A DNA stretch of 64,000 nt from contig OZ020270.1 of NCBI GenBank assembly GCA_963971225.1, positions 19,577,488-19,641,487 of the forward strand, in the 5' to 3' direction. The number at the start of each line of letters is the position of its first letter. Position 1 is the first letter of the stretch. Below the pieces are notes generated by a model. It searched no databases and was not told where the DNA came from. It saw only the letters and a program-made list of their open reading frames with translations. This document shows, piece after piece, positions 1 through 64,000 of this stretch. Origin of the DNA: Melieria omissa. Its lineage: Eukaryota; Arthropoda; Insecta; Diptera; Ulidiidae. Made by a program: the position numbers and the translations under genes.

Positions 1-1019
1 GCTGAAAATTTGGGTTGCCAGTTTTACTTTCATTTTCTCGAAAGAATTTGGAAAAATGTGTTGGCTGGTTAGTTTAGGGCACATGTTTGTTGTTGACTTA
101 AGGTCCATTTCGAAAAGTTCTTGAACAACCCTAAAACTAGCAATTCCATTTGGTGTAGATAAGTCGCATTTGAGCCAGCCATTTCTCAGTGATTTGACAA
201 GGTGCGGGAAATCATATATGCAGAACACTTTTCCATCATTACACATGAAAAAAGGCCTTTCCAAAGTTACACCCATATCCGAAAAGCACTTCCTATTTGA
301 AGACCCTTGGTCACAAGTTATAACTTTTACTGTGATGCCAAAACTATTGAGAATTTTTAAATTTTCCAGAATTATATTTTTTTAAATATTTGCAGAGAGT
401 CCGTTTTTGGAAACAAAGTAATTTAGTACCAATGACCAGTTTGAAAACATTGATTTGACCATAAAAACACATAATTGTTTTCCTATTTGGCTTGTCCTTT
501 CAACCCCATTTTCTTCATACCCATCCACCAAATCTAATTTAGGATTATATCGTAATTCCTTTCTAATTGCCATTTCATCCATTAATAGAATCATGTTGTT
601 CTTTTCGCTCTGGGTCAAATCCAAGCACCGTTTTCTTATGACCTCAAAAGCAGAGTTCTTAAAACCTGGCTGCAGGAACTTTACAGGGGCCCATCGATTA
701 ACTGTCGAGATATGTGGCAACTTTAGATTTACAGCCCGATTCTGTACACTTGATAAATTCACCATATTGACTATTTGTCAAGTTTTTATTATTTGTCAAG
801 AATCGGTATTGTATCCCAAAAATAAAAGCTCTTTTCTTGATAAATTGTCAAAAGTGTGAATGCTATTGACAACAGCATACAAATTGAAATTTTCCTATTG
901 AAAATGGAAGAATTGTGCATGTTTACACTTTTACATCAGAGAAAATAAAAAAAAATTCCGTTACCTCCCACGAATTATGTTTTGTATGCAAAAAGCGCCT
1001 ATTGTGATGAAACTATTAA

Positions 1020-1746
1020 GGGGGTCGTCTAGTGTGAAGGCCGTATTTTTATGCCTTTTTTGACAGTCATTATTAAAAAAACCGTTCAAGTAAAATAACT
1101 TTTGAATTTTATTTCTTCTTTGCGTACATTTCGACAAAGTTTTATAATTATTTGAAGCCAATCTATTGATTAGTATCGGAGTTACACCACTCAACAGGAA
1201 GACGTAAAAAAAAAAAGTTGCTCCACTGCTGCCATGATTCCGGGCGTTGTAATTATCTGAAATCAAAAAACCAAACGCCATTTCATTCCTGAGACTTCAA
1301 ACTGCAAATTGAGCTAAAAGAAAGTTCGAATTCCAAAAAAAAGTATTTTTTTGCCTAAACATAAAAAAAATATGAGTTTTTCGACTATTTTTCACGTGCA
1401 TATAATTGAAGAAAAAAAAAGTAACGAAGCAATCTTAATTCTTTTAGCTTAATTTGTAGTTGGACATGTACTCAAGATGGTGTAAAAAGTTGAGCATTAA
1501 TAGTGAAATAGTTTTTGAGATATCGTGGCAGCAGTTTTGAAAAAACGTGTTTTGAGAAAAACGCGTTTTTAAGTTGGAAGTTGGAGGTACGCGCTCCGCA
1601 TACCTACTCCGGTTTACAAGTGCAACTTGATAACGGCTTCGAATTTACAAAAATCCATTTATACACGTCTTCTAAACATGTTTTAGAAGTGATTTATGAA
1701 AAAAAAAAAAAACGATTTTTTTGACCCGTCACACTAGACGACCCCC
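1020..1746. mobile_element. TTAA-target element T1 (727 bp)
   Basis: It is flanked by TTAA at 1016-1019 and 1747-1750. Terminal repeats are GGGGGTCGTCTAGTGTGA on the left and its complement on the right. It contains the core GAGAAAAACGCGTTT near 1553-1568. No coding sequence is recognised. A paralogous site without the element lies at about 38757-38857, where the same flanking sequence is continuous. Confidence 0.8.
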
Positions 1747-1772
1747 TTAAAAAAAACGTACGAACTTATTTC

Positions 1773-1847
1773 CAGCCTAGCCAGGATTCGAACCGGGGGC
1801 GCTCGGTATGAGAAGCCAGCGCGTACCCGCTGGGCTATCAAGGCCGG
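1773..1847 (-). repeat. tRNA-like head of a SINE
   Basis: On the minus strand a polymerase III A box (TAGCCCAGCGGG, 1826-1837) is followed by a perfect B box (GGTTCGAATCC, 1784-1794). The sequence is very close to the head of the SINE at 22229-22685. The SINE body is missing. Acceptor-stem pairing is poor, so I treat it as a SINE fragment and not a tRNA gene. Confidence 0.6.
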
Positions 1848-2604
1848 TTTTTTTCTACAAAACTTACTTTAGTTAAACTTTTTGTCTTATTTTTTGACAA
1901 TTTAACAAATGTCGCATATTCACCTTATGTTGTATGTAATTAAATGAGCTTTTTACTTTATCAATGTTGCATCAGAATACCAGCAAAGCTTTTGCTTGAT
2001 AAAAATCTTGACAAAATTTCTTGATAAAAATTTGTCAAGAATACACAGAATCAGGCTGTTAGTTTATTTCTTAAAAATTGATACGTCGATTGCGAGACAT
2101 AATAAATATTTTGAGCCAAATCTTTTATATCTTCCGTATATTCTTTAGGACGGGAACTTAGAAGAAGCTTACAAAATACTTTTGATTCTTTGCTCACGTT
2201 ATTATAAGAGTCGATACGTTGGAGTACTTCTGACTTTTTTGGTAATTTCTTCTGGTTTTTTATGTTTCTGTATTTTGCCAAAATGTTGTAATATTTCTTC
2301 CTGTAAAAATTTACGGATTTAGCATATGATGAGCAATTATTGCAATGCCCATCTACGGACTCACTTTTTCGTCTCTTTCCAGTTGAACAATCGGGCTCTG
2401 AAAACTCATAAGTTTCTTCAACATTTTCCAAATTAAATACAGGAACTGCTCCAGATTTTAAATATTTTTTCCCAATGTCAGAACTTGAGAAGTGATTAAC
2501 GCATATAAATAATGGTTTGCTGTATTCTTTAGTTTTAATGCTACATTTTTCTCGCCAAATTTGGCCCATAGCTGAGTCATAGGGCGGAAATTTAAACATC
2601 TTAA

Positions 2605-3322
2605 GGGGGTGTTCCCGGGTAGAAGTTTGAAAAAATCGATTTTTTTTGGCGTTTTATTGTACCTTATACTATATACTATCACCCCCCAAAGTCGTTTTTC
2701 AATCCGCAAACTCAGTACCCACTTTTTTGCATGTTAATTGAAGTAATCTCATGTCATGTCATGTCGAAACTTTAAACGCGTTTTTCTCGAAACCACATTT
2801 TTTGTACTGGCCGATAACTTTTCTCAGCAACTATGAGAGGTATCGACTTGAAATTTTGGGAAAATGTTCTAGATAGTTTTCATTGGATGCTAAACCAAAG
2901 TTTTCATCAAAAAATTATTTTTAAATATATTTTCAAGCACTCTAAAGGTAAAAAAAGGTGGCAGAACTGGACAATTTTTTTTCATATGGCCGCCATTTTG
3001 TTTCTAATCAACATTTTGACTAAAACTGTGGTTTAGCATCCGCGGAATTTATTGCAGATTAATAATTGCATACCCATTTCTGTTTCAGATTACTGGTTCC
3101 CGAAATTTCTTATCGGCCAGCAGTGAAAATCAGCGTGACAAGGTCACATTGACCACTGAAAATTTGTACTTAGATAATAAAATTTTTTGACACAAATATG
3201 AGTTTCTGTTCTCCAAATAATAAGGAACAACAAACAAAAAACCAGAATATTGCATGTTGCCTTGTAGCTCCAAGCTGTTTTGAAAAACAGCCTAAAATCG
3301 GCATTCTAGACGGGAACACTCC
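2605..3322. mobile_element. TTAA-target element T2 with a decayed right end
   Basis: It starts after TTAA (2601-2604) with GGGGGTGTTCCCGGGTAGAA. The right end at about 3301-3322 is a degenerate complement (TTCTAGACGGGAACACTCC), giving about 718 bp like the rest of the set. The core TTTAAACGCGTTTTTCTCGA lies near 2772. The small ORFs inside look fortuitous. Confidence 0.6.
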
Positions 3323-3518
3323 AAGTTGTTCATCATCCCGTCTAGATTTTCGGCAACATGTTCTGCAGCATTGAAGCCCTATCTTTATTAAATTTTTACC
3401 CACCCGGGGTAATAAATTTTTACACGGAGCAGGATCCATTTTTCGCATACTAGTAAAGTCAGTGAATATGCCAAATGAAAAGTAATATAATAACCAAGGA
3501 AAGGATCAACTAACTAAT

Positions 3519-3680
3519 TTGGATCAACCACGTCAAAACAAATGCAAAAAATTCAAAATTGGAATCAACCACGTCAAAATTTATACAAATAATTTTACTT
3601 GGAACTAGCCTCGTAAAAATATTTGTAAAAATTTTTATTTTGGATCAACAACGTCTAAATATTTGCAAAATTTAATATCA
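3519..3680. repeat. Degenerate 40-bp tandem repeat, four units
   Basis: Units start at 3519, 3559, 3599 and 3640 and share TTGGATCAACCACGTCAAAA followed by an AT-rich tail. Related single units occur near 29232-29320 and 41570, next to a shared GCGCAGCAT or CAGCAAAAAG stretch, so this is part of a dispersed repeat. Confidence 0.6.
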
Positions 3681-3689
3681 ATTAATCTA

Positions 3690-3960
3690 AGCGCAGCATG
3701 AAAAAAAAAACGACCATTCAGCTCGAAGATTCGATTGATTATGACAAGAAACAAATTTGCCGGTACCTGCTCGCTCTGCGCTTGCTTTTTTACAAACAAG
3801 AACAAGAAGCGGACAGGCAAAATTTGCATAGGAAAAAGTGACTGAGCGATCGCTTTGCCAAAACAAGCACCATTTCAATGTGCCCGAGTAAAGCGAAGCT
3901 GGCTTGCTGCGGAAAACAACAATATTGCGTGTTGTGGTCGAAATGAGAATAAAGCAACAA
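3690..3960 (-). repeat. Fragment of dispersed repeat R
   Basis: It closely matches 40640-41080 (shared GGCTTGCTGCGGAAA, CAATGTGC and ACAAACAAGAACAAGAAG). A shorter relative is at about 9395-9430. Together with fragments at 5665-5760, 40430-41145, 46780-47245, 50143-50605 and 54321-54632 it belongs to one complex repeat that I cannot assign to a class. It abuts the truncated end of the gag gene at 3961. Confidence 0.5.
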
Positions 3961-5174
3961 TCAATCGAATGAATGGCGTATCCTTGCAGGTGCATACCGA
4001 TTGCCTCCAATCCATGTCGCCTCATATGTCATCGCGCTGGTCACCGTCTCCTTAAATGTCGGCTTGCCCATCATCAAAGCACTGCGACGTGTCTCGGGAT
4101 CATGAAGACCTTCAATGAACGACTCAATCTTCATCCTCTCGAGTTCATCAGCTCCAAATTTTGGGTAGCACAACTGTACGAGCCGCTCAATGTCTGCTGC
4201 ATATGTCTGCAGCGCCTCGCTGGCTCTCTGCCTGCGGTTCTTCAGCTCACAGTAGTACAGCGTATGGTTGTGCTCATTGCTGTGCTTCACTGCCAACGCT
4301 CTCATGACGGCCTCGTAATCACTTCTCGAACATTCCGGAACTGATTTCATTACCTCAGCCGCAGGACCTTTCAGCGCCAGAGCCAATCTCCGACCCTTCC
4401 TGATATCGGTCCTCTGATTTTCCAAAGCAGCTAAGTCGAATTGCAGTTTGAATGTATCGAACGGCGTAGCACCATCATAAGTAGGCACTTCTGTTCGGGT
4501 GGCGAAACTTTCCGGAATCGGCGGCACACATTCTCGTGGCTGTACCTCTCTAAGCCGCTCGTCGATTTTTCTGTTTACCGAATCCTCCAGACTGTCAACT
4601 CGTTTGTCTAAATGTTCTACTCGCGTCTCCAGGTGCTCAACTTTCACATTAATCCTGTCTGAAATCTCTTCCACTTTCTGCTCCAAGCGCTCAGAATTTT
4701 CCTGAAGCTTGCTGGACACCTCGCGATTCGCATTTTCAAATTTTTCCGCATTTTCCTGGTGTTTTGTTTCCATTCGCTCTGCTATTTGCGCCGATAGTTC
4801 CTGATTCGTGGTTTCCAGTTTCGCTGTCATTTGCGCCGAAAGTTCCTGATTCGCAGTTTCCATTTTCCGGTTGGAAGCTTCAAACATGCCTTTCATTGCG
4901 ACCATAAGCTGGCTCATGTCCATTGCGTGTGGTGGCGTAGCCGCTGCAGCCGTACTTTGCATCGACGCAGCACCAGCAGGCGATTCCTCCACCTTGGCCG
5001 ACGCCTCTTGTTCCTGCGTTCCGAACTTGGGCTGCACACCCAATCAATGCCTCGTGATTCACACGCCTCTCGCAAACGCAGCTGCAACTCCACCTTTCCA
5101 CCAGCAGTCGGCAAATTCCATGCAGCCAGCTCCTTCTTCAGCTGGTCCACCTTCAGAAGCTCGAGTTTAACCAT
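3961..5174 (-). pseudogene. Gypsy-like gag with SAP domain, frameshifted and truncated
   Basis: Structural gene of an LTR retrotransposon. The ATG at 5174 opens a SAP-like motif (LLKVDQLKKELAAWNLPTAGG). A one-base frameshift near 5035 moves the frame into a 360-aa ORF. That ORF has a long Gln/Glu-rich coiled coil (about residues 55-170), then a retrotransposon gag capsid region with LKGPAAEVM, LKNRRQRASEALQTYAADIERL and a FIEGLHDPETR block. The Cys-rich nucleic-acid-binding end, protease and polymerase are missing; DNA after 3961 is unrelated repeat R. The LTR-like block at 5236-5660 lies directly upstream. Not functional; the exact gypsy clade is uncertain. Confidence 0.7.
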
Positions 5175-5235
5175 GTCTGCGTTTTTATAATTTAATTTTT
5201 TTTATCTTCAGTAACACAATCCTGACTTTCTCACA

Positions 5236-5660
5236 CCAAATGCTACGAAAATTACTTCACAGGTTCGTTTGGATTGGTTTTGAAAACAAAACAACTTCAA
5301 TTACTCAGCAAAAATCAACAATCACTTTATTTACAGATTTACACTTCGCTTGTATCTACACTTGTTACCACTTTGCTTGCTTAACACAGACTCGACCCAT
5401 TGCGCTGCGCACTGCTGCTTTTATACCAGTTTTCTTATCGCGCCGAAGTTTCTTGCAACTTCCAATTAGAAAGCGCTCGACCATTCTCGCACAGCCTATT
5501 TCTTCGAGAACCATCCTTGCCATATCGGACTATACCAAGCGAATTTATAACAGTTTTGCTGTACTTCACAGGGCATGCCTAAAAGTATGCTTGGAAAACA
5601 TTCGTGCGGAGAAAAGCATTCCTGTACAGTGCGGCACAGAATTTCTCATCGTATCAATAC
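5236..5660 (-). promoter_or_regulatory. Probable 5' LTR/promoter of the gag-bearing element
   Basis: On the minus strand a TATAAAAG box (5418-5425) is followed about 90 bp later by AATAAA (5326-5331), the usual U3-R order. Then comes a short leader with a possible primer-binding stretch TGGTGTGAGA near 5237, and the gag ATG at 5174. The outer boundary is not certain and no second LTR copy is present to fix it. Confidence 0.5.
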
Positions 5661-5764
5661 ATTTTCCTCATTTTTGCTGCTTCCCGCCCGCGTCAGAAAT
5701 GAAATCGCAAAATTATTTCAGATGCGCCTTCTGTATACTGTTCATTCTGTGGTATAATACATGT

Positions 5765-6745
5765 TTGTACGGCAGGTGGGCGTGGCACCTCCCATACAAC
5801 CTAAATTTTTAATATGGTATATTTTCGGAATTAAAAGTCGAACAGCATTGAAATTTAGTACAGTATCATGGTGTAGGCGTGTCCTTTCATCGGTAAAATT
5901 TAAGGGGCGTTGGACAAGGGGGAGTGGCACCGCTTATACAACTCAATTCTTTAATATGGAATACCTCCGAAATTATAAGTTGCTCAGCATTGAAATTTGG
6001 TACAGTGTCATGGCGTAAGCGTAACATTTCACCGGTAAAATTTAGTGGGCGTTGGATAAGGGGCGTGCCACTTTTTAAATCCAGGTGTAACTTTTGAACT
6101 ATAGCATTCACATCAACGACACTCAGTATAAACTAAGGATTTGGTCGTGTCCTTCGGCAGGGGGAATACGGTGGATTTTGGACAAGGGGGCGTGGCACCG
6201 TCCATACAACCCAACTTTTTGGTATGGAATATCTTCGGAATTGTAAGTCGCTCAGCATTGAAATTTGGAACAGTGTCATGGCGTAAACGTGTCGTTCCAC
6301 AAATAAAATTTAATGGGCGTTGGAAAGGGGCGTGGCACTTTTTAAATTCCGGTGTAGCTTTTGAACTATAGCATTCACATCAATGACACTCGGTATAAAC
6401 TTATTATTTAGTCGTGTCCTTTGGCAGGGGGAATAGGGTGGATTTTGGACAAGGGGGCGGGGCACCACTCATGCAACTCAAATTTTTAATATGGAATAAT
6501 TTCGGAATTATAAGTCATACAACACTAAAATTTAGTACCCTGTCGTCTCATACATGAGTCATTCTAATGATAAGATTTGATGGGCGTCAGACAAGGGGCG
6601 TGGCGCATTGTTTGTGACCCAAATATTTTGCTGAACTTTAAGTGGCACAGCAATCAAACTAAGTACGAACCTACCATTTTCCCTTCCGACAGACGGGATG
6701 GTGCGGGTATTGAACAAGGGGGCTTGGCACCGCCCATATAACTTA
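5765..6745. repeat. Tandem array, ~270-bp period
   Basis: GTGGCACC-type anchors recur at about 5781, 5923, 6193, 6461 and 6729. The last three intervals are about 268-270 bp; the first is a half unit. Each unit carries CAGCATTGAAATTTGG, GTGTCATGGCGTAA and a TTTTGAACTATAGCATTC block. Units diverge by roughly 10-20 percent by eye. No gene is seen. Confidence 0.75.
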
Positions 6746-6747
6746 AA

Positions 6748-6844
6748 TCTATATATATATATATAAGAAAGTGGCTGTATGTGAGTTACGGCATCACACT
6801 CAAACGGACCGTTTGGGCGAGACGAAGTTTGCCGGGTCAGCTAG
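6748..6844 (+). mobile_element. Helitron-like terminus
   Basis: It begins TCTATATATA and ends GCCGGGTCAGCTAG before T. A near-perfect hairpin CAAACGGACCGTTTG (6801-6815) lies about 30 bases before the end. This fits Helitron ends (5' TC, 3' hairpin plus CTAG, insertion between A and T). It is far too short to be autonomous, and the 270-bp array upstream may be part of the same element. Confidence 0.45.
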
Positions 6845-7058
6845 TATATATATAAATTAAACAAATAAATAAAAACTTAATGAACTAATAAATAGTAGAT
6901 TTGAAAAAAGGTACAATCGAAAATGCCGTTGCTCGCGCTACGAAAGCGTGTAAGCAAAGAATATGAATTAATATAGAACGCGCATATGGGTTCAAAAGTG
7001 TTTTCGGTTATTACGATGCGAGCAGGAAGAGCGAAGTGTAGGCATTTGTGAATGTTAA

Positions 7059-7779
7059 GGCAGGTTCTCACCTTGTGGAAAAAAAAAACAATTTTTTTGC
7101 CTTATCGTGTAGATATATGTTTCAAAAATGTGCTCCAGAAATTTCAGATCAAAATCTGAAAAATTACAAAAGTTACAGGCCGTTACATAGAGCAGTGTAG
7201 AGCACCGGCCAAGCACGCTTTGAACTTTAAACGCGTTTTTCTCAGAACCACATTTTCGGACCTTACGGAAGTGATTGAAGGCGCTGGAATGAACCAATCG
7301 TCACCAAATTTTTTTTAAAATGTTCCTTAGGGTTTTTTCTAATAAACAAACCACGATCAGTCATATTGAAAATTGTTTGTTTAAAAAAAATAATAAGTGA
7401 AAAAAAAATGCGAAAATCTTAATTTTTTTTCAAAACCTCATAACTTTTGTAATTTTGATTTTTTTTTCATGATCTTGGTTCATTCAATAGATAATATGGT
7501 ACACATTAAGAATGTGTTCGATTTTTGTATTTCAGATCACGGGTTTTGACGGAATCACTTCCGGTAGCGGGACACCTCCTCGCCGACATGCCGCCACAGA
7601 TGGACGCCCCCTCCCCCCCTTTTTTGATTCATTCAATTTGAAAAATTGTATTCTCTAAATAAATGTGCGTTCATATCCAGAAAAAATTTTAAGCTTTGTA
7701 TCTTTAACCGTTTTCTCAAAAAATTCTCAAAATCCTAAAAAAAGTGCACTTTTTCGGATCCACAAGGTGAGAACCTGCC
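7059..7779. mobile_element. TTAA-target element T3 (721 bp)
   Basis: It lies between TTAA at 7055-7058 and 7780-7783. Its terminal repeats are GGCAGGTTCTCACCTTGTGG and complement. It has the core TTTAAACGCGTTTTTCTCAG near 7221, in the same orientation as T2. Short GC-rich text near 7540-7620 is not coding. Confidence 0.8.
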
Positions 7780-7974
7780 TTAAGTTCATAACATTTTCTG
7801 TTAGATTTGCGTAGGACAGGGGTGCCCAAAATCTTCTTATGGAAGAGCAAACACCAATACATAAAAATTACTTTATACGCTAAACAACAACAAAACCTAC
7901 GTGGAAGATAACTGTCGCCAGTTTGCACCAACAAAGCATACTGTGCTGTGTGTGTATCCGACCGTCGTATCCGA

Positions 7975-8385
7975 CAGTCAAACCTAAATTGGAGCGTCAG
8001 CGGCAAGCAACTGTCAAAATTGCTTCATGCCCATACAAATTGTATGGGGCAAACCGCAATTGAAACGCTCTGACGCTGAGCTATTCGAATTACCAATTTT
8101 GACAGCGCGTTAGCAGTTGAAGTTGGCTGCGACAAACAAAAACGCCTGTGATTTATATTTGATTTGATTCAAATTGTGAGGAATTTATTCAAACAAGAGC
8201 TAAGTTTTGCAAACTAATAATAGTTTGTTGGTTTTTTGGCAACTAAACAGATATTTTTTTTACATTTGTTTTCATTTCATGATTTTGACAATCCCAACGC
8301 AACGCTTCAATTTCGGTATGCCGCACTGAGCGAGAGCGTTGCATCAGAAAACGCAACGCTCAACGCTCCAATTTAGGTTTGACTG
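7975..8385. mobile_element. Short inverted-repeat element (~411 bp)
   Basis: The ends are CAGTCAAACCTAAATTGGAG and its exact complement. Inner text is partly palindromic around GACGCTC/GAGCGTC. I see no clear target duplication, so the class is unknown. Its right flank continues into the hAT-family sequence at 8386. Confidence 0.65.
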
Positions 8386-9109
8386 TTTCTCATACGAGCA
8401 GTACGCTCAGCACACGCATTCTTAAGGCTTGATTACACGTAACGAGTCGAGTGACGAGTAATCAAAATGGTACTAGGCCGAAAGAATTGGGATAGCGAGC
8501 AAAAGCGACGAGTTGTTCAAACTTATTTCGACACGCGGCGAGTCAGTTCGGTTTTACAATGCACAAAATGAACTAAGCAACTCGCGCAATTAAACTCAAC
8601 CGAGCGAAAAGTGGTGTGTGACGCATACCGCATGTCACGAGCGATTGCGCGAATCGCTGCGAAAAGAGAGAAATATAACGGTAAAGTAGTGGTCGCTCGG
8701 CTTAGCAAAAAAAATGTGATTCTAGTGGCTCTCTCGCCACTTTCATCGGTCACTGACTCAATCAAGAACTCGCCTTACCGTTTAGACGAAACGAGTACTC
8801 GTTCGAGTTGCTGTCTTCTCACTCTACTCGTTACGTGTAATCAAGCCTTTACGCTCTTTCAATCAGTCGTTGTTCAGACAGCAACGAAGCAGCACGTGTG
8901 GTGGCTGCGTTGATTTTTGTCTTGTGTACGCTGCAAGAAATTTTATGTATGAAACAAAATAGATGTTTTTGGTGTTGTAGTTTTTGTGTGTATGCTTTTT
9001 TGTGTTGGCGATTGGTTTCTTATTCGCTTTTCGGTTTAATTTTATACAGTGTAGAAAAATTACTCTGCGCTCACTAACACCATCTCATTGTCAATTTTTC
9101 CGACCCCTG
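8386..9109 (+). mobile_element. Broken long copy of hAT family H
   Basis: It carries CGAGCAGTACGCTCAGCACACGC on the left and ends CCGACCCCTG on the right. Both ends match the complete 157-bp copies at 9148-9304 and 24387-24543, but the interior (8850-9060) is extra. The right half is nearly the complement of 29392-29580. It is interrupted by the Harbinger miniature at 8425-8848. No transposase. Confidence 0.6.
8425..8848. mobile_element. Harbinger-type MITE (424 bp, TTA duplication)
   Basis: Terminal repeats AGGCTTGATTACACGTAACG and complement; TTA at 8422-8424 and 8849-8851. The empty version of this site is in the related copy at about 24437 (GCATTCTTACGCTC), so the target duplication is confirmed inside this window. 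Confidence 0.85.
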
Positions 9110-9147
9110 AATTGGAATCCTCAGCATAGGCTGAAGAGCATTTACAA

Positions 9148-9304
9148 CACTGGTCGGCAAAGCTTACTCATATGAGCAGTACGCTCAGCACACGTACACA
9201 GTACGCTCTCTCAATCAACCGTTGTTCAGGTATAATTTACACAGTGGAGAGAAATTTCATTGCGCTCACTAACACCATCTCATTGTCAATTTTGCCGACC
9301 CCTG
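9148..9304 (+). mobile_element. hAT MITE, family H (157 bp)
   Basis: The ends are CACTGGTCGGCAAA and TTTGCCGACCCCTG, flanked by a perfect 8-bp duplication ATTTACAA (9140-9147 and 9305-9312). It is the same length as, and over 85 percent identical by eye to, 24387-24543. It has no coding capacity. Confidence 0.85.
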
Positions 9305-9312
9305 ATTTACAA

Positions 9313-9890
9313 AAACAAATGAGCAACGAGAGCATAGGGCATGAGCACCTCTGGCGTAGGACAACAGCAAAAAGCAATGTTGTTGTTCGCAACGGCTTTG
9401 CTCGTGTATATTGAAATGGTGGTTGTTGTGGCGTAGTGATCACACATATTTTGCATGCATGTTTTTTGATCTTGTTCGTCGAAGCGCAAGGGGAGAGCAA
9501 ACAGCGAACCAAAACATCGTCATCGTCGTTTCAACTAAGATAATTCGGGATTCGCTAATGTTTTTGTTGTTGTCGTCCCGTTTTCCATGGGACACACTGT
9601 GTATTTGGGCCGTAAAAAAAGTTCCAAAAACGGGACGGAAAATTATTACGAGCTAAGAAAAACGTCTTCCTTTTTTTCCAATTCCCCTTTTTATTTGTCT
9701 TTGTTGATTACTTATTATTTATTTTTTATTCCCCGTAGCGATCATATAAGTCGCCATGCCCACCATATTTTATTTTCTTTTGTATGATTTTTCGCACACT
9801 ACAGTCGGCAGTGAGTTCAGGAGCAATATGGGACGCCGTGCAGGCTTATATAGAAGAAGAACAAAAGCCAGCCAGAAAATAGAAATCGTT
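9313..9890. repeat. Dispersed repeat Q and R-like sequence, no gene
   Basis: 9660-9890 is the complement of 28700-28960 (shared TATATAGAAGAAGAACAAAA and GCCAGCCAGAAAATAGAAAT). 9430-9570 is the complement of about 36100-36260. Short ORFs here are in repeats and are not credited. Repeat Q is cut at 9891 by the piggyBac remnant and resumes at 22023. Confidence 0.55.
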
Positions 9891-10220
9891 TTAACCCTTG
9901 TGTGGGCATCCAGGTCTGGCCAGACCTACTGAAGTTTGGGTCCAGTTTTAGTAATGCTGTAGTTAAACTATCGAGTTCATATTTCATGATATCAGTCCCC
10001 TACGGAGTATAGGGCTTCAACCAGGCTTTTCCATCTGACCCACTTTAAGGCACTTTTTTGTGCCATCCCGTTAATAGTGACATCCCAACAAACATTAATG
10101 ACTAATCTCAAATTGAGGTACATTTGAATCAAATTGCTTTCTCAAATCTCAAACGTTTGTTCTCAAATTGATCTCAAATATACTGTTATGGCGTTCTTAA
10201 CTTAAAAGGCACATTTTTAA

Positions 10221-10255
10221 TCAGTCTTCGGCTGATCGTCGCCTGCACTGGTTGT
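10221..10255 (+). promoter_or_regulatory. Internal promoter of the jockey element (Inr plus DPE)
   Basis: TCAGTC at 10222-10226, with the flanking T at 10221, fits the fly initiator. Counting its A (10223) as +1, positions +28 to +33 read GGTTGT, which fits the downstream promoter element RGWYVT. Jockey-type LINEs are known to use this TATA-less design, which lets every full-length copy carry its own promoter. Confidence 0.65.
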
Positions 10256-10353
10256 GTACCGCCGCTCTCCGTCGTGCTTAAATTAATAACTACGTACAGC
10301 AATAACAAATTAAAATTCCAAAGCGTCGTATTAAAAGTAGTGATGAAGACAAA

Positions 10354-11930
10354 ATGTCTTCATCAAAGACTAGAAAAACTTCTACTTATAATTTTTGGGC
10401 CCCTCTTCAGATGCTTTCTGATGAGGAGGACAATATGGACATCGCCAATCCAGTTAAAAGTTCGAAAGAGAAAAAGTTTTTGATTTCTCCAATCAAAGTG
10501 CTTACACATAATAGTGCTTCTGTGCTTAAATTGCTCGATGATAAAAAGTAAACAAATTCGTTATAAAAAAGATTTCACTTGGAATGAAAATACTTTGTGA
10601 AACAATTGAAACATTCAAATTGATTGAATCAATTCTTAAAGAAAATAATTGTCAGTTTTTCTACCACGACCAAAAACACGATCGCCCTTTTACACTTGTG
10701 CTCCACGGCCTCGACAGCAAGTCAGGTGATGAGGTTAAAAACGAACTCATTATGCTCGGTTACAAATGCAAAGAAGTCAAAGTCGTGACTAAAAAGTACA
10801 ACAACTATACTGACACTATCTATATAATCAGCTTCGAGAACGGCTCTGTTAAACTTCATGAGCTCCGCGCAAATGTAAAATCACTTTTTCGCACAATAGT
10901 AAGGTGGGAGTTTCAAAAAAAACTCAAAAACAAACCTGTACAGTGCCGGAACTGTTAAGGGGGTATAGCACCTTGAAGCTTGAATTTCGGCCTCTTTTTT
11001 ACGATTTTTTTTAATGAATAAGAAATCGAGCTATTGAAAAAAGGCTTTTAGTTATCTTTTTATTATACATTCAAATTTTACAAAAAAATTTTTTTAAGTA
11101 GAAAATCAATAAACAAACACTGAATTCAGACCGTTTTAAGGGACCACTTGCGTCATGTGAGTCCGGGTGGTGTACACGATTTCGGCTAACTGGTGTGACC
11201 TACAACAAAAATCCAATATATTTATTAATTATTGATAGATTAACTGTGGAAGTACGTAGGATTTTTGAAAAATATTAATTTTTGTGAATTTGACACTCGT
11301 TTGAACAAAAAACGTAACATTTATACTCAAAAATCTTGCATTAAATGAGTTCCCGAAAAAAAACTAACAGTTCAATTAAAAAATGGCTACGTACTTCCAT
11401 GGAAAAGTCTATTGAGAGAAGAAAAAATTTTATTTCAAGTGAATCTGATAAAAATTGTGGGAGTTCTGATATACACCAGTTTGAAAAAAGGTGTTTTTCA
11501 GAAATCAAGTTTGAAGTTTTTTAGTTTATCTCCACGCGCATAGAAGCTACGTATAAATATGGCTATTTTCAACATGAAAAAGGTCTTCACCGACTAAATG
11601 TTCATGGAATTATATTCTGTATACATAAAAGTGTCATTTAAGCAAAAAAAAAAAGCAATTTTTCGGACCCTCAAAGGTGTTATTCCCCCTTAAATGTTCG
11701 GACATGGGGAGAGGAATTGTAATGTGAGGCCTAACTGCTCAAAATGCGCTGGAAAACATAAGTCATCTGAGTGTAAATCTGTAGACAAAATTCGCTGCGC
11801 AAATTGTAATGGCGACCACAAATCGACTGACATTTCATGTCCAAATCGTGAAGCGTACTTACAAATAAGACATAGAATCAACTCTAAAAATGGACAATCT
11901 ACTCCTCAGCAGAATCGAACTCAGCATTAG
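10354..11930 (+). pseudogene. Jockey ORF1 (gag-like nucleic-acid-binding protein), broken
   Basis: The ATG at 10354 opens a low-complexity N-terminus. A frameshift near 10555 leads into 10584-10958 with a PRE_C2HC-type region (RPFTLVLHGLD, then VKNELIMLGYKC). The CCHC knuckles start at CRNC just before 10958 and continue at 11694 with FGHGERNC, CSKCAGKH and CANCNGDH. T4 lies exactly between the two knuckle halves. The codon at the junction is TAA. The protein packages LINE RNA in intact relatives. Confidence 0.8.
10959..11689. mobile_element. TTAA-target element T4 (731 bp) inside jockey ORF1
   Basis: TTAA at 10955-10958 and 11690-11693; terminal repeats GGGGGTATAGCACCTTGAAG and a near-complement. 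The interior is AT-rich, with a weak version of the set's core (GTGTTTTTCAGAAATC) near 11490. It interrupts the zinc-knuckle coding region. Confidence 0.85.
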
Positions 11931-13066
11931 CCTCAGCCTCATGTGTATGTTTCTGCATTCCCATCATTACCTCTCCGAAATCACTCACAACATACTAAGA
12001 GAACAAATCTACCAGCAACTTCTGACTGGCAATGCCGTTCGAGTCTCGAAGAGCAGCCGAAAAACCTATTCTCTGAGAAGGAGATCACACAACTAACCAT
12101 AGATATTGTTTCAAATTTAAAATCATGTAAATCTAAAGAAGATCAATTTAATGTTATCGCACAGTTAGCCATAAAATATCGATATCAAAATTGTTATTAA
12201 TGCCTCTCACTACTCTTAATATTATTATGTGGAACTGTAGGAGTATCCGGAATAAAACCATTGAGCTATTTGACTTTCTTGTGAGGAACAAAATACACAA
12301 CTGTTTGCTTTCCGAAACCTGGCTAAATAATAGTGTCAAACTTTTTCACTCACACTATCACTGTGTCCGAAAGGATCGTGAAAGTAGGAACGGTGGCGGC
12401 GTTGCCATACTTGTACACAAATCAATAACATTTAACATTATTCCAAATATACTTATTGAGAACATCGGCATAGAAATTTTGTTAGAAGACAAAACAAAAC
12501 TCTAACTATTCATGACCTGAGTAAGAAATTCAAATCTGACCTAAAAAAACTTCTAAATTCAAACACGAAATTTTTGGTCTGTGGTGATCTTAACAGCAGG
12601 CACAGAGACTGAGGGTGTCTAAGAGCCAATGCATGGGGAAATTTATTGCATGAAATATGCACATTCTTCCCAATAACTATTCTACATTCGCAAACCCCAA
12701 CCTATATACCTGCATCAGCAAGAGCTAATCCTTCAAATATTGATTTAGTATTATCCAATAGTCCTGAATTTATTTCACAGCCCATAGCAACATACAGTCT
12801 AAGTTCTGACCATTTGCCCGTCAAGTTCGAAATTTCTACTCTGGTACCATGTACAGCTCATCGTCAACTAGACTTTAAAAATGCAAACTGGAGCATGTAC
12901 AAAAACAAGCTGAAAAACTCACTTAAAAATCTCCTAACCGACTTAAACACAATAAATAACATAGCAAAACTGAAATATGATAGATGAAAATTTTAGCCTG
13001 TTTACGACCAAAATTATTGAAGCAGTCAGACTAGCTGTGCCTTTGAAAACAAGAATGATAAAATAA

Positions 13067-14766
13067 AGATTACGACATCCGGCTGATGACGTCACTGGTG
13101 AAAATTTATAAGGTGACCATTTCAGAGTGTAATAGTTTATTTTTATTATTCGTACGTATATTTCTTTTGAAGAGCGAAAACACGTTTATATACATATTTT
13201 TTGACAGTTTAATGAATAGCTGCCAATTCTGCAATGACATGTGCAGAATTTTGCTAAAACTAAATCTTGCTTCTCCTTGTATTTTTCCTCATCTTGGAAA
13301 AAAAATAAAAATTAAATTTGAATCCTATGTCAATTGGGCACCTTAAAATTATTTTCATTTGTTATGAAAAATTTGATTGGCCAACGGCATTTTTTGAATT
13401 TTGTTACTATTTAACGCGAAAATTTGACCAACACGGTGTGGAATCTTTGGAATAATACAAAATGCAATAGTGAACGTTTTCGTGAAAACGGTTTGCAACA
13501 ATTGTAATGAGTTTTTGATAGAAAACAAAACGTAAACAATGAAGTGCGCAGTGGGCAAATGTTGGCAAAATAATACAAAAAAGAGCATGTGAGTAATTTG
13601 TGAATTTAAATATTCGTGATTGTTGTGCCATATGTTGCGTTATTAATATTTAATACGATTTTCACAAATTTTCAGTAATCCGCAGATCCACACGCGGTGC
13701 ATTTTTTAAGGTTCTCAAAAGACGCATTTGGGAACTTTTGTGGACGCGACAGTATCAATTTCATTACTAAAAGAATTCGATGAGGAGGACTATTTTCCAA
13801 GTTAAAATGGGAATCATTTACAGAAAACCTGATCGTTTTTAATTTTAAAAATAATATTGATGAAGCTATTAAAATATGAATTGATATTAAATATTGAAAA
13901 ATAGTATTTTGAATAAAATATATACATATAATTTTATTGAATAGCAAGAGTGTTATATTGGTAACACAGAGAGGCCAAATTTGCATAACCTCTATCTAAA
14001 TTCCTTTAAGCAATTGATAACTGAGTATGTATGTATGTGTATATATTAAATACAATTAAACGAAATAAATAACTGGCTTAAGTGCAGAATAGCGTACCCT
14101 CGTGAAAAAAATTAATAAGTATGCTTATACAAAGAAGTTTGGCTCCTGAGTCTAACAAACTAAAAATTTTGCTGGGGAAACGCCTACCAAAGGCGTGGCA
14201 CGGAGTCAAATTTCAATTTCAATTTCGGAGTCAATTTTCAATCGATTTATATTTTTTATATCGATATGGGTATCAAACGTAAGGTATTTTTCATGCCTTT
14301 ATTTTAATGTACCACATAATATACTTTATATGTACGAGTAAAAAATTATAAGCAAAAAATTATTATTTTTTTATAAAATTTACAAAATTCGATTTTTTTC
14401 TCGAAAAAAACCATAATAAAGATATAATAAATTTGTCACCATATATTCTCTACGGAATTCTCTTCACAATGAAATATAGAACATTTGAAATATCTTTGGT
14501 AGGCGTTTCCCCAGCAAAATTTTTAGTTTGTTACATTCACAAAAACAAGTTCTATATAGCCAAATTTTCATTGTTTTTTTTCACGAGGGTACGCTATTCT
14601 GCACTTGTTCCAAATAACTTCATATGCACTTCATATAATCTTTTTTTTTGGAAATATTGATTTTGTAAAAGGTCGTACTCGTCCCACTGTTCCTTGACAA
14701 TTTGAAACAATTCGTACTACGTCACTGGTGAAAACTTCAAATTTCCTGTCATTGATGTCGTAACCT
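13067..14766. mobile_element. Inverted-repeat insert in jockey ORF2
   Basis: The ends are TTACGACATC (13070-13079) and its exact complement (14754-14763). CGTCACTGGTGAAAA recurs near both ends in direct orientation. No target duplication is obvious. The interior has no convincing gene and hosts a smaller element at 14074-14612. Confidence 0.5.
14074..14612. mobile_element. Element L (TGG...CCA ends, long terminal repeats), short copy
   Basis: The left arm AGTGCAGAATAGCGTACCCT and the mirrored right arm extend about 130 bp with a loss in the right arm. AATAAC flanks both sides (14068-14073 and 14613-14618), or AAATAAC if the last A is counted as target. It is homologous to 48492-49305 and 51851-54160. 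Confidence 0.75.
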
Positions 14767-17700
14767 TGTTTTCTATCAACCTTGTTTGAAACCACTCAAA
14801 AAGTTTCATACCAAACTACCTCCCTACATTTTGAACCTGATAAAAACTAGAAATCATTTCCGTCGCCAGTGGGGAAGATATCGAATATCGTCGGACTATA
14901 TGACTGTGAGAAGGTTAACATCCCTAATTAATTCTGAAATTGCTAACATCAGGAACAAATCTTGGTCAGAAAAGCTCAGTAAACTTGAAAAAGGTTCAAA
15001 CCCCTTTTGGAATTTGACAAAAATTCGTAGGAAAAAATACCAAGGGATACCACCTCTTGTCTGTGGAAATAAGATGTTGTATACAGCCGAGGATAAGGCT
15101 GAAGCTTTCAGTGGTAATTTCTTAAATAATCACAAAGTATCCGAAAACCTAGGAATACAAACTAATCATGACAGGGTTGCTTCCACTATTTCCCACTTCG
15201 AAGGGCTTTAAACAGAGACGCCGAGCTAAGTTTACGTTGATTACGAAACTGTTTTTCTAATCATTCGTGAGTTGCGCACTAGAAAAGCAACAGGTCTTGA
15301 TGAAATTAAAAATATCATGTTGAAAAACTTTCCCAAATGTGCTTTTAATTATTTAGTCTATATCATAAACTCGTGTTTAAAAGTTCGTTATTTTCCCGAC
15401 TCATGAAAAGTAGCCAAAGTGATTCCGATACATAAAACAGGAAAACCTAAAAATCTAACCACTAGCTATCGACCAATTAACCTTTTGAGCAGTGTAGGTA
15501 AAGTACTGGAAAAAGTATTGAAAGATAAAATTTAGAATTTTTTAAATACCAAGGAAATTATACCCAATGAACAATTTGGCTTCCGGAAATTCCATGGGAC
15601 CACACATCAACTCAAAGGATTGCACAATCACATTAAGCTGAACTTTCAAGCAAAAAAATCAACTGCACTTGTTCTACTTGATGTAGAAAAGGCTTTCGAT
15701 TCTGTGTGGCACAATGGTTTGGTTTTCAAATTAATTACTTACGATTTTCCTCCGCATTTAATCAAAATTATAAAAAGCTTCCTATACTTTTGCGTACAAA
15801 TCGGTGACGAGTACTCTGACCTTACTGAAACACCCGCTGGTGTGCCTCAGGGTTCAGTTATTGGGCCACTGCTATACATTATTTATTGTGCAGACATTCC
15901 CATGCACCCTAATTGTAATAACGCTTTGTATGTAGACCATATCGCTATTTTCCATTCAAACGAGTTTGGCCAATGATCTGTTATCGAACTGCAGTATGCC
16001 ATAAATTTAGTTACTGATTATTTTTATAAATGGAAAATTAAAATCAATGCTGGAAAAACGCAAGCACTCTTTTTCACTAGAAAAAGAAATTCTTGCTTCT
16101 ATCTCAGCTCGAACTTAAATATGGTGATGGTGATAATGGTGATGTGCAATGGTCTGACAAGGTCAAATACTTAGGAATCGTCCTTGACAAAAAGTTATTG
16201 TACAGGGATCATATCCAGTACATAATTTCAAAATTTGATATTGCTATTAAGATGCTATATTCTCTCATCAATAGAAAATCAGTGCTGAATCACCATAATA
16301 AAATTATAATTGCAAAAGTTATTTTCCAGTCAATAATCCTGTACGGGTGTCCTGTTTGGGGTGGATGTGCCAAGTCACATGTCACAAAGCTGCAGATCCG
16401 GCAAAATAAATTATTAAAAATGATGTTGAATTTGCCTTGGCACTTCTCCACGAAAGACCTCCATTCAGAAAATAAAATGGTTCTGCTGCAAGACCGCATT
16501 AACAAAATCACTGATAAATTCAACCGATTATGTGTCATATCAACAAACCCTCTAATCTGTAATTTAAATGTCTCCTAAAGCTATTATCCTGCTATTGTTA
16601 CATATGTTGTTATTCATGGTTACCTCATGGTTCTCCTTTTGTTATTAAGGTAAATACCCACTTTACACCTATTTATATAAAGGTTTTTGTTTATAGTTTT
16701 TCCCTTTAAATGTAATCTAGTTTAAGCTCTGTAAATTATTTGTAAATTCACAATGCTGTAGTTGTAAGGTTAATTGTAAAACCGTATCCTCTTAACTGTG
16801 CGATAACATAAGACATATTATAACGATTTGACTATATAAAAAATAAATTCTATTCTATTCACATTTTTAATATGGAAATTTGCCTTTATTCTCAAATTGA
16901 GAATTTAAAATTCTCAAATGTATCTCAAACTAGCGGAACGAATGGAATCCAATTCGCCATATTCGCACATTTTTATCAAATTGAGAATTTAAAATTCTCA
17001 AATGTACATAGTGGAACGGATGGAATCCAATTTGCCTCTTGTATAGATTGGCGTTGCAATTCGCGTGAAATAAACAAAAAGAAAAAATATTTTCATAGCA
17101 TTTCATTCCATTACTTATGTAATGAAAATACATTAAGGTTCATTTCATTCATTTTATATTAAGGCAAACATAACTAGAGTACGGCCAATTAATCGGCATC
17201 GGCCAAAAAATTTGGTATCGGTCGGTAACATAACGTAACATTTTATTAAGGCACAAAATTCATTTAGTTCATATTAAGGTAAACGTAACTTAAACCCATT
17301 GAGAATTATAAAATTATCAAACGTGGTAAATGTAAAACTTTTCTCAACTCATCTCAAGTCGTTCTCAAGTTGATAGCTAACATTCGAGAAACATTAGAGA
17401 AAAGATTAATTTTCAAATTGAAATAATGCCGGAAAACAATTTGATATCAAAGGGTTTCTCAAAGGTTTGAGATTTTTTTGTTCAGTGTTTGTTGGGATAA
17501 GTTAGCTGGCGCAAATTGTACCTGGTGCAAGTGTTTTTCACTCGACTGGGCTTTAATTTTCTCTTAGGTTGATAAATTATAATTTTTGTTAGAAAAGAAT
17601 GACTGAACATATTAATAATTAATATTTATTCATTATATTAGTGGTTATATCCGTGTTTTTGGTGTCAATTCAATTACATTTCTGAAGTGAAGGAAGTATT

Positions 17701-18013
17701 TGTGGTCTTTTCGTATCTGATTTTTTATCAATTGGACTGTGTGTTTTCTGTGACAGAGATGGAAGGAAGAAAATGCTGTTTTGAGGATAAGGTGTGCAAT
17801 ATTTTTGAACTTCAACGCTAGAGTTGAATTAGAGAGGACGATTTCTCTAAAAAAAATAGGCTAAGCAGTAGTGAAAACCGATGCTTTAGAGCAACAGAAT
17901 TAAGATATTTAGTTATTTATTTATTCTGTCTAAGTCATTAATTAAATAGTTTGAATAGGCTCAACTGAAATGCTGAATACTTATCACTAAAGTTTTGTTC
18001 GGAAGCATACAAA

Positions 18014-18268
18014 ATGCACAGGGAAATAATTCTCGCAATTGGCTCATTGAATGAATACGTAGTGCTGCGGGATGAATCAATGAACCATCTGCACTTTCTA
18101 AAGTTTATGGGGAATTCGCTTACTGCTGTAGGTAATAATAACGGTGCTGCAAATTATCTTTTGGACCCTGAACAAACCGAAGCTTCGATTCTGATGGAAA
18201 AAATAATATTTCAACGTGAAGATAGCGATGACGAAGGCGATATCCGACCAGTTCAGCATGAGCAGTAA
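18014..18268 (+). CDS. Small unrecognised ORF (84 aa)
   Basis: It encodes an 84-residue acidic-tailed peptide ending QREDSDDEGDIRPVQHEQ, with a plausible start in an AT-rich context (ACAAAATG). I do not recognise it. It sits in the body of the piggyBac remnant, between nested elements, and could be a leftover exon of that element or chance. Confidence 0.2.
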   Translation: MHREIILAIGSLNEYVVLRDESMNHLHFLKFMGNSLTAVGNNNGAANYLLDPEQTEASILMEKIIFQREDSDDEGDIRPVQHEQ

Positions 18269-18818
18269 CATGTTGAACGGAACTTTTTTTTAGATAGATG
18301 GAACTAAATGGTCATTAGTAGAGTCCGACCGATACCAAATTTTTTGGCCGATGCCGATTAATCGGTCAAAAGGCCGAGAAACGGCCGATGCCGATTCCAT
18401 AGAAAAAAAAAACCGAATGAATTCAATCAAAAACACATTTTATTTTATAAAACAACAGAAGGAACTACTACATATATAGTACATTGCATCACATTCATCA
18501 CAAATTAACAAACAAAAACGAGAAAATAAACAACTAAACACTTAATCAAATTACAAGAAAATTCAGAATTTTAATACATTAACATTAACAATGTATTAAA
18601 ACAAAAACCAATGTATCACATATACTCCACTGAGATAAACAAAAATACTGACGTAAACACAGGTAATAAATATTGCATACAAATTCAGTTTCTTCTTTTA
18701 CAATTACGATTATTATATTAAAATTTGTGTGGTGGACAGTGTTATGTCGTGTGAGTGTACAAAAATGGTTGCGTCAGTAGCGTTCGGGGTGGCCTATATG
18801 ATACGTCGGGTCGCGCCA

Positions 18819-19254
18819 ATTATCGTATGGCTTAGGAGCCGATGTGAGCTTGAGTCAAAGAAACGCACAAGTTGTCTCTTGTCAAGAAGCTGATTTTATT
18901 TCGGCAAAGTAAGGTCTTAAATACTAAAAAATATAACTGTTATACGACTGAGCATTTCCAATGCCTCGCCCGATTTTCCAATACCGCGGAAGTGTGACCA
19001 ATCAGCGTCATGGGACCCTTTCGGTCGATGCAGCACTTTTCCTCAAGTGCTATTGCCCTGCGGTAGGTGACATCACACAGAGTGCCTATCAGTGCATGTT
19101 CCATATGTGGGACACTGAACTGCGGTCATTGGTGTCGGATGGCACGCCGCTGGCTTAGCCACTTGAGTGTCGCTTGTGTCGTGCGCGCGGTGCTATTTGA
19201 CACTTTGGCACAATTTATTAGGGTTGGCATAAGTGGCTACATGGTACCACTACA
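18819..19254 (-). repeat. Putative gypsy LTR with primer-binding site
   Basis: On the minus strand it begins TGTAGTGGTACC, has a TATTTAAG stretch and AATAAA (near 18893-18898), and is followed at 18818 by TGGCGCGACCCGA, which looks like a primer-binding site. The integrase fragment lies on the upstream (minus) side. No partner LTR is present. Confidence 0.45.
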
Positions 19255-19463
19255 CAATTGCCCTTAAGCGAAAAATTATTACTTGGAATAATTTTTTAAG
19301 ATAGCGGTCGGGATTTTCGGAGGTGGCTTTGGAAATGCTTAGCTTACATTATTTAGATTATGATATAGTCTGTTCTGTTCTATCTATGTCTATAATATTT
19401 CTAGCCTTATTTATAGATGCCTGTAGCCTAACTTTTATTTCGTTGGAGTAATTGTCAATCTCA

Positions 19464-19801
19464 GCAGGCAGGGCAGCCGCCGTGGCTCAGTTAGTTAGTG
19501 CGTTGGACAACGAGTCGAAGGCAGCAACCGCAGGTTCAAATACTGCCTGTAATAACACAAAACAAAATAACGGGAAACTCGTTTTGTCTTTCGGTGGCTG
19601 TCCTCTCAGCTGGAAATGGCAAACCTCTGAGAGCAACAAATTGCCTATGAAAAAGCTCCCAGCCTACCATTCGGAACCGGCATAAAACTGTATGTTCCTT
19701 CCACCCGCGTACAAATTCACACGCACAACACGGGTGGTTGCGGGAAGCTAGGCCTTAGTCTCGCGTAAGCGGGCTGTCGTGCCAGTCAATTATTATTATT
19801 A
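19464..19801 (+). mobile_element. tRNA-derived SINE, family S1
   Basis: A box (TGGCTCAGTTAG) and B-box-like stretch (AGGTTCAAATACT) lie in the head, then a body with AACGGGAAACTCGTTTT and GTGGTTGCGGGAAGCTAGGC and an ATT-repeat tail. Target duplication TAATTGTCAAT[C/G]TCA at 19449-19463 and 19802-19816 (14 of 15 match). Two more copies are at 29581 and 52055. Confidence 0.85.
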
Positions 19802-20617
19802 TAATTGTCAATGTCATAAATTTCTTTGTTTTCGTTTATTTTGTCACATGGAAGTGACGGTAATTTGCCGAAAACTAACTCGTATGGTGAGTACAGCGTT
19901 TCGACATGTGGTGTCGTATTGTATGCGAACGTATAGTATGGTACCCACTTATCCCATTCATGTTCATCTGTGAATGCCAGTAGGTATTCGTGTAGTGTCC
20001 TGTGGTTTCTTTCAAGTGCTCCTATCGTTTGGTGGTGGTAAGGTGTCGAAAATATTTGTCGTACGTCGAGTAATTGGCATATGTTATGCATTAGTTCATT
20101 TGTGAATCCGGTGCCTCGGTCGGATTTCAATGTTTTAAAACAACCGTACTTAGGAATGAACTGTTCTACAAGCGTTTTTGCTGCTGTTTTTGCGTCCTTG
20201 GTTTCCATTGGGTGGCGATAACAAATTTTGTCAGATCGCATTGCATTGTCAATATATAGCGGAATCCATTCGATACTTTTAATGGTCCGACTGTGTCGAT
20301 AGCAATTGTTTCGAAGCTTGTTTTGTCAGATCGCATCGCATCGTCAATATATAGCGGAATCCATTCGATACTCTTAATGATCCGACTGTGTCGATAGCAA
20401 TTGTTTCGAAGCTTGTTGCTGGCGTGTCTGTTTTGACCAGTTGTTCTTTTGTGTGGCTAACTGTTTTGTTCTTGCTGCAGGTCAAGCATTTGTTTACCAT
20501 TTGTCGCATGTTTTTCCATACATAGCGTTGATTTAATTTTAAAATCGTTTTTCTGATTCCTAGATATCCGTCTGTGCTAGCATTGTGATATTGATCAATA
20601 AATTTGTACTGTTGCAA
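19786..20617 (-). pseudogene. Gypsy-type integrase fragment
   Basis: The first ORF (20279-20617) has the zinc-binding end (CLTCSKNK) and the first catalytic Asp in AIDTVGSL. The second (19786-20241) has SDRGTGFTNELM and ALERNHRTLHEYL, the other two DDE blocks, then YTFAYNTTPH. A 95-bp tandem duplication at 20226-20415 breaks the frame between them. Protease and reverse transcriptase are absent. The C-terminus runs into the SINE's target duplication. Confidence 0.8.
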
Positions 20618-20640
20618 TTTGCTTTGAATATGTCGTGGAG

Positions 20641-20960
20641 CGTTGTATAATAGTATTTTTATAGGCGAGCATTACTAACGCACATTTAATGTATACATAT
20701 TGCATTTTGGGCTCACCAAAAACAGTTATGATTTTTGGAAGCCTGTGAGCGAGCATTACTAATGCACATTTAGTGCGTTAGTAAGATCCTCTCAAATTTC
20801 TTTCCAACAATGGCCGTGGCCGTGTTAATTAGCCGTTCAAAGTAATTCCAAATCGAGTTTAGTTGCGGCATAATTCCTGTAAGAAACATTTTTTAAGACT
20901 TGTATAATAATGAAAGCAATTACTTACCAATAACACAATGAAACCATCCGTAAGCGCCAA
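20641..20960. other. No gene; short repeated stretch
   Basis: GCGAGCATTACTAA[C/T]GCACATTTA occurs twice (about 20663 and 20752), and its complement partly follows. Otherwise this is AT-rich DNA of the hAT interior with nothing recognisable. Confidence 0.5.
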
Positions 20961-22228
20961 CTTCTCTTTATTTTCAGGGGTTACCGGCAGACGCGTGTAA
21001 CAGTGGTGCCAAATGGATTCCAAGCAATCCCCCTAAAATGAATTCCATTTCCCCCCTAAAAACTAAAATTTCCCCCAAATTTATAATCCACACATAAAAT
21101 TAATTCATGAAAATTCTATTTGGCACATGCAGTTAACAAAAGGCCCACTAGCCAATATAGCTCAACATAGTGTTGATGTAAAAAAAAATAGATTAAAAAT
21201 ATCTGTAAAATATTGTCCCCTTAAATATTTGTCATAAAATCCAAACAAATCTAGGGAGAAACCCTCTAATCAGGCAACACTGGGTTGTAACGTATAATAA
21301 AAATGTAATAAATATACAAAGCGAGATATGAAAACGAAACACAATGCGATTCAGCTGCAAATAAAAACAAGCAAGAAATGAAAACAGGAAAATGGGTTTG
21401 GCCGATGCCGACACTAGCCGATGCCGATACCAATTTTATTGGCCGATACTAGCCGATGCCGATTAATCGGTCGGACTCTAGTCATTAGATCTTTTTTATC
21501 TTATTTACAGCCAATAGTTCCCAGTGTTTTGTATTAATCAGCTACCTTTTCGACTTCAAAGCATAATTGCCAACAGTGAAAGAAATCCATAATTAATAAT
21601 AGATATAGAGAGTCTAGAGTCATGCATGTACTGCATTACATCCTTGCAACCACTGAACTGGTGAAGCAGTTGAGGCAAATCCATAACAACGTATTTTACG
21701 TTTTTAAATTTTTTATTTTTTCTTCCTTACTATCGTGTTTTTAATTTCAAAATTTGTTTAGTAAAGTTGAAATTCACTGTGTATTTTATAAATCAAGTAT
21801 AATTTTACCTTTTTACCTAAATAAAAAGTAATCAAACAAGATAAATTTTTGTATTCACACTTTCTTGCTTTTTGTACATACGTACACATACAAATATTCA
21901 TACATACTCAGATATATTTAAACTCATTAACATAATAATAAATAATTTTTTGCACCATGGTCTGGCCAGACCATGGGGGGTTCAACCATGATGTTTCAAG
22001 TGGGTGCCCACACAAGGGGTAAAATTTTTAGCTTTTCGTCAGCGCAACAACAACAACAGCACATCGTCTTCATCTCCCAATCATCCCACGCCGCAGCAGT
22101 GTGCTAACGCAGACTCGCTGCAGTGAGCGCAACCAAAAGCAAGCCTTCTGTATGTTTATTTTCTTTGCTTCTATTCATATGTTACGCTGAAGTTACAGAG
22201 AATTCTGCTGTTAGTAACAGAGGGTTCT

Positions 22229-22685
22229 AGCCGGCCTTGATAGTCCAGCGGGTAGCGCGCTGGCTTCTCATACCAAAGGCTCCAGGTTCGATTCCTGGCT
22301 CGGGCTGGTGAGCAACTCGTCTACTTCTATCGTTCTATCGCTATCCACATGAAGGAAATGAGAATTACAAGAATCGCACAAGTACGCTCTTGGCAGGCAA
22401 TGGCAAAACCTCCAAGTGTGAACGAAAAACTGCCAATCGCCGTTCGGATTCGGCGTTAAACTGTAGGTCCCCTCCCCTCCTCCATCCGCTTAGAATGTGT
22501 GCTGTAACATATGTTAGAAAGACAGTGTTGCATACGCATTTCAAAAACGGGTGAAATATGAGATATTACTCTCATTTTCCTTCCCTATCCCTCTTGGGTA
22601 TAGTACAATGGTCTGAAATGGACTGAGTGCTATGGAAGGCTTGTAGCCTTCCTGCCCACCCTCACATCCATCCATCCATCCATCC
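22229..22685 (+). mobile_element. tRNA-derived SINE, family S2 (457 bp)
   Basis: Head with A box TAGTCCAGCGGG and perfect B box GGTTCGATTCC. Its body contains CAATGGCAAAACCTCC and TAAACTGTAGGTCCC, which resembles S1. The tail is (CATC)n. Target duplication AACAGAGGG[T/C]TCT at 22216-22228 and 22686-22698. Confidence 0.85.
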
Positions 22686-22995
22686 AACAGAGGGCTCTGC
22701 TGTCAATAACAGAGGGTACTACCAGCAGTAGTAGCAGCATAGCTCTCGTTTCTTCTAATTGTGCTTTGTTTTTTATAACAAAGAGATTGCACCTTCCGAA
22801 GAAATTCTGAGAGAGCGGCGCAATCTTTCTTAGAATAAAAAACTATTTCTTTGAAAAGGTCGTTTTTATTGATTTTCGGAAAAATAACTTCAGTTGTGAT
22901 AGAAAAATCGGTGAGACAGCAAGCGCGCGGAGCATTGCATCAAACGAGGTGAGTTTTAATAAAGTTTCATTTGCAAAGACAGTTAATTTCATTAA

Positions 22996-23630
22996 CCCAT
23001 TTTTTTACCGCCGTGTCTTTAAAGACACGGCAACTTTGAAAAATTCTGAAAATAACAGTTTCTAACGCATATTAAATATTTTTACATAATCGGATAGCTA
23101 CATTCATTGGCTTTCAAACTGCGAACAACTATTTCCGAATTTTAGAGTTTCACTTAGTGTAAAACTGGTATAAACAACCTTTTTGAAGGGTTAAAAAAAA
23201 AAAAAATTTTTAATACAAAATGAATTTTTGTTTTTAATAAAACACTTAATACTGCTTACCAAAAACACAAAGTTGACATACAAATTATGAAACTTTCAGT
23301 TTTCTAAAGTTTTAAGCGTGTTCTAACTTGAAATATTTTGATGTGTCCTTAAAAACACGGGAATCGCATTATATTCAACTTTCTCCTAGGTTGCAACTAC
23401 TTTCGATGCGTAGTTAAAAGAAACAGTAACTTAAACTTGAAAAATGTGTAGTTTTCCGAATTTGGCTCACGTATTTTAAAAGTCACATCTGCCCGTCACA
23501 TCTGCTCAAGCCCAAAAAAAAAAATTTTTAATTTTTCTGAAAGCAGAAATGGCATATGGAGGCTCTAAATAGGCTGTATTACGAAATTTTCAAAATCGGA
23601 CCACGGGATGTAGGGGCGGTAAAAAATGGG
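22996..23630. mobile_element. piggyBac-type MITE (635 bp)
   Basis: TTAA at 22992-22995 and 23631-23634; ends CCCATTTTTTTACCGCC and GGCGGTAAAAAATGGG. A perfect 20-bp palindrome CCGTGTCTTTAAAGACACGG starts 15 bp inside the left tip (23011-23030). No coding sequence. Confidence 0.8.
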
Positions 23631-23634
23631 TTAA

Positions 23635-23717
23635 CCCTTTCAGTCACAATGTCCAATATATTGGACTACAGCCCATACAATTTATACAGCGGGCTGTTAT
23701 TTTCATGTCGGAAAGGG
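23635..23717. mobile_element. Tiny piggyBac-type MITE (83 bp)
   Basis: It shares the TTAA at 23631-23634 with the previous element and has its own TTAA at 23718-23721. Tips are CCCTTTCAGTCA and its imperfect complement. The palindrome GTCCAATATATTGGAC (23651-23666) is 16 bp inside the tip. Confidence 0.7.
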
Positions 23718-23721
23718 TTAA

Positions 23722-24386
23722 TCTGTTTTAATATATCTTTGGCAGCTTCCATTGTTTTCATACATATATCACGAAGCCCCGTGGATTAACCGAAAGAAGA
23801 AATATTTACAAAAATATTCAAAGCAACTTTGGTAAGTATCAATTTACGAAAAAACTTTGTTTACTGGATTTTTTAATATCGAGTTATTTTCCTTTTTCAG
23901 AATGCCTGTCATTGAAGTGAGTGTATTTTAGTTTTTTCATTTTTACTTATTTAATGTATTTATATATATTTCATGTATGTGTTTATATGTAATCTATTGA
24001 ACTTGAATTACTTTAAAAATAAAAACATAAAGCAAAACAACAAACATTTAATTTTTGGTGTACAGGTTTTTTGTAAATCATTTGATGCATTACCGAGTAA
24101 TGCACGATTTCCTACATGCTAGGCGATTTATGAAAACGTACATGTTTTTGGGATGCATGTCCTCATATACTTCCAGGTAATGCAAAAGAGGGAAGCATTA
24201 CATTTTGTAGGACATCGCCATGAGAAAATGCATGCATGTTGCAATGCATAGCTTGCAAGCAAATATGCATTCCTATACATTCCAATTTCCCGCTGGGATA
24301 TTACTTCATGTTCGTTGGTGTAAGCCAAAGTAAAAGTGTAAATCTTGACACTAACCTAAATGTTGATACTACGCCAGCATCTAAAT
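23722..24386. other. No gene seen; AT-rich with short inverted repeats
   Basis: Contains AT-rich intron-like DNA. Near 24060-24300 there are several ATGCATGC/GCATGCAT-type short inverted repeats around TGTAGGA and TCCTACA, which suggest a decayed miniature element. Nothing codes. If the Ephrin call is right, this lies in its first coding intron. Confidence 0.4.
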
Positions 24387-24543
24387 CAGTGGTCGGCAAA
24401 GCTTACTCAATTGAGCAGTACGCTCAGCACACGCATTCTTACGCTCACTCAATCAGTCGTTGTTCAGGTATAATTTTATACAGGGAAGAGAAATAACACT
24501 GCGCTCACTAACACCATCTCATTGTCAATTTTGCCGACCACTG
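24387..24543 (+). mobile_element. hAT MITE, family H (157 bp)
   Basis: The ends are CAGTGGTCGGCAAA and TTTGCCGACCACTG with a perfect duplication ATCTAAAT (24379-24386 and 24544-24551). It sits 91 bp beyond the Ephrin splice donor, so inside the intron. It serves as the unoccupied reference for the site hit at 8425. Confidence 0.9.
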
Positions 24544-24633
24544 ATCTAAATATTCTCACAAACCTAAGTGAAAATCGTAATATCTGGCAATATTGCCAGA
24601 ATTGGAAGCCGGATCAATCGAATTGGTTACTCA

Positions 24634-24634
24634 C
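24634..24634 (-). promoter_or_regulatory. Splice donor of the Ephrin-like exon
   Basis: On the minus strand the coding text AAT AGC AT is followed by GTGAGTAACC, an almost perfect donor. Reading through would give a stop after one codon, so the splice explains where similarity to ephrins ends. Confidence 0.7.
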
Positions 24635-25818
24635 ATGCTATTCGAAGTATTCCAATGCATATAGAATGTTTTGGCGCAGTTCGAGACGGTGGACAACAGC
24701 ACCGTCTCCAGACAGATAAGCGTTAGCAGCGTGAAGAACGAGGTGGTGCCCAGGCCGGGCAACAGACGAAAACGCGTGCGTGTTGTTGCGCTGGTGGACG
24801 CCATGGCGGCCGCCTGGCAGCGAGCCGCGGCACTTAACACTTTGTCGGTGGTTGTTGTTGTTGGTTTTGTCGTTGTGTTTTTCAACAATTGCAGCAATTG
24901 CAGCAACATTGTAATGGGCAGCGCTCCCATAGCGCTCGGCAACAGTTTGAGCTTTATTATGCTAGCAGCTGGCGTCGGTCTAGCGGCTACTTTAGCTTTG
25001 CTGATTTTCGCTGTCGTTGTGCACGGTGCAGCACATCGACAGTCGGCTATAGTTGTTTCTGCTGTTGCATTGGATGTTGCGTTGGAGTGGTGATTGTTGT
25101 TGTTTTTATTGTTGCTGCTGCTGCGTTTATTCTTTCGATGACTAATTTTGCACGCAGGTGTAATTGTTGTTGGCATTGTTGTGCCTAATTGCTCTGCCGG
25201 CTGCTGCTGCATTAGCATTTTTCCACTTTCGCCCGCATAACAGGACGCTGTCCTAACTGTTGCGGTTATTGTTGTTGTCGCCGCTGTTGGGCAGTCAATC
25301 TTGCTGCTGCTACTGTTGTTGTTGCAGCTGCTGCTGCTCAAGTTATGCTGACTTTTGCTACCATGTATGTAACAACTGCTCCTGCCACTGATATTTAGGT
25401 TTCTAATGTTGTTGTTGTTATAATATTTGGTACGGCTACCATTGTTGTTGTTGTTGTTATATTTGGTACGGCTACCATTGTTGCGTTTGTTACAATTTCT
25501 GTCACTTGCAACGGCTGCGCTGATGCGCGACTTCTTGCTGCTGGCATTTTTTTTTGCGACTGACGTTGCTGTCATCGCCTGAACATAGTCAAATGAATAG
25601 CAGTCTGGTGTTGTTGCCGCTGATGTCGACGTTGCTAGTAGCAGCACATCGTCTGCGGCATATGAAAATGTGGGTGGCAGCAATCTAACACTCAGCTTAT
25701 CCGACCCTTCTGTGTCTGTCGTTAGACCCGTTGTTATGATTTGTGTGCCGCCGCTGCAAATCGATGCCATAGTTATGCTACCGTCACTGTTGTTGTTATT
25801 GTAGATGTGTTTACCCAT
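24635..25818 (-). CDS. Ephrin: First coding exon of an Ephrin-like gene
   Basis: Ephrins are ligands of Eph receptor tyrosine kinases in axon guidance. From the ATG at 25818 (A at -3) the exon encodes about 394 residues. Most are Asn/Ser/Thr-rich low complexity with poly-Asn runs; near residues 359-378 is a hydrophobic segment (TSFFTLLTLICLETVLLSTV), then CAKTFYMHWNTSNS. That last stretch matches my recollection of the start of the fly ephrin receptor-binding domain (the family's Y-x-W-N-x-S-N motif). The exon ends in a phase-2 donor, AT then GTGAGTAACC, at 24634. Fly ephrin is known to be unusual in having an N-terminal hydrophobic segment. A TTG-initiated extension to 25896 is open but unlikely. 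No further exon was found in the window. Confidence 0.72.
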
Positions 25819-26030
25819 ATTGTAATTTTTTTTTCGAGCAATAACCACAACTTTCTCCACCTGTACGTGCCGTCGATGAATGCTGCGTTTTCCCAACTAC
25901 GAACGTTATTCAAGCATTACTCGAGTTTAGCTCCATACGTTACAGCAAAAACTCCATATTTTGAACGTAAAGTGTGACGGCTGTAAGAAAAAAAAAAAAA
26001 TGTTTGATGTTTTAAATAATGCCTTTTTTA

Positions 26031-27297
26031 CAGGGACCCAAAATAACAGTTATGCATTTTTAAAAATTCGAAAACGTTGCCCATTTTCAAGAGATATTTA
26101 TAAATGTTGGACAATAACTATTATGAGGGAAGAAATACTTTTTTCCCCATTTCGTAACTATTATTTGTGACAAATATTTTTTCTGTTGCCTAATAACTAT
26201 TATCAGCAAGAAATATTTTTTCCATTGCTCGGTAACGTTTATTTTTTGAAAAATATTTTTTCCGTCATCGCATAACTGTTATGAGAGAAAAATATTTTTT
26301 ACGTTGCTCGGTAACGTTTATTTTGTGAGAAATATTTTTTACGTTGCTCGGTAACGTTTATTTTGTGAGAAATATTTTTTACGTTGCTCGATAACGTTTA
26401 TTTTGTGAGAAATATTTTGTACGTTGCCAGTAACTATTATGAATGGGAAATATTTCTTTTACGTTGACTGATAACTATTATTTTGCAATATATATTTTTT
26501 ACGTTGAAAATACCGGCACACAAAAGAGATGTCTGATCGATGACTGCGACTATACTTTTTCTATGGAAATAGGTTCGCTAATCATAAGTTCGATGTCAGA
26601 GTTGGATATCCACCACATTTAAGGACTTCCCTAAGTCTTACGCCTTCCACCGGGACGGGTACAAATATTTAATCATTGATTCGATTTTAGATTTGCGATT
26701 TTTCCAAAAGTGAAGGGTGATGGTATTAGTCTGGCATCAAATTCACGATCAGCGAACCTAATTCCATAGACAATTTATAGTCGCATTCACCGATCAGACA
26801 TCTCGTTCTTTTGTGTGCCGTTATTTTAAACGTAAAAAATTTATATTACAAAATAATAGTTATCAGTCAACGTAAAAGAAATATTTCCCATTCATAATAG
26901 TTACTGGCAACGGAAAAAATATATTTCCAAAAATAAACGTTACCAAGCAACGTAAAAAATATTTTGCCAAATATAAACCGAGCAACGTAAAAAATATTTT
27001 TCCAAAAATAAACGTTACCGAGCAACGTAAAAAATTTGTTTCTCTCATAACAGTTATGCGATGACGGAAAAAAAATTTTTCAAAAAATAAACGTTACCGA
27101 ACAATGGAAAAAATATTTCTTGCTGATAACAGTTATTAGGCAACAGAAAAAATATTTGTCACGAATAATAGTTATACATAGATTTAAAAATAATTATTTC
27201 AAAATAATAATTATAAGTAACATTTAAAATATTTGTTACAGTGAAACAGTTATTTTCCAACTTTTTTCCTATAAACGTTATAACTGTTACGTCCCTG
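26031..27297. mobile_element. hAT-type foldback element with 40-bp minisatellite arms
   Basis: The ends are CAGGGACC and GTCCCTG with a perfect duplication CTTTTTTA (26023-26030 and 27298-27305). Both arms consist of degenerate tandem units built around ACGTTGCTCGGTAACGTTTA. The best-kept left-arm units start at 26301, 26341 and 26381, exactly 40 bp apart. The right arm is the inverse. The centre is a separate hairpin (26514-26820). No transposase. It lies just upstream of the Ephrin start. Confidence 0.85.
26514..26820. mobile_element. Hairpin MITE at the foldback centre
   Basis: The ends are CGGCACACAAAAGA and complement, and most of the 307 bp pairs with itself (GATGTCTGATCG, TGCGACTATA, TAGGTTCGCT repeated inverted). 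Outer flanks are themselves inverted arms, so the target duplication cannot be read. Confidence 0.65.
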
Positions 27298-28088
27298 CTT
27301 TTTTAAGTTGTTTGACTATTTTTTTATAATTATAAAAGCATCGAAAGAGATAAACCGATATATGAATCGGTCCGACCACTGACTGTCGTTATAAAAAATT
27401 TTAAATAATTCTTGAATGAAAAAATGAACGTAATAAAACACAACGTCGCCTGAGAAAACAAATGTCTTATGTCTTACTAAGCCTAATCGAACATAAGGTA
27501 TCCGTTTTCTGAAGCGACGAAATGTTTTACTACTCAAATAAACATCAACATCGATTATCACGATTCAACACATCGAATGTACCGCATTCACTGAACACCG
27601 CTATTGGCAGCGCCTTGTAAAACCCCATTTCCACAGGCGCCACTGATCGCTCAATTGTCATCGCTTGCCAGCAGTTCAGTTAACATCGGGGCTCCGACAA
27701 AAACGTCTGATTTCTGTGTTGAAAGCTGTTGATGGCTCTACGCAACACTATATCATTCACCGCAGCCACTGTTACCAACTTGATGGGTTTCGCACAAAAT
27801 TTAGTGTTTTTTGAAAAAAACTTTGTTACTTGGTGCGTTATTAGTGCTTTTATTTCGTTGAAAATCACAAAGACTGATTCTTGCTTAAATAAATGTAAGT
27901 TTTATTTTATAAGTGGAGTGTTATACAACATTATATCAAAAAGTATAGAACATAAAGAGTGTGCATCACGTACAAGCAAAAATTTGAATGCGGCTGCTGA
28001 CATCACCATCCGTCTTCAAGATGCGGGGTTAGGCAACAAGAGGGAAGACTTGAGAGAGCACAATGCTCTAAACGCAAATCATAGGAAC
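27298..28088. other. No supported gene
   Basis: A 54-codon open stretch from about 27731 ends near a TGTAAGTT donor-like sequence, but I recognise neither the peptide nor any partner exon. Remaining sequence is AT-rich with no element ends that I can define. Confidence 0.35.
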
Positions 28089-28592
28089 CAGCGTTGCCAC
28101 AAGAATAAAAAACTTATAACCAGGAACCAAAATGGACCAAAAATAACCAAAATGTTTATTTGACACAAATAAAATAAATAACTCTTACATAAACTTAAAG
28201 ATTTAAGCAACATTTAAAAGGCTTTTGCCACATTTGTATGAGTGTGTGACATAAAAAAATAATTAACAAGTTCACGCCCAGTAAAACTTTTAGTGAGCTG
28301 CAAATTAATTGTTGACTATTTTTAAAACATAGTCATCGATTTAAACAATGCTGTTTACTTTTTTACAAGAAACAGCAATGGCTATGAGTTGCCACTATAT
28401 CAATATTATTGCCACTCCCAATAATGTTGTGCTCGTCGATATTTAAGGTACATTTTGTATCAATGAGATCAAAAATCACCAAATAACCAAAACACATTTT
28501 CAAAAATAAAAATAAGCATTTTTGGTTAAAAATAACCATTTTTGGTTAAAAATAACCATTTTTGGTTAAAAATACCCAAAACGGCAACGCTG
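28089..28592. mobile_element. hAT-type element, family N, short copy
   Basis: The ends are CAGCGTTGCCAC and GGCAACGCTG, with an 8-bp near-duplication ATAGGAAC/ATAGCAAC. It carries direct repeats of TTTTTGGTTAAAAATAACCA near the right end. It is the empty-site reference for the insertion at 34270. Confidence 0.75.
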
Positions 28593-28611
28593 ATAGCAAC
28601 ACGAATTCGGC

Positions 28612-28965
28612 GTCTGTGCTCACTCGTTCATATTTCACCATTCAAAGAAGAGGAAGACGATGCGCTGTTTCTGTTGTTGTTGCGCTGACGAAAAGCTGAA
28701 CTTGTAAAACCATTTCTATTTTCTGGCTGGCTTTTGTTCTTCTTCTATAAGCCTACACGGCATATTGCTCCTGAACTCACTGCTGACTGTAGTGTACGCA
28801 AAATCATAGAAAAGAAAAGAAAATATGGTTGGCATGGCGACCGATTTGATCGCTACAGGCAATTAAAAAAAAAAAAAAGTAATCAACAAAGACAATTAAA
28901 TAAAAAGGGAATTGGAAAGAAAGGAAGACGTTTTATAGAATATTTATACTATTTTTAAACCTAGG
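28612..28965 (-). repeat. Dispersed repeat Q, uninterrupted copy
   Basis: It is the complement of 9660-9890 joined to 22023-22170 and shows repeat Q without the 12-kb piggyBac insert. A TATAAGCC-type box near 28747 could be a promoter. The short ORF in it is not credited. Confidence 0.6.
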
Positions 28966-29391
28966 CATGCCTTAATAACATTTTTCTTGTGACAAAATAC
29001 TTCTTATTATTTATTTTTTATGTAGTGCTGTAGTAGTGCTTTCGCCATATTGAAAGTCAATACCCTATTAAATGATGTTTTTCCATACACTCTTTTAATC
29101 CTTGGTTTGTCCATTAGATTTCGATTTAAAAAAAAAAAATTAAAACACGTATCTAATTATTTTTGATTTCAAGTGTTTTTACAAACTCAATCAATATGCC
29201 CATTAGTTCATTTTTTCGTAGTTTTCCCTTATTCTCAAAATGGTAATCAACCATGTGAAAATATAAACAAATAATTTTACTTCGAACTCCCAAATTGGGA
29301 TCAACCAACAAATTTTTAAATCAATCAAAGTGCACCATTGGCCAGCAAAAAGCCATACACCACAAAGATTCGGAGGATGGTGACATTCCAG
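28966..29391. other. No gene; AT-rich plus a degenerate 40-bp-type unit
   Basis: 29232-29330 has ATCAACCATGTGAAAA and GGGATCAACCAAC, relatives of the array at 3519. The rest is AT-rich with nothing to call. Confidence 0.4.
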
Positions 29392-29580
29392 CAGGGGTCG
29401 GCAAAATTGACAATGAGATGGTGTTAGCAGAGTAATTTTTCTACACTGTATAAAATTAAACCGAAAAGCAAATAAGAAACTTTAAGCTGTGTAGCAAAAC
29501 CAATCGCCAACACAAAAAAGTATACACACAAAAACTACAACAACAAAAGCATCTATTTTTTTCATACATAAAATTTCTTG
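29392..29580 (-). mobile_element. Half of a long hAT family H copy
   Basis: It begins CAGGGGTCGGCAAAATTGAC and is nearly the complement of 8920-9109. It stops at the SINE. The missing part reappears at 31813-31870 (complement of 8850-8900), so later insertions lie between. Confidence 0.6.
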
Positions 29581-29907
29581 GCAGCCGCCGTGGCTCAGTT
29601 GGTTAGTGCGGTCTAGCGAGTCGAATGCAGAGCGACGCAAGTTCGAATTCTGCATGTAGTAACACCTAAAAAAAATAACGGGAAACTCGTTTTCTCTTTC
29701 GGTGGCTGTCCTCTCAGCTGGAAATGGCAAACCTCTGAGAGTAAAAATTGCCTATGAAAAAGCTCCCAACCTGCCGTTCGGAACCGGCATAAAACTGTAG
29801 GTCCCTTCCACCCGCGTACAAAATTCACACGCACAACACGGGTGGTTGCGGGAAGCTAGGCCTTAGTCTCGCGTAAGCGGGCTGTCGTGCCAATCAATTA
29901 TTATTAA
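29581..29907 (+). mobile_element. tRNA-derived SINE, family S1
   Basis: A box TGGCTCAGTTGG, B-box-like AAGTTCGAATTCT, the S1 body and a short ATT tail. No target duplication is visible: the left flank is hAT H and the right is mariner, so a deletion or rearrangement followed insertion. Confidence 0.8.
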
Positions 29908-30585
29908 CAGGAAAAAGTCGCACGGAGCCATATCTGGCGAATACGGTGCTTGCGGAACGACATTCACGCTATTTTTGGCCAAATAATCGCAGTTTTGCGA
30001 TTCACTTTTTGCAAAAAATTCAACTTTTTCGGAACAAGTCGCGCTGCAACACGTCTCATTTCCAAAACATGGTGTAAAATGGTTTGAACTGATGTTTTTG
30101 ATATTTCAAGCTCTTCAGCTATCTCTCTTTGAGTCACACGACGATTTTCAAGCACTAACGCCATCACTTTTTCGATGTTTTCGTCATTAATTGATGTGGA
30201 GTTGTGATTGAAGTTTTCGACCTCTGTACGACCCTCTTTGAACGATTTGTACCATTCATATGCCCGTGTTTTCGACATTGCAGACTCGCCAAAGGCTTTA
30301 TGCAACATTCTCAACGTTTCGGCACAAGAAATTTCGTTGGAAAGACAAAATTTAATGCAAATTCTTTGATCAACAGATTCAGACATTGTAAAATTCGCAG
30401 AACAAACTCGAGGTAGACTTGTTTACACAGCTGTCAAAAACATACTAATGCACATATCGCGCTAAAAATTGACATGGAATGCTATAACAGTGCTACCAAC
30501 CTTATGCCATCAGAAATTTGACAATATTTGGTGCGCGCTTCATTTAAATTGAAAATTCCCGGTCAAATTTGACCAGAAGGTATTA
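29908..30585 (-). pseudogene. Mariner with the catalytic core deleted
   Basis: The ORF at 29964-30386 starts MSESVDQRICIKF and gives the mariner paired helix-turn-helix region (TLRMLHKAFGESAMSKTRAYEWYKSFKEGR, then a second helix block), ending VAARLVPKKLNFLQK. Soon after comes the conserved block SPDMAPCDFFL near 29910-29940 in another frame. The first two catalytic Asp motifs are gone. The upstream end near 30548-30580 resembles the terminal repeat of the mariner at 61760, so both belong to one lineage. Confidence 0.75.
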
Positions 30586-30736
30586 AATGCTCGGCCGGTT
30601 TGAAATTTGAAGAAAAGTGCGAAAAACAGCAAAGCAAATGTAAAAAAAAAACCCTGGAATTCGCTGACCGTGCGTGTTTACCTACCCCGCTGACTTCTCA
30701 CCACTTCTCGCCAACAAACTCGTCAAGCATGACTTT

Positions 30737-31083
30737 TAACGCAGGGGGAAAGCCCTCGCGAAAATAGGCTCAAATTGTGCTGAATTTAAGTTGGCGCGTT
30801 GAGCTTTAAACTTATAGTATTGTCTTTTTCTAACATATACAAATAGTTAAAAGAAAATAATCTTAAAAGCGTTTTTCTCAAAGCTTCAGTTTAAATTCAG
30901 CAGATTTTCGAGGATCGCGCGCTTTTATTCATTCTGTGAAAAAAGACCTGTGCAAGAAGACAACTCATGGACGGGTAATTTATTTGCAAAAGTTTTATGA
31001 AAAAAAAAATTAATTTTTATTTAATTTTAAATTTAATTTGGTAGGCTGAGATTTTGGACCAATTTTGGTAGGGGAAAAAATTC
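30737..31083. mobile_element. Probable truncated TTAA-type element T8
   Basis: It begins TTAACGCAGGGGGAAAG and contains AAAGCGTTTTTCTCAAAGC near 30868, a relative of the T-set core at the same distance from the tip. No right end is found before T5 starts at 31084. Confidence 0.35.
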
Positions 31084-31087
31084 TTAA

Positions 31088-31808
31088 GGGGGCTTCTGCT
31101 TACGCGCCCGGAATTTTAGTCTATTTTTGGAAATTAATTGTAAGGAAACTATACAAGATAATTGAAAAATTTTTTTATTATTTTTGTACATGTTTAAACT
31201 TGAAAAATGACAAATGCCTTATGTGTGTGGTGAATCCTGCGTCTTTGAGAAGTGGTCAAACTAGTACTGACGAAAGTGTCCGAGTCAACTTTGTGGTATG
31301 ACATCCACCCCCACAGTTGTCTGAAATGTGAAAAGTAAAATACATTTATTTTCAGTTTTACGTTGGTTGTGCTTCTACGATTTTTTTTATTTTTAAAATT
31401 TTTCAAATTATACGGTTTTATGTGTAAAGTTGTATTTTCAACCACGTTTTTTGACCTGTTGAGGGTCATAAAAATTGAACAAAACAAAATTTCAAAAATC
31501 GTACTCGGAGAAGCATAGATAAGTGTTTTATGAAGAAGTGAAAAATTAGTCAAATCCGATGAAAATTACTTGTAGAAGTCATACCACAAAGTATAAAAAA
31601 GGTGATTTTCGGGAAAATGCGGACGGAGCGGCCGCGCTACGCGGAAATGCTCGAAACGGCTGGAGGCGGCTATGTTTCCGGCTTCGAAAACCCAAGAAGG
31701 AATGTGTTTTTCACGAAACCGTTTATAAGACGTATTCCTTATATCCTCTATATTCAAAAAATGCAAAAAAAAATCGATTTTTTCAATCCGCGTAAGCAGA
31801 AGACCCCC
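31088..31808. mobile_element. TTAA-target element T5 (721 bp)
   Basis: TTAA at 31084-31087 and 31809-31812; terminal repeats GGGGGCTTCTGCTTACGCG and near-complement. A weak core (TGTTTTTCACGAAACCGTTT) lies near 31710. ORFs inside are not credible. Confidence 0.8.
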
Positions 31809-31889
31809 TTAATGGCAACACTGGTTGCTTCGTTGCTGTCTGAACAACGACTGATTGAAAGAGCGTAAGACAGTGATGGAATTCTTGAT

Positions 31890-33140
31890 GCTATTGTACT
31901 TTTTGATACAATCACAGTTTAAAAAGTATGTTGGTACACAGGCCTTGTTTTTGGTTAGAGAACTGCATAAATCCATTTATACTCGATGCCTTCACGCGCA
32001 GTTTTAAAAACGGAACACGTATCCGAAGAGAAGCCGCAAAAAGGTATTCATTTTTCGGTACCTCTAAATTGTCGAGTAACTGCACGTTGTTACTCGACGC
32101 TGAGCGAGCAGCTTCTCGTTGCGACTCGACGCTAGCAGACTTCCTTCTCGTTGTTGCGCAATTACTCGCGGAAGCTGTCGAGTATGTCGGAAGGTTTGAA
32201 CTGCATGAGGTACCACAAATACTCGCGGAAGGTGTCGAGTATGTCGGATGATTTAAGCAGCATGAGGTACCGCAAGTGCTTTGTGAAGTTTGAGTTAAAT
32301 ATGCTTCAAAGGAATGTTGCGAAGCATTGCGCGCATTTCGCGAAGCATATTTTCTTTTGTTCTATATTTATTTATAACGAATAATGCGAACAAATATATT
32401 TATGTAAATGTAAATATTAATTTATAAAAAAATTAAGGTAATATTGATGTTTTAGAAAATATTAACTAGAATATGAAGAAAATTGTATTCTCTTGCTTTT
32501 GATTTTTTGGATGGCTGATAAAATGAATTTCTTACTATATGACTTTTTTAATAACTATTCAATAGAGATTTCATTTAATATAATTAAGTTTAATATAAAA
32601 TAAACATTATTTCTGAAATATTTCAGCTTCCACGGGTAATCGCTCGAATTTTGATTACGGCATGATATATGAATAAATAAATAAAATAACTAATAAATAT
32701 AAACCTAACTATTTTTGAAGATTTTAAAACAATTTACTGCATAAACATAGCAAACACATTCTAAGTCCAACCACAACGCCATTAGCAGCAGCAATATCTG
32801 GTCTGCCGTTGACCGTGAAGCTGCAAAAATACTCTAGCTTCCGTAGGAAAGTACCTCATACTCGCGGAAGTTTTGCTAGTATGTTCCTATTTTTACATGT
32901 CCCTATTTTTTCATGTTCCGATTTTTCGGCTACCGCTTTTTTGTGGCTTCCTTCTCGTTGTTATCCGAAATTCTGTGCTTCTCTTCTCAACGCGTGAGTG
33001 AGAGAACGAGTAAGAGCAGTATACCTACTCGACGGCGATCGAGTAAGTGAAGTATACATATCCGACACCAAACCTCTCATATGCAGTAAAAAGTTATCCG
33101 ATGCAGCTCTCTATTTTTGGTACACACTGGTCGAGTAACC
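31890..33140. repeat. Decayed inverted-repeat region with 57-bp tandem duplication
   Basis: GTTGGTACACA...TTTTTGGTTAGAGAACTGCAT at the left is loosely mirrored by a right segment ending near 33130. Inner sequence is rich in CTCGACG/TACTCG motifs. Units at 32163-32219 and 32220-32276 (TACTCGCGGAAG...GAGGTACC) form a 57-bp direct duplication. The middle (32385-32800) is plain AT-rich DNA. Confidence 0.4.
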
Positions 33141-34097
33141 AAAATAAAACTTTGTATTGCCTTCTAGCATTAAATATAAAAATGTTTGCAAATTTTGTAG
33201 CAACTTTAAAATGAAAATTAGTGACATAGCTCCTCTAACTAGTTATAGATAGTTTTTGTCATATTACCATTGTCAATGCAATCGGAAGACGCACGAATTC
33301 ACACATTTCTTTTAAGAATTGCACTTGCTTTTCACCATTTAGCAAGACATTTTTTTGAAAAAGAAGTAATTGATTGCAAAGATATAAAAGACATACATTT
33401 ATTTGAAGATCTATTACCTGTGGGTGATGTGTACTGTGTAGTTGGAGTAGATTAAAATTTAAAGGAAATGTGAATTTTACATAAAGTTTCCTAACTCTTT
33501 AAGAAAAAGAGTTAACTTTAATGATGAAATATAAAACTTTCTGCCAAAGTTTTCACCCGAGCATGTCTTGCTGGGTAAAACAAATACTGTTCTACCAATT
33601 GTTTCCACGCTTTTTCCCAGAGAGAACAAAGGGCAACAATTTTCTTTCCTACAAAATTAATTAAACGAGCCTCTTTTCAAAAACATTTTAAGAGTTGTTA
33701 AAGGTATTTCATCCATTCCCCACTCTTCAGCCAGTCAAAAGCAAGTTACGAACCCGTTTACTAGTAAGCATTGCCTTTTCCTTAATACAAAAGAAAGATT
33801 TCTTGAAAGTCAGTAAAAGATGTTGTTATAATTTTAAGAATGATTTCTATTTAGAATAATCTATATATATATATATATATATGTTTCCTGTTTAAATTAG
33901 AAGTGAATTTCAGGTGTTGTTAAATACACATTTTAATTTCGAATAAAACCTTTGAATTGTTTTTTAATAACGATGTTATTAAAGTTGCCTTTGAGAGCTT
34001 GGAAAAAATCGATACAATTTGCTTGAATATGGTACACTCCTATGCTGATGTTTGATACGATACACTTGGGCCCAAATTCCGTCACTGGCGTAAGAAT
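33141..34097. other. No supported gene
   Basis: A 61-codon ORF (33270-33455) is unrecognised. A (TA)n microsatellite lies at 33861-33882. The rest is AT-rich. Confidence 0.35.
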
Positions 34098-34269
34098 CAG
34101 CGTTGCCACAAGAAAATCTAATTAATAACCAGGAACAGAAATAAAAATAACCAAAATGTAACAAAAATAACCAAAATGTTTATTTGACATAAACAATTAC
34201 TTTACTTTTACAACAATACTTTTACAAAAAGTAATCCTAAAAAAGTGTTGATGACTCTTTTAAAACATA

Positions 34270-34732
34270 CAGTCGTGTCTGGGTATAGTGAACACCCTAT
34301 ATAATGAACACGTCGATAAAGTGAACAATACAATTTTTACATGGAGTACTCTAAATAGTGAGCAAATGAAAACCTCTAAATAGTGAAAAAAATTCTGAAA
34401 GCAATTTCAAGCAAAAAGTAACAAAAAACACAAGAATGAAACAAAAATGAAAGAGGGTATTGCCCTAATTTGTATTTTTGCTATTGATTGTTACAAAATC
34501 AGCTGTTTATTGACCTTAGTGGTTATGTTTTTTGTCGAGTACAAACCGATTGTGGTTGAAAGTACGGTTTTTAGTTTTTATTTTAATGAACTTTTAAATT
34601 TATATACACACAGTGTAGTTTGAGCAAATAAAACGAGTTTTTAAACAAAAATTCCAACCTTGATATTGTGAACACCTTCAATACTATGAGCAGACCTTCC
34701 AATAATTAGTTCACTATATCCAGACACGACTG
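34270..34732. mobile_element. Tc1/mariner or pogo-type MITE (463 bp)
   Basis: Terminal repeats CAGTCGTGTCTGGGTATAGT and the near-complement, flanked by TA (34268-34269 and 34733-34734). The empty site is at about 28327-28345 in the sister copy (AAAACATAGTCATCG). No coding sequence. Confidence 0.85.
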
Positions 34733-34893
34733 TAGTTATCGAATTAAAAAATGCTGTTTACTCTTTTACGAGAAAAAGCAATGACTATGAGTTGTCACTA
34801 TCAATCAGTATCAATATTATTGCCACTCCCAATAATATTGTGCTCATTGATATTTAAGATACATTTTGTATCAGTGTGCTATATTCTAAAATA

Positions 34894-35885
34894 TAAGGGA
34901 GAGGGCTGGGGTGTGAACCGGGTTTTGTTTTTTTGCTCTAACTTTTCACAGAATAAAGATATCGAAAAATCGAAGATACCGATGGAAAGGTAAATACAAC
35001 GCGCAATTTGTTATGAAGACAGATTACCGATTACAGATTTTGATTAACATTTAACTCTCTACGTCCAATTTTATAAGGATGAGGAGGTGATTTTTCGCTT
35101 TTCCAAAAAAGTGGCTGGGTTGTGAACCATCTGGCAAATCGCAATCAAAGTCGAAAAATACGAAGAAAACACCCATAATTTTGAAATAAGTTGAAAATTT
35201 ATTAATTCAGGAAGGCTCGAGAGGTGAAAAAAGGTTATAATGACGCCACTTAAGCCAAAAAATCGCAATGAATGCAAGTGCTCAAAATTTGTTTTTTTTC
35301 ATCCTAATCGGTGTCGCAATGTTTGCATATGAAATACGAACGCGTTCTCGCATTGGATCACTTCAAGTGAACTCACCGAAATCGAGTGACATTACATAAA
35401 ATTACTTTATTTTAATAAATCCGGCGATATTTGACCGTCCTAGTGCAAATGTAGTCCGAAAACCAGGTGGTTCATAACCCAGCCCCCACAGTGGTTCACA
35501 GCCCAACCACGATGCCACTTTTTAACTTTTAAAATAACGACACTTCCAATCATATTTCAAAATAAACAAATGTTGGATCGTAAAATAGAATCAATACCCT
35601 AAATAAATATGTGTTACACTTACATTTTTGCAATAACTTCAGTCACTTGGATAGCACTTTACAAAAAGCAAAAAAGTTTTCGCAGTCGATTTTCAAACAC
35701 GATGTCTTTCAAACTCGATTGCTGCCACAAGCAATACGTGTTTGTACTTCGGTGTAACCACAAAAGCAGAGTCATATCATAAGACAAACTTGACAGTTGA
35801 AAGATTGGCGATATGTCAATTAGGGAAAGAAAAAACAGTAATGGTTCACAACCCGGCCTGGTTCACAACCCAGCCCTCTCCCTTA
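34894..35885. mobile_element. Inverted-repeat insert with GGTTCACAACCCAGCC motifs
   Basis: The ends are TAAGGGAGAGGGCTGGG and complement. Versions of GGCTGGGTTGTGAACC occur near 34905, 35113, 35468, 35492, 35842 and 35860, mostly subterminal. The sister copy at 28089 lacks it. I cannot read a target duplication or a gene. Confidence 0.65.
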
Positions 35886-36266
35886 CATTTTGTCATCAAT
35901 GGGCAATGTTCTAAAAAAATAACCAAATTGGATCAAAAATCACCAAATAACCAAAATCCATTTTCAAAAATAAAAATAACAATTTTTGGTTAAAAATAAC
36001 CAAAACGGCAACGCTGGTAAGAATGCGTGTGCTGAGCGTACTGCTCATATGAGTAAGCTTTGCCGATCGCTGCATTACAGCAATTTATGCAGCAAAACCA
36101 ATTGGCAACACAAAAAAACATACACACAATAAACGACAACAACAAAAACATCAGCGAATCCCGAATCATCTTCGTTGAAACGACGATGACGATTCTTTGG
36201 TTCGTTATTTGCTCTCCGCTTGCGCTTCGACGAACAAGATCAATAAACAAAAACAACAAAAAACAG

Positions 36267-37780
36267 GGACCGTGACAGTTATAAGTTTTATTATAAAAAT
36301 CAATGTTTAAGAGTTAGTTTTTTTAACTTTTATTTAATGGCTCAACAAATAAAAGTTATTTTTTATTTATATTTTAAAAATCCTATAATAACAATTATTT
36401 TGGATTTTTTTCACACAATTTTTAACAATTTTTTTCCATTTTTATTTTAGTTGTCCTATGATAACAATTATTCATAACTTCTATTTAAAAAAGTCATCAA
36501 TAAAAATCATTCAATGGCGCATAATCATAGTCCCGTATAAAAGCCGGCTTTAGTTAGCAAAAGACTAAAAAGATAAAGTCGATTAATTTTTCAGTTACCA
36601 TAGACAGTTTAGAACATGCTTCTACGTAGCAGCGACTTTTTGAAACAGCAAACGAAACCAACGGCAACTCTGCAAAAACTAGCGATTCGGAGTTACAAAT
36701 GACAATTTATTTTCGGAATTATGCCCATACCGATTTATTTTGTAATCAATTATTTTGCGATATTTGTTTTCCTGAACACTAATTAGCAGTTAAAAATGGA
36801 CGACTACGGTCGGCTACTTGTGAAAAACAGACGGCAGCCTAAAAAAATCGACTGCACAATTTTCCGAGGATTAATCTGCCCATCTCTGACATAAACCAAA
36901 AAACAAACAGCTGATCGAAATGCAAGTTTTTGCCTACTTTACGGGGTAAAGAAAACGATTGTATTCCATTGTCGCTTGGTTCTTGAATGTTCAAAACATC
37001 AATTGCAAACTCAGCAGCAACTTTATCGATAGGTAACCACTATAGAAGTCTTCGTCATCGAACTCGAAGGGATCCATCCGGCTTTTATATACTTTTCGCC
37101 GTCTCAGCACAATGTCGTCGTTCATAATATTGAAACCTCTTTCAATTTCCTCTAAATGAAACATTTTACATTTTTTAAAGATTTATTTCGTTTTTTTTTA
37201 ATTTAAAATATTTTGAAAAAGTGACATTTCTGCTCATTTTGACTCATTGCTAACTGGTTTAGCAACAGCTTTTGCTTGTTTTAAAGTTAGAGTATACTTT
37301 AAGCGTTAAAGTATGCTCTAACTCGACTATGATTGACTTAGAGCCTACTTTATTTAAAGTGTACTTTATTTCGACTATGACTATGCGCCAATGACTTTTA
37401 TTTTTTAAGTCATCAATAAAAATTATTCAGGGACTTTTATTTATAAAAGTCATTAATTAAAATCATGTGTGACATCATCAGTGACTTTATTGATGACTTA
37501 AAAAATAAAAGTCATTAAATTATTTTTATTGATGACTTTTATAAATAAAAGTCACTGAATGATTTTTATTGATGACTTAAAAAATAAAAGTCATTGAATG
37601 ATTGTTATCATAGGACAACTAAAATAAAAATCGAAATAAACTGTTATTTGTGGACTAATATGAAAAAATTAAAAATAATTGTTATTAAAGGATTTTTAAA
37701 ATATAAATAAAAAATAATTCGTATTTTTTAATTTTTTTTAATGTTTATTTAGAAAGTCTTCGAACAATTCTTACAGACTA
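36267..37780. mobile_element. Second CAGGGACC foldback element
   Basis: It starts CAGGGACCGTGACAGTTATAAG, and its arms (36300-36520 and 37400-37730) are mirror images around AAAAATAAAAGTCATTGAATG and TTATTTATATTTTAAAAATCC. The right tip is not found. The unique centre is bounded by ATGGCGCATA[A/G]TCATAGTC in inverted copies (about 36513 and 37392). No gene. Confidence 0.6.
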
Positions 37781-37812
37781 ATTAACAAAATGGAACTTAA
37801 GCTTAAACTTAA

Positions 37813-38539
37813 GGGGCACAACTAGTTTGACCGCATGAAAAAAGGAGATTTTTTGTGAATTTTGAATTTTGTGGAGTATTGCATCGAATGTTTTAAAATT
37901 TTGCAGATATATTTATGCATAAATAATGAATACAAAGTAATTTTTTCAAATGAAAATATTCGATTTTCAGCAAGTTATCCACCATCTCCTGAGTCTTCAA
38001 AAAAAAAACGTTCTCCCACTGCTGCAGTGATTGTAGCCTTCGCAGTGCCTGAAATCAAAAAAACCAAAAATTTTACTTAACTAGGTTATATTTCCTATAC
38101 AATGACCCTCGGTTGTAAAAAAAAATAAAATGCACCAAAATGGCGGTTTTTTGAAAAAAAAAATTAAAATTTTGCTGAAAAATCTGATGGTTTCTGGCCT
38201 GGCATAATTATACTTTTCATCCTATCATTAAACTGGAGGGTCATTGTATGGAAAAACAAATACACAATAAGCTAAAAAAAGACCCAAGTCGATCGGATGT
38301 TTTGTTATCAAGTTACAGCTGCAGCAAATTTGAAAAATGTAGTTTTGAGAAAAACGCGTTTAAAGTTTTAAAACCGTGTTACCGCGTAGTGAACGAGACG
38401 GATTTGAGGCTCTGTATCTCAGAGACTTTTACGAATTCGACAAAATCCGTTCGTTTACTTTTTCTATGATAGTTATACTATAAAAATATGAAATAAAACA
38501 AAAAACGAAATTTTCAAAATGTAAAACTAGTTGTGCCCC
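37813..38539. mobile_element. TTAA-target element T6 (727 bp)
   Basis: TTAA at 37809-37812 and 38540-38543; ends GGGGCACAACTAGTTT and near-complement. Core GAGAAAAACGCGTTTAAAG near 38347. It shares TGAAATCAAAAAA with T1 and T7 at a similar internal position. Confidence 0.8.
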
Positions 38540-38756
38540 TTAAACAGGAAAGTCAGAATAAACAAAGGAAATGAACAAGAGTTTAGGTACAGATAAATCA
38601 AACATTGAAGAGATCGACAGCGTATTTATCTCGGCTAAGACTCGAGGAATAGGAGCGTTACTTACCATAACGCCTCCTAGAGAACTCAACAGAAAGAGGG
38701 GAAATACCTCTGAGGGACCGAGGTGGCACACTGAAAGCTATCAAGTCAGTCCATAA

Positions 38757-38857
38757 CTTCGTGCGTTTTTTTTCAATAGTTTCAGAATAGGCGCTTTTTG
38801 CATACAAAAAATGGTTCGTGGGAGATAACGGAATTTATTTTAATTTTCTGAGGTGTA
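38757..38857. repeat. Unoccupied paralogue of the T1 insertion site
   Basis: AACTTCGTGCGTTTTTTTTC followed directly by AATAGTTTCAGAATAGGCGC matches the complement of the two T1 flanks (1751-1770 and 948-1015) with no element between. Confidence 0.7.
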
Positions 38858-38917
38858 TTGTGCATTCAACAAGTGATTTTAATCGCGGATAGAAGCACGC
38901 TTTGTTAAAAAATAAAA

Positions 38918-39950
38918 TGGATTCTTCGAACGAGTATAAAAGACATATTTTGAATTTTTTTTATAAAAGTGGAAAAAATGCAACAACTGCTGCTGCAGAA
39001 ATAAATGCAGCTCATTGGGAGAATGTCGTGAGTGTAAGGACTGCGAAAAAGTGGTTTTCAAAATTCCGAAGTGGCGATTGTGAGGTTTAGGATGCCCCAC
39101 GCTCTAGTCGCCCTGAGGTCCTTAAGTCCACGCCTTGCTGGAACTCGTGGAAGCAGAGCCAAGTTGGACAATCAATATGATAGCTGGAAAGTTAAATTCA
39201 TCCCATGAAACAGTTTACAGGCACCTGGTTCAATTGGGCAAGGTACCAAAGCTTGGAAAATGGGTTCCGCATAAACTTCCAGTCGCAAAGAGTGTGAATA
39301 CAGCAGAGAGTGAATATGTGTTCTCAGCTGCTGCAGGGCTTAGAAATGCGAGTTTTTTGAACCGTATTGTTACTGTGGATGAAAAATGGGTCCTTTACAA
39401 CAATCTTGTTGGCAAACGCGAGTGGTTAGATAAGGTGAATCACCAGAACCACCTCCAGAGATGGCCTTCACCCCTTTCTCTTCTTATTCTCTTGCTTATT
39501 TGGTGGAATGTGACCGGTATCGTTTATTTTGATCTGCTGGAACCAAACCAGACGATCACAGCTGATTATTATTGCCATCAACTATCCAAATTGAATGAAG
39601 CACTTGCAAAAAATCGACCGTCTTTAGCCAATAGACGCAAAGTTTTGTTTCACTATGACAACGAAAGACTGCATAATGCAAGACAGACCTTAGGCAAGCT
39701 GATTGAGCAAGGATGGGAGCTAATGTCGCATCCACCATACTCTCCGGATATTACACCTTGCGATTATCACGTTTTCCGCGGACTTCAGTTCCATATGAGT
39801 AATAAGAGCTACACCTCAAAAGAAGCTATCAAAACGGATATCGACGCGTATTTTGACTCCAAGGACAAACAATTCTTTTAGCAGGGAATTCAAAATTTAC
39901 CCAAACATTGGGAAGATATTGTAAATAATGCAGGCAAATATATCACTACA
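38918..39950 (+). pseudogene. Mariner transposase, nearly full-length but broken
   Basis: From the ATG at 38918 the helix-turn-helix region runs (NEYKRHILNFFYKSGKN, RTAKKWFSKFRSGD) to an in-frame TAG at 39088-39090, then DAPRSSRPE. A frameshift near 39135 moves to an ORF to 39881 with TVDEKWVLYNN, FHYDNERLHNA and YSPDITPCDYHVF, the three Asp blocks of a DD34D mariner. A possible terminal repeat is near 38850; the right one is not identified. The N-terminal stop and the shift disable it. Confidence 0.85.
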
Positions 39951-39959
39951 TAGTATAAA

Positions 39960-40330
39960 GCAAAGTCGCTGTCGCTGTCTGTCCCTATGTATGCTTAAAT
40001 CTTTAAAACTACGCAACGGTTTTTTAAGCGGCTTTTTTTAATCTATATATTACTGGAAAGGTTAGTTACCTTCTGAACGACGTGCCACATGTGTTAGTCG
40101 GATGGTTGGTTTATGAGATATGTGCTCATAACTGAAATAAGAGGAAAACGGGTTTTTCGAAGATTTTTCGAAAATGCTTCTTAAGAAAATTTTTTGATTT
40201 TCAGTTTCGTGTTCAGCACCCGAAGATTAGTCTAAAAAATACTTTTGTTTTTAGGAGCACGCGATGAACCCATTTTTTGTCAAGTAGTGTAATTTTTGTT
40301 TTATTTTACACGGAACATTGGGAAAACTAT
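39960..40330. repeat. Dispersed repeat of unknown class
   Basis: AAGCAAAGTCGCTGTCGCTG followed by TTTAAAACTACGCAACGG resembles a repeat I recall from many arthropod genomes, but I cannot name the class or check. No gene. Confidence 0.3.
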
Positions 40331-40429
40331 CAATATTTACTTTTTTTGCTCATCAATGCTTTTGGGTGGAAAAACGCGGGTTTTAGTGCTTTCTGAAACT
40401 GAAGAGTTGGCAACACTGAACGAAGCTGT

Positions 40430-41145
40430 TTAACCACAGAACCAACAATATACAGAATGCGCATCTGGTGTAAAGAAAATTTTCTTTGCGGGTTCCAGCG
40501 GTAGGACCCGTTTGTGGATGCGGGGGAAGCAGTAAAGGGGACGAGAACGCACAGAGCGCGAGAGCGTAAGCTGAGCACCACACACTGTGGTTATTGTTGT
40601 TGGGCCACAAAGCGATGTGCCGATTGCATGTTGGTGGTGGCTCGTGTTTGGTTTTTTACAAACAAGAACAAGAAGTGGATAGACAAAGTTTGCATAGAAA
40701 AATTGATTGAGCGATCACCAAGGCGCATAAATAAGGCACTATTCAAATTCAATGGATTTTATTAGTTCTTTTGGTCTGCTTGTAAAATAGAGGTGTAAAA
40801 GGTACAAATGGCTACAATGAAAATAAATATATGTGTAAAAATATTGGAACAACCAAGACACATTAAGAAAGTGATAAGTGGAAAACTATCGCTACAATGT
40901 TGTGCTAATTATCGAAGAAAAAAGTTTAATCAGTTCTGGTGCTGCAGCTACCTATTTAATTTGCTTTGGCGATCGCTTTGCGAAATCAACCACCACTTCA
41001 ATGTGCACGAGTAAAGCCAAGCTGGCTTGCTGCGGAAAGCAACAACATTGTGTGTTGTTGTCGAAATAAGAATAAAGCCCAAAACCATGGCTGAACTACA
41101 AGGTTGTAGCACAGATAACTCATCATATAGATGTCCAGCGGCCAA
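40430..41145 (-). repeat. Dispersed repeat R, longest copy in this orientation
   Basis: On the minus strand it ends CAGATGCGCATTCTGTATA, as do the R pieces at 5761 and 47230. It contains the R block matched at 3690-3960. About 235 bp (40735-40970) looks inserted. A promoter-like or LTR nature is possible but unproven. Confidence 0.45.
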
Positions 41146-42045
41146 GGAAAAAATGTGTCAAAAAGTTCGACAAATTTGGCCTCCGATAAGAGCTTTTTGG
41201 CCTCTAATGTCACTCACACAAACACCGCTTCGCACGCATTGTACTCTGTTTTGAGATACAGAAATATGTGATTTTCTAGTCAAAACGGCGCTTGTCTGTT
41301 ATCATACCTTTTAAGCAGCCAGTTGGGATTGAGTGTTGATGGTCAAACGCGCAAGCGGGAGTGTCTCGGACGACGAGTTCGCGGTTCAATCCTCAGTGTA
41401 GCCGCCAAAAAGTTTTTAATGGCTTCGTTTTAAATATATATTCCTTTTTTGACGACCCGTGAAAAAAAGATGAATGAACAATTTATTTGGTTTCTAGATC
41501 TCTTGATTAGTGAATTATTTGGTTTTGGAGACACATAACATATAATTGTTCGCCATTTTTAAAATCAATCAACCAAGCGCAGCATACGGTTACAAACAAC
41601 CATACAGCAAAAAGATTTGGTTGATGATGACAGGCGCTCATGGGCGTACCTAGGTATGGGTAGAGGAGGGTAGCTCCCCCTACATAATTCTATATTTTAT
41701 ATACATATGCTCAGAAATCTATATTCTATTCTATTTGAATTTTATATTTTGAATTCGGAAATGTAGTTATGTCTTTGCACCCTTTAATTTGTTGCTGGGT
41801 ACGCCCAGGCACTTGCTTTTCGCAAAAAAAATGAAAAGATCGGCAAATATTCCAAAACGAATATAATTGTTCAGCGGTCACTTAATTGTTGCAATACAGT
41901 TACGCCGACGCAGAGGATAGACCTGCTGGCGCCGCAGGTATTAACAATGCGTTGCCTTAGCAACGATGTGTGTGTATCATGCCAAAGAAAATTATTTTCT
42001 TTATATTCTTTGATCATGCACAAAATTTTTAGTGCCGATTCATTT
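41146..42045. other. No gene; one tRNA-like remnant
   Basis: 41340-41412 has GGTTCAATCCT, a B-box look-alike, followed by CCGCCA, but no full cloverleaf. 41570-41640 is related to repeats near 3640 and 29320. Otherwise AT-rich. Confidence 0.35.
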
Positions 42046-42208
42046 ATACCTAATTCTGTTTTTACACGGTTTTGATTTAACACGGTTTGAAAATAAAAAA
42101 ATTTTTTAATTTTTTTACACGATTTTATTCTATTTAGCACGAAAAGTGAAATTTTCTTAATTTTCTAACCGTGTTAAATCAAAACCGTGTAAAAACAGAA
42201 TTAGGTGT
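42046..42208. mobile_element. Hairpin MITE (~163 bp)
   Basis: ACCTAATTCTGTTTTTACAC and CGGTTTTGATTTAACACGGT on the left are mirrored on the right; the whole is a near-perfect hairpin. The flanks TATA/TGTATA suggest a TA target. Confidence 0.65.
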
Positions 42209-43078
42209 ATATCACATTTTTTGAACACATTACTAATTTCCAGTATAACCGATTAAAAAGGTTTATAAAAAAAAGCGTTAAATGTTAAGAAAAATTTTGC
42301 TTCTCGCCCAGCCTTGAACCCGAGGCGAAATTTACGAAAAAGAAATTACGGATATCTGATCTGCTGTCTACCTGTTACACCAAATACAGTACGTGATCCT
42401 TGTAGCTAAAATCATAAATATATGTTGCAAAAAAGAATATCACAAGCAAGAAAAGAAATTCAAAATTAATTCAATCCGGTAAAAGTTCTGGATGAGCACA
42501 TGCAGTTGTGTGCGTAAAATAGCTTTGCGGAAAAAAGCTGTAATTCCCCTGCCGGCAACTCAATTAACTTTTAACGCACTTTAATCTAACTAATTCTCAA
42601 CTAGTTGTGGTTGATAGTTGGATTATTTTCAATGGAGCCAACTGACTATTTTAACATGGCGATGGCCTAGGCAGTAGTCAATTGTCCGACTCTGCATGAC
42701 TTTTCAACTAACTTAAAGTTAGTTATTTAAAAGTTAGTTAAAAGTTATCTAATCTGTGGTTAGCTATAAACTAATTACATTTCAGTTAGCTTCAAGTTGA
42801 CTTTATTTAAATCAGGTATAACTCAACTATTAGTTAATACGTCTTTATCCATAAAAATTGATATTTCTATGCTTGTTTTGTAAATTTAAAATTTTTGTAT
42901 TTCCTTTTTTATTTGAAAAATGTTTAAATACCTAACAACTCTTGAAAACACTTGCGAGATGGCCTATTTTTAAAATACCAATCACCGATTTTTTCTTTTA
43001 ATGCATTTTTTGTTGGACAATTTTTTCGGAACAATTTTCTTGGACACAAATATTTTCAATATAAATTCCGTTTTGGCT
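42209..43078. other. No gene; AGTTAG-rich DNA and a tRNA-like remnant
   Basis: 42305-42390 (minus) has A-box-like TGGTGTAACAGG and GGGTTCAAGGCT, widely spaced. 42590-42840 repeats AACTAACTT and AGTTAGTTAA in both orientations, as does 46495-46690 on the far side of the transposon at 43087, so both may be parts of one older element. Confidence 0.35.
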
Positions 43079-43086
43079 CTGCACAT

Positions 43087-46000
43087 TAGGCTGGAGTGAA
43101 AATGTCAAAAAAAAAATTTTTTTGGAATATCAATTAGCTAGATATCTCAAAATGTGCCAATACATCAATATAAAGCTGTGTAAAAATTAAAAAGAAATTA
43201 AACAATTTTTTGATCTCCCATCGCAGCATTTAATTTCACAGTATTACGCGACATTAAAGATAGTCATCTTAAAATTCAATTAAAAATCAAATACGCTTTT
43301 AATTACAATATTTAATGATGTCAAAGTTATAAATACATGGTTACAGGGTGAAGTGACAAAAATCACGTTTCGACTCGAACGCCGGCATTTGCTGACGAGA
43401 AGCAATGCGTGCACGGATGAACCCATCTCGCGATTTTTGTCCACAGACCGCTATCGCCGCCTCGGTCACCAGCTTTACGTGTCTTTCAACTGCTTGTGTG
43501 TGGTAGGGGAACTTTGGAAAGATGACAGTTGGAGTCACCTCTGTCGTGATGAGATCCGTGAGCTCAGCGTCTGTCATGGCTTTGATGACGGTAGGTTCCG
43601 AAATAGGGCAGACTGCCCAGTCAATCATGTCGAAGTATTCCACGGCGTCGAAGTTAAGTTTTGCAGGAACCTTGAACCTCCGTATTTGTCCACTGGGGAC
43701 TGCTGTAGCTCTGGCCTTCATCACTCGTCGTAAGCCCAGTTCACGTATATGTGGTCGATGGTCCGTCATCATGGCCAGGAGCACATTCTCCGGGTGAGCA
43801 AAGTACGCGTTACGGTGAATAACGGGGTCAACGATTCCCTTGAGTTTGGAGCTGAGGTAACGTGACTTGACGAGCATCTGGTGAATGTGCCTAGCTCCCT
43901 CTTTGCATGATGGCTGGGATTTTATGCTAAACCACATCGGAGCATACACGCGAATGATAAACGTTACCAAAGTCTTCAGATTCCTGGACGGTTTCTTGTC
44001 GCTGACATACAATCGGAGGATTCGATTGGCCGTCGTTAGCCATCGTGAATGATTCAGGCACCCAGGGTTCCGCACTGCCAGATCGAGGCTACATTCACCT
44101 TTGCTGATGCTATTGCATATTTCCAGAAGATACCGCTGATCTGTGCTCAACTCATTTGGGTTCACATTGGAGAGTTGTTCGGTCAGTTTTACTGGCTGAA
44201 ATGAGGAGACAGGCTGTTCGCTACATGTCATTAGCCGCTTTCCGATAGATCCAGAGAATCCGTGTGGGCCTGTCGTCCCGCCATCGAGTGACTGGAATAG
44301 ATTACGCAAGGGCAGCTCATTGGCATGGAGTAGACATATCAGCCACTGCAGCGGTCTCTCCAGTGTTTCTTCCAGTCGCCGGATAACGCCCGATTTTTGT
44401 CCCGTGTTTACGTTTGTGCCGTCACACCCGACAACTTTAATATTATCTGTCTTCGCATTTCGCTCTTTGAAACTAGCGACTAATGACTCAGCTATGTCTT
44501 TGCTGCAGCCTGATGGCGGAGACGTATGGTTGAAGTACGAAGAACCCGGCTCTGCGACGATGGTTATGTGTTCTTCCGATATGGTTTTTCTGTGGTACTT
44601 GTTGTCGACGGCGAGGACTTGTGTTAAAGTTTTATCCTTGCGGCCATCAAAAAATAGTCCATCTATGCCCTTGTGAGTGTGGTCGTCTTCATTCTGCCTC
44701 AGTTCCTTTCGAAGTTTACTGCGTTCTCGACGGATTTTGCTTCGGTCGATTACTTTGGATCGGTCGTTGGGTGATACGAGACCAAGATCATGCAGAACTG
44801 ATGTTGCTAATACAGCAGCCGATCTGTCCGAAACTCCGGTCCGATCGCAAGCTATAGCGAGGGAAGGTAGAGAGATAGTCATATTTTGGCACTCGCGATC
44901 CTGATTTGGCTTAGTTTTGAGTGATTCTCTATCTGGGATGTAATTATCGACAGTGGCACTGTCAAACGAGTCCGTGTCGTATTCGGAACTTTCGGCAGAA
45001 TAGGGTTGACTTTTGCTCGCATCGTCATCGATCTTCTTAATCTTCATTCGTTTGAGATTTGCTTCCTCTCTTTCAGCTTTTCTCTTCAATTTTGATGTTA
45101 CCACTTGATCTGTACCACCGATTATCATCTTTCTTGGTCCTCTCTGGTCTTGAAGGAACTGCCGTTCGTTTGCCGGAATTTTGTTGTGTTTCGCACATTT
45201 GCAATTGGCCACCATATCGGAGCACTTGCATTTGCTGAGATCAAACAGAGTGTTAGCTTTGTCACGAAAGTCCGATAATCTTCGTTGGTAGTTTGGTTGC
45301 TTCTTTTTACCTTTGTTGACCTTTAGCATTGTGTTGTATTTGTCGTGGAACGATCTAAGTTTTTCTATCGCTTGTGCATGCGTTACTGTTGGAAGTGAGG
45401 CCCTTTGCCATATCTCTTCAACTTCATAGCACAGTTTGTGAGATATGTCAAAAAATGATGGGTATTTACCATTGCCCGTCTTCAGGTCTTGTGGAAGTTG
45501 AATATATTTCTTCATGAGATCGGTGTAGGTCGGCAGAGTATTGGTCGGCAGGTTTCGTGGAGCGCCAAATATCACGCACGAAACTTTGTCTCTTGTAACT
45601 GCCATCTCTTTAAAAATATAAAGAAATAACTAGTAACCCTTCACTGCCCCACGTTTTTGCGCACAAGTTCAGGTACTCACCTTTTTTTTTGTTTAACGTT
45701 TTTTGTTGTAACGTCACAAGTTTAATTCGAATCGGTCACTTCACAAGGAAATTGTCAACATTCAACAATCATAAACACAATAGAACTAGCGGGGTTTGCC
45801 ACATTCCAACGATTAAAACGCGAATTGTAATTTGTAATATTTTATTCGCTCAAACAGGACTGCTACAATAAATAACTTAAAAATCGCAAACCTAAAGCAA
45901 AGGCTACTGAGATTTATTTTGAATCCTTAACTGAGTTGAAATTACGCCTTTCACTTCTTTCGACAAAAGTGAAAAAAGTATTAAAAACAATTATTTCAAT

Positions 46001-46130
46001 TAGGTGATGGGCGATCAAGGAGTTGTTAGAAACTAATATAATTTTGCAGGATTGGTACTATGGGCATTTGGCACATTTCCAATATACTAGCTTCTAAAAA
46101 TTTTAAAATCGATTTTTTCACTCCACCCTA
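43087..46130 (-). mobile_element. Complete DNA transposon of an unassigned, hAT-like family
   Basis: The 3044-bp unit has terminal repeats TAGGCTGGAGTGAAAATGTC (left) and TAGGGTGGAGTGAAAAAATC (right, complement), and a perfect 8-bp target duplication CTGCACAT (43079-43086 and 46131-46138). One open frame of 754 codons fills it, with 254 bp after the stop and 525 bp before the ATG. The TAG tip and 8-bp duplication fit the hAT superfamily. No nested element or break is visible, unlike nearly everything around it. Confidence 0.85.
43341..45605 (-). CDS. Putative transposase, 754 aa, family not recognised
   Basis: Intact ORF from the ATG at 45605. Visible parts: a Cys/His cluster CKCSDMVANCKCAKH (residues 126-140), probably zinc-binding; a basic stretch (172-191); an acidic Ser-rich linker (199-220); then a conserved-looking core. 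Candidate RNase H-fold residues are D320 (LFFDG), D395 (GCDGTNVNTG) and E707 (QAVERHV). Between them are WLICLLHANELPLR (421-434), DGGTTGPHGFSGSIGK (441-456) and a hAT-like NHSRWLTTANRILRLY (518-533). I recall similar uncharacterised proteins in aphids, other arthropods and Hydra, but could not check. The catalytic assignment is inference. Its place between terminal repeats makes transposase by far the likeliest role. Confidence 0.75.
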   Translation of the reverse strand: MAVTRDKVSCVIFGAPRNLPTNTLPTYTDLMKKYIQLPQDLKTGNGKYPSFFDISHKLCYEVEEIWQRASLPTVTHAQAIEKLRSFHDKYNTMLKVNKGKKKQPNYQRRLSDFRDKANTLFDLSKCKCSDMVANCKCAKHNKIPANERQFLQDQRGPRKMIIGGTDQVVTSKLKRKAEREEANLKRMKIKKIDDDASKSQPYSAESSEYDTDSFDSATVDNYIPDRESLKTKPNQDRECQNMTISLPSLAIACDRTGVSDRSAAVLATSVLHDLGLVSPNDRSKVIDRSKIRRERSKLRKELRQNEDDHTHKGIDGLFFDGRKDKTLTQVLAVDNKYHRKTISEEHITIVAEPGSSYFNHTSPPSGCSKDIAESLVASFKERNAKTDNIKVVGCDGTNVNTGQKSGVIRRLEETLERPLQWLICLLHANELPLRNLFQSLDGGTTGPHGFSGSIGKRLMTCSEQPVSSFQPVKLTEQLSNVNPNELSTDQRYLLEICNSISKGECSLDLAVRNPGCLNHSRWLTTANRILRLYVSDKKPSRNLKTLVTFIIRVYAPMWFSIKSQPSCKEGARHIHQMLVKSRYLSSKLKGIVDPVIHRNAYFAHPENVLLAMMTDHRPHIRELGLRRVMKARATAVPSGQIRRFKVPAKLNFDAVEYFDMIDWAVCPISEPTVIKAMTDAELTDLITTEVTPTVIFPKFPYHTQAVERHVKLVTEAAIAVCGQKSRDGFIRARIASRQQMPAFESKRDFCHFTL

Positions 46131-46138
46131 CTGCACAT

Positions 46139-46779
46139 TAGCAGAGGAACAGGTGGCTTCTGATTTACCAACATTACATGAATTTAATTTATTTGAATAC
46201 GAATCCCTTTCCTTTTTCAAAGGCTTCTTAAATTTCTTTTGCTTGCACCTCTCATTTTGGCTTAGCTTAAATAATTAAAACTAAAGCAATCACTTGAAAA
46301 AATTATATAAAATTGTTTAACAATTCAATTTAGTTAGGACTCCGACCGCACGCACGAGACCAAGCACTGATTATGATTTCATAATGCACGAAAGAAAATG
46401 ACAAATATGTAAAATAAAATTCCAAAGAACAAAAAAACCCCACAAATAGCTGTTTTTTAAATTCCTATGCCATAAACGCACGCCTTAAATTTGGGTGGGT
46501 TCTGCATTACTTTATAGTTAGCTTATAGTTAGGGACATAAAATCGCATAAGAACAAATAGCAATTAACTGTTCTTTAAAATATGCCAAAAAGCAAAAGTT
46601 GCATTGATTTTTGGGAAGGTCTGCATTACTTTGTAGTTAGCTTATAGTTAGGTTATGAAAGTTAACTAGAAGTGAGTTATTTTTGTAGTCGACTACCGAA
46701 TTGCTTGCAGGGTCAGAGCTTGAAATTTTTGTGCCGTTCTCGTCGTATGAGACTGGACATCTATATGATGAGTTATCTG
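46139..46779. other. No gene; AGTTAG-rich direct repeats
   Basis: TCTGCATTACTTT[A/G]TAGTTAGCTTATAGTTAG occurs at about 46501 and 46619. The 46755-46785 stretch is the complement of 41104-41141, a piece of repeat R. Confidence 0.4.
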
Positions 46780-49305
46780 TGGTTGTAGCAAGCCACCGGC
46801 TGATCGTTTATCGCTTTTGTCAAAATCGTCGGTGTCAGCAGTGGTGCGGTGTTGCCGCATCGGTTGAAATGAAAATACCTGACTGGAAACAACCGACCTG
46901 AGCACTTTTCCCGGTTTTTCACTCAAATACAGCACCGTCTGGCAACAATCACTTTTGTCTGTTTTCAGTTTCTCCCTCTTTCGTCGGAAAATGACAGCTG
47001 AATTTGACAGTAGCGATAAACAATCCTACCAACAAAATACATGTGGTTTTTGGTGTTGCGGGGATGCTATTACCTTGTTCTTGTGCCATGCCCAAAACCA
47101 TCGAATCTATGCATGTACATCAATTGGCGCTTACTCTCTCGGTTCCCTTTACATTTTCCTCACCTTTGGTGCTTCCCGCCCGCGTCTGAAATGAAATAGC
47201 AAAATTATTTCAGATGCGCCTTCTGTATACTATTTATTCTGTGGTTTAATTTATCGGTTTTATCTTTTTTTGCATTTGTTGTGCTTGTTGCTGTTATTGT
47301 TGTTGTCTTTCTGGTTATGCTTGTCATTTCTTGCTGGTAGCTTGTTGGTCTTTTAGTTCAGTCATTGCACTGTTGTTGCACACGCAGTGAGGGCGAAAAA
47401 TTCAAGTTTTTTAAGTGTGTATCCAGCAGTCCATTGCGCCGATCAGTTAAAAATTGAACGGCTGGCGGTAAACGCCGCCATCGACCGTTTATCGGCTAAC
47501 CGCCGCACATTGGGGGAAAACAGGCAAAAACGCACGCATCGCCTGTTTTGAACTCTAGAATCTATAGTTTTTGCACTAGAGAACTGAAATCTCGCTATTA
47601 TCTTCAGAATTCCTTAGAAAATTGTAGGGTGTACTTTTTTTCATTTCCCTTACCAGGAGCTAGTACCCTACAGTCGGAAGTTAAAAGTTTTGAATTATGC
47701 ATAATCAGAAGGAAAAAAATTTATCAATATTTTGATATCTGATTCTCAGGGTTTTTTAATTTGAGCACTTTTCTCAGCACAGGGTTTATGGTTTCTGAAT
47801 GTATGGACATACACAAAAGTTTTGCATAATGGTTTCCATAAGTACAAGATGATTTGTTCCAAAAATTAGAAAAATCCGCCCACTGTTGCGCCCACACCCC
47901 ACACAGACTTTTTTTAAACAATATTAAAATAGGCTCAAATTTTATTGTTATGCATTCAAATCCTCTTTAGACGAAGAAATTTGAATTATGTGACACTTAG
48001 CCCACTTTTACAAAAAAAGGCAAACTCTTTCTTAAAAAAATATATAATTTCAAAACTATTCATTTACTTATATATAGAACTGAAAAAGTTAATTGACGAG
48101 TAAGTTCGGGTAATGTAATATACCTGTTTGTTTCACGGCGATTCCCGACACACTTTGCCTTAAAACACACTTTTTTGGTCTCAAATTGCTCACTGACGCA
48201 TTGTTTAGTATATTTAAGATTTTTAACCAGGGACTTAATTATTATAAGTTTTTTAAGAAATGAATTGCAATGTAACTATTACAATGCAACATGAACTTTA
48301 TTTGTTGATTATAATTATTATTTGCGACAGTTATTTTTTACGTTGCATAATAACTGTTATGAGAAATAAATATTTTTTTCATTTTCGATAATTATTATTT
48401 TGGGATTTGTTTTGTTTACGTTGCTGCATAACTTTTATTTAGGAATTTTTTTATTTTTTTTACGTTGCTTCATAACTTCTATTTATGATTTTGGCTTAAG
48501 TGCAGAATAGCGTACCCTCGTGAAAAAATTAATAAGTATTCTTATACAAAGAAGTTTGGCTCCTGAGTCTAACAAACTAAAAATTTTGCTGGGGAAACGC
48601 CTACCAAAGGCGTGGCACGGGGTCAAAGTTCAAAACTTTTATCAAAATAACTCATTCAATTTTCAATCGATTTATACGATATGAGTATTAAACTAAAGGT
48701 CTTTTTCATACCTTTATTTTGATGTACCACATTATATACTTCATATGTACGAGTAAAAAATTATACGCAAAAAATTATTATTTTTTTATAAAATTTACAA
48801 AACCCGATTTTTGTCTCGAAAAAAACCATAATAAAGATATAATAAATTTGTTACCATATATTCTCTACGGAATTCTCTTTACAACGAAATATAGAACATT
48901 TGAACTTTTTTTGTTTTTATATTTAAATTTAAAGTTAAAAGAATCTGTCTGTAAAATTGAAATGGCGTTTACTAAAGTTATTGATTAGTCGAATCATAGG
49001 AATTGAATATAAAAATACTGAACGCTCCTTACTGAACCTGATGCCGTAGTTAACTCCCATGAGGGTTATTTTTCAAGCGCCCCGGCCGAAGGCCGGCCAC
49101 ACAAAACGTACTTGAATGCATAAATTCTTTGCTTAGTCGCGATATTTAATTAAAACACGCATTGAAAAATAACAAAAATGTATGTTTTTATATTTCTTGG
49201 AAAAGAGAACTCCACACGCTATAATATAGAGTAAATTTTTTTGTACCTGAATAACGAGATTTTTCGAGAAAAAAATCGGGTTTTGTAAATTTTATAAAAA
49301 AAAAT
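46780..49305. repeat. Direct duplication, copy 1
   Basis: It matches 50143 onward almost base for base for about 2.5 kb at an offset of about 3.36 kb. Differences seen are scattered single bases (for example GCTTGTCATT/GCTTGGCATT). It includes repeat R (to about 47245), a low-complexity GTT-rich stretch, AT-rich DNA without a gene (47246-48232), a foldback left arm from CAGGGACTTAATTATTATA at 48236, and a truncated element L from 48492. Confidence 0.9.
48492..49305. mobile_element. Element L, copy truncated on the right
   Basis: It has the left arm TGGCTTAAGTGCAGAATAGC and one 159-bp internal unit (48994 on), then stops where unrelated DNA begins (ATCGGCCTTATGC, 49306). The same left junction is at 51851, because the flanks are part of the duplication. 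Confidence 0.7.
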
Positions 49306-49679
49306 AATCGGCCTTATGCTGAATGTCGTCTCACTCATCGTTGACGATCGTCTATGTGTATCGGCAAATCTATCGTTTCGTCGACACTTCGGTATGCTGT
49401 ACAAGCAACGTAGACGAAACGTTGTGCACTGAATAAACACGGCAACTCTATGAGTGGGAAATTTTTTGTTTTGGGTATTTCACGTGGGAAATTCTGTTAC
49501 TTCAAATGATGTGTGTTTATTTGAAAAATAAATGGATTACGAGCTGTTTTTTTTTCAAGCGACGAGGAAGAAAATAAATCTTTGACGGTGCAGCGGAGGC
49601 TGTTAATGCAAACAGTGGACTTATTTGCGTTGCCTGAAACCAAGTAATTTATTTTTCTTTGACCAATGCAAGTGGAGCC
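49306..49679. other. No gene seen between the duplication copies
   Basis: Unique-looking, moderately AT-rich. ACGAAACG and its complement recur around 49325-49440, suggesting a decayed inverted-repeat element. Confidence 0.35.
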
Positions 49680-50050
49680 CCCACTGGGAGGAAGGATGCG
49701 GCCTCGGTAAGCAGCGTTCTGCTCCGACGAGTTCGCCCACCTCGCAGTGGCCTACGATACCTTGTGCCCTGGCACCCAAAATAATGAGACGTTGGAGCCT
49801 TTAGCTAGGGTGATTAAGAATTTTTGGAAGTCCAAGACGAGCCTAGATGAGGTGGTCGCCTCCGCGAGCGGCTTGATGGCTGCCTGACTGTCCGAGTATA
49901 TGTGGACATCCGCTTTGTACGCGTTTTCGCAGATAAGTCATATAGAAACCTGGTAAATGGCCATTACTTCTGCCTGGAAGACACTGCAATGATCAGGTGG
50001 AAGGAAAAGCTGGGGCTTCGCTTCGCTGACTGCAGAAAATACCACAGCCA
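49680..50050 (-). pseudogene. LINE RNase H domain fragment
   Basis: Translated on the minus strand with in-frame stops, this gives FQAEVMAIYQVS, then HIYSDSQAAIKPLAE, then SLFWVPGHK, the E, D and H blocks of the RNase H domain of I/R1-type LINEs. It resembles the better copy at 62179-62781. The rest of the LINE is absent. It abuts a short piece of mariner DNA at about 50050. Confidence 0.65.
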
Positions 50051-52054
50051 ACCTCTTAATTGAAATGGCAACACTGCTCCCGTCAACAGTCATCTGTCAG
50101 TTGACTCTTGTCAAAAATTGAACCATGGCTGAACTACAAGGTTGTAGCAAGCCACCGGCTGATCGTTTATCGCTTTTGTCAAAATCGTCGGTGTCAGCAG
50201 TGGTGCGGTGTTGCCGCATCGGTTGAAATTAAAATACCTGACTGAAAACAACTGACCTAAACACTTTTCCCGTTTTTTCACTCAAATACAGCACCGTCTG
50301 GCAACAATCACTTTTGTCTGTTTTCAGTTTCTCCCTCTTTCGTCGGAAAATGACAGCTGAATTTGACAGTAGCGATAAACAATCCTACCAACAAAATACA
50401 TGTGGTTTTTGGTGTTGCGGGGATGCTATTACCTTGTTCTTGTGCCATGCCCAAAACCATCGAATCTATGCATGTACATCAATTGGCGCTTACTCTCTCG
50501 GTTCCCTTTACATTTTCCTCACCTTTGTTGCTTCCCGCCCGCGTCTGAAATGAAATAGCAAAATTATTTCAGATGCGCCTTCTGTATACTATTTATTCTG
50601 TGGTTTAATTTATCGGTTTTATCTTTTTTTGCATTTGTTGTGCTTGTTGCTGTTATTGTTGTTGTCTTTCTGGTTATGCTTGGCATTTCTTGCTGGTAGC
50701 TTGTTGGTCTTTTAGTTCAGTCATTGCACTGTTGTTGCACACGCAGTGAGGGCGAAAAATGCAAGTTTTTTAAGTGTGTATCCAGCAGTCCATTGCGCCG
50801 ATCAGTTAAAAATTGAACGGCTGGCGGTAAACGCCGCCATCGACCGTTTATCGGCTAACCGCCGCACATTGGGGAAAAACAGGCAAAAACGCACGCATCG
50901 CCTGTTTTGAACTCTAGAATCTATAGTTTTTGCACTAGAGAACTGAAATCTCGCTATTATCTTCAGAATTCCTTAGAAAATTGTAGGGTGTACTTTTTTT
51001 CATTTCCCTTACCAGGAGCTAGTACCCTACAGTCGGAAGTTAAAAGTTTTGAATTATGCATAATCAGAAGGAAAAAAATTTATCAATATTTTGATATCTG
51101 ATTCTCAGGGTTTTTTAATTTGAGCACTTTTCTCAGCACAGGGTTTATGGTTTCTGAATGTATGGACATACACAAAAGTTTTGCATAATGGTTTCCATAA
51201 GTACAAGATGATTTGTTCCAAAAATTAGAAAAATCCGCCCACTGTTGCGCCCACACCCCACACAGACTTTTTTTAAACAATATTAAAATAGGCTCAAATT
51301 TTATTGTTATGCATTCAAAACCTCTTTAGACGAAGAAATTTGAATTATGTGACACTTAGCCCACTTTTACAAAAAAAGGCAAACTCTTTCTTAAAAAAAT
51401 ATATAATTTCAAAACTATTCATTTACTTATATATAGAACTGAAAAAGTTAATTGACGAGTAAGTTCGGGTAATGTAATATACCTGTTTGTTTCACGGCGA
51501 TTCCCGACACACTTTGCCTTAAAACACACTTTTTTGGTCTCAAATTGCTCACTGACGCATTGTTTAGTATATTTAAGATTTTTAACCAGGGACTTAATTA
51601 TTATAAGTTTTTTAAGAAATGAATTGCAATGTAACTATTACAATGCAACATGAACTTTATTTGTTGATTATAATTATTATTTGCGACAGTTATTTTTTAC
51701 GTTGCATAATAACTGTTATGAGAAATAAATATTTTTTTCATTTTCGATAATTATTATTTTGGGATTTGTTTTGTTTACGTTGCTGCATAACTTTTATTTA
51801 GGAATTTTTTTATTTTTTTTACGTTGCTTCATAACTTCTATTTATGATTTTGGCTTAAGTGCAGAATAGCGTACCCTCGTGAAAAAATTAATAAGTATTC
51901 TTATACAAAGAAGTTTGGCTCCTGAGTCTAACAAACTAAAAATTTTGCTGGGGAAACGCCTACCAAAGGCGTGGCACGGGGTCAAAGTTCAAAACTTTTA
52001 TCAAAATAACTCATTCAATTTTCAATCGATTTATACGATATGAGTATTAAACTA

Positions 52055-52383
52055 AGCCGTCGTGGCTCAGTTGGTTAGTGCGCGGTCCAACGAGTCGCAT
52101 GCAGAGCGACGCAAGATCGAATTCTGCATGTAGTAACACCTAAAAAAAATAACGGGAAACTCGTTTTCTCTTTCGGTGGCTGTCCTCTCAGCTGGAAATG
52201 GCAAACCTCTGAGAGCAAAAATTGCCTATGAAAAAGCTCCCAACCTGCCGTTCGGAACCGGCATAAAACTGTAGGTCCCTTCCACCCGCGTACAAAATTC
52301 ACACGCACAACACGGGTGGTTGCGGGAAGCTAGGCCTTAGTCTCGCGTAAGCGGGCTGTCGTGCCAGTCAATTATTAATTATT
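52055..52383 (+). mobile_element. tRNA-derived SINE, family S1, very young copy
   Basis: A box TGGCTCAGTTGG; body as at 19464; tail ATTATTAATTATT. A perfect 15-bp duplication ATGAGTATTAAACTA (52040-52054 and 52384-52398). Copy 1 of the duplication has the intact empty site near 48690, so insertion came after or between the duplicates. Confidence 0.95.
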
Positions 52384-52914
52384 ATGAGTATTAAACTAAA
52401 GGTCTTTTTCATACCTTTATATTGATGTACAACATTATATACTTTATATGTACGAGTAAAAAATTATACGCAAAAAATTATTATTTTTTTATAAAATTTA
52501 CAAAACCCGATTTTTGTCTCGAAAAAACCATAATAAAGATATAATAAATTTGTTACCATATATTCTCTACGGAATTCTCTTTACAACGAAATATAGAACA
52601 TTTGAACTTTTTTTGTTTTTATATTTAAATTTAAAGTTAAAAGAATCTGCCTGTAAAATTGAAATGGCGTTTACTAAAGTTATTGCTTAGTCGAATCATA
52701 GGAATTTAATATAAAAATACTGTACGCTCCTTACTGAACCTGATGCCGTAGTTAACTCCCATGAGGGTTATTTTTCAAGCGCCCCGGCCGAAGGCCGGCC
52801 ACACAAAAGGTACTTGAATGCAGAAATTCTTTGCTTAGGCGCGATATTTTCGAATCATAGGAATTGAATATAAAAATACTGTACGCTCCTTACTGAACCT
52901 GATGCCGTAGTTAA

Positions 52915-53411
52915 CCCATTAAAACCTGACCCCAGAAGGGCTTGTGCGATTTCCATAAAATTTTTCACAATCTTAGTAATTGACCTAATCAAGAAAAAAA
53001 ATCAAGCAAATAATTCATACCCCCACCCCCTGAACCAGGAGGGTACGTTGCGCAAACGCAATTTGGCCCTTAGTCACATACAAAACATAAAATTAAAAAA
53101 AAAAAAAAATTTTTTTAACTTATTTTTAAATAGTTTAGCATCACAAAATGCAGCCCACAAAGGGATTTTGATAGGTTTGAAGAATAAGTATTTTTAATTG
53201 AATTTCAAAAATTCCCCAAAAAAAACCTTTGACTTTGGATCGAAAAAAAGATATGAATATTTAAAAAATTTTGAAATTTGAGTATGGCAGAATCTAAAAC
53301 GATCAATTCGAATCCAATTCTACCCATTTTCAAGTCTTATATCTTTATGAATTACTTAATGTAGCGAAATTCCCAAACGTTGCGCAAACGCAACGCTCAG
53401 GGCTTAATGGG
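52915..53411. mobile_element. piggyBac-type MITE (497 bp)
   Basis: TTAA at 52911-52914 and 53412-53415; tips CCCATTAA and TTAATGGG. GTTGCGCAAACGCAA recurs near both ends (about 53045 and 53380). Empty sites (GTAGTTAACTCCCATG) exist in the neighbouring 159-bp units and in copy 1. Confidence 0.85.
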
Positions 53412-54194
53412 TTAACTCCCATGAGGGTTATTTTTTAAGCGCCCCGGCCGAAGGCCGGCTACACAAAACGTACTTGAATGCAGAAATTCTTTGCTTAGGC
53501 GCGATATTTTCGAATCATAGGAATTGAATATAAAAATACTGAACGCTCCTTACTGAACCTGATGCCGTAGTTAACTCCCATGAGGGTTATTTTTCAAGCG
53601 CCCCGGCCGAAGGCCGGCCACACAAAACGTACTTGAATGCATAAATTCTTTGCTTAGTCGCGATATTTAATTAAAACACGCATTGAAAAATAACAAAAAT
53701 GTATGTTTTTATATTTCTTGGAAAAGAGAACTCCACACGCTATAATATAGAGTAAATTTTTTTGTACCTGAATAACGAGATTTTTCGAGAAAAAAATCGG
53801 GTTTTGTAAATTTTATAAAAAAAAATAATAATATATAATAATAATAATATTAATAATAATAATAATAATGAATAAATATTTTTTGCTTATAATTTTTTAC
53901 TCGTACATATAAAGTATAAAATGTGGTACATCAAAATAAAGGTATGAAAAAGACCTTTCGTTTGATACCCATATCGTATATTTCGATTGAAAATTGACTG
54001 AGTTATTTTGATAAAAGTTTTAAACTCTGACCCCGTGCCACGCCTTTGGTAGGCCTTTTCCTAGCAAAATTTTTAGTTTGTTCGACTCAGACTCAAACTT
54101 CTTTGTATAAGCATACTTATTAATTTTTTCACGAGGGTACGCTATTCTGCACTTGTTCCATGATTTTTTTTGTTATTTACGTTGCCGATAACTA

Positions 54195-55085
54195 CGAGGG
54201 CGGGTCAATAAGTCCGTGACTTTTTGAATTTCCCGCCTCTTAATTGAAATGGCAACACTGCTCCCGTCAACAGTCATCTGTCAGTTGACTCTTGTCAAAA
54301 ATTTAACCATGGCTGAACTACAAGGTTGTAGCAAGCCACCGGCTGATCGTTTATCGCTTTTGTCAAAATCGTCGGTGTCAGCAGTGGTGCGGTGTTGCCG
54401 CATCGGTTGAAATTAAAATACCTGACTGAAAACAACTGACCTAAACACTTTTCCCGTTTTTTCACTCAAATACAGCACCGTCTGGCAACAATCACTTTTG
54501 TCTGTTTTCAGTTTCTCCCTCTTTCGTCGGAAAATGACAGCTGAATTTGACAGTAGCGATAAACAATCCTACCAACAAAATACATATGGTTTTTGGTGTT
54601 GCGGGATGCTATTACCTTGTTCTTGTGCCATGAATTGAACAACCTGCGACATTTAGTTTGTTTTTGACAGCCGTTAATATCAGACTACCGCGTTGACTGA
54701 GAAGAAAATGGAAAAAAGTAAATTTCGTGTGCACGGGTGCACACATGTGCAGTTTTCATGGCAAAAATCCATGAATTGGGCTACGAATTGCTCCCTCATC
54801 CCTCCTATTCACCCAATCTAGCCCCAAGTGACTATTTCTTGTTCCCAAACTTGAAGAAATGGCTCGGCGGAAAGAGATTTGCCTCCAATGACGAAGTCAT
54901 CTCACAAAGAAATGCCTATTTTGAAGACCTCGACAAATCATATTTTTCGGAAGGGATAAAAAACTGGAGAAACGTTGGGCTAAGTGTATAGATCTCAAAG
55001 GAGACTACGTTGAAAAATAAAATAACTTTTTATCTAAAAACCTGTCTTTCATTAAAAAAGTCACGGACTTATTGACCCGCCCTCG
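54195..55085 (+). pseudogene. Mariner element, internally replaced
   Basis: Terminal repeats CGAGGGCGGGTCAATAAGTC and complement, flanked by TA (54193-54194 and 55086-55087). Only the transposase C-terminal third is open (54737-54991: HPSYSPNLAPSDYFLFPNLKKWLGG, the third Asp block). A start-like ATGGAAAAAAGTAAATTTCG is near 54708. About 310 bp of repeat R (54321-54632) sits inside. Helix-turn-helix and the first two Asp blocks are lost. Confidence 0.8.
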
Positions 55086-55087
55086 TA

Positions 55088-55605
55088 TTATGTGAAAGAA
55101 AATTTTTTTTCCGTTGCCCCATAACTTTTATGAAAGAAATTTTTTTTATTTACGTTGCCTTACCACATTTTGAGTATGAATGGATTTTGAAATGTTTAGT
55201 TGTTGGTGGAAATTAGGTTTCTGCAGTTAATTTGCGTTTGTCAATTTAAAACAATTAAAAATTAATTAATATCCAAAATGTAGTAATTTAACGTCAAAAA
55301 TTGTTTTCCCAAATAATAGTTATCGGCAACGTAAATGAAAAAAATCATAAATAAAAGTTATGAGACAACGTAAAAAAATATATTTCTCAAAATAATAGTT
55401 ATCGGTAACGTAAATTAAAAAAGTCATAAATAAAAGTTATGAAGCAATGTAACAAAAAATCCCAAAATAATAATTATCGACAACGAAAAATATATTTGTT
55501 ACTGATAAGAGTTATTATGCAAGTAAAAAAAAATTATTACATGACAATAGTTATAGGCGACGTAAAAATCCAAATATTTCCGTCTGATAAAAGTGGCGGG
55601 TAATG
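55088..55605. repeat. Right arm of a third foldback element
   Basis: Units around ATAACTTTTAT...ACGTTGC and their complements (CAACGTAAA...ATAATAGTTATC) mirror the left arm at 51596-51850. Around 55170-55290 is the turn. The mariner at 54195 and element L at 51851 both lie within this foldback. Confidence 0.6.
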
Positions 55606-55655
55606 TGATATACCATCGGCGGATAATATGATATACCCGAAAAAACCTTATTTAA

Positions 55656-56385
55656 GGGAAGGCTCCCCTGGATTTGGGCAAAAATAAGGCAAAGTTTGTA
55701 ATTTTTTTGTGGGATAATGAAAAGCCGTACAAACTTCCGGTTTTGACTATTAAATTCGTCTATTATTTAGGAGTTTAAAAAGTTAAAAAACTTGATGAAA
55801 TTCAAAATGGCGGCTACAAAATGGCGATTTCCGTAGGCCTCTGCGCGCCAAACATCGCTCGAGAACTGTAATCCTGCAGCCTCTTGTAGTGGACTGAAAT
55901 CAAAAAGCATTGTCATTACTTAAAGATAACAAAATTGTCTGTGAATTGAACCAGACTCAAAAAATTGAAACGAAAAATTCTTGCACAATGAATATTTGAA
56001 GAAAAAAGTTAAATTTTTTGCACCTTTTTTTAATTTCAACCACATTTAAAAATTAAAAATAAATAACTATTTATGCAAATTGTAGGTTCAAGGCATACAG
56101 AAAATCAAATACATTCGAGCAGTTTTTAGATGAAGAAAATCGGATCATTAGATCAAGTCCGGTGATTTCAGTTAGATTGGAAAAAATGGTTTCGAGATAA
56201 ACGCGTTTGAAGCAAATTAGAGCAGTGGAGCGTCCCGTAGCGCGCGTGAGACAGGTGTGTTCTCCCATGAAAATACGCGTCGTATCAAAAAATCCTTTTA
56301 CACACATATTCTACATATATGTAGCCTTCGTTTTATGCAAAAAAAAAAAAACCATTTTTCGGTCCAAATCCAGGGGAGCCTTCCC
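55656..56385. mobile_element. TTAA-target element T7 (730 bp)
   Basis: TTAA at 55652-55655 and 56386-56389; terminal repeats GGGAAGGCTCCCCTGGATTT and complement. Core GAGATAAACGCGTTTGAAG near 56196. TGAAATCAAAAAG near 55896 matches T1 and T6. Confidence 0.8.
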
Positions 56386-56389
56386 TTAA

Positions 56390-56897
56390 CAGATGTATTT
56401 ATTTCAAACTTGGTGAAAATACTCCAAATCAAAAATAATTATTTCATTTCATCGTTTTTTATAGACAGTCACAATCTGACGAGGTAAACCAAGGGTTAAA
56501 AATTTGTATCGAGAAACATGATTTCATGGATTTTTTTATCTGAAACTTAACCAGAACAGATTTCCGAGATTATACTACTTTAAATATTATAAAATAAAGT
56601 ATATAAACATTTATGTATACAAATATTACTGCTGTCATAAGCTCGGGTACTTTTATGTACTATTTCACATTACCCAAACTTTGGTATATCACATTACCCG
56701 AAATTGATTTTTTGCGAGAAAAATATTATTAAAAAACAATAATAATTTTGTTGTTTGTTTTGCAAGCTCATCATCGATATCACTGATTTACTTTTAATTG
56801 GCCTCGAACTTTCTAATAAAATATTTTTTATACCTTTTGGGCTTTCAAACTTTATAACCAATAACTTGTGCAAGCACTACTCAAAGCACTTCATCAC
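56390..56897. other. No gene; AT-rich
   Basis: GGTATATCACATTACCCGAA near 56680 mirrors GGGTAATGTGATATACC near 55607, so T7 sits inside a small palindromic stretch. Nothing else is recognised. Confidence 0.4.
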
Positions 56898-56961
56898 ACT
56901 GGGCCTAATGAATAAACTATAAGCAATTGCTTTTTCTTAAGATTTCTGGCCTTTTACTTAA

Positions 56962-59570
56962 CCCTCGCATTAGCGGATGTTTCGGTTACCTTCGGTTTAG
57001 CGGATGGTGTCTGGCCAGACCCCTATGCATTCGCATGTATTTATATGGGAATAATGGGTTTTTAATGGTGTGTTCTAAGCCATTTTTCGACCTGCTGAAC
57101 ACATATTTTGAGTTCCTTACCTACCCATTCGTGTAGGACAAATCCTCAATAAGCTGTAAAAGTAAAAATATGACCTGGGAATTTCCGATTTGTAAAGAAA
57201 AACGCATTTTCGTTGAAATTTTTTTTCCTTTATTTTCTATGTGTGCATGTTGTTTGAAGCATATAACATGGGTTTACAATATATTTTATGATGAAGGGAA
57301 AAAGTTATGAGTTCTGGCTGCATGAAAAACAGGTATACTCGACCTTTGAATGTTGTTGGCAAACTGGTAGGGCGCATTTCGAACAATAAAAACGAGTTTT
57401 GCGACCAAGCTTTTCGCATCCTTGTAAACAAAGACGGCAGTCTCGTTTGCTGGAAAGTGTATCAGCTTCTTTGTGTAGCCACAACATTTGTTGGAATATG
57501 GAGTGGTCTGCCAAAGAATGCTTCAACAGCTGAACGAACATGAAAATGCTTGATACAATGAACATTGTTCATGCGATCTTCGACGTTTTGAAGCACCAGT
57601 GTATCGGAGAGCGTTTGGAGAAATTTTCGTCTTGCGTCTTTTTTATTGTTGTTATCATTCTCCTTACATATGCAATAGCTTGCCAGTGCCATAACATCGA
57701 GCATATTGAAAAAAAAAGCCAAAGTCCAGCGTCGTGTTGGCCGCTTCAGAGAGAAACCAAATTTTCGTGGAAGCCGAAAATAGACGATAGAACAGGACGA
57801 GAAGACTTCTTTCTGCACTGTTCAGGTAAAAATGGTTTGTTCGCTCGTACAGTGCCAAAGTATGCAAGACCAAGAGAAGCCAATCGCTTTGCTCCATTCA
57901 ACGTTGTGAAAAAGTTATCGGCTACGATCGTTCGACCGCTATTCGAATATCGACCAGATAAGGCGAAAATGTATTGCCTTGATTTGTCTCGCGCTGTCCT
58001 CCATCGGCTTTTCCCGTGTATAGCTTTCCTTGCAGAGGGTATTTTGTCTTTGAATCGCATGCCCACCACACTTTGATACCATATTTTGCTGGTTTAGATG
58101 GGATGAATTGTGTAAATTTTGTTCGGCCGCGATTTGGAAATAGTTGCTCGTCGATAGTTATATTTTCGTGCGGATCGTAGTTTTTGGCGAGATTTTCATT
58201 CAAATAATTCCAAATGTCTCGAATAGGAGCGGCTTTATCGGTTTGTTGACGAAATGCACGCGTGCGACTATCATCAAACCGAATGAATCGTAAGATTGCA
58301 ATGAAACGATTATATGACATAGCTGCACGAAATATCGGAAGAGCATTCATACGCCACAACTCTGCGGCCTTTTGCGTATTGTTATGCGAAAGTCCAGCAG
58401 CGAAAAGAATACCAATGAATGCATTGAGCTCGGTGCTGGTCACATCTTGCCACTCTAGTGGTTTGGCTGAGCCGGAATTTTCTTCGTTGAATTTGCGAAC
58501 GAACTCTCTTGCATGTCGATTTGTTTCGGTTATGATGATGAAAGAAATATTTTCAGTAAAAAATTTCTTGAATACCTCGACCGGAATGGAGTTGTCATCC
58601 TTCGGTCCAGATTCGAATCGCATCAAATTGTGTTGACGGACACGAGTAGCTGCATTCGCCTCCGCTTTTTCCCATTTGGTGCCATCTTTCCCGTACAAAC
58701 AGGCTTCGGTTTCTTCTGGGCCAACATCTTGTCTCTCTCCTTCTGCATCATCATCGCTTTCAAAATTTTCATTCGGCTCAATCACTAAATCGTCCTCAAT
58801 GTCTGATGCGTCTTCGTTTGGCATGTATGCACTTCCATCGTCTTCAAATGGACGATCTTCTTCTTCTTCATCATCGGATCCGTTGCCAAAATCCATCATC
58901 AATGCATTGGCCAAACGATCGTGAAAATCGGGAGTTATGCCTCTTCCACGCAATCGCGTATTATACACAAATTCCACTTCGTCACTCATCTTTCACACAA
59001 AAAATTTATTTTATTAGGCGTAACAAATATATTCTCGCAGTAATGAGTATGTGTTTCCTTCAACGTCCACCAGACAACTGAAGCGTAGAATAGGTGGCAG
59101 TGAAGACGAAAGCAATCCAAACACAAGAAAAGATACAGAAAAAAAACCCAACATACACATAAGCGCGCGTGTTTATGTGCGTATTTGTATGTGTCCGTGC
59201 ATGTGTGCGTGTGTGTGCGTGGGTGTACATACTAACATGTAAGTCAGCTTCGCATATATGAGCACGGAAGTATATATTTACAATGAAAAATGCAAAAAAA
59301 AAAGATAAAAGGCTCAAATTGCATGTATTTCCATACAAAATGTATAGGGGTCTGGCCAGACACCATCCGCTAAACCGAAGGGGTAATTTCTAAAAATCCT
59401 TTTTTCTCCTATTGCAAGGACTTTTTTCATAAGGATATATGTATAGATCGAAAGAGAATAAAATTTTAGGAAGCTACCGAGAAGGACAAGTCGCTATGTA
59501 AAATAGCTTCGTTACAATTTTCGAATGAAAATGAAAAAGGTCTGGCCAGACCCGTCCGCTAAAGCGAGGG
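56962..59570 (-). mobile_element. piggyBac element (2609 bp)
   Basis: TTAA at 56958-56961 and 59571-59574. The tips are CCCTCGCATTAGCGGATG and complement of CCCTCGCTTTAGCGGAC. GGTCTGGCCAGAC palindromes lie at 57009-57020, about 59350 and 59539-59552. Length and single large gene are typical of autonomous piggyBac, but the transposase is broken. Confidence 0.9.
57305..58989 (-). pseudogene. piggyBac transposase, frameshifted and missing a catalytic block
   Basis: The ATG at 58989 opens MSDEVEFVYN, an acidic N-terminus, then the DDE domain (NAFIGILFAAGL, YNRFIAILRFIRFDD, ITIDEQLFPNRGR with the first catalytic Asp, KPAKYGIKVWWACD). After ETNQG near 57995 the frame shifts; the next frame has GRTIVADNFFTTL (second Asp) and SSIFGFHENLVSL. 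It then joins directly to KRPTRRWTLAFFFNMLD, so the stretch that normally holds the third Asp is deleted. The Cys-rich C-terminus (CRLCLQGCEK...CSKCALPVC) survives. Inactive. Confidence 0.9.
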
Positions 59571-59765
59571 TTAAATTTGCAGTAAATGCTAAATTTGTCT
59601 AGTAATTGCTAATTTTTTAAGCAATTGCTAAATTTAGAATGAATAAAACAAGCGATTGCTTTTTCTAGGTAGCAATTGCTTACGATTTTTTAAGTCTGCT
59701 GAACCCTATGCTAACTTTTGCTGAAATTAGTCTCTGTTCGGTTTTCTTTGCTCTCGCACGTAACA

Positions 59766-60415
59766 ATGTCGCAGTTTTTGACGATTCGCAAGAAAAAGCA
59801 CTATAATGGGCGAAAGGAATGCAAAACTGAAGACGAAAGCTATATCGCTTCAATCGTCAAAATGTCGAGTGGTTGGCTACATATTTTTTGGAAAATACAG
59901 GCGAAAAACGAGGTGGTGCGTTAACAGCGTTTGAAAAGATGAAATTGTTTCTGCGGAGAGTTTCCGATCCAGGCTATCAGAATAGCGTAGCAGAAGAGCT
60001 TGGAATTCATCAAACAACTGTGTGCAAAACTTTTAATTTGGTAATGACTGAAGTTTTGAAAAAAGCGCACGTGTGGATTAAATTTCCGAAGTCTGCTGCA
60101 GAAATGATTGTAGCTAAAAATGGATGGAGGGAAGCATACTATTTTCCAAATTGTATCGGTGTGATAGACTGCACACATGTGAGAGTTCCGAAATTAAAAG
60201 CATTTGGTAACGAGTACGTCAACAGAAAGGGATTTACAAGCGTAAACGTGCAGGCTACTTGTAATGAAAACGAAGTATTTACAAGTGTGGATTGCCAGTG
60301 GCCGGGCTCCGTGCATGACAGTCGAATTTTTAAAAATTCGGACATTTATCATGTACTTCAAAACTCAAAGCAACCGTTGACACATGCTCGTATGTTTTGC
60401 CTAGCAACGATCTAG
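59766..60415 (+). pseudogene. Harbinger (HARBI1-like) transposase, truncated
   Basis: The ATG at 59766 starts a short N-terminus; a frameshift near 59890 leads to NTGEKRGGALTAFEKMKLFL, a helix-turn-helix-like region (EELGIHQTTVCKTFN), then GVIDCTHVRVP and DCQWPGSVHDSRIF, the first two catalytic blocks of the DDE_Tnp_4 family. It ends at ARMFCLATI, before the third catalytic block, so about a third of the protein is missing. The second Harbinger protein (Myb/SANT type) is not seen. Confidence 0.85.
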
Positions 60416-60572
60416 CAAAAGCTTAAACTGGATAGCAAGAGCAGCAATGAGTTAAATTATTCATAAAATATAAGCAATTGCTTTTTGGTTCAAGCAATTG
60501 CTTTCTAAGCAATTGCTTTTGGTAGTCAGCAATTGCTTACTAGCAATTGCTTCATTTTTATTCATTAGGCCC

Positions 60573-61759
60573 ACTGACTGTAAACTATTTAAGCAAACAC
60601 GTCCAAAATCATGCAGCACGAGTTTTTAGTTGCTATAATGTTTTAAAAACGTTAATTTTGTAAAAGGTCACCGTACTTGTGAAATAAGCACCTACACTAG
60701 TCAGAAAAATGTTTACGTACAGGCAATTCAAAATTATCTTATCAATTTTGACCTCAAAAATGGGTTCTCTGTTTACCAAAACTTATCCACATTTTTCATA
60801 TATGCCTTAACTGCACTTTTTGTTCTGTTTTAGATGAATTAAAATAATAATTTTCCATGTATTCGTATATATTGACCATATACTCACAAAACGGTGCAGA
60901 ATAAGTTTGCATACAAAACTAATAACGGGAATTTCCAGTTATGCTTTTTATTTCTTAATGAAAATTTGTATTCCATTGAGCAGTAAACGGACTTGTAACT
61001 TATTTTTAAACGTATATGTGCTTGAAATTATATAGAAAGCAATAGAACCCAAGCAAAAAAAATAAAAATGGATAGTCTTACTAAATCCTTCCTAAATTGA
61101 CAAAAAATTTCGTGAAATTAGAGATTTTTGGAAGAGCACATTCATTTCAAAAATCCATCTGCAAATTTTTTTGCGATCAGTGCATCATAATCTTAGGCTA
61201 GTTGCATCCGATATCTTCAGAAATGTACAAAAATATTTTATAAAACCCAGTAGCATTCATTCATTCATTTTATAAGAAAAGTCTTGAAAATAACATATTT
61301 CCCTTACGGAATAGCATGCAAGAATCTCATATTTAGCTTACTAACAAGAAGCACATAATTGCTTTCGTGAAAGAGTCCATCAAAGAGTCTAGAAAACCGG
61401 ATTTGGCATTAAAAGGCATCAACTAATTTGAAGAGGATTCAGTTAATAACAAAAATCTGGCATTAACAGTAAAGCATAGCATTTGAGGGGTATGGTATGA
61501 CACTGCATGTCTAGTAAAGGAGTGAGCAGGCTATGTTTTTTTTATTCAGAAATGGTTCCGAAGGGTCAGTTACATATTCTAAAAGCTTATGCAAACCAAG
61601 GTTTCAAAATTTTGGATAAGGTTCCAACATTTCTTTTCAACTTTACGATGACCTTAAGGCGCAATGCATACGATGTGAAGCTATCTTTGCTATTAACTGG
61701 CTCAAAAAAGTTGAAAAAGTTCCTCCCTAGTCACCTAACGTGCATTTAATTAAATTTTA
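60573..61759. other. No gene recognised
   Basis: AT-rich DNA between two elements. The ORF at 61507-61749 has no recognisable features. TTTTGTAAAAGGTC near 60657 also occurs at 14661. No element ends are defined. Confidence 0.4.
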
Positions 61760-62086
61760 CCTTGTGACCGAAAAGTTTCCGGAAATTTTAAATAAAACGC
61801 AAAATTCTTAATCTTCATCAATATTTATTTTATCTCCTTCCAAATATGCTCCATTAGAAGCGATACACATATGCCAACGTTTCTTCCAAGCATCAAAACA
61901 TTTTTTATAGGTGCTTTCCGGTATGGCTTTGAGTTCCCTCTGCGAATTCTGTTTTACGTCTTCTATGGATTTAAAACGCGTTCCTCTGAGTGGTAATTTG
62001 AGTTTGGGAAACAGGAAAAAGTCACACGGTGCAACATCAGGTGAATATGGTGGCTGTTCGATGGTATTTATTGAATGTTTGGCCTT

Positions 62087-62779
62087 AGGTAGGTAGGTAG
62101 ATGTGGCAGCCCTTACGAGAACGCACGTAGGCCAAAATAGGCCCATTGTGATGCCACTGGATCGTTATCCCCTTCAACTTAGTAGGTCTCAAACCAACCT
62201 GAACAGTTAATGAAGCGTATTAGGCCTTTGGTGTCGACATTTGATATATCGGCTAGGTTGGCGGTGTAGTAAAAACCTAAGTGTTTTTTGCGAGTCCTGC
62301 AAAGAGCAGGACAGGTGCAAAGGTAGTGTAGAATGGTTTCTTCCTCTTCTACGTCTCTGCAGCTACGGCAGAAATCGTTGGCTAGATGTCCCAGCCCTAG
62401 CCTTCTTGCGTGGCCACCGAGGATGCAGTGCCCAGTGATTACCCCAACAACAGCCCTGAGCGCGCCCCTTTTGAGGTTTAGCAGACTTCTGGTGCGCATC
62501 CAGTCCAACTTTGGCCAGATTTGTTGCGCTGTCTTGCCTGTCTCCGAGGCCGCCCAGGCGATGTTGGCGGCTTTAGTCACGGCCTCCTCTGGCATCAGCT
62601 TGCAAGTGCTTAGCGGGACACCCAAGCCAGCAAATTCTGCGGATAGCCCTTTGGTTGTGCCTAGTCTGGCCAGTTCGTCCGCCCTACAGTTCCCCGGGAT
62701 GTCTCTGTGACCTGGGACCCATAATAGGTGTATGTTAAGCTGCTCAGCCATCTCGTCGAGAGATCTGCGGCAGCTGATC
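62087..62779 (-). mobile_element. 5'-truncated LINE (RNase H-bearing) in mariner
   Basis: A perfect 13-bp duplication AATGTTTGGCCTT (62074-62086 and 62780-62792). The 3' end (low-coordinate side) is a CTAC/ACCT simple-repeat tail. Only the last ~690 bp of the LINE were copied. Confidence 0.9.
62179..62779 (-). pseudogene. LINE RNase H C-terminus and Cys/His tail
   Basis: An open frame enters from the truncated side: LLWVPGHRDIPGNCRADELA, the last RNase H block with its His and Asp, then a C-terminal region with CRSCRDVEEEETILHYLCTCP, a zinc-finger-like motif common at the end of I/R1-type LINE proteins. It stops at GWFETY. The frame is intact, so the insertion is recent, but without the reverse transcriptase it cannot act. 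Confidence 0.85.
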
Positions 62780-63408
62780 AATGTTTGGCCTTCAAATCGT
62801 TGATAATGTTGGCTCGGTGCGAGAGAGCATTATCGTCATGAAAAATCCATGAATTATCCTTCCACAATTGAGGCCGTTTACGGCGGATATTTTCACGCAA
62901 ACGTCTTAAAACAGTCAAATAATAGTCTTTATCGACTGTTTGTCCTTCAGGGACGAATTCATGATGCACCACACCACGAATATCGAAGAAAACAATCAGC
63001 ATTACCTTGATTTTTGAGCGACTTTGGCGTGGTTTTTTCGGTTTCGGCTCGTCCTCTCCATTCCGATGGTTGTTGGCTTGTTTGCATGTCGTACTCGTAG
63101 ACCCATGTCTCGTCACCAGTTATGATGCGTTCCATGAAAGTTGGATCGGAATTGGCACGATCAAGCACGTCCAAAGAGACCTGTTCACGGTACTCATTTT
63201 GAAGAAAATTCTCAACAAAATCGCAACGCACTACTGAGGTGAACTGGTTTCAACAGCTGCCGTAAACAAACTGTCTGACAGATCGCGCTCATTTTTGGCA
63301 TAGTAATTAAGGACAGTGCTACCAACCTACAGAAACTTAAAATATCGAAAAATATACAGCGCGCGAATTTTAAATGAGAATTTCCGGAAACTTTTCGGTC
63401 ACAATGTA

Positions 63409-64000
63409 TATGGGGTTTACTTGAACAATGAGCCCAACAACACTTCCCATCTTCAAATATATAGTAAGCCAATATAAGAATTCAAGGATATAACAAAATT
63501 ACCGCTGAAAAAACACCGAATTTAAAAAAATGTGCGCCGAAACTTCTGCAAGGAGTTCAAGCGAGAAAAGCAAATTTACAAAGTTATTAATTTGTGGACA
63601 AAACTGAGTTTCAATTAAATTTTAACTACGTAACCTTATCTTATACGCAAACTTTTTCTGAGCTGAATTCATAACATATTTTGTTTTTGGACCTTCTTTT
63701 ACAGTTTGGTCAAGTTTTTAGTATTATAACACCGTGCGACAGCATTTTTCACACTGGAAAAAATCCATATGGGCGTGAAACTAGAGACCAAACATGGTTA
63801 TACTGCGTACTTAGTTTTTCATTTCTACATCCTTTGTCCTTTTAAAAGGACATAAAAATTTTGAAGGGGATAAAAAATATAAAAAAATACGTAACCTCAT
63901 TAGAATATGGCGATATGTATATCAGATGAAAGAGGAAAGGGTCAAAAATTTAAATAAAACCGACTTTTTATCTATTTGTAAAACAAGGATGTGAAAAACG
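63409..64000. other. No gene recognised
   Basis: AT-rich; no ORF with features, no element ends seen before the window closes. Confidence 0.4.

Follow-up and report, generated by a model that had tools for sequence, protein, structure and literature searches.

Target site duplications of 8 bp are a criterion for the hAT superfamily and for the KDZ group (Kyakuja, Dileera, and Zisupton) of DNA transposons, and they are also made by the P superfamily, which includes the P element and THAP9. Short terminal inverted repeats with TAG/CAG tips are a further criterion for hAT elements, and a BED zinc finger is common in them, although not universal; an RNase H-like fold with a helical insertion also belongs to the hAT pattern. 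In Hermes, a hAT transposase of the Ac type from the house fly, residues D180, D248, and E572 are the catalytic triad. Zisupton carries a cysteine-rich SWIM finger, and Pfam holds a KDZ model. According to the literature, hAT elements are 2.5–5 kb long (PMC3942097), the hAT target as described for Hermes is nTnnnnAn (PMC10368747), and Zisupton makes 8-bp target duplications (PMC12730594). PMC8230255 describes the order of elements in the RNase H fold and, for the P superfamily, a [C/D](2)H motif that follows the second D together with a large insertion that precedes the E.

The locus described here lies in a window of 64,000 nucleotides from the fly Melieria omissa, whose genome of 490 Mb includes four large contigs of 79–156 Mb; unless stated otherwise, coordinates refer to this window. 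Positions 43087–46130 are a complete, apparently recently mobile cut-and-paste DNA transposon of an unplaced lineage, termed lineage A. The element is 3,044 bp long with its coding strand on the minus strand, and its extent is given by its ends, its duplication, and its copies elsewhere. Its 3′ end carries the terminal inverted repeat TAGGCTGGAGTGAAAA (43087–43102, plus strand) and its 5′ end carries TAGGGTGGAGTGAAAA (46115–46130, minus strand); the two repeats are 16 bp long, agree at 15 of 16 bases, and have the tips expected of hAT elements. The target site duplication CTGCACAT is read directly on the left (43079–43086) and again on the right (46131–46138) with 0 mismatches. Both the TAGG-type terminal repeats and the perfect 8-bp duplication had been proposed in a first-pass annotation of this DNA, and both hold. 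A near-copy of the terminal repeat, CAGGGTGAAGTGACAAA, is found at a subterminal position (43344–43360, plus strand), with three differences from the 5′ end. It is a possible extra transposase-binding site, and it overlaps the last codons of the open reading frame (ORF), so that candidate binding site and coding sequence share the same letters; no such near-copy was found in the lineage B or C element examined.

The element encodes a putative transposase of 754 amino acids in one ORF (43341–45605, minus strand) that contains no internal stop, as the first-pass annotation had stated. The Cys/His cluster noted there can be specified as CxCx6CxCxxH at residues 126–140 (C126, C128, C135, C137, and H140; 45186–45230, minus strand), a putative zinc- and DNA-binding motif. 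Its spacing is not that of a BED finger, and Pfam returned no BED match. Lineages B and C retain the four cysteines (CKCx5-7CKC) but not the histidine. Further along the protein, on the same strand, follow D320 in FFDGRKDKT (44646–44648) and D395 in GCDGTNVNTG (44421–44423), both conserved in lineages A, B, and C, the motif C424-L-L-H427 (44325–44336), the triplet S520-R521-W522 (44040–44048), a counterpart of the Hermes TRW motif at W319, and E707 in PYHTQAVER (43485–43487). The glutamate is kept in lineages A and B and in a piece of lineage C (L056:4240–4407). Because D320, D395, and E707 are kept in every lineage that covers them and stand in motif settings like those of Hermes, they are good candidates for the active site. 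The proposal that these residues form it thus finds backing in conservation and in the Hermes-like motifs, whereas the structure models, with a mean pLDDT of 40.8 and 37.8, were too poor to reveal whether the protein has an RNase H fold that brings the three residues together.

Copies of the element are abundant in the same genome. A protein search gave at least 60 matches, with 59 of 939 candidates scored, and among the matches listed 20 span residues 1–754 at 98–100% identity, 19 of which are free of stops. The eight full-length copies that were fetched (3,044–3,052 bp) lie 1–45 substitutions and a few gap columns apart. On re-translation, seven of them show a single terminal stop and differ by 0 to 9 amino acids; the eighth (L006) has an open frame according to the genome protein search. 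Among these eight copies, 27 sites vary in 2,262 coding bases versus 30 in about 790 others, and the variable coding sites fall on the three codon positions as 10, 7, and 10, with no excess at the third. The earlier suggestion that the element was probably recently active is supported by the near-identical open copies and their 8-bp duplications, and the genome search for identical copies that had been called for found matches to the whole protein at 98–100% identity. Ends of this kind with an 8-bp duplication are found again at other insertions, and chance, as an explanation of the repeat-flanked structure, is ruled out by the copies elsewhere in the genome. A host gene was also considered and rejected, as the ends and the copy number speak against it.

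Internally deleted derivatives were found through a genome scan for CDGTxxNTG with at most one mismatch, which gave 216 places (111 on one strand and 105 on the other) versus 0 and 5 for the reversed-pattern control. Thirty of the 216 places were made into loci and comprise one full-length lineage A copy, two deletion types with 19 and 8 loci, one lineage B copy, and one lineage C copy. The first deletion type lacks element bases 1758–2244 and 2487–2711, and its 19 copies have 19 different right flanks. In the older type bases 292–1156 and 2624–2789 are missing, each gap being visible in seven of the eight loci, and the remaining pieces are about 86–97% identical to lineage A. Among the loci L025–L054, two types of derivative have been amplified, one of them in an older and more diverged burst. 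Because internally deleted copies have spread, the ends appear to be mobilised in trans.

Perfect 8-bp duplications flank 34 of the 35 insertions with both ends read, the window copy included. The main set contributes 28 of 29 (20 insertions of lineage A, seven of B, and two of C), and the older deletion type contributes six of six, the copies tested being those of the eight loci in which neither end was lacking. For the lineage B and C copies L055–L058, the ends were chosen by searching for an 8-bp duplication, one mismatch being the most allowed, and the alignment of L057 with L058 stops no more than a few bases from these ends. The single imperfect duplication belongs to L065, the middle one of three full-length copies spaced exactly 7,407 bp apart (G000:C4:43153981–43172000; L008, L063–L066). 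This copy has one flank from each neighbour, as expected from unequal crossing-over between two insertions. A target consensus of nTGtaCAn emerges from 24 distinct perfect duplications, with T at position 2 in 23, G at position 3 in 20, C at position 6 in 20, and A at position 7 in 22; the middle positions are weaker (T in 13 and A in 11). The hAT preference for T at the second and A at the seventh position is thus present in 23/24 and 22/24 duplications, respectively.

Two further lineages share the genome with lineage A. Lineage B (L057, L058) is 3,118 bp long, has an open ORF of 741 amino acids that is 45% identical to lineage A over 758 columns, and ends in TAGGGTGGAG[T/C]GAA. Lineage C (L055, L056) is about 4.7 kb long and 32–39% identical to lineage A in pieces. 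Its ends, TAAGGTGGGTCGC, differ from those of A and B and have long inverted end regions of about 660–700 bp, which are 96–97% identical between the two copies. Whereas A and B each have a single open ORF, the coding region of lineage C falls into at least three pieces, probably due to introns. The conserved skeleton of the three lineages reads CKC...CKC, FDG[RK], [GN]CDGT..NTG, CL.H.NELP, SRWLT, and P[YC]H[TS]QA.ER, where not all columns cover three lineages, the letters of lineage C being absent where its pieces break off.

Family libraries did not place the 754-amino-acid protein. Pfam returned no family at E ≤ 10, including the hAT dimerisation domain, BED, and THAP, and NCBIfam returned no match. 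With lineage B and two of the three lineage C pieces, Pfam gave weak unrelated hits or none, and no transposase for B. The hAT C-terminal dimerisation domain (PF05699) was not found at E ≤ 10, versus 1.6e-25 for the Hermes control. Besides that domain, the same library recognised four other pieces of transposons in the window. The window has 33 ORFs of at least 110 amino acids; these four were the others scanned, and all of them gave a transposase or THAP match: a mariner-type piece (39135–39881; Transposase_1), a piggyBac-type piece (57922–58989; DDE_Tnp_1_7), a Harbinger-type piece (59873–60415; DDE_Tnp_4), and a THAP-domain ORF (2051–2599; Pfam 1.8e-6). Near the latter, the ORF at 382–765 looks by eye like a P-type transposase remnant. 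A piece of the Hermes catalytic core also gave no Pfam hit at E ≤ 0.01, and because this piece was missed, the silence of Pfam over the catalytic core is weak evidence. The first-pass annotation had named a strong match to a known transposase family as the result that would remove the novelty; none was found in Pfam or NCBIfam, a result qualified by the Hermes core piece that Pfam also missed.

Searches for relatives elsewhere and structure prediction gave a similar picture. Among PDB sequences the best E values (0.56 and 0.31) belong to unrelated proteins. The AlphaFold models had a mean pLDDT of 40.8 (754 amino acids, four-row alignment) and 37.8 (181 amino acids, three-row alignment). In the shorter, low-confidence model the order after the first helix is b-b-b-a-b-a-b, in which D320 comes right behind strand 1 and D395 right behind strand 4; this agrees with the RNase H order described in PMC8230255 at a confidence too low to count. 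A Foldseek search with this model returned 256 matches with E ≤ 10, none of which reached E ≤ 0.001; CobE ranked first (0.087), and no conclusion is drawn from these matches. Viral contigs yielded no relative, the two candidate loci having tblastn E values of 2.8 or worse. Sixteen pattern hits in prokaryotic genomes were dismissed as chance, tblastn giving either no match or E values no better than 0.11, and plasmids and phages gave no match with protein B as the query. A bacterial or viral insert was accordingly rejected, there being no relatives in the viral, prokaryotic, plasmid, and phage collections. In the open-access literature, the motif strings of the element were absent from the papers searched, its terminal sequences gave only chance-looking strings among the matches listed, and topic searches found, among the papers listed, none on this transposon family.

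Comparison with Hermes was made directly, with its letters taken from PDB hits and its numbering computed in this analysis. D180, D248, W319, and E572 of Hermes sit in DLWTD, TDRGAN, TRWNST, and IPASSAASERTFS, respectively, and their counterparts in the element would be D320, D395, W522, and E707. As far as the letters go, the D-D-E, CxxH, RW, and ER motifs are present in hAT order, a comparison made after the fact. Shuffling the protein 20,000 times produced the complete set of motifs in order 0 times and a loose set seven times; these counts are descriptive only, the pattern having been written post hoc. Alignment by hhalign of an A/B/C profile, which excluded the third lineage C piece, with two Hermes pieces, the only hAT sequences compared, did not reach significance: P was 0.29 and 0.44, compared with 0.61 and 0.74 for reversed and 0.78 and 0.35 for crossed controls. 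The motifs were not lined up in the best local alignment of the D-D-RW part (P 0.29), and that of the ER part (P 0.44) places E707 on E572. Motifs and target behaviour together suggest homology to hAT, without support from sequence statistics.

The element, an autonomous transposon by this reading, works like a hAT transposon and probably descends from hAT stock, most likely as a deeply diverged branch of the hAT superfamily or as a sister to it. Membership is not established, and the element is not filed as a hAT member because neither the dimerisation domain nor significant similarity was found. The first-pass annotation had offered a deep hAT branch or a separate superfamily; the hAT-like character stands, and sequence profiles, which gave no significant match to Hermes, do not decide between the two. 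A separate DDE superfamily outside hAT, with the 8-bp cut and the TAG-type tips owed to remote descent or convergence, appears rather unlikely. The lack of a significant profile match to Hermes or to the Pfam hAT families would fit such a group, as would the cysteine cluster CKCx5-7CKC, which is not BED. The same cluster is shared by three lineages, down to 32% identity, in one genome, and the group is for this reason old and self-contained. However, the five landmarks in hAT order, the identical ER spacing, and the nT....An target would then all be coincidental or inherited from very far back, and since Pfam also missed the Hermes core piece, the absence of Pfam matches over the core says little. 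In its fullest form, held to be just as doubtful, this alternative would be an unmodelled superfamily sister to hAT with three lineages (two of them open), CKC...CKC recognition, a TGtaCA preference, and present activity.

Two described groups with 8-bp duplications have also to be weighed against descent from hAT stock. The cysteine-rich SWIM finger of Zisupton and its 8-bp target duplications (the latter according to PMC12730594) recall the element, but Pfam, the only route by which KDZ was compared, detected no similarity, with no match for A at E ≤ 10 and no transposase match for B, and membership of the KDZ group is very improbable. The P superfamily, the least probable source of all, duplicates 8 bp as well. 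C424-L-L-H427 corresponds to the [C/D](2)H motif that follows its second D, and the long stretch from the second D to the E corresponds to its large insertion before the E, both of them P features according to PMC8230255. Unlike P-type proteins, the 754-amino-acid protein has no detected THAP domain in the Pfam scan that finds one at 2054–2599 of the window.

For the favoured reading, descent from hAT stock, a mechanism can be proposed in which the 754-amino-acid protein would act as the transposase. The TAGG ends would be recognised by the CKC...CKC cluster, the subterminal repeat, or both. D320, D395, and E707 may make up a DDE active site. It would lie in an RNase H-like core that presumably contains a large insertion between the second and the third of these residues. 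Cutting would occur at the TAGG tips by DDE chemistry, and the ends would be joined across an 8-bp stagger at TGtaCA-like target sites.

Because no Pfam or NCBIfam model matches, elements of this kind are likely annotated as uncharacterised host proteins. Having several open and near-identical copies, the element is a convenient candidate where a transposon is wanted that is naturally active and has a fairly defined target. So diverged a transposase would also help in rooting the hAT tree and in working out how hAT is related to the P and KDZ groups. Related families are, we suspect, already in Repbase under hAT; if so, the value is reduced to that of a new, apparently active member.

In detail, Hermes and the element differ in the spacing of the acidic residues, with 68 residues between the two aspartates in Hermes versus 75 here and 324 versus 312 from aspartate to glutamate. 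The spacing is not alike throughout, because the distance from tryptophan to glutamate is 185 residues here versus 253 in Hermes. Both proteins have [ST]RWx[ST]T...L in common, and P-x6-ER occurs at identical spacing, with the proline seven residues before the glutamate; here PCHSQATERF of lineage C is nearer to PASSAASERT of Hermes than lineage A is. The length of 3.04 kb fits the 2.5–5 kb given for hAT elements in PMC3942097. Unlike hAT elements of the Ac type such as Hermes, this element has a CKC...CKC cluster and a narrower target, nTGtaCAn, and it is like them in its 8-bp nTnnnnAn duplications, its short imperfect terminal repeats, its size of about 3 kb, and the order of its landmarks, D, D, CxxH, RW, and P-x6-ER.
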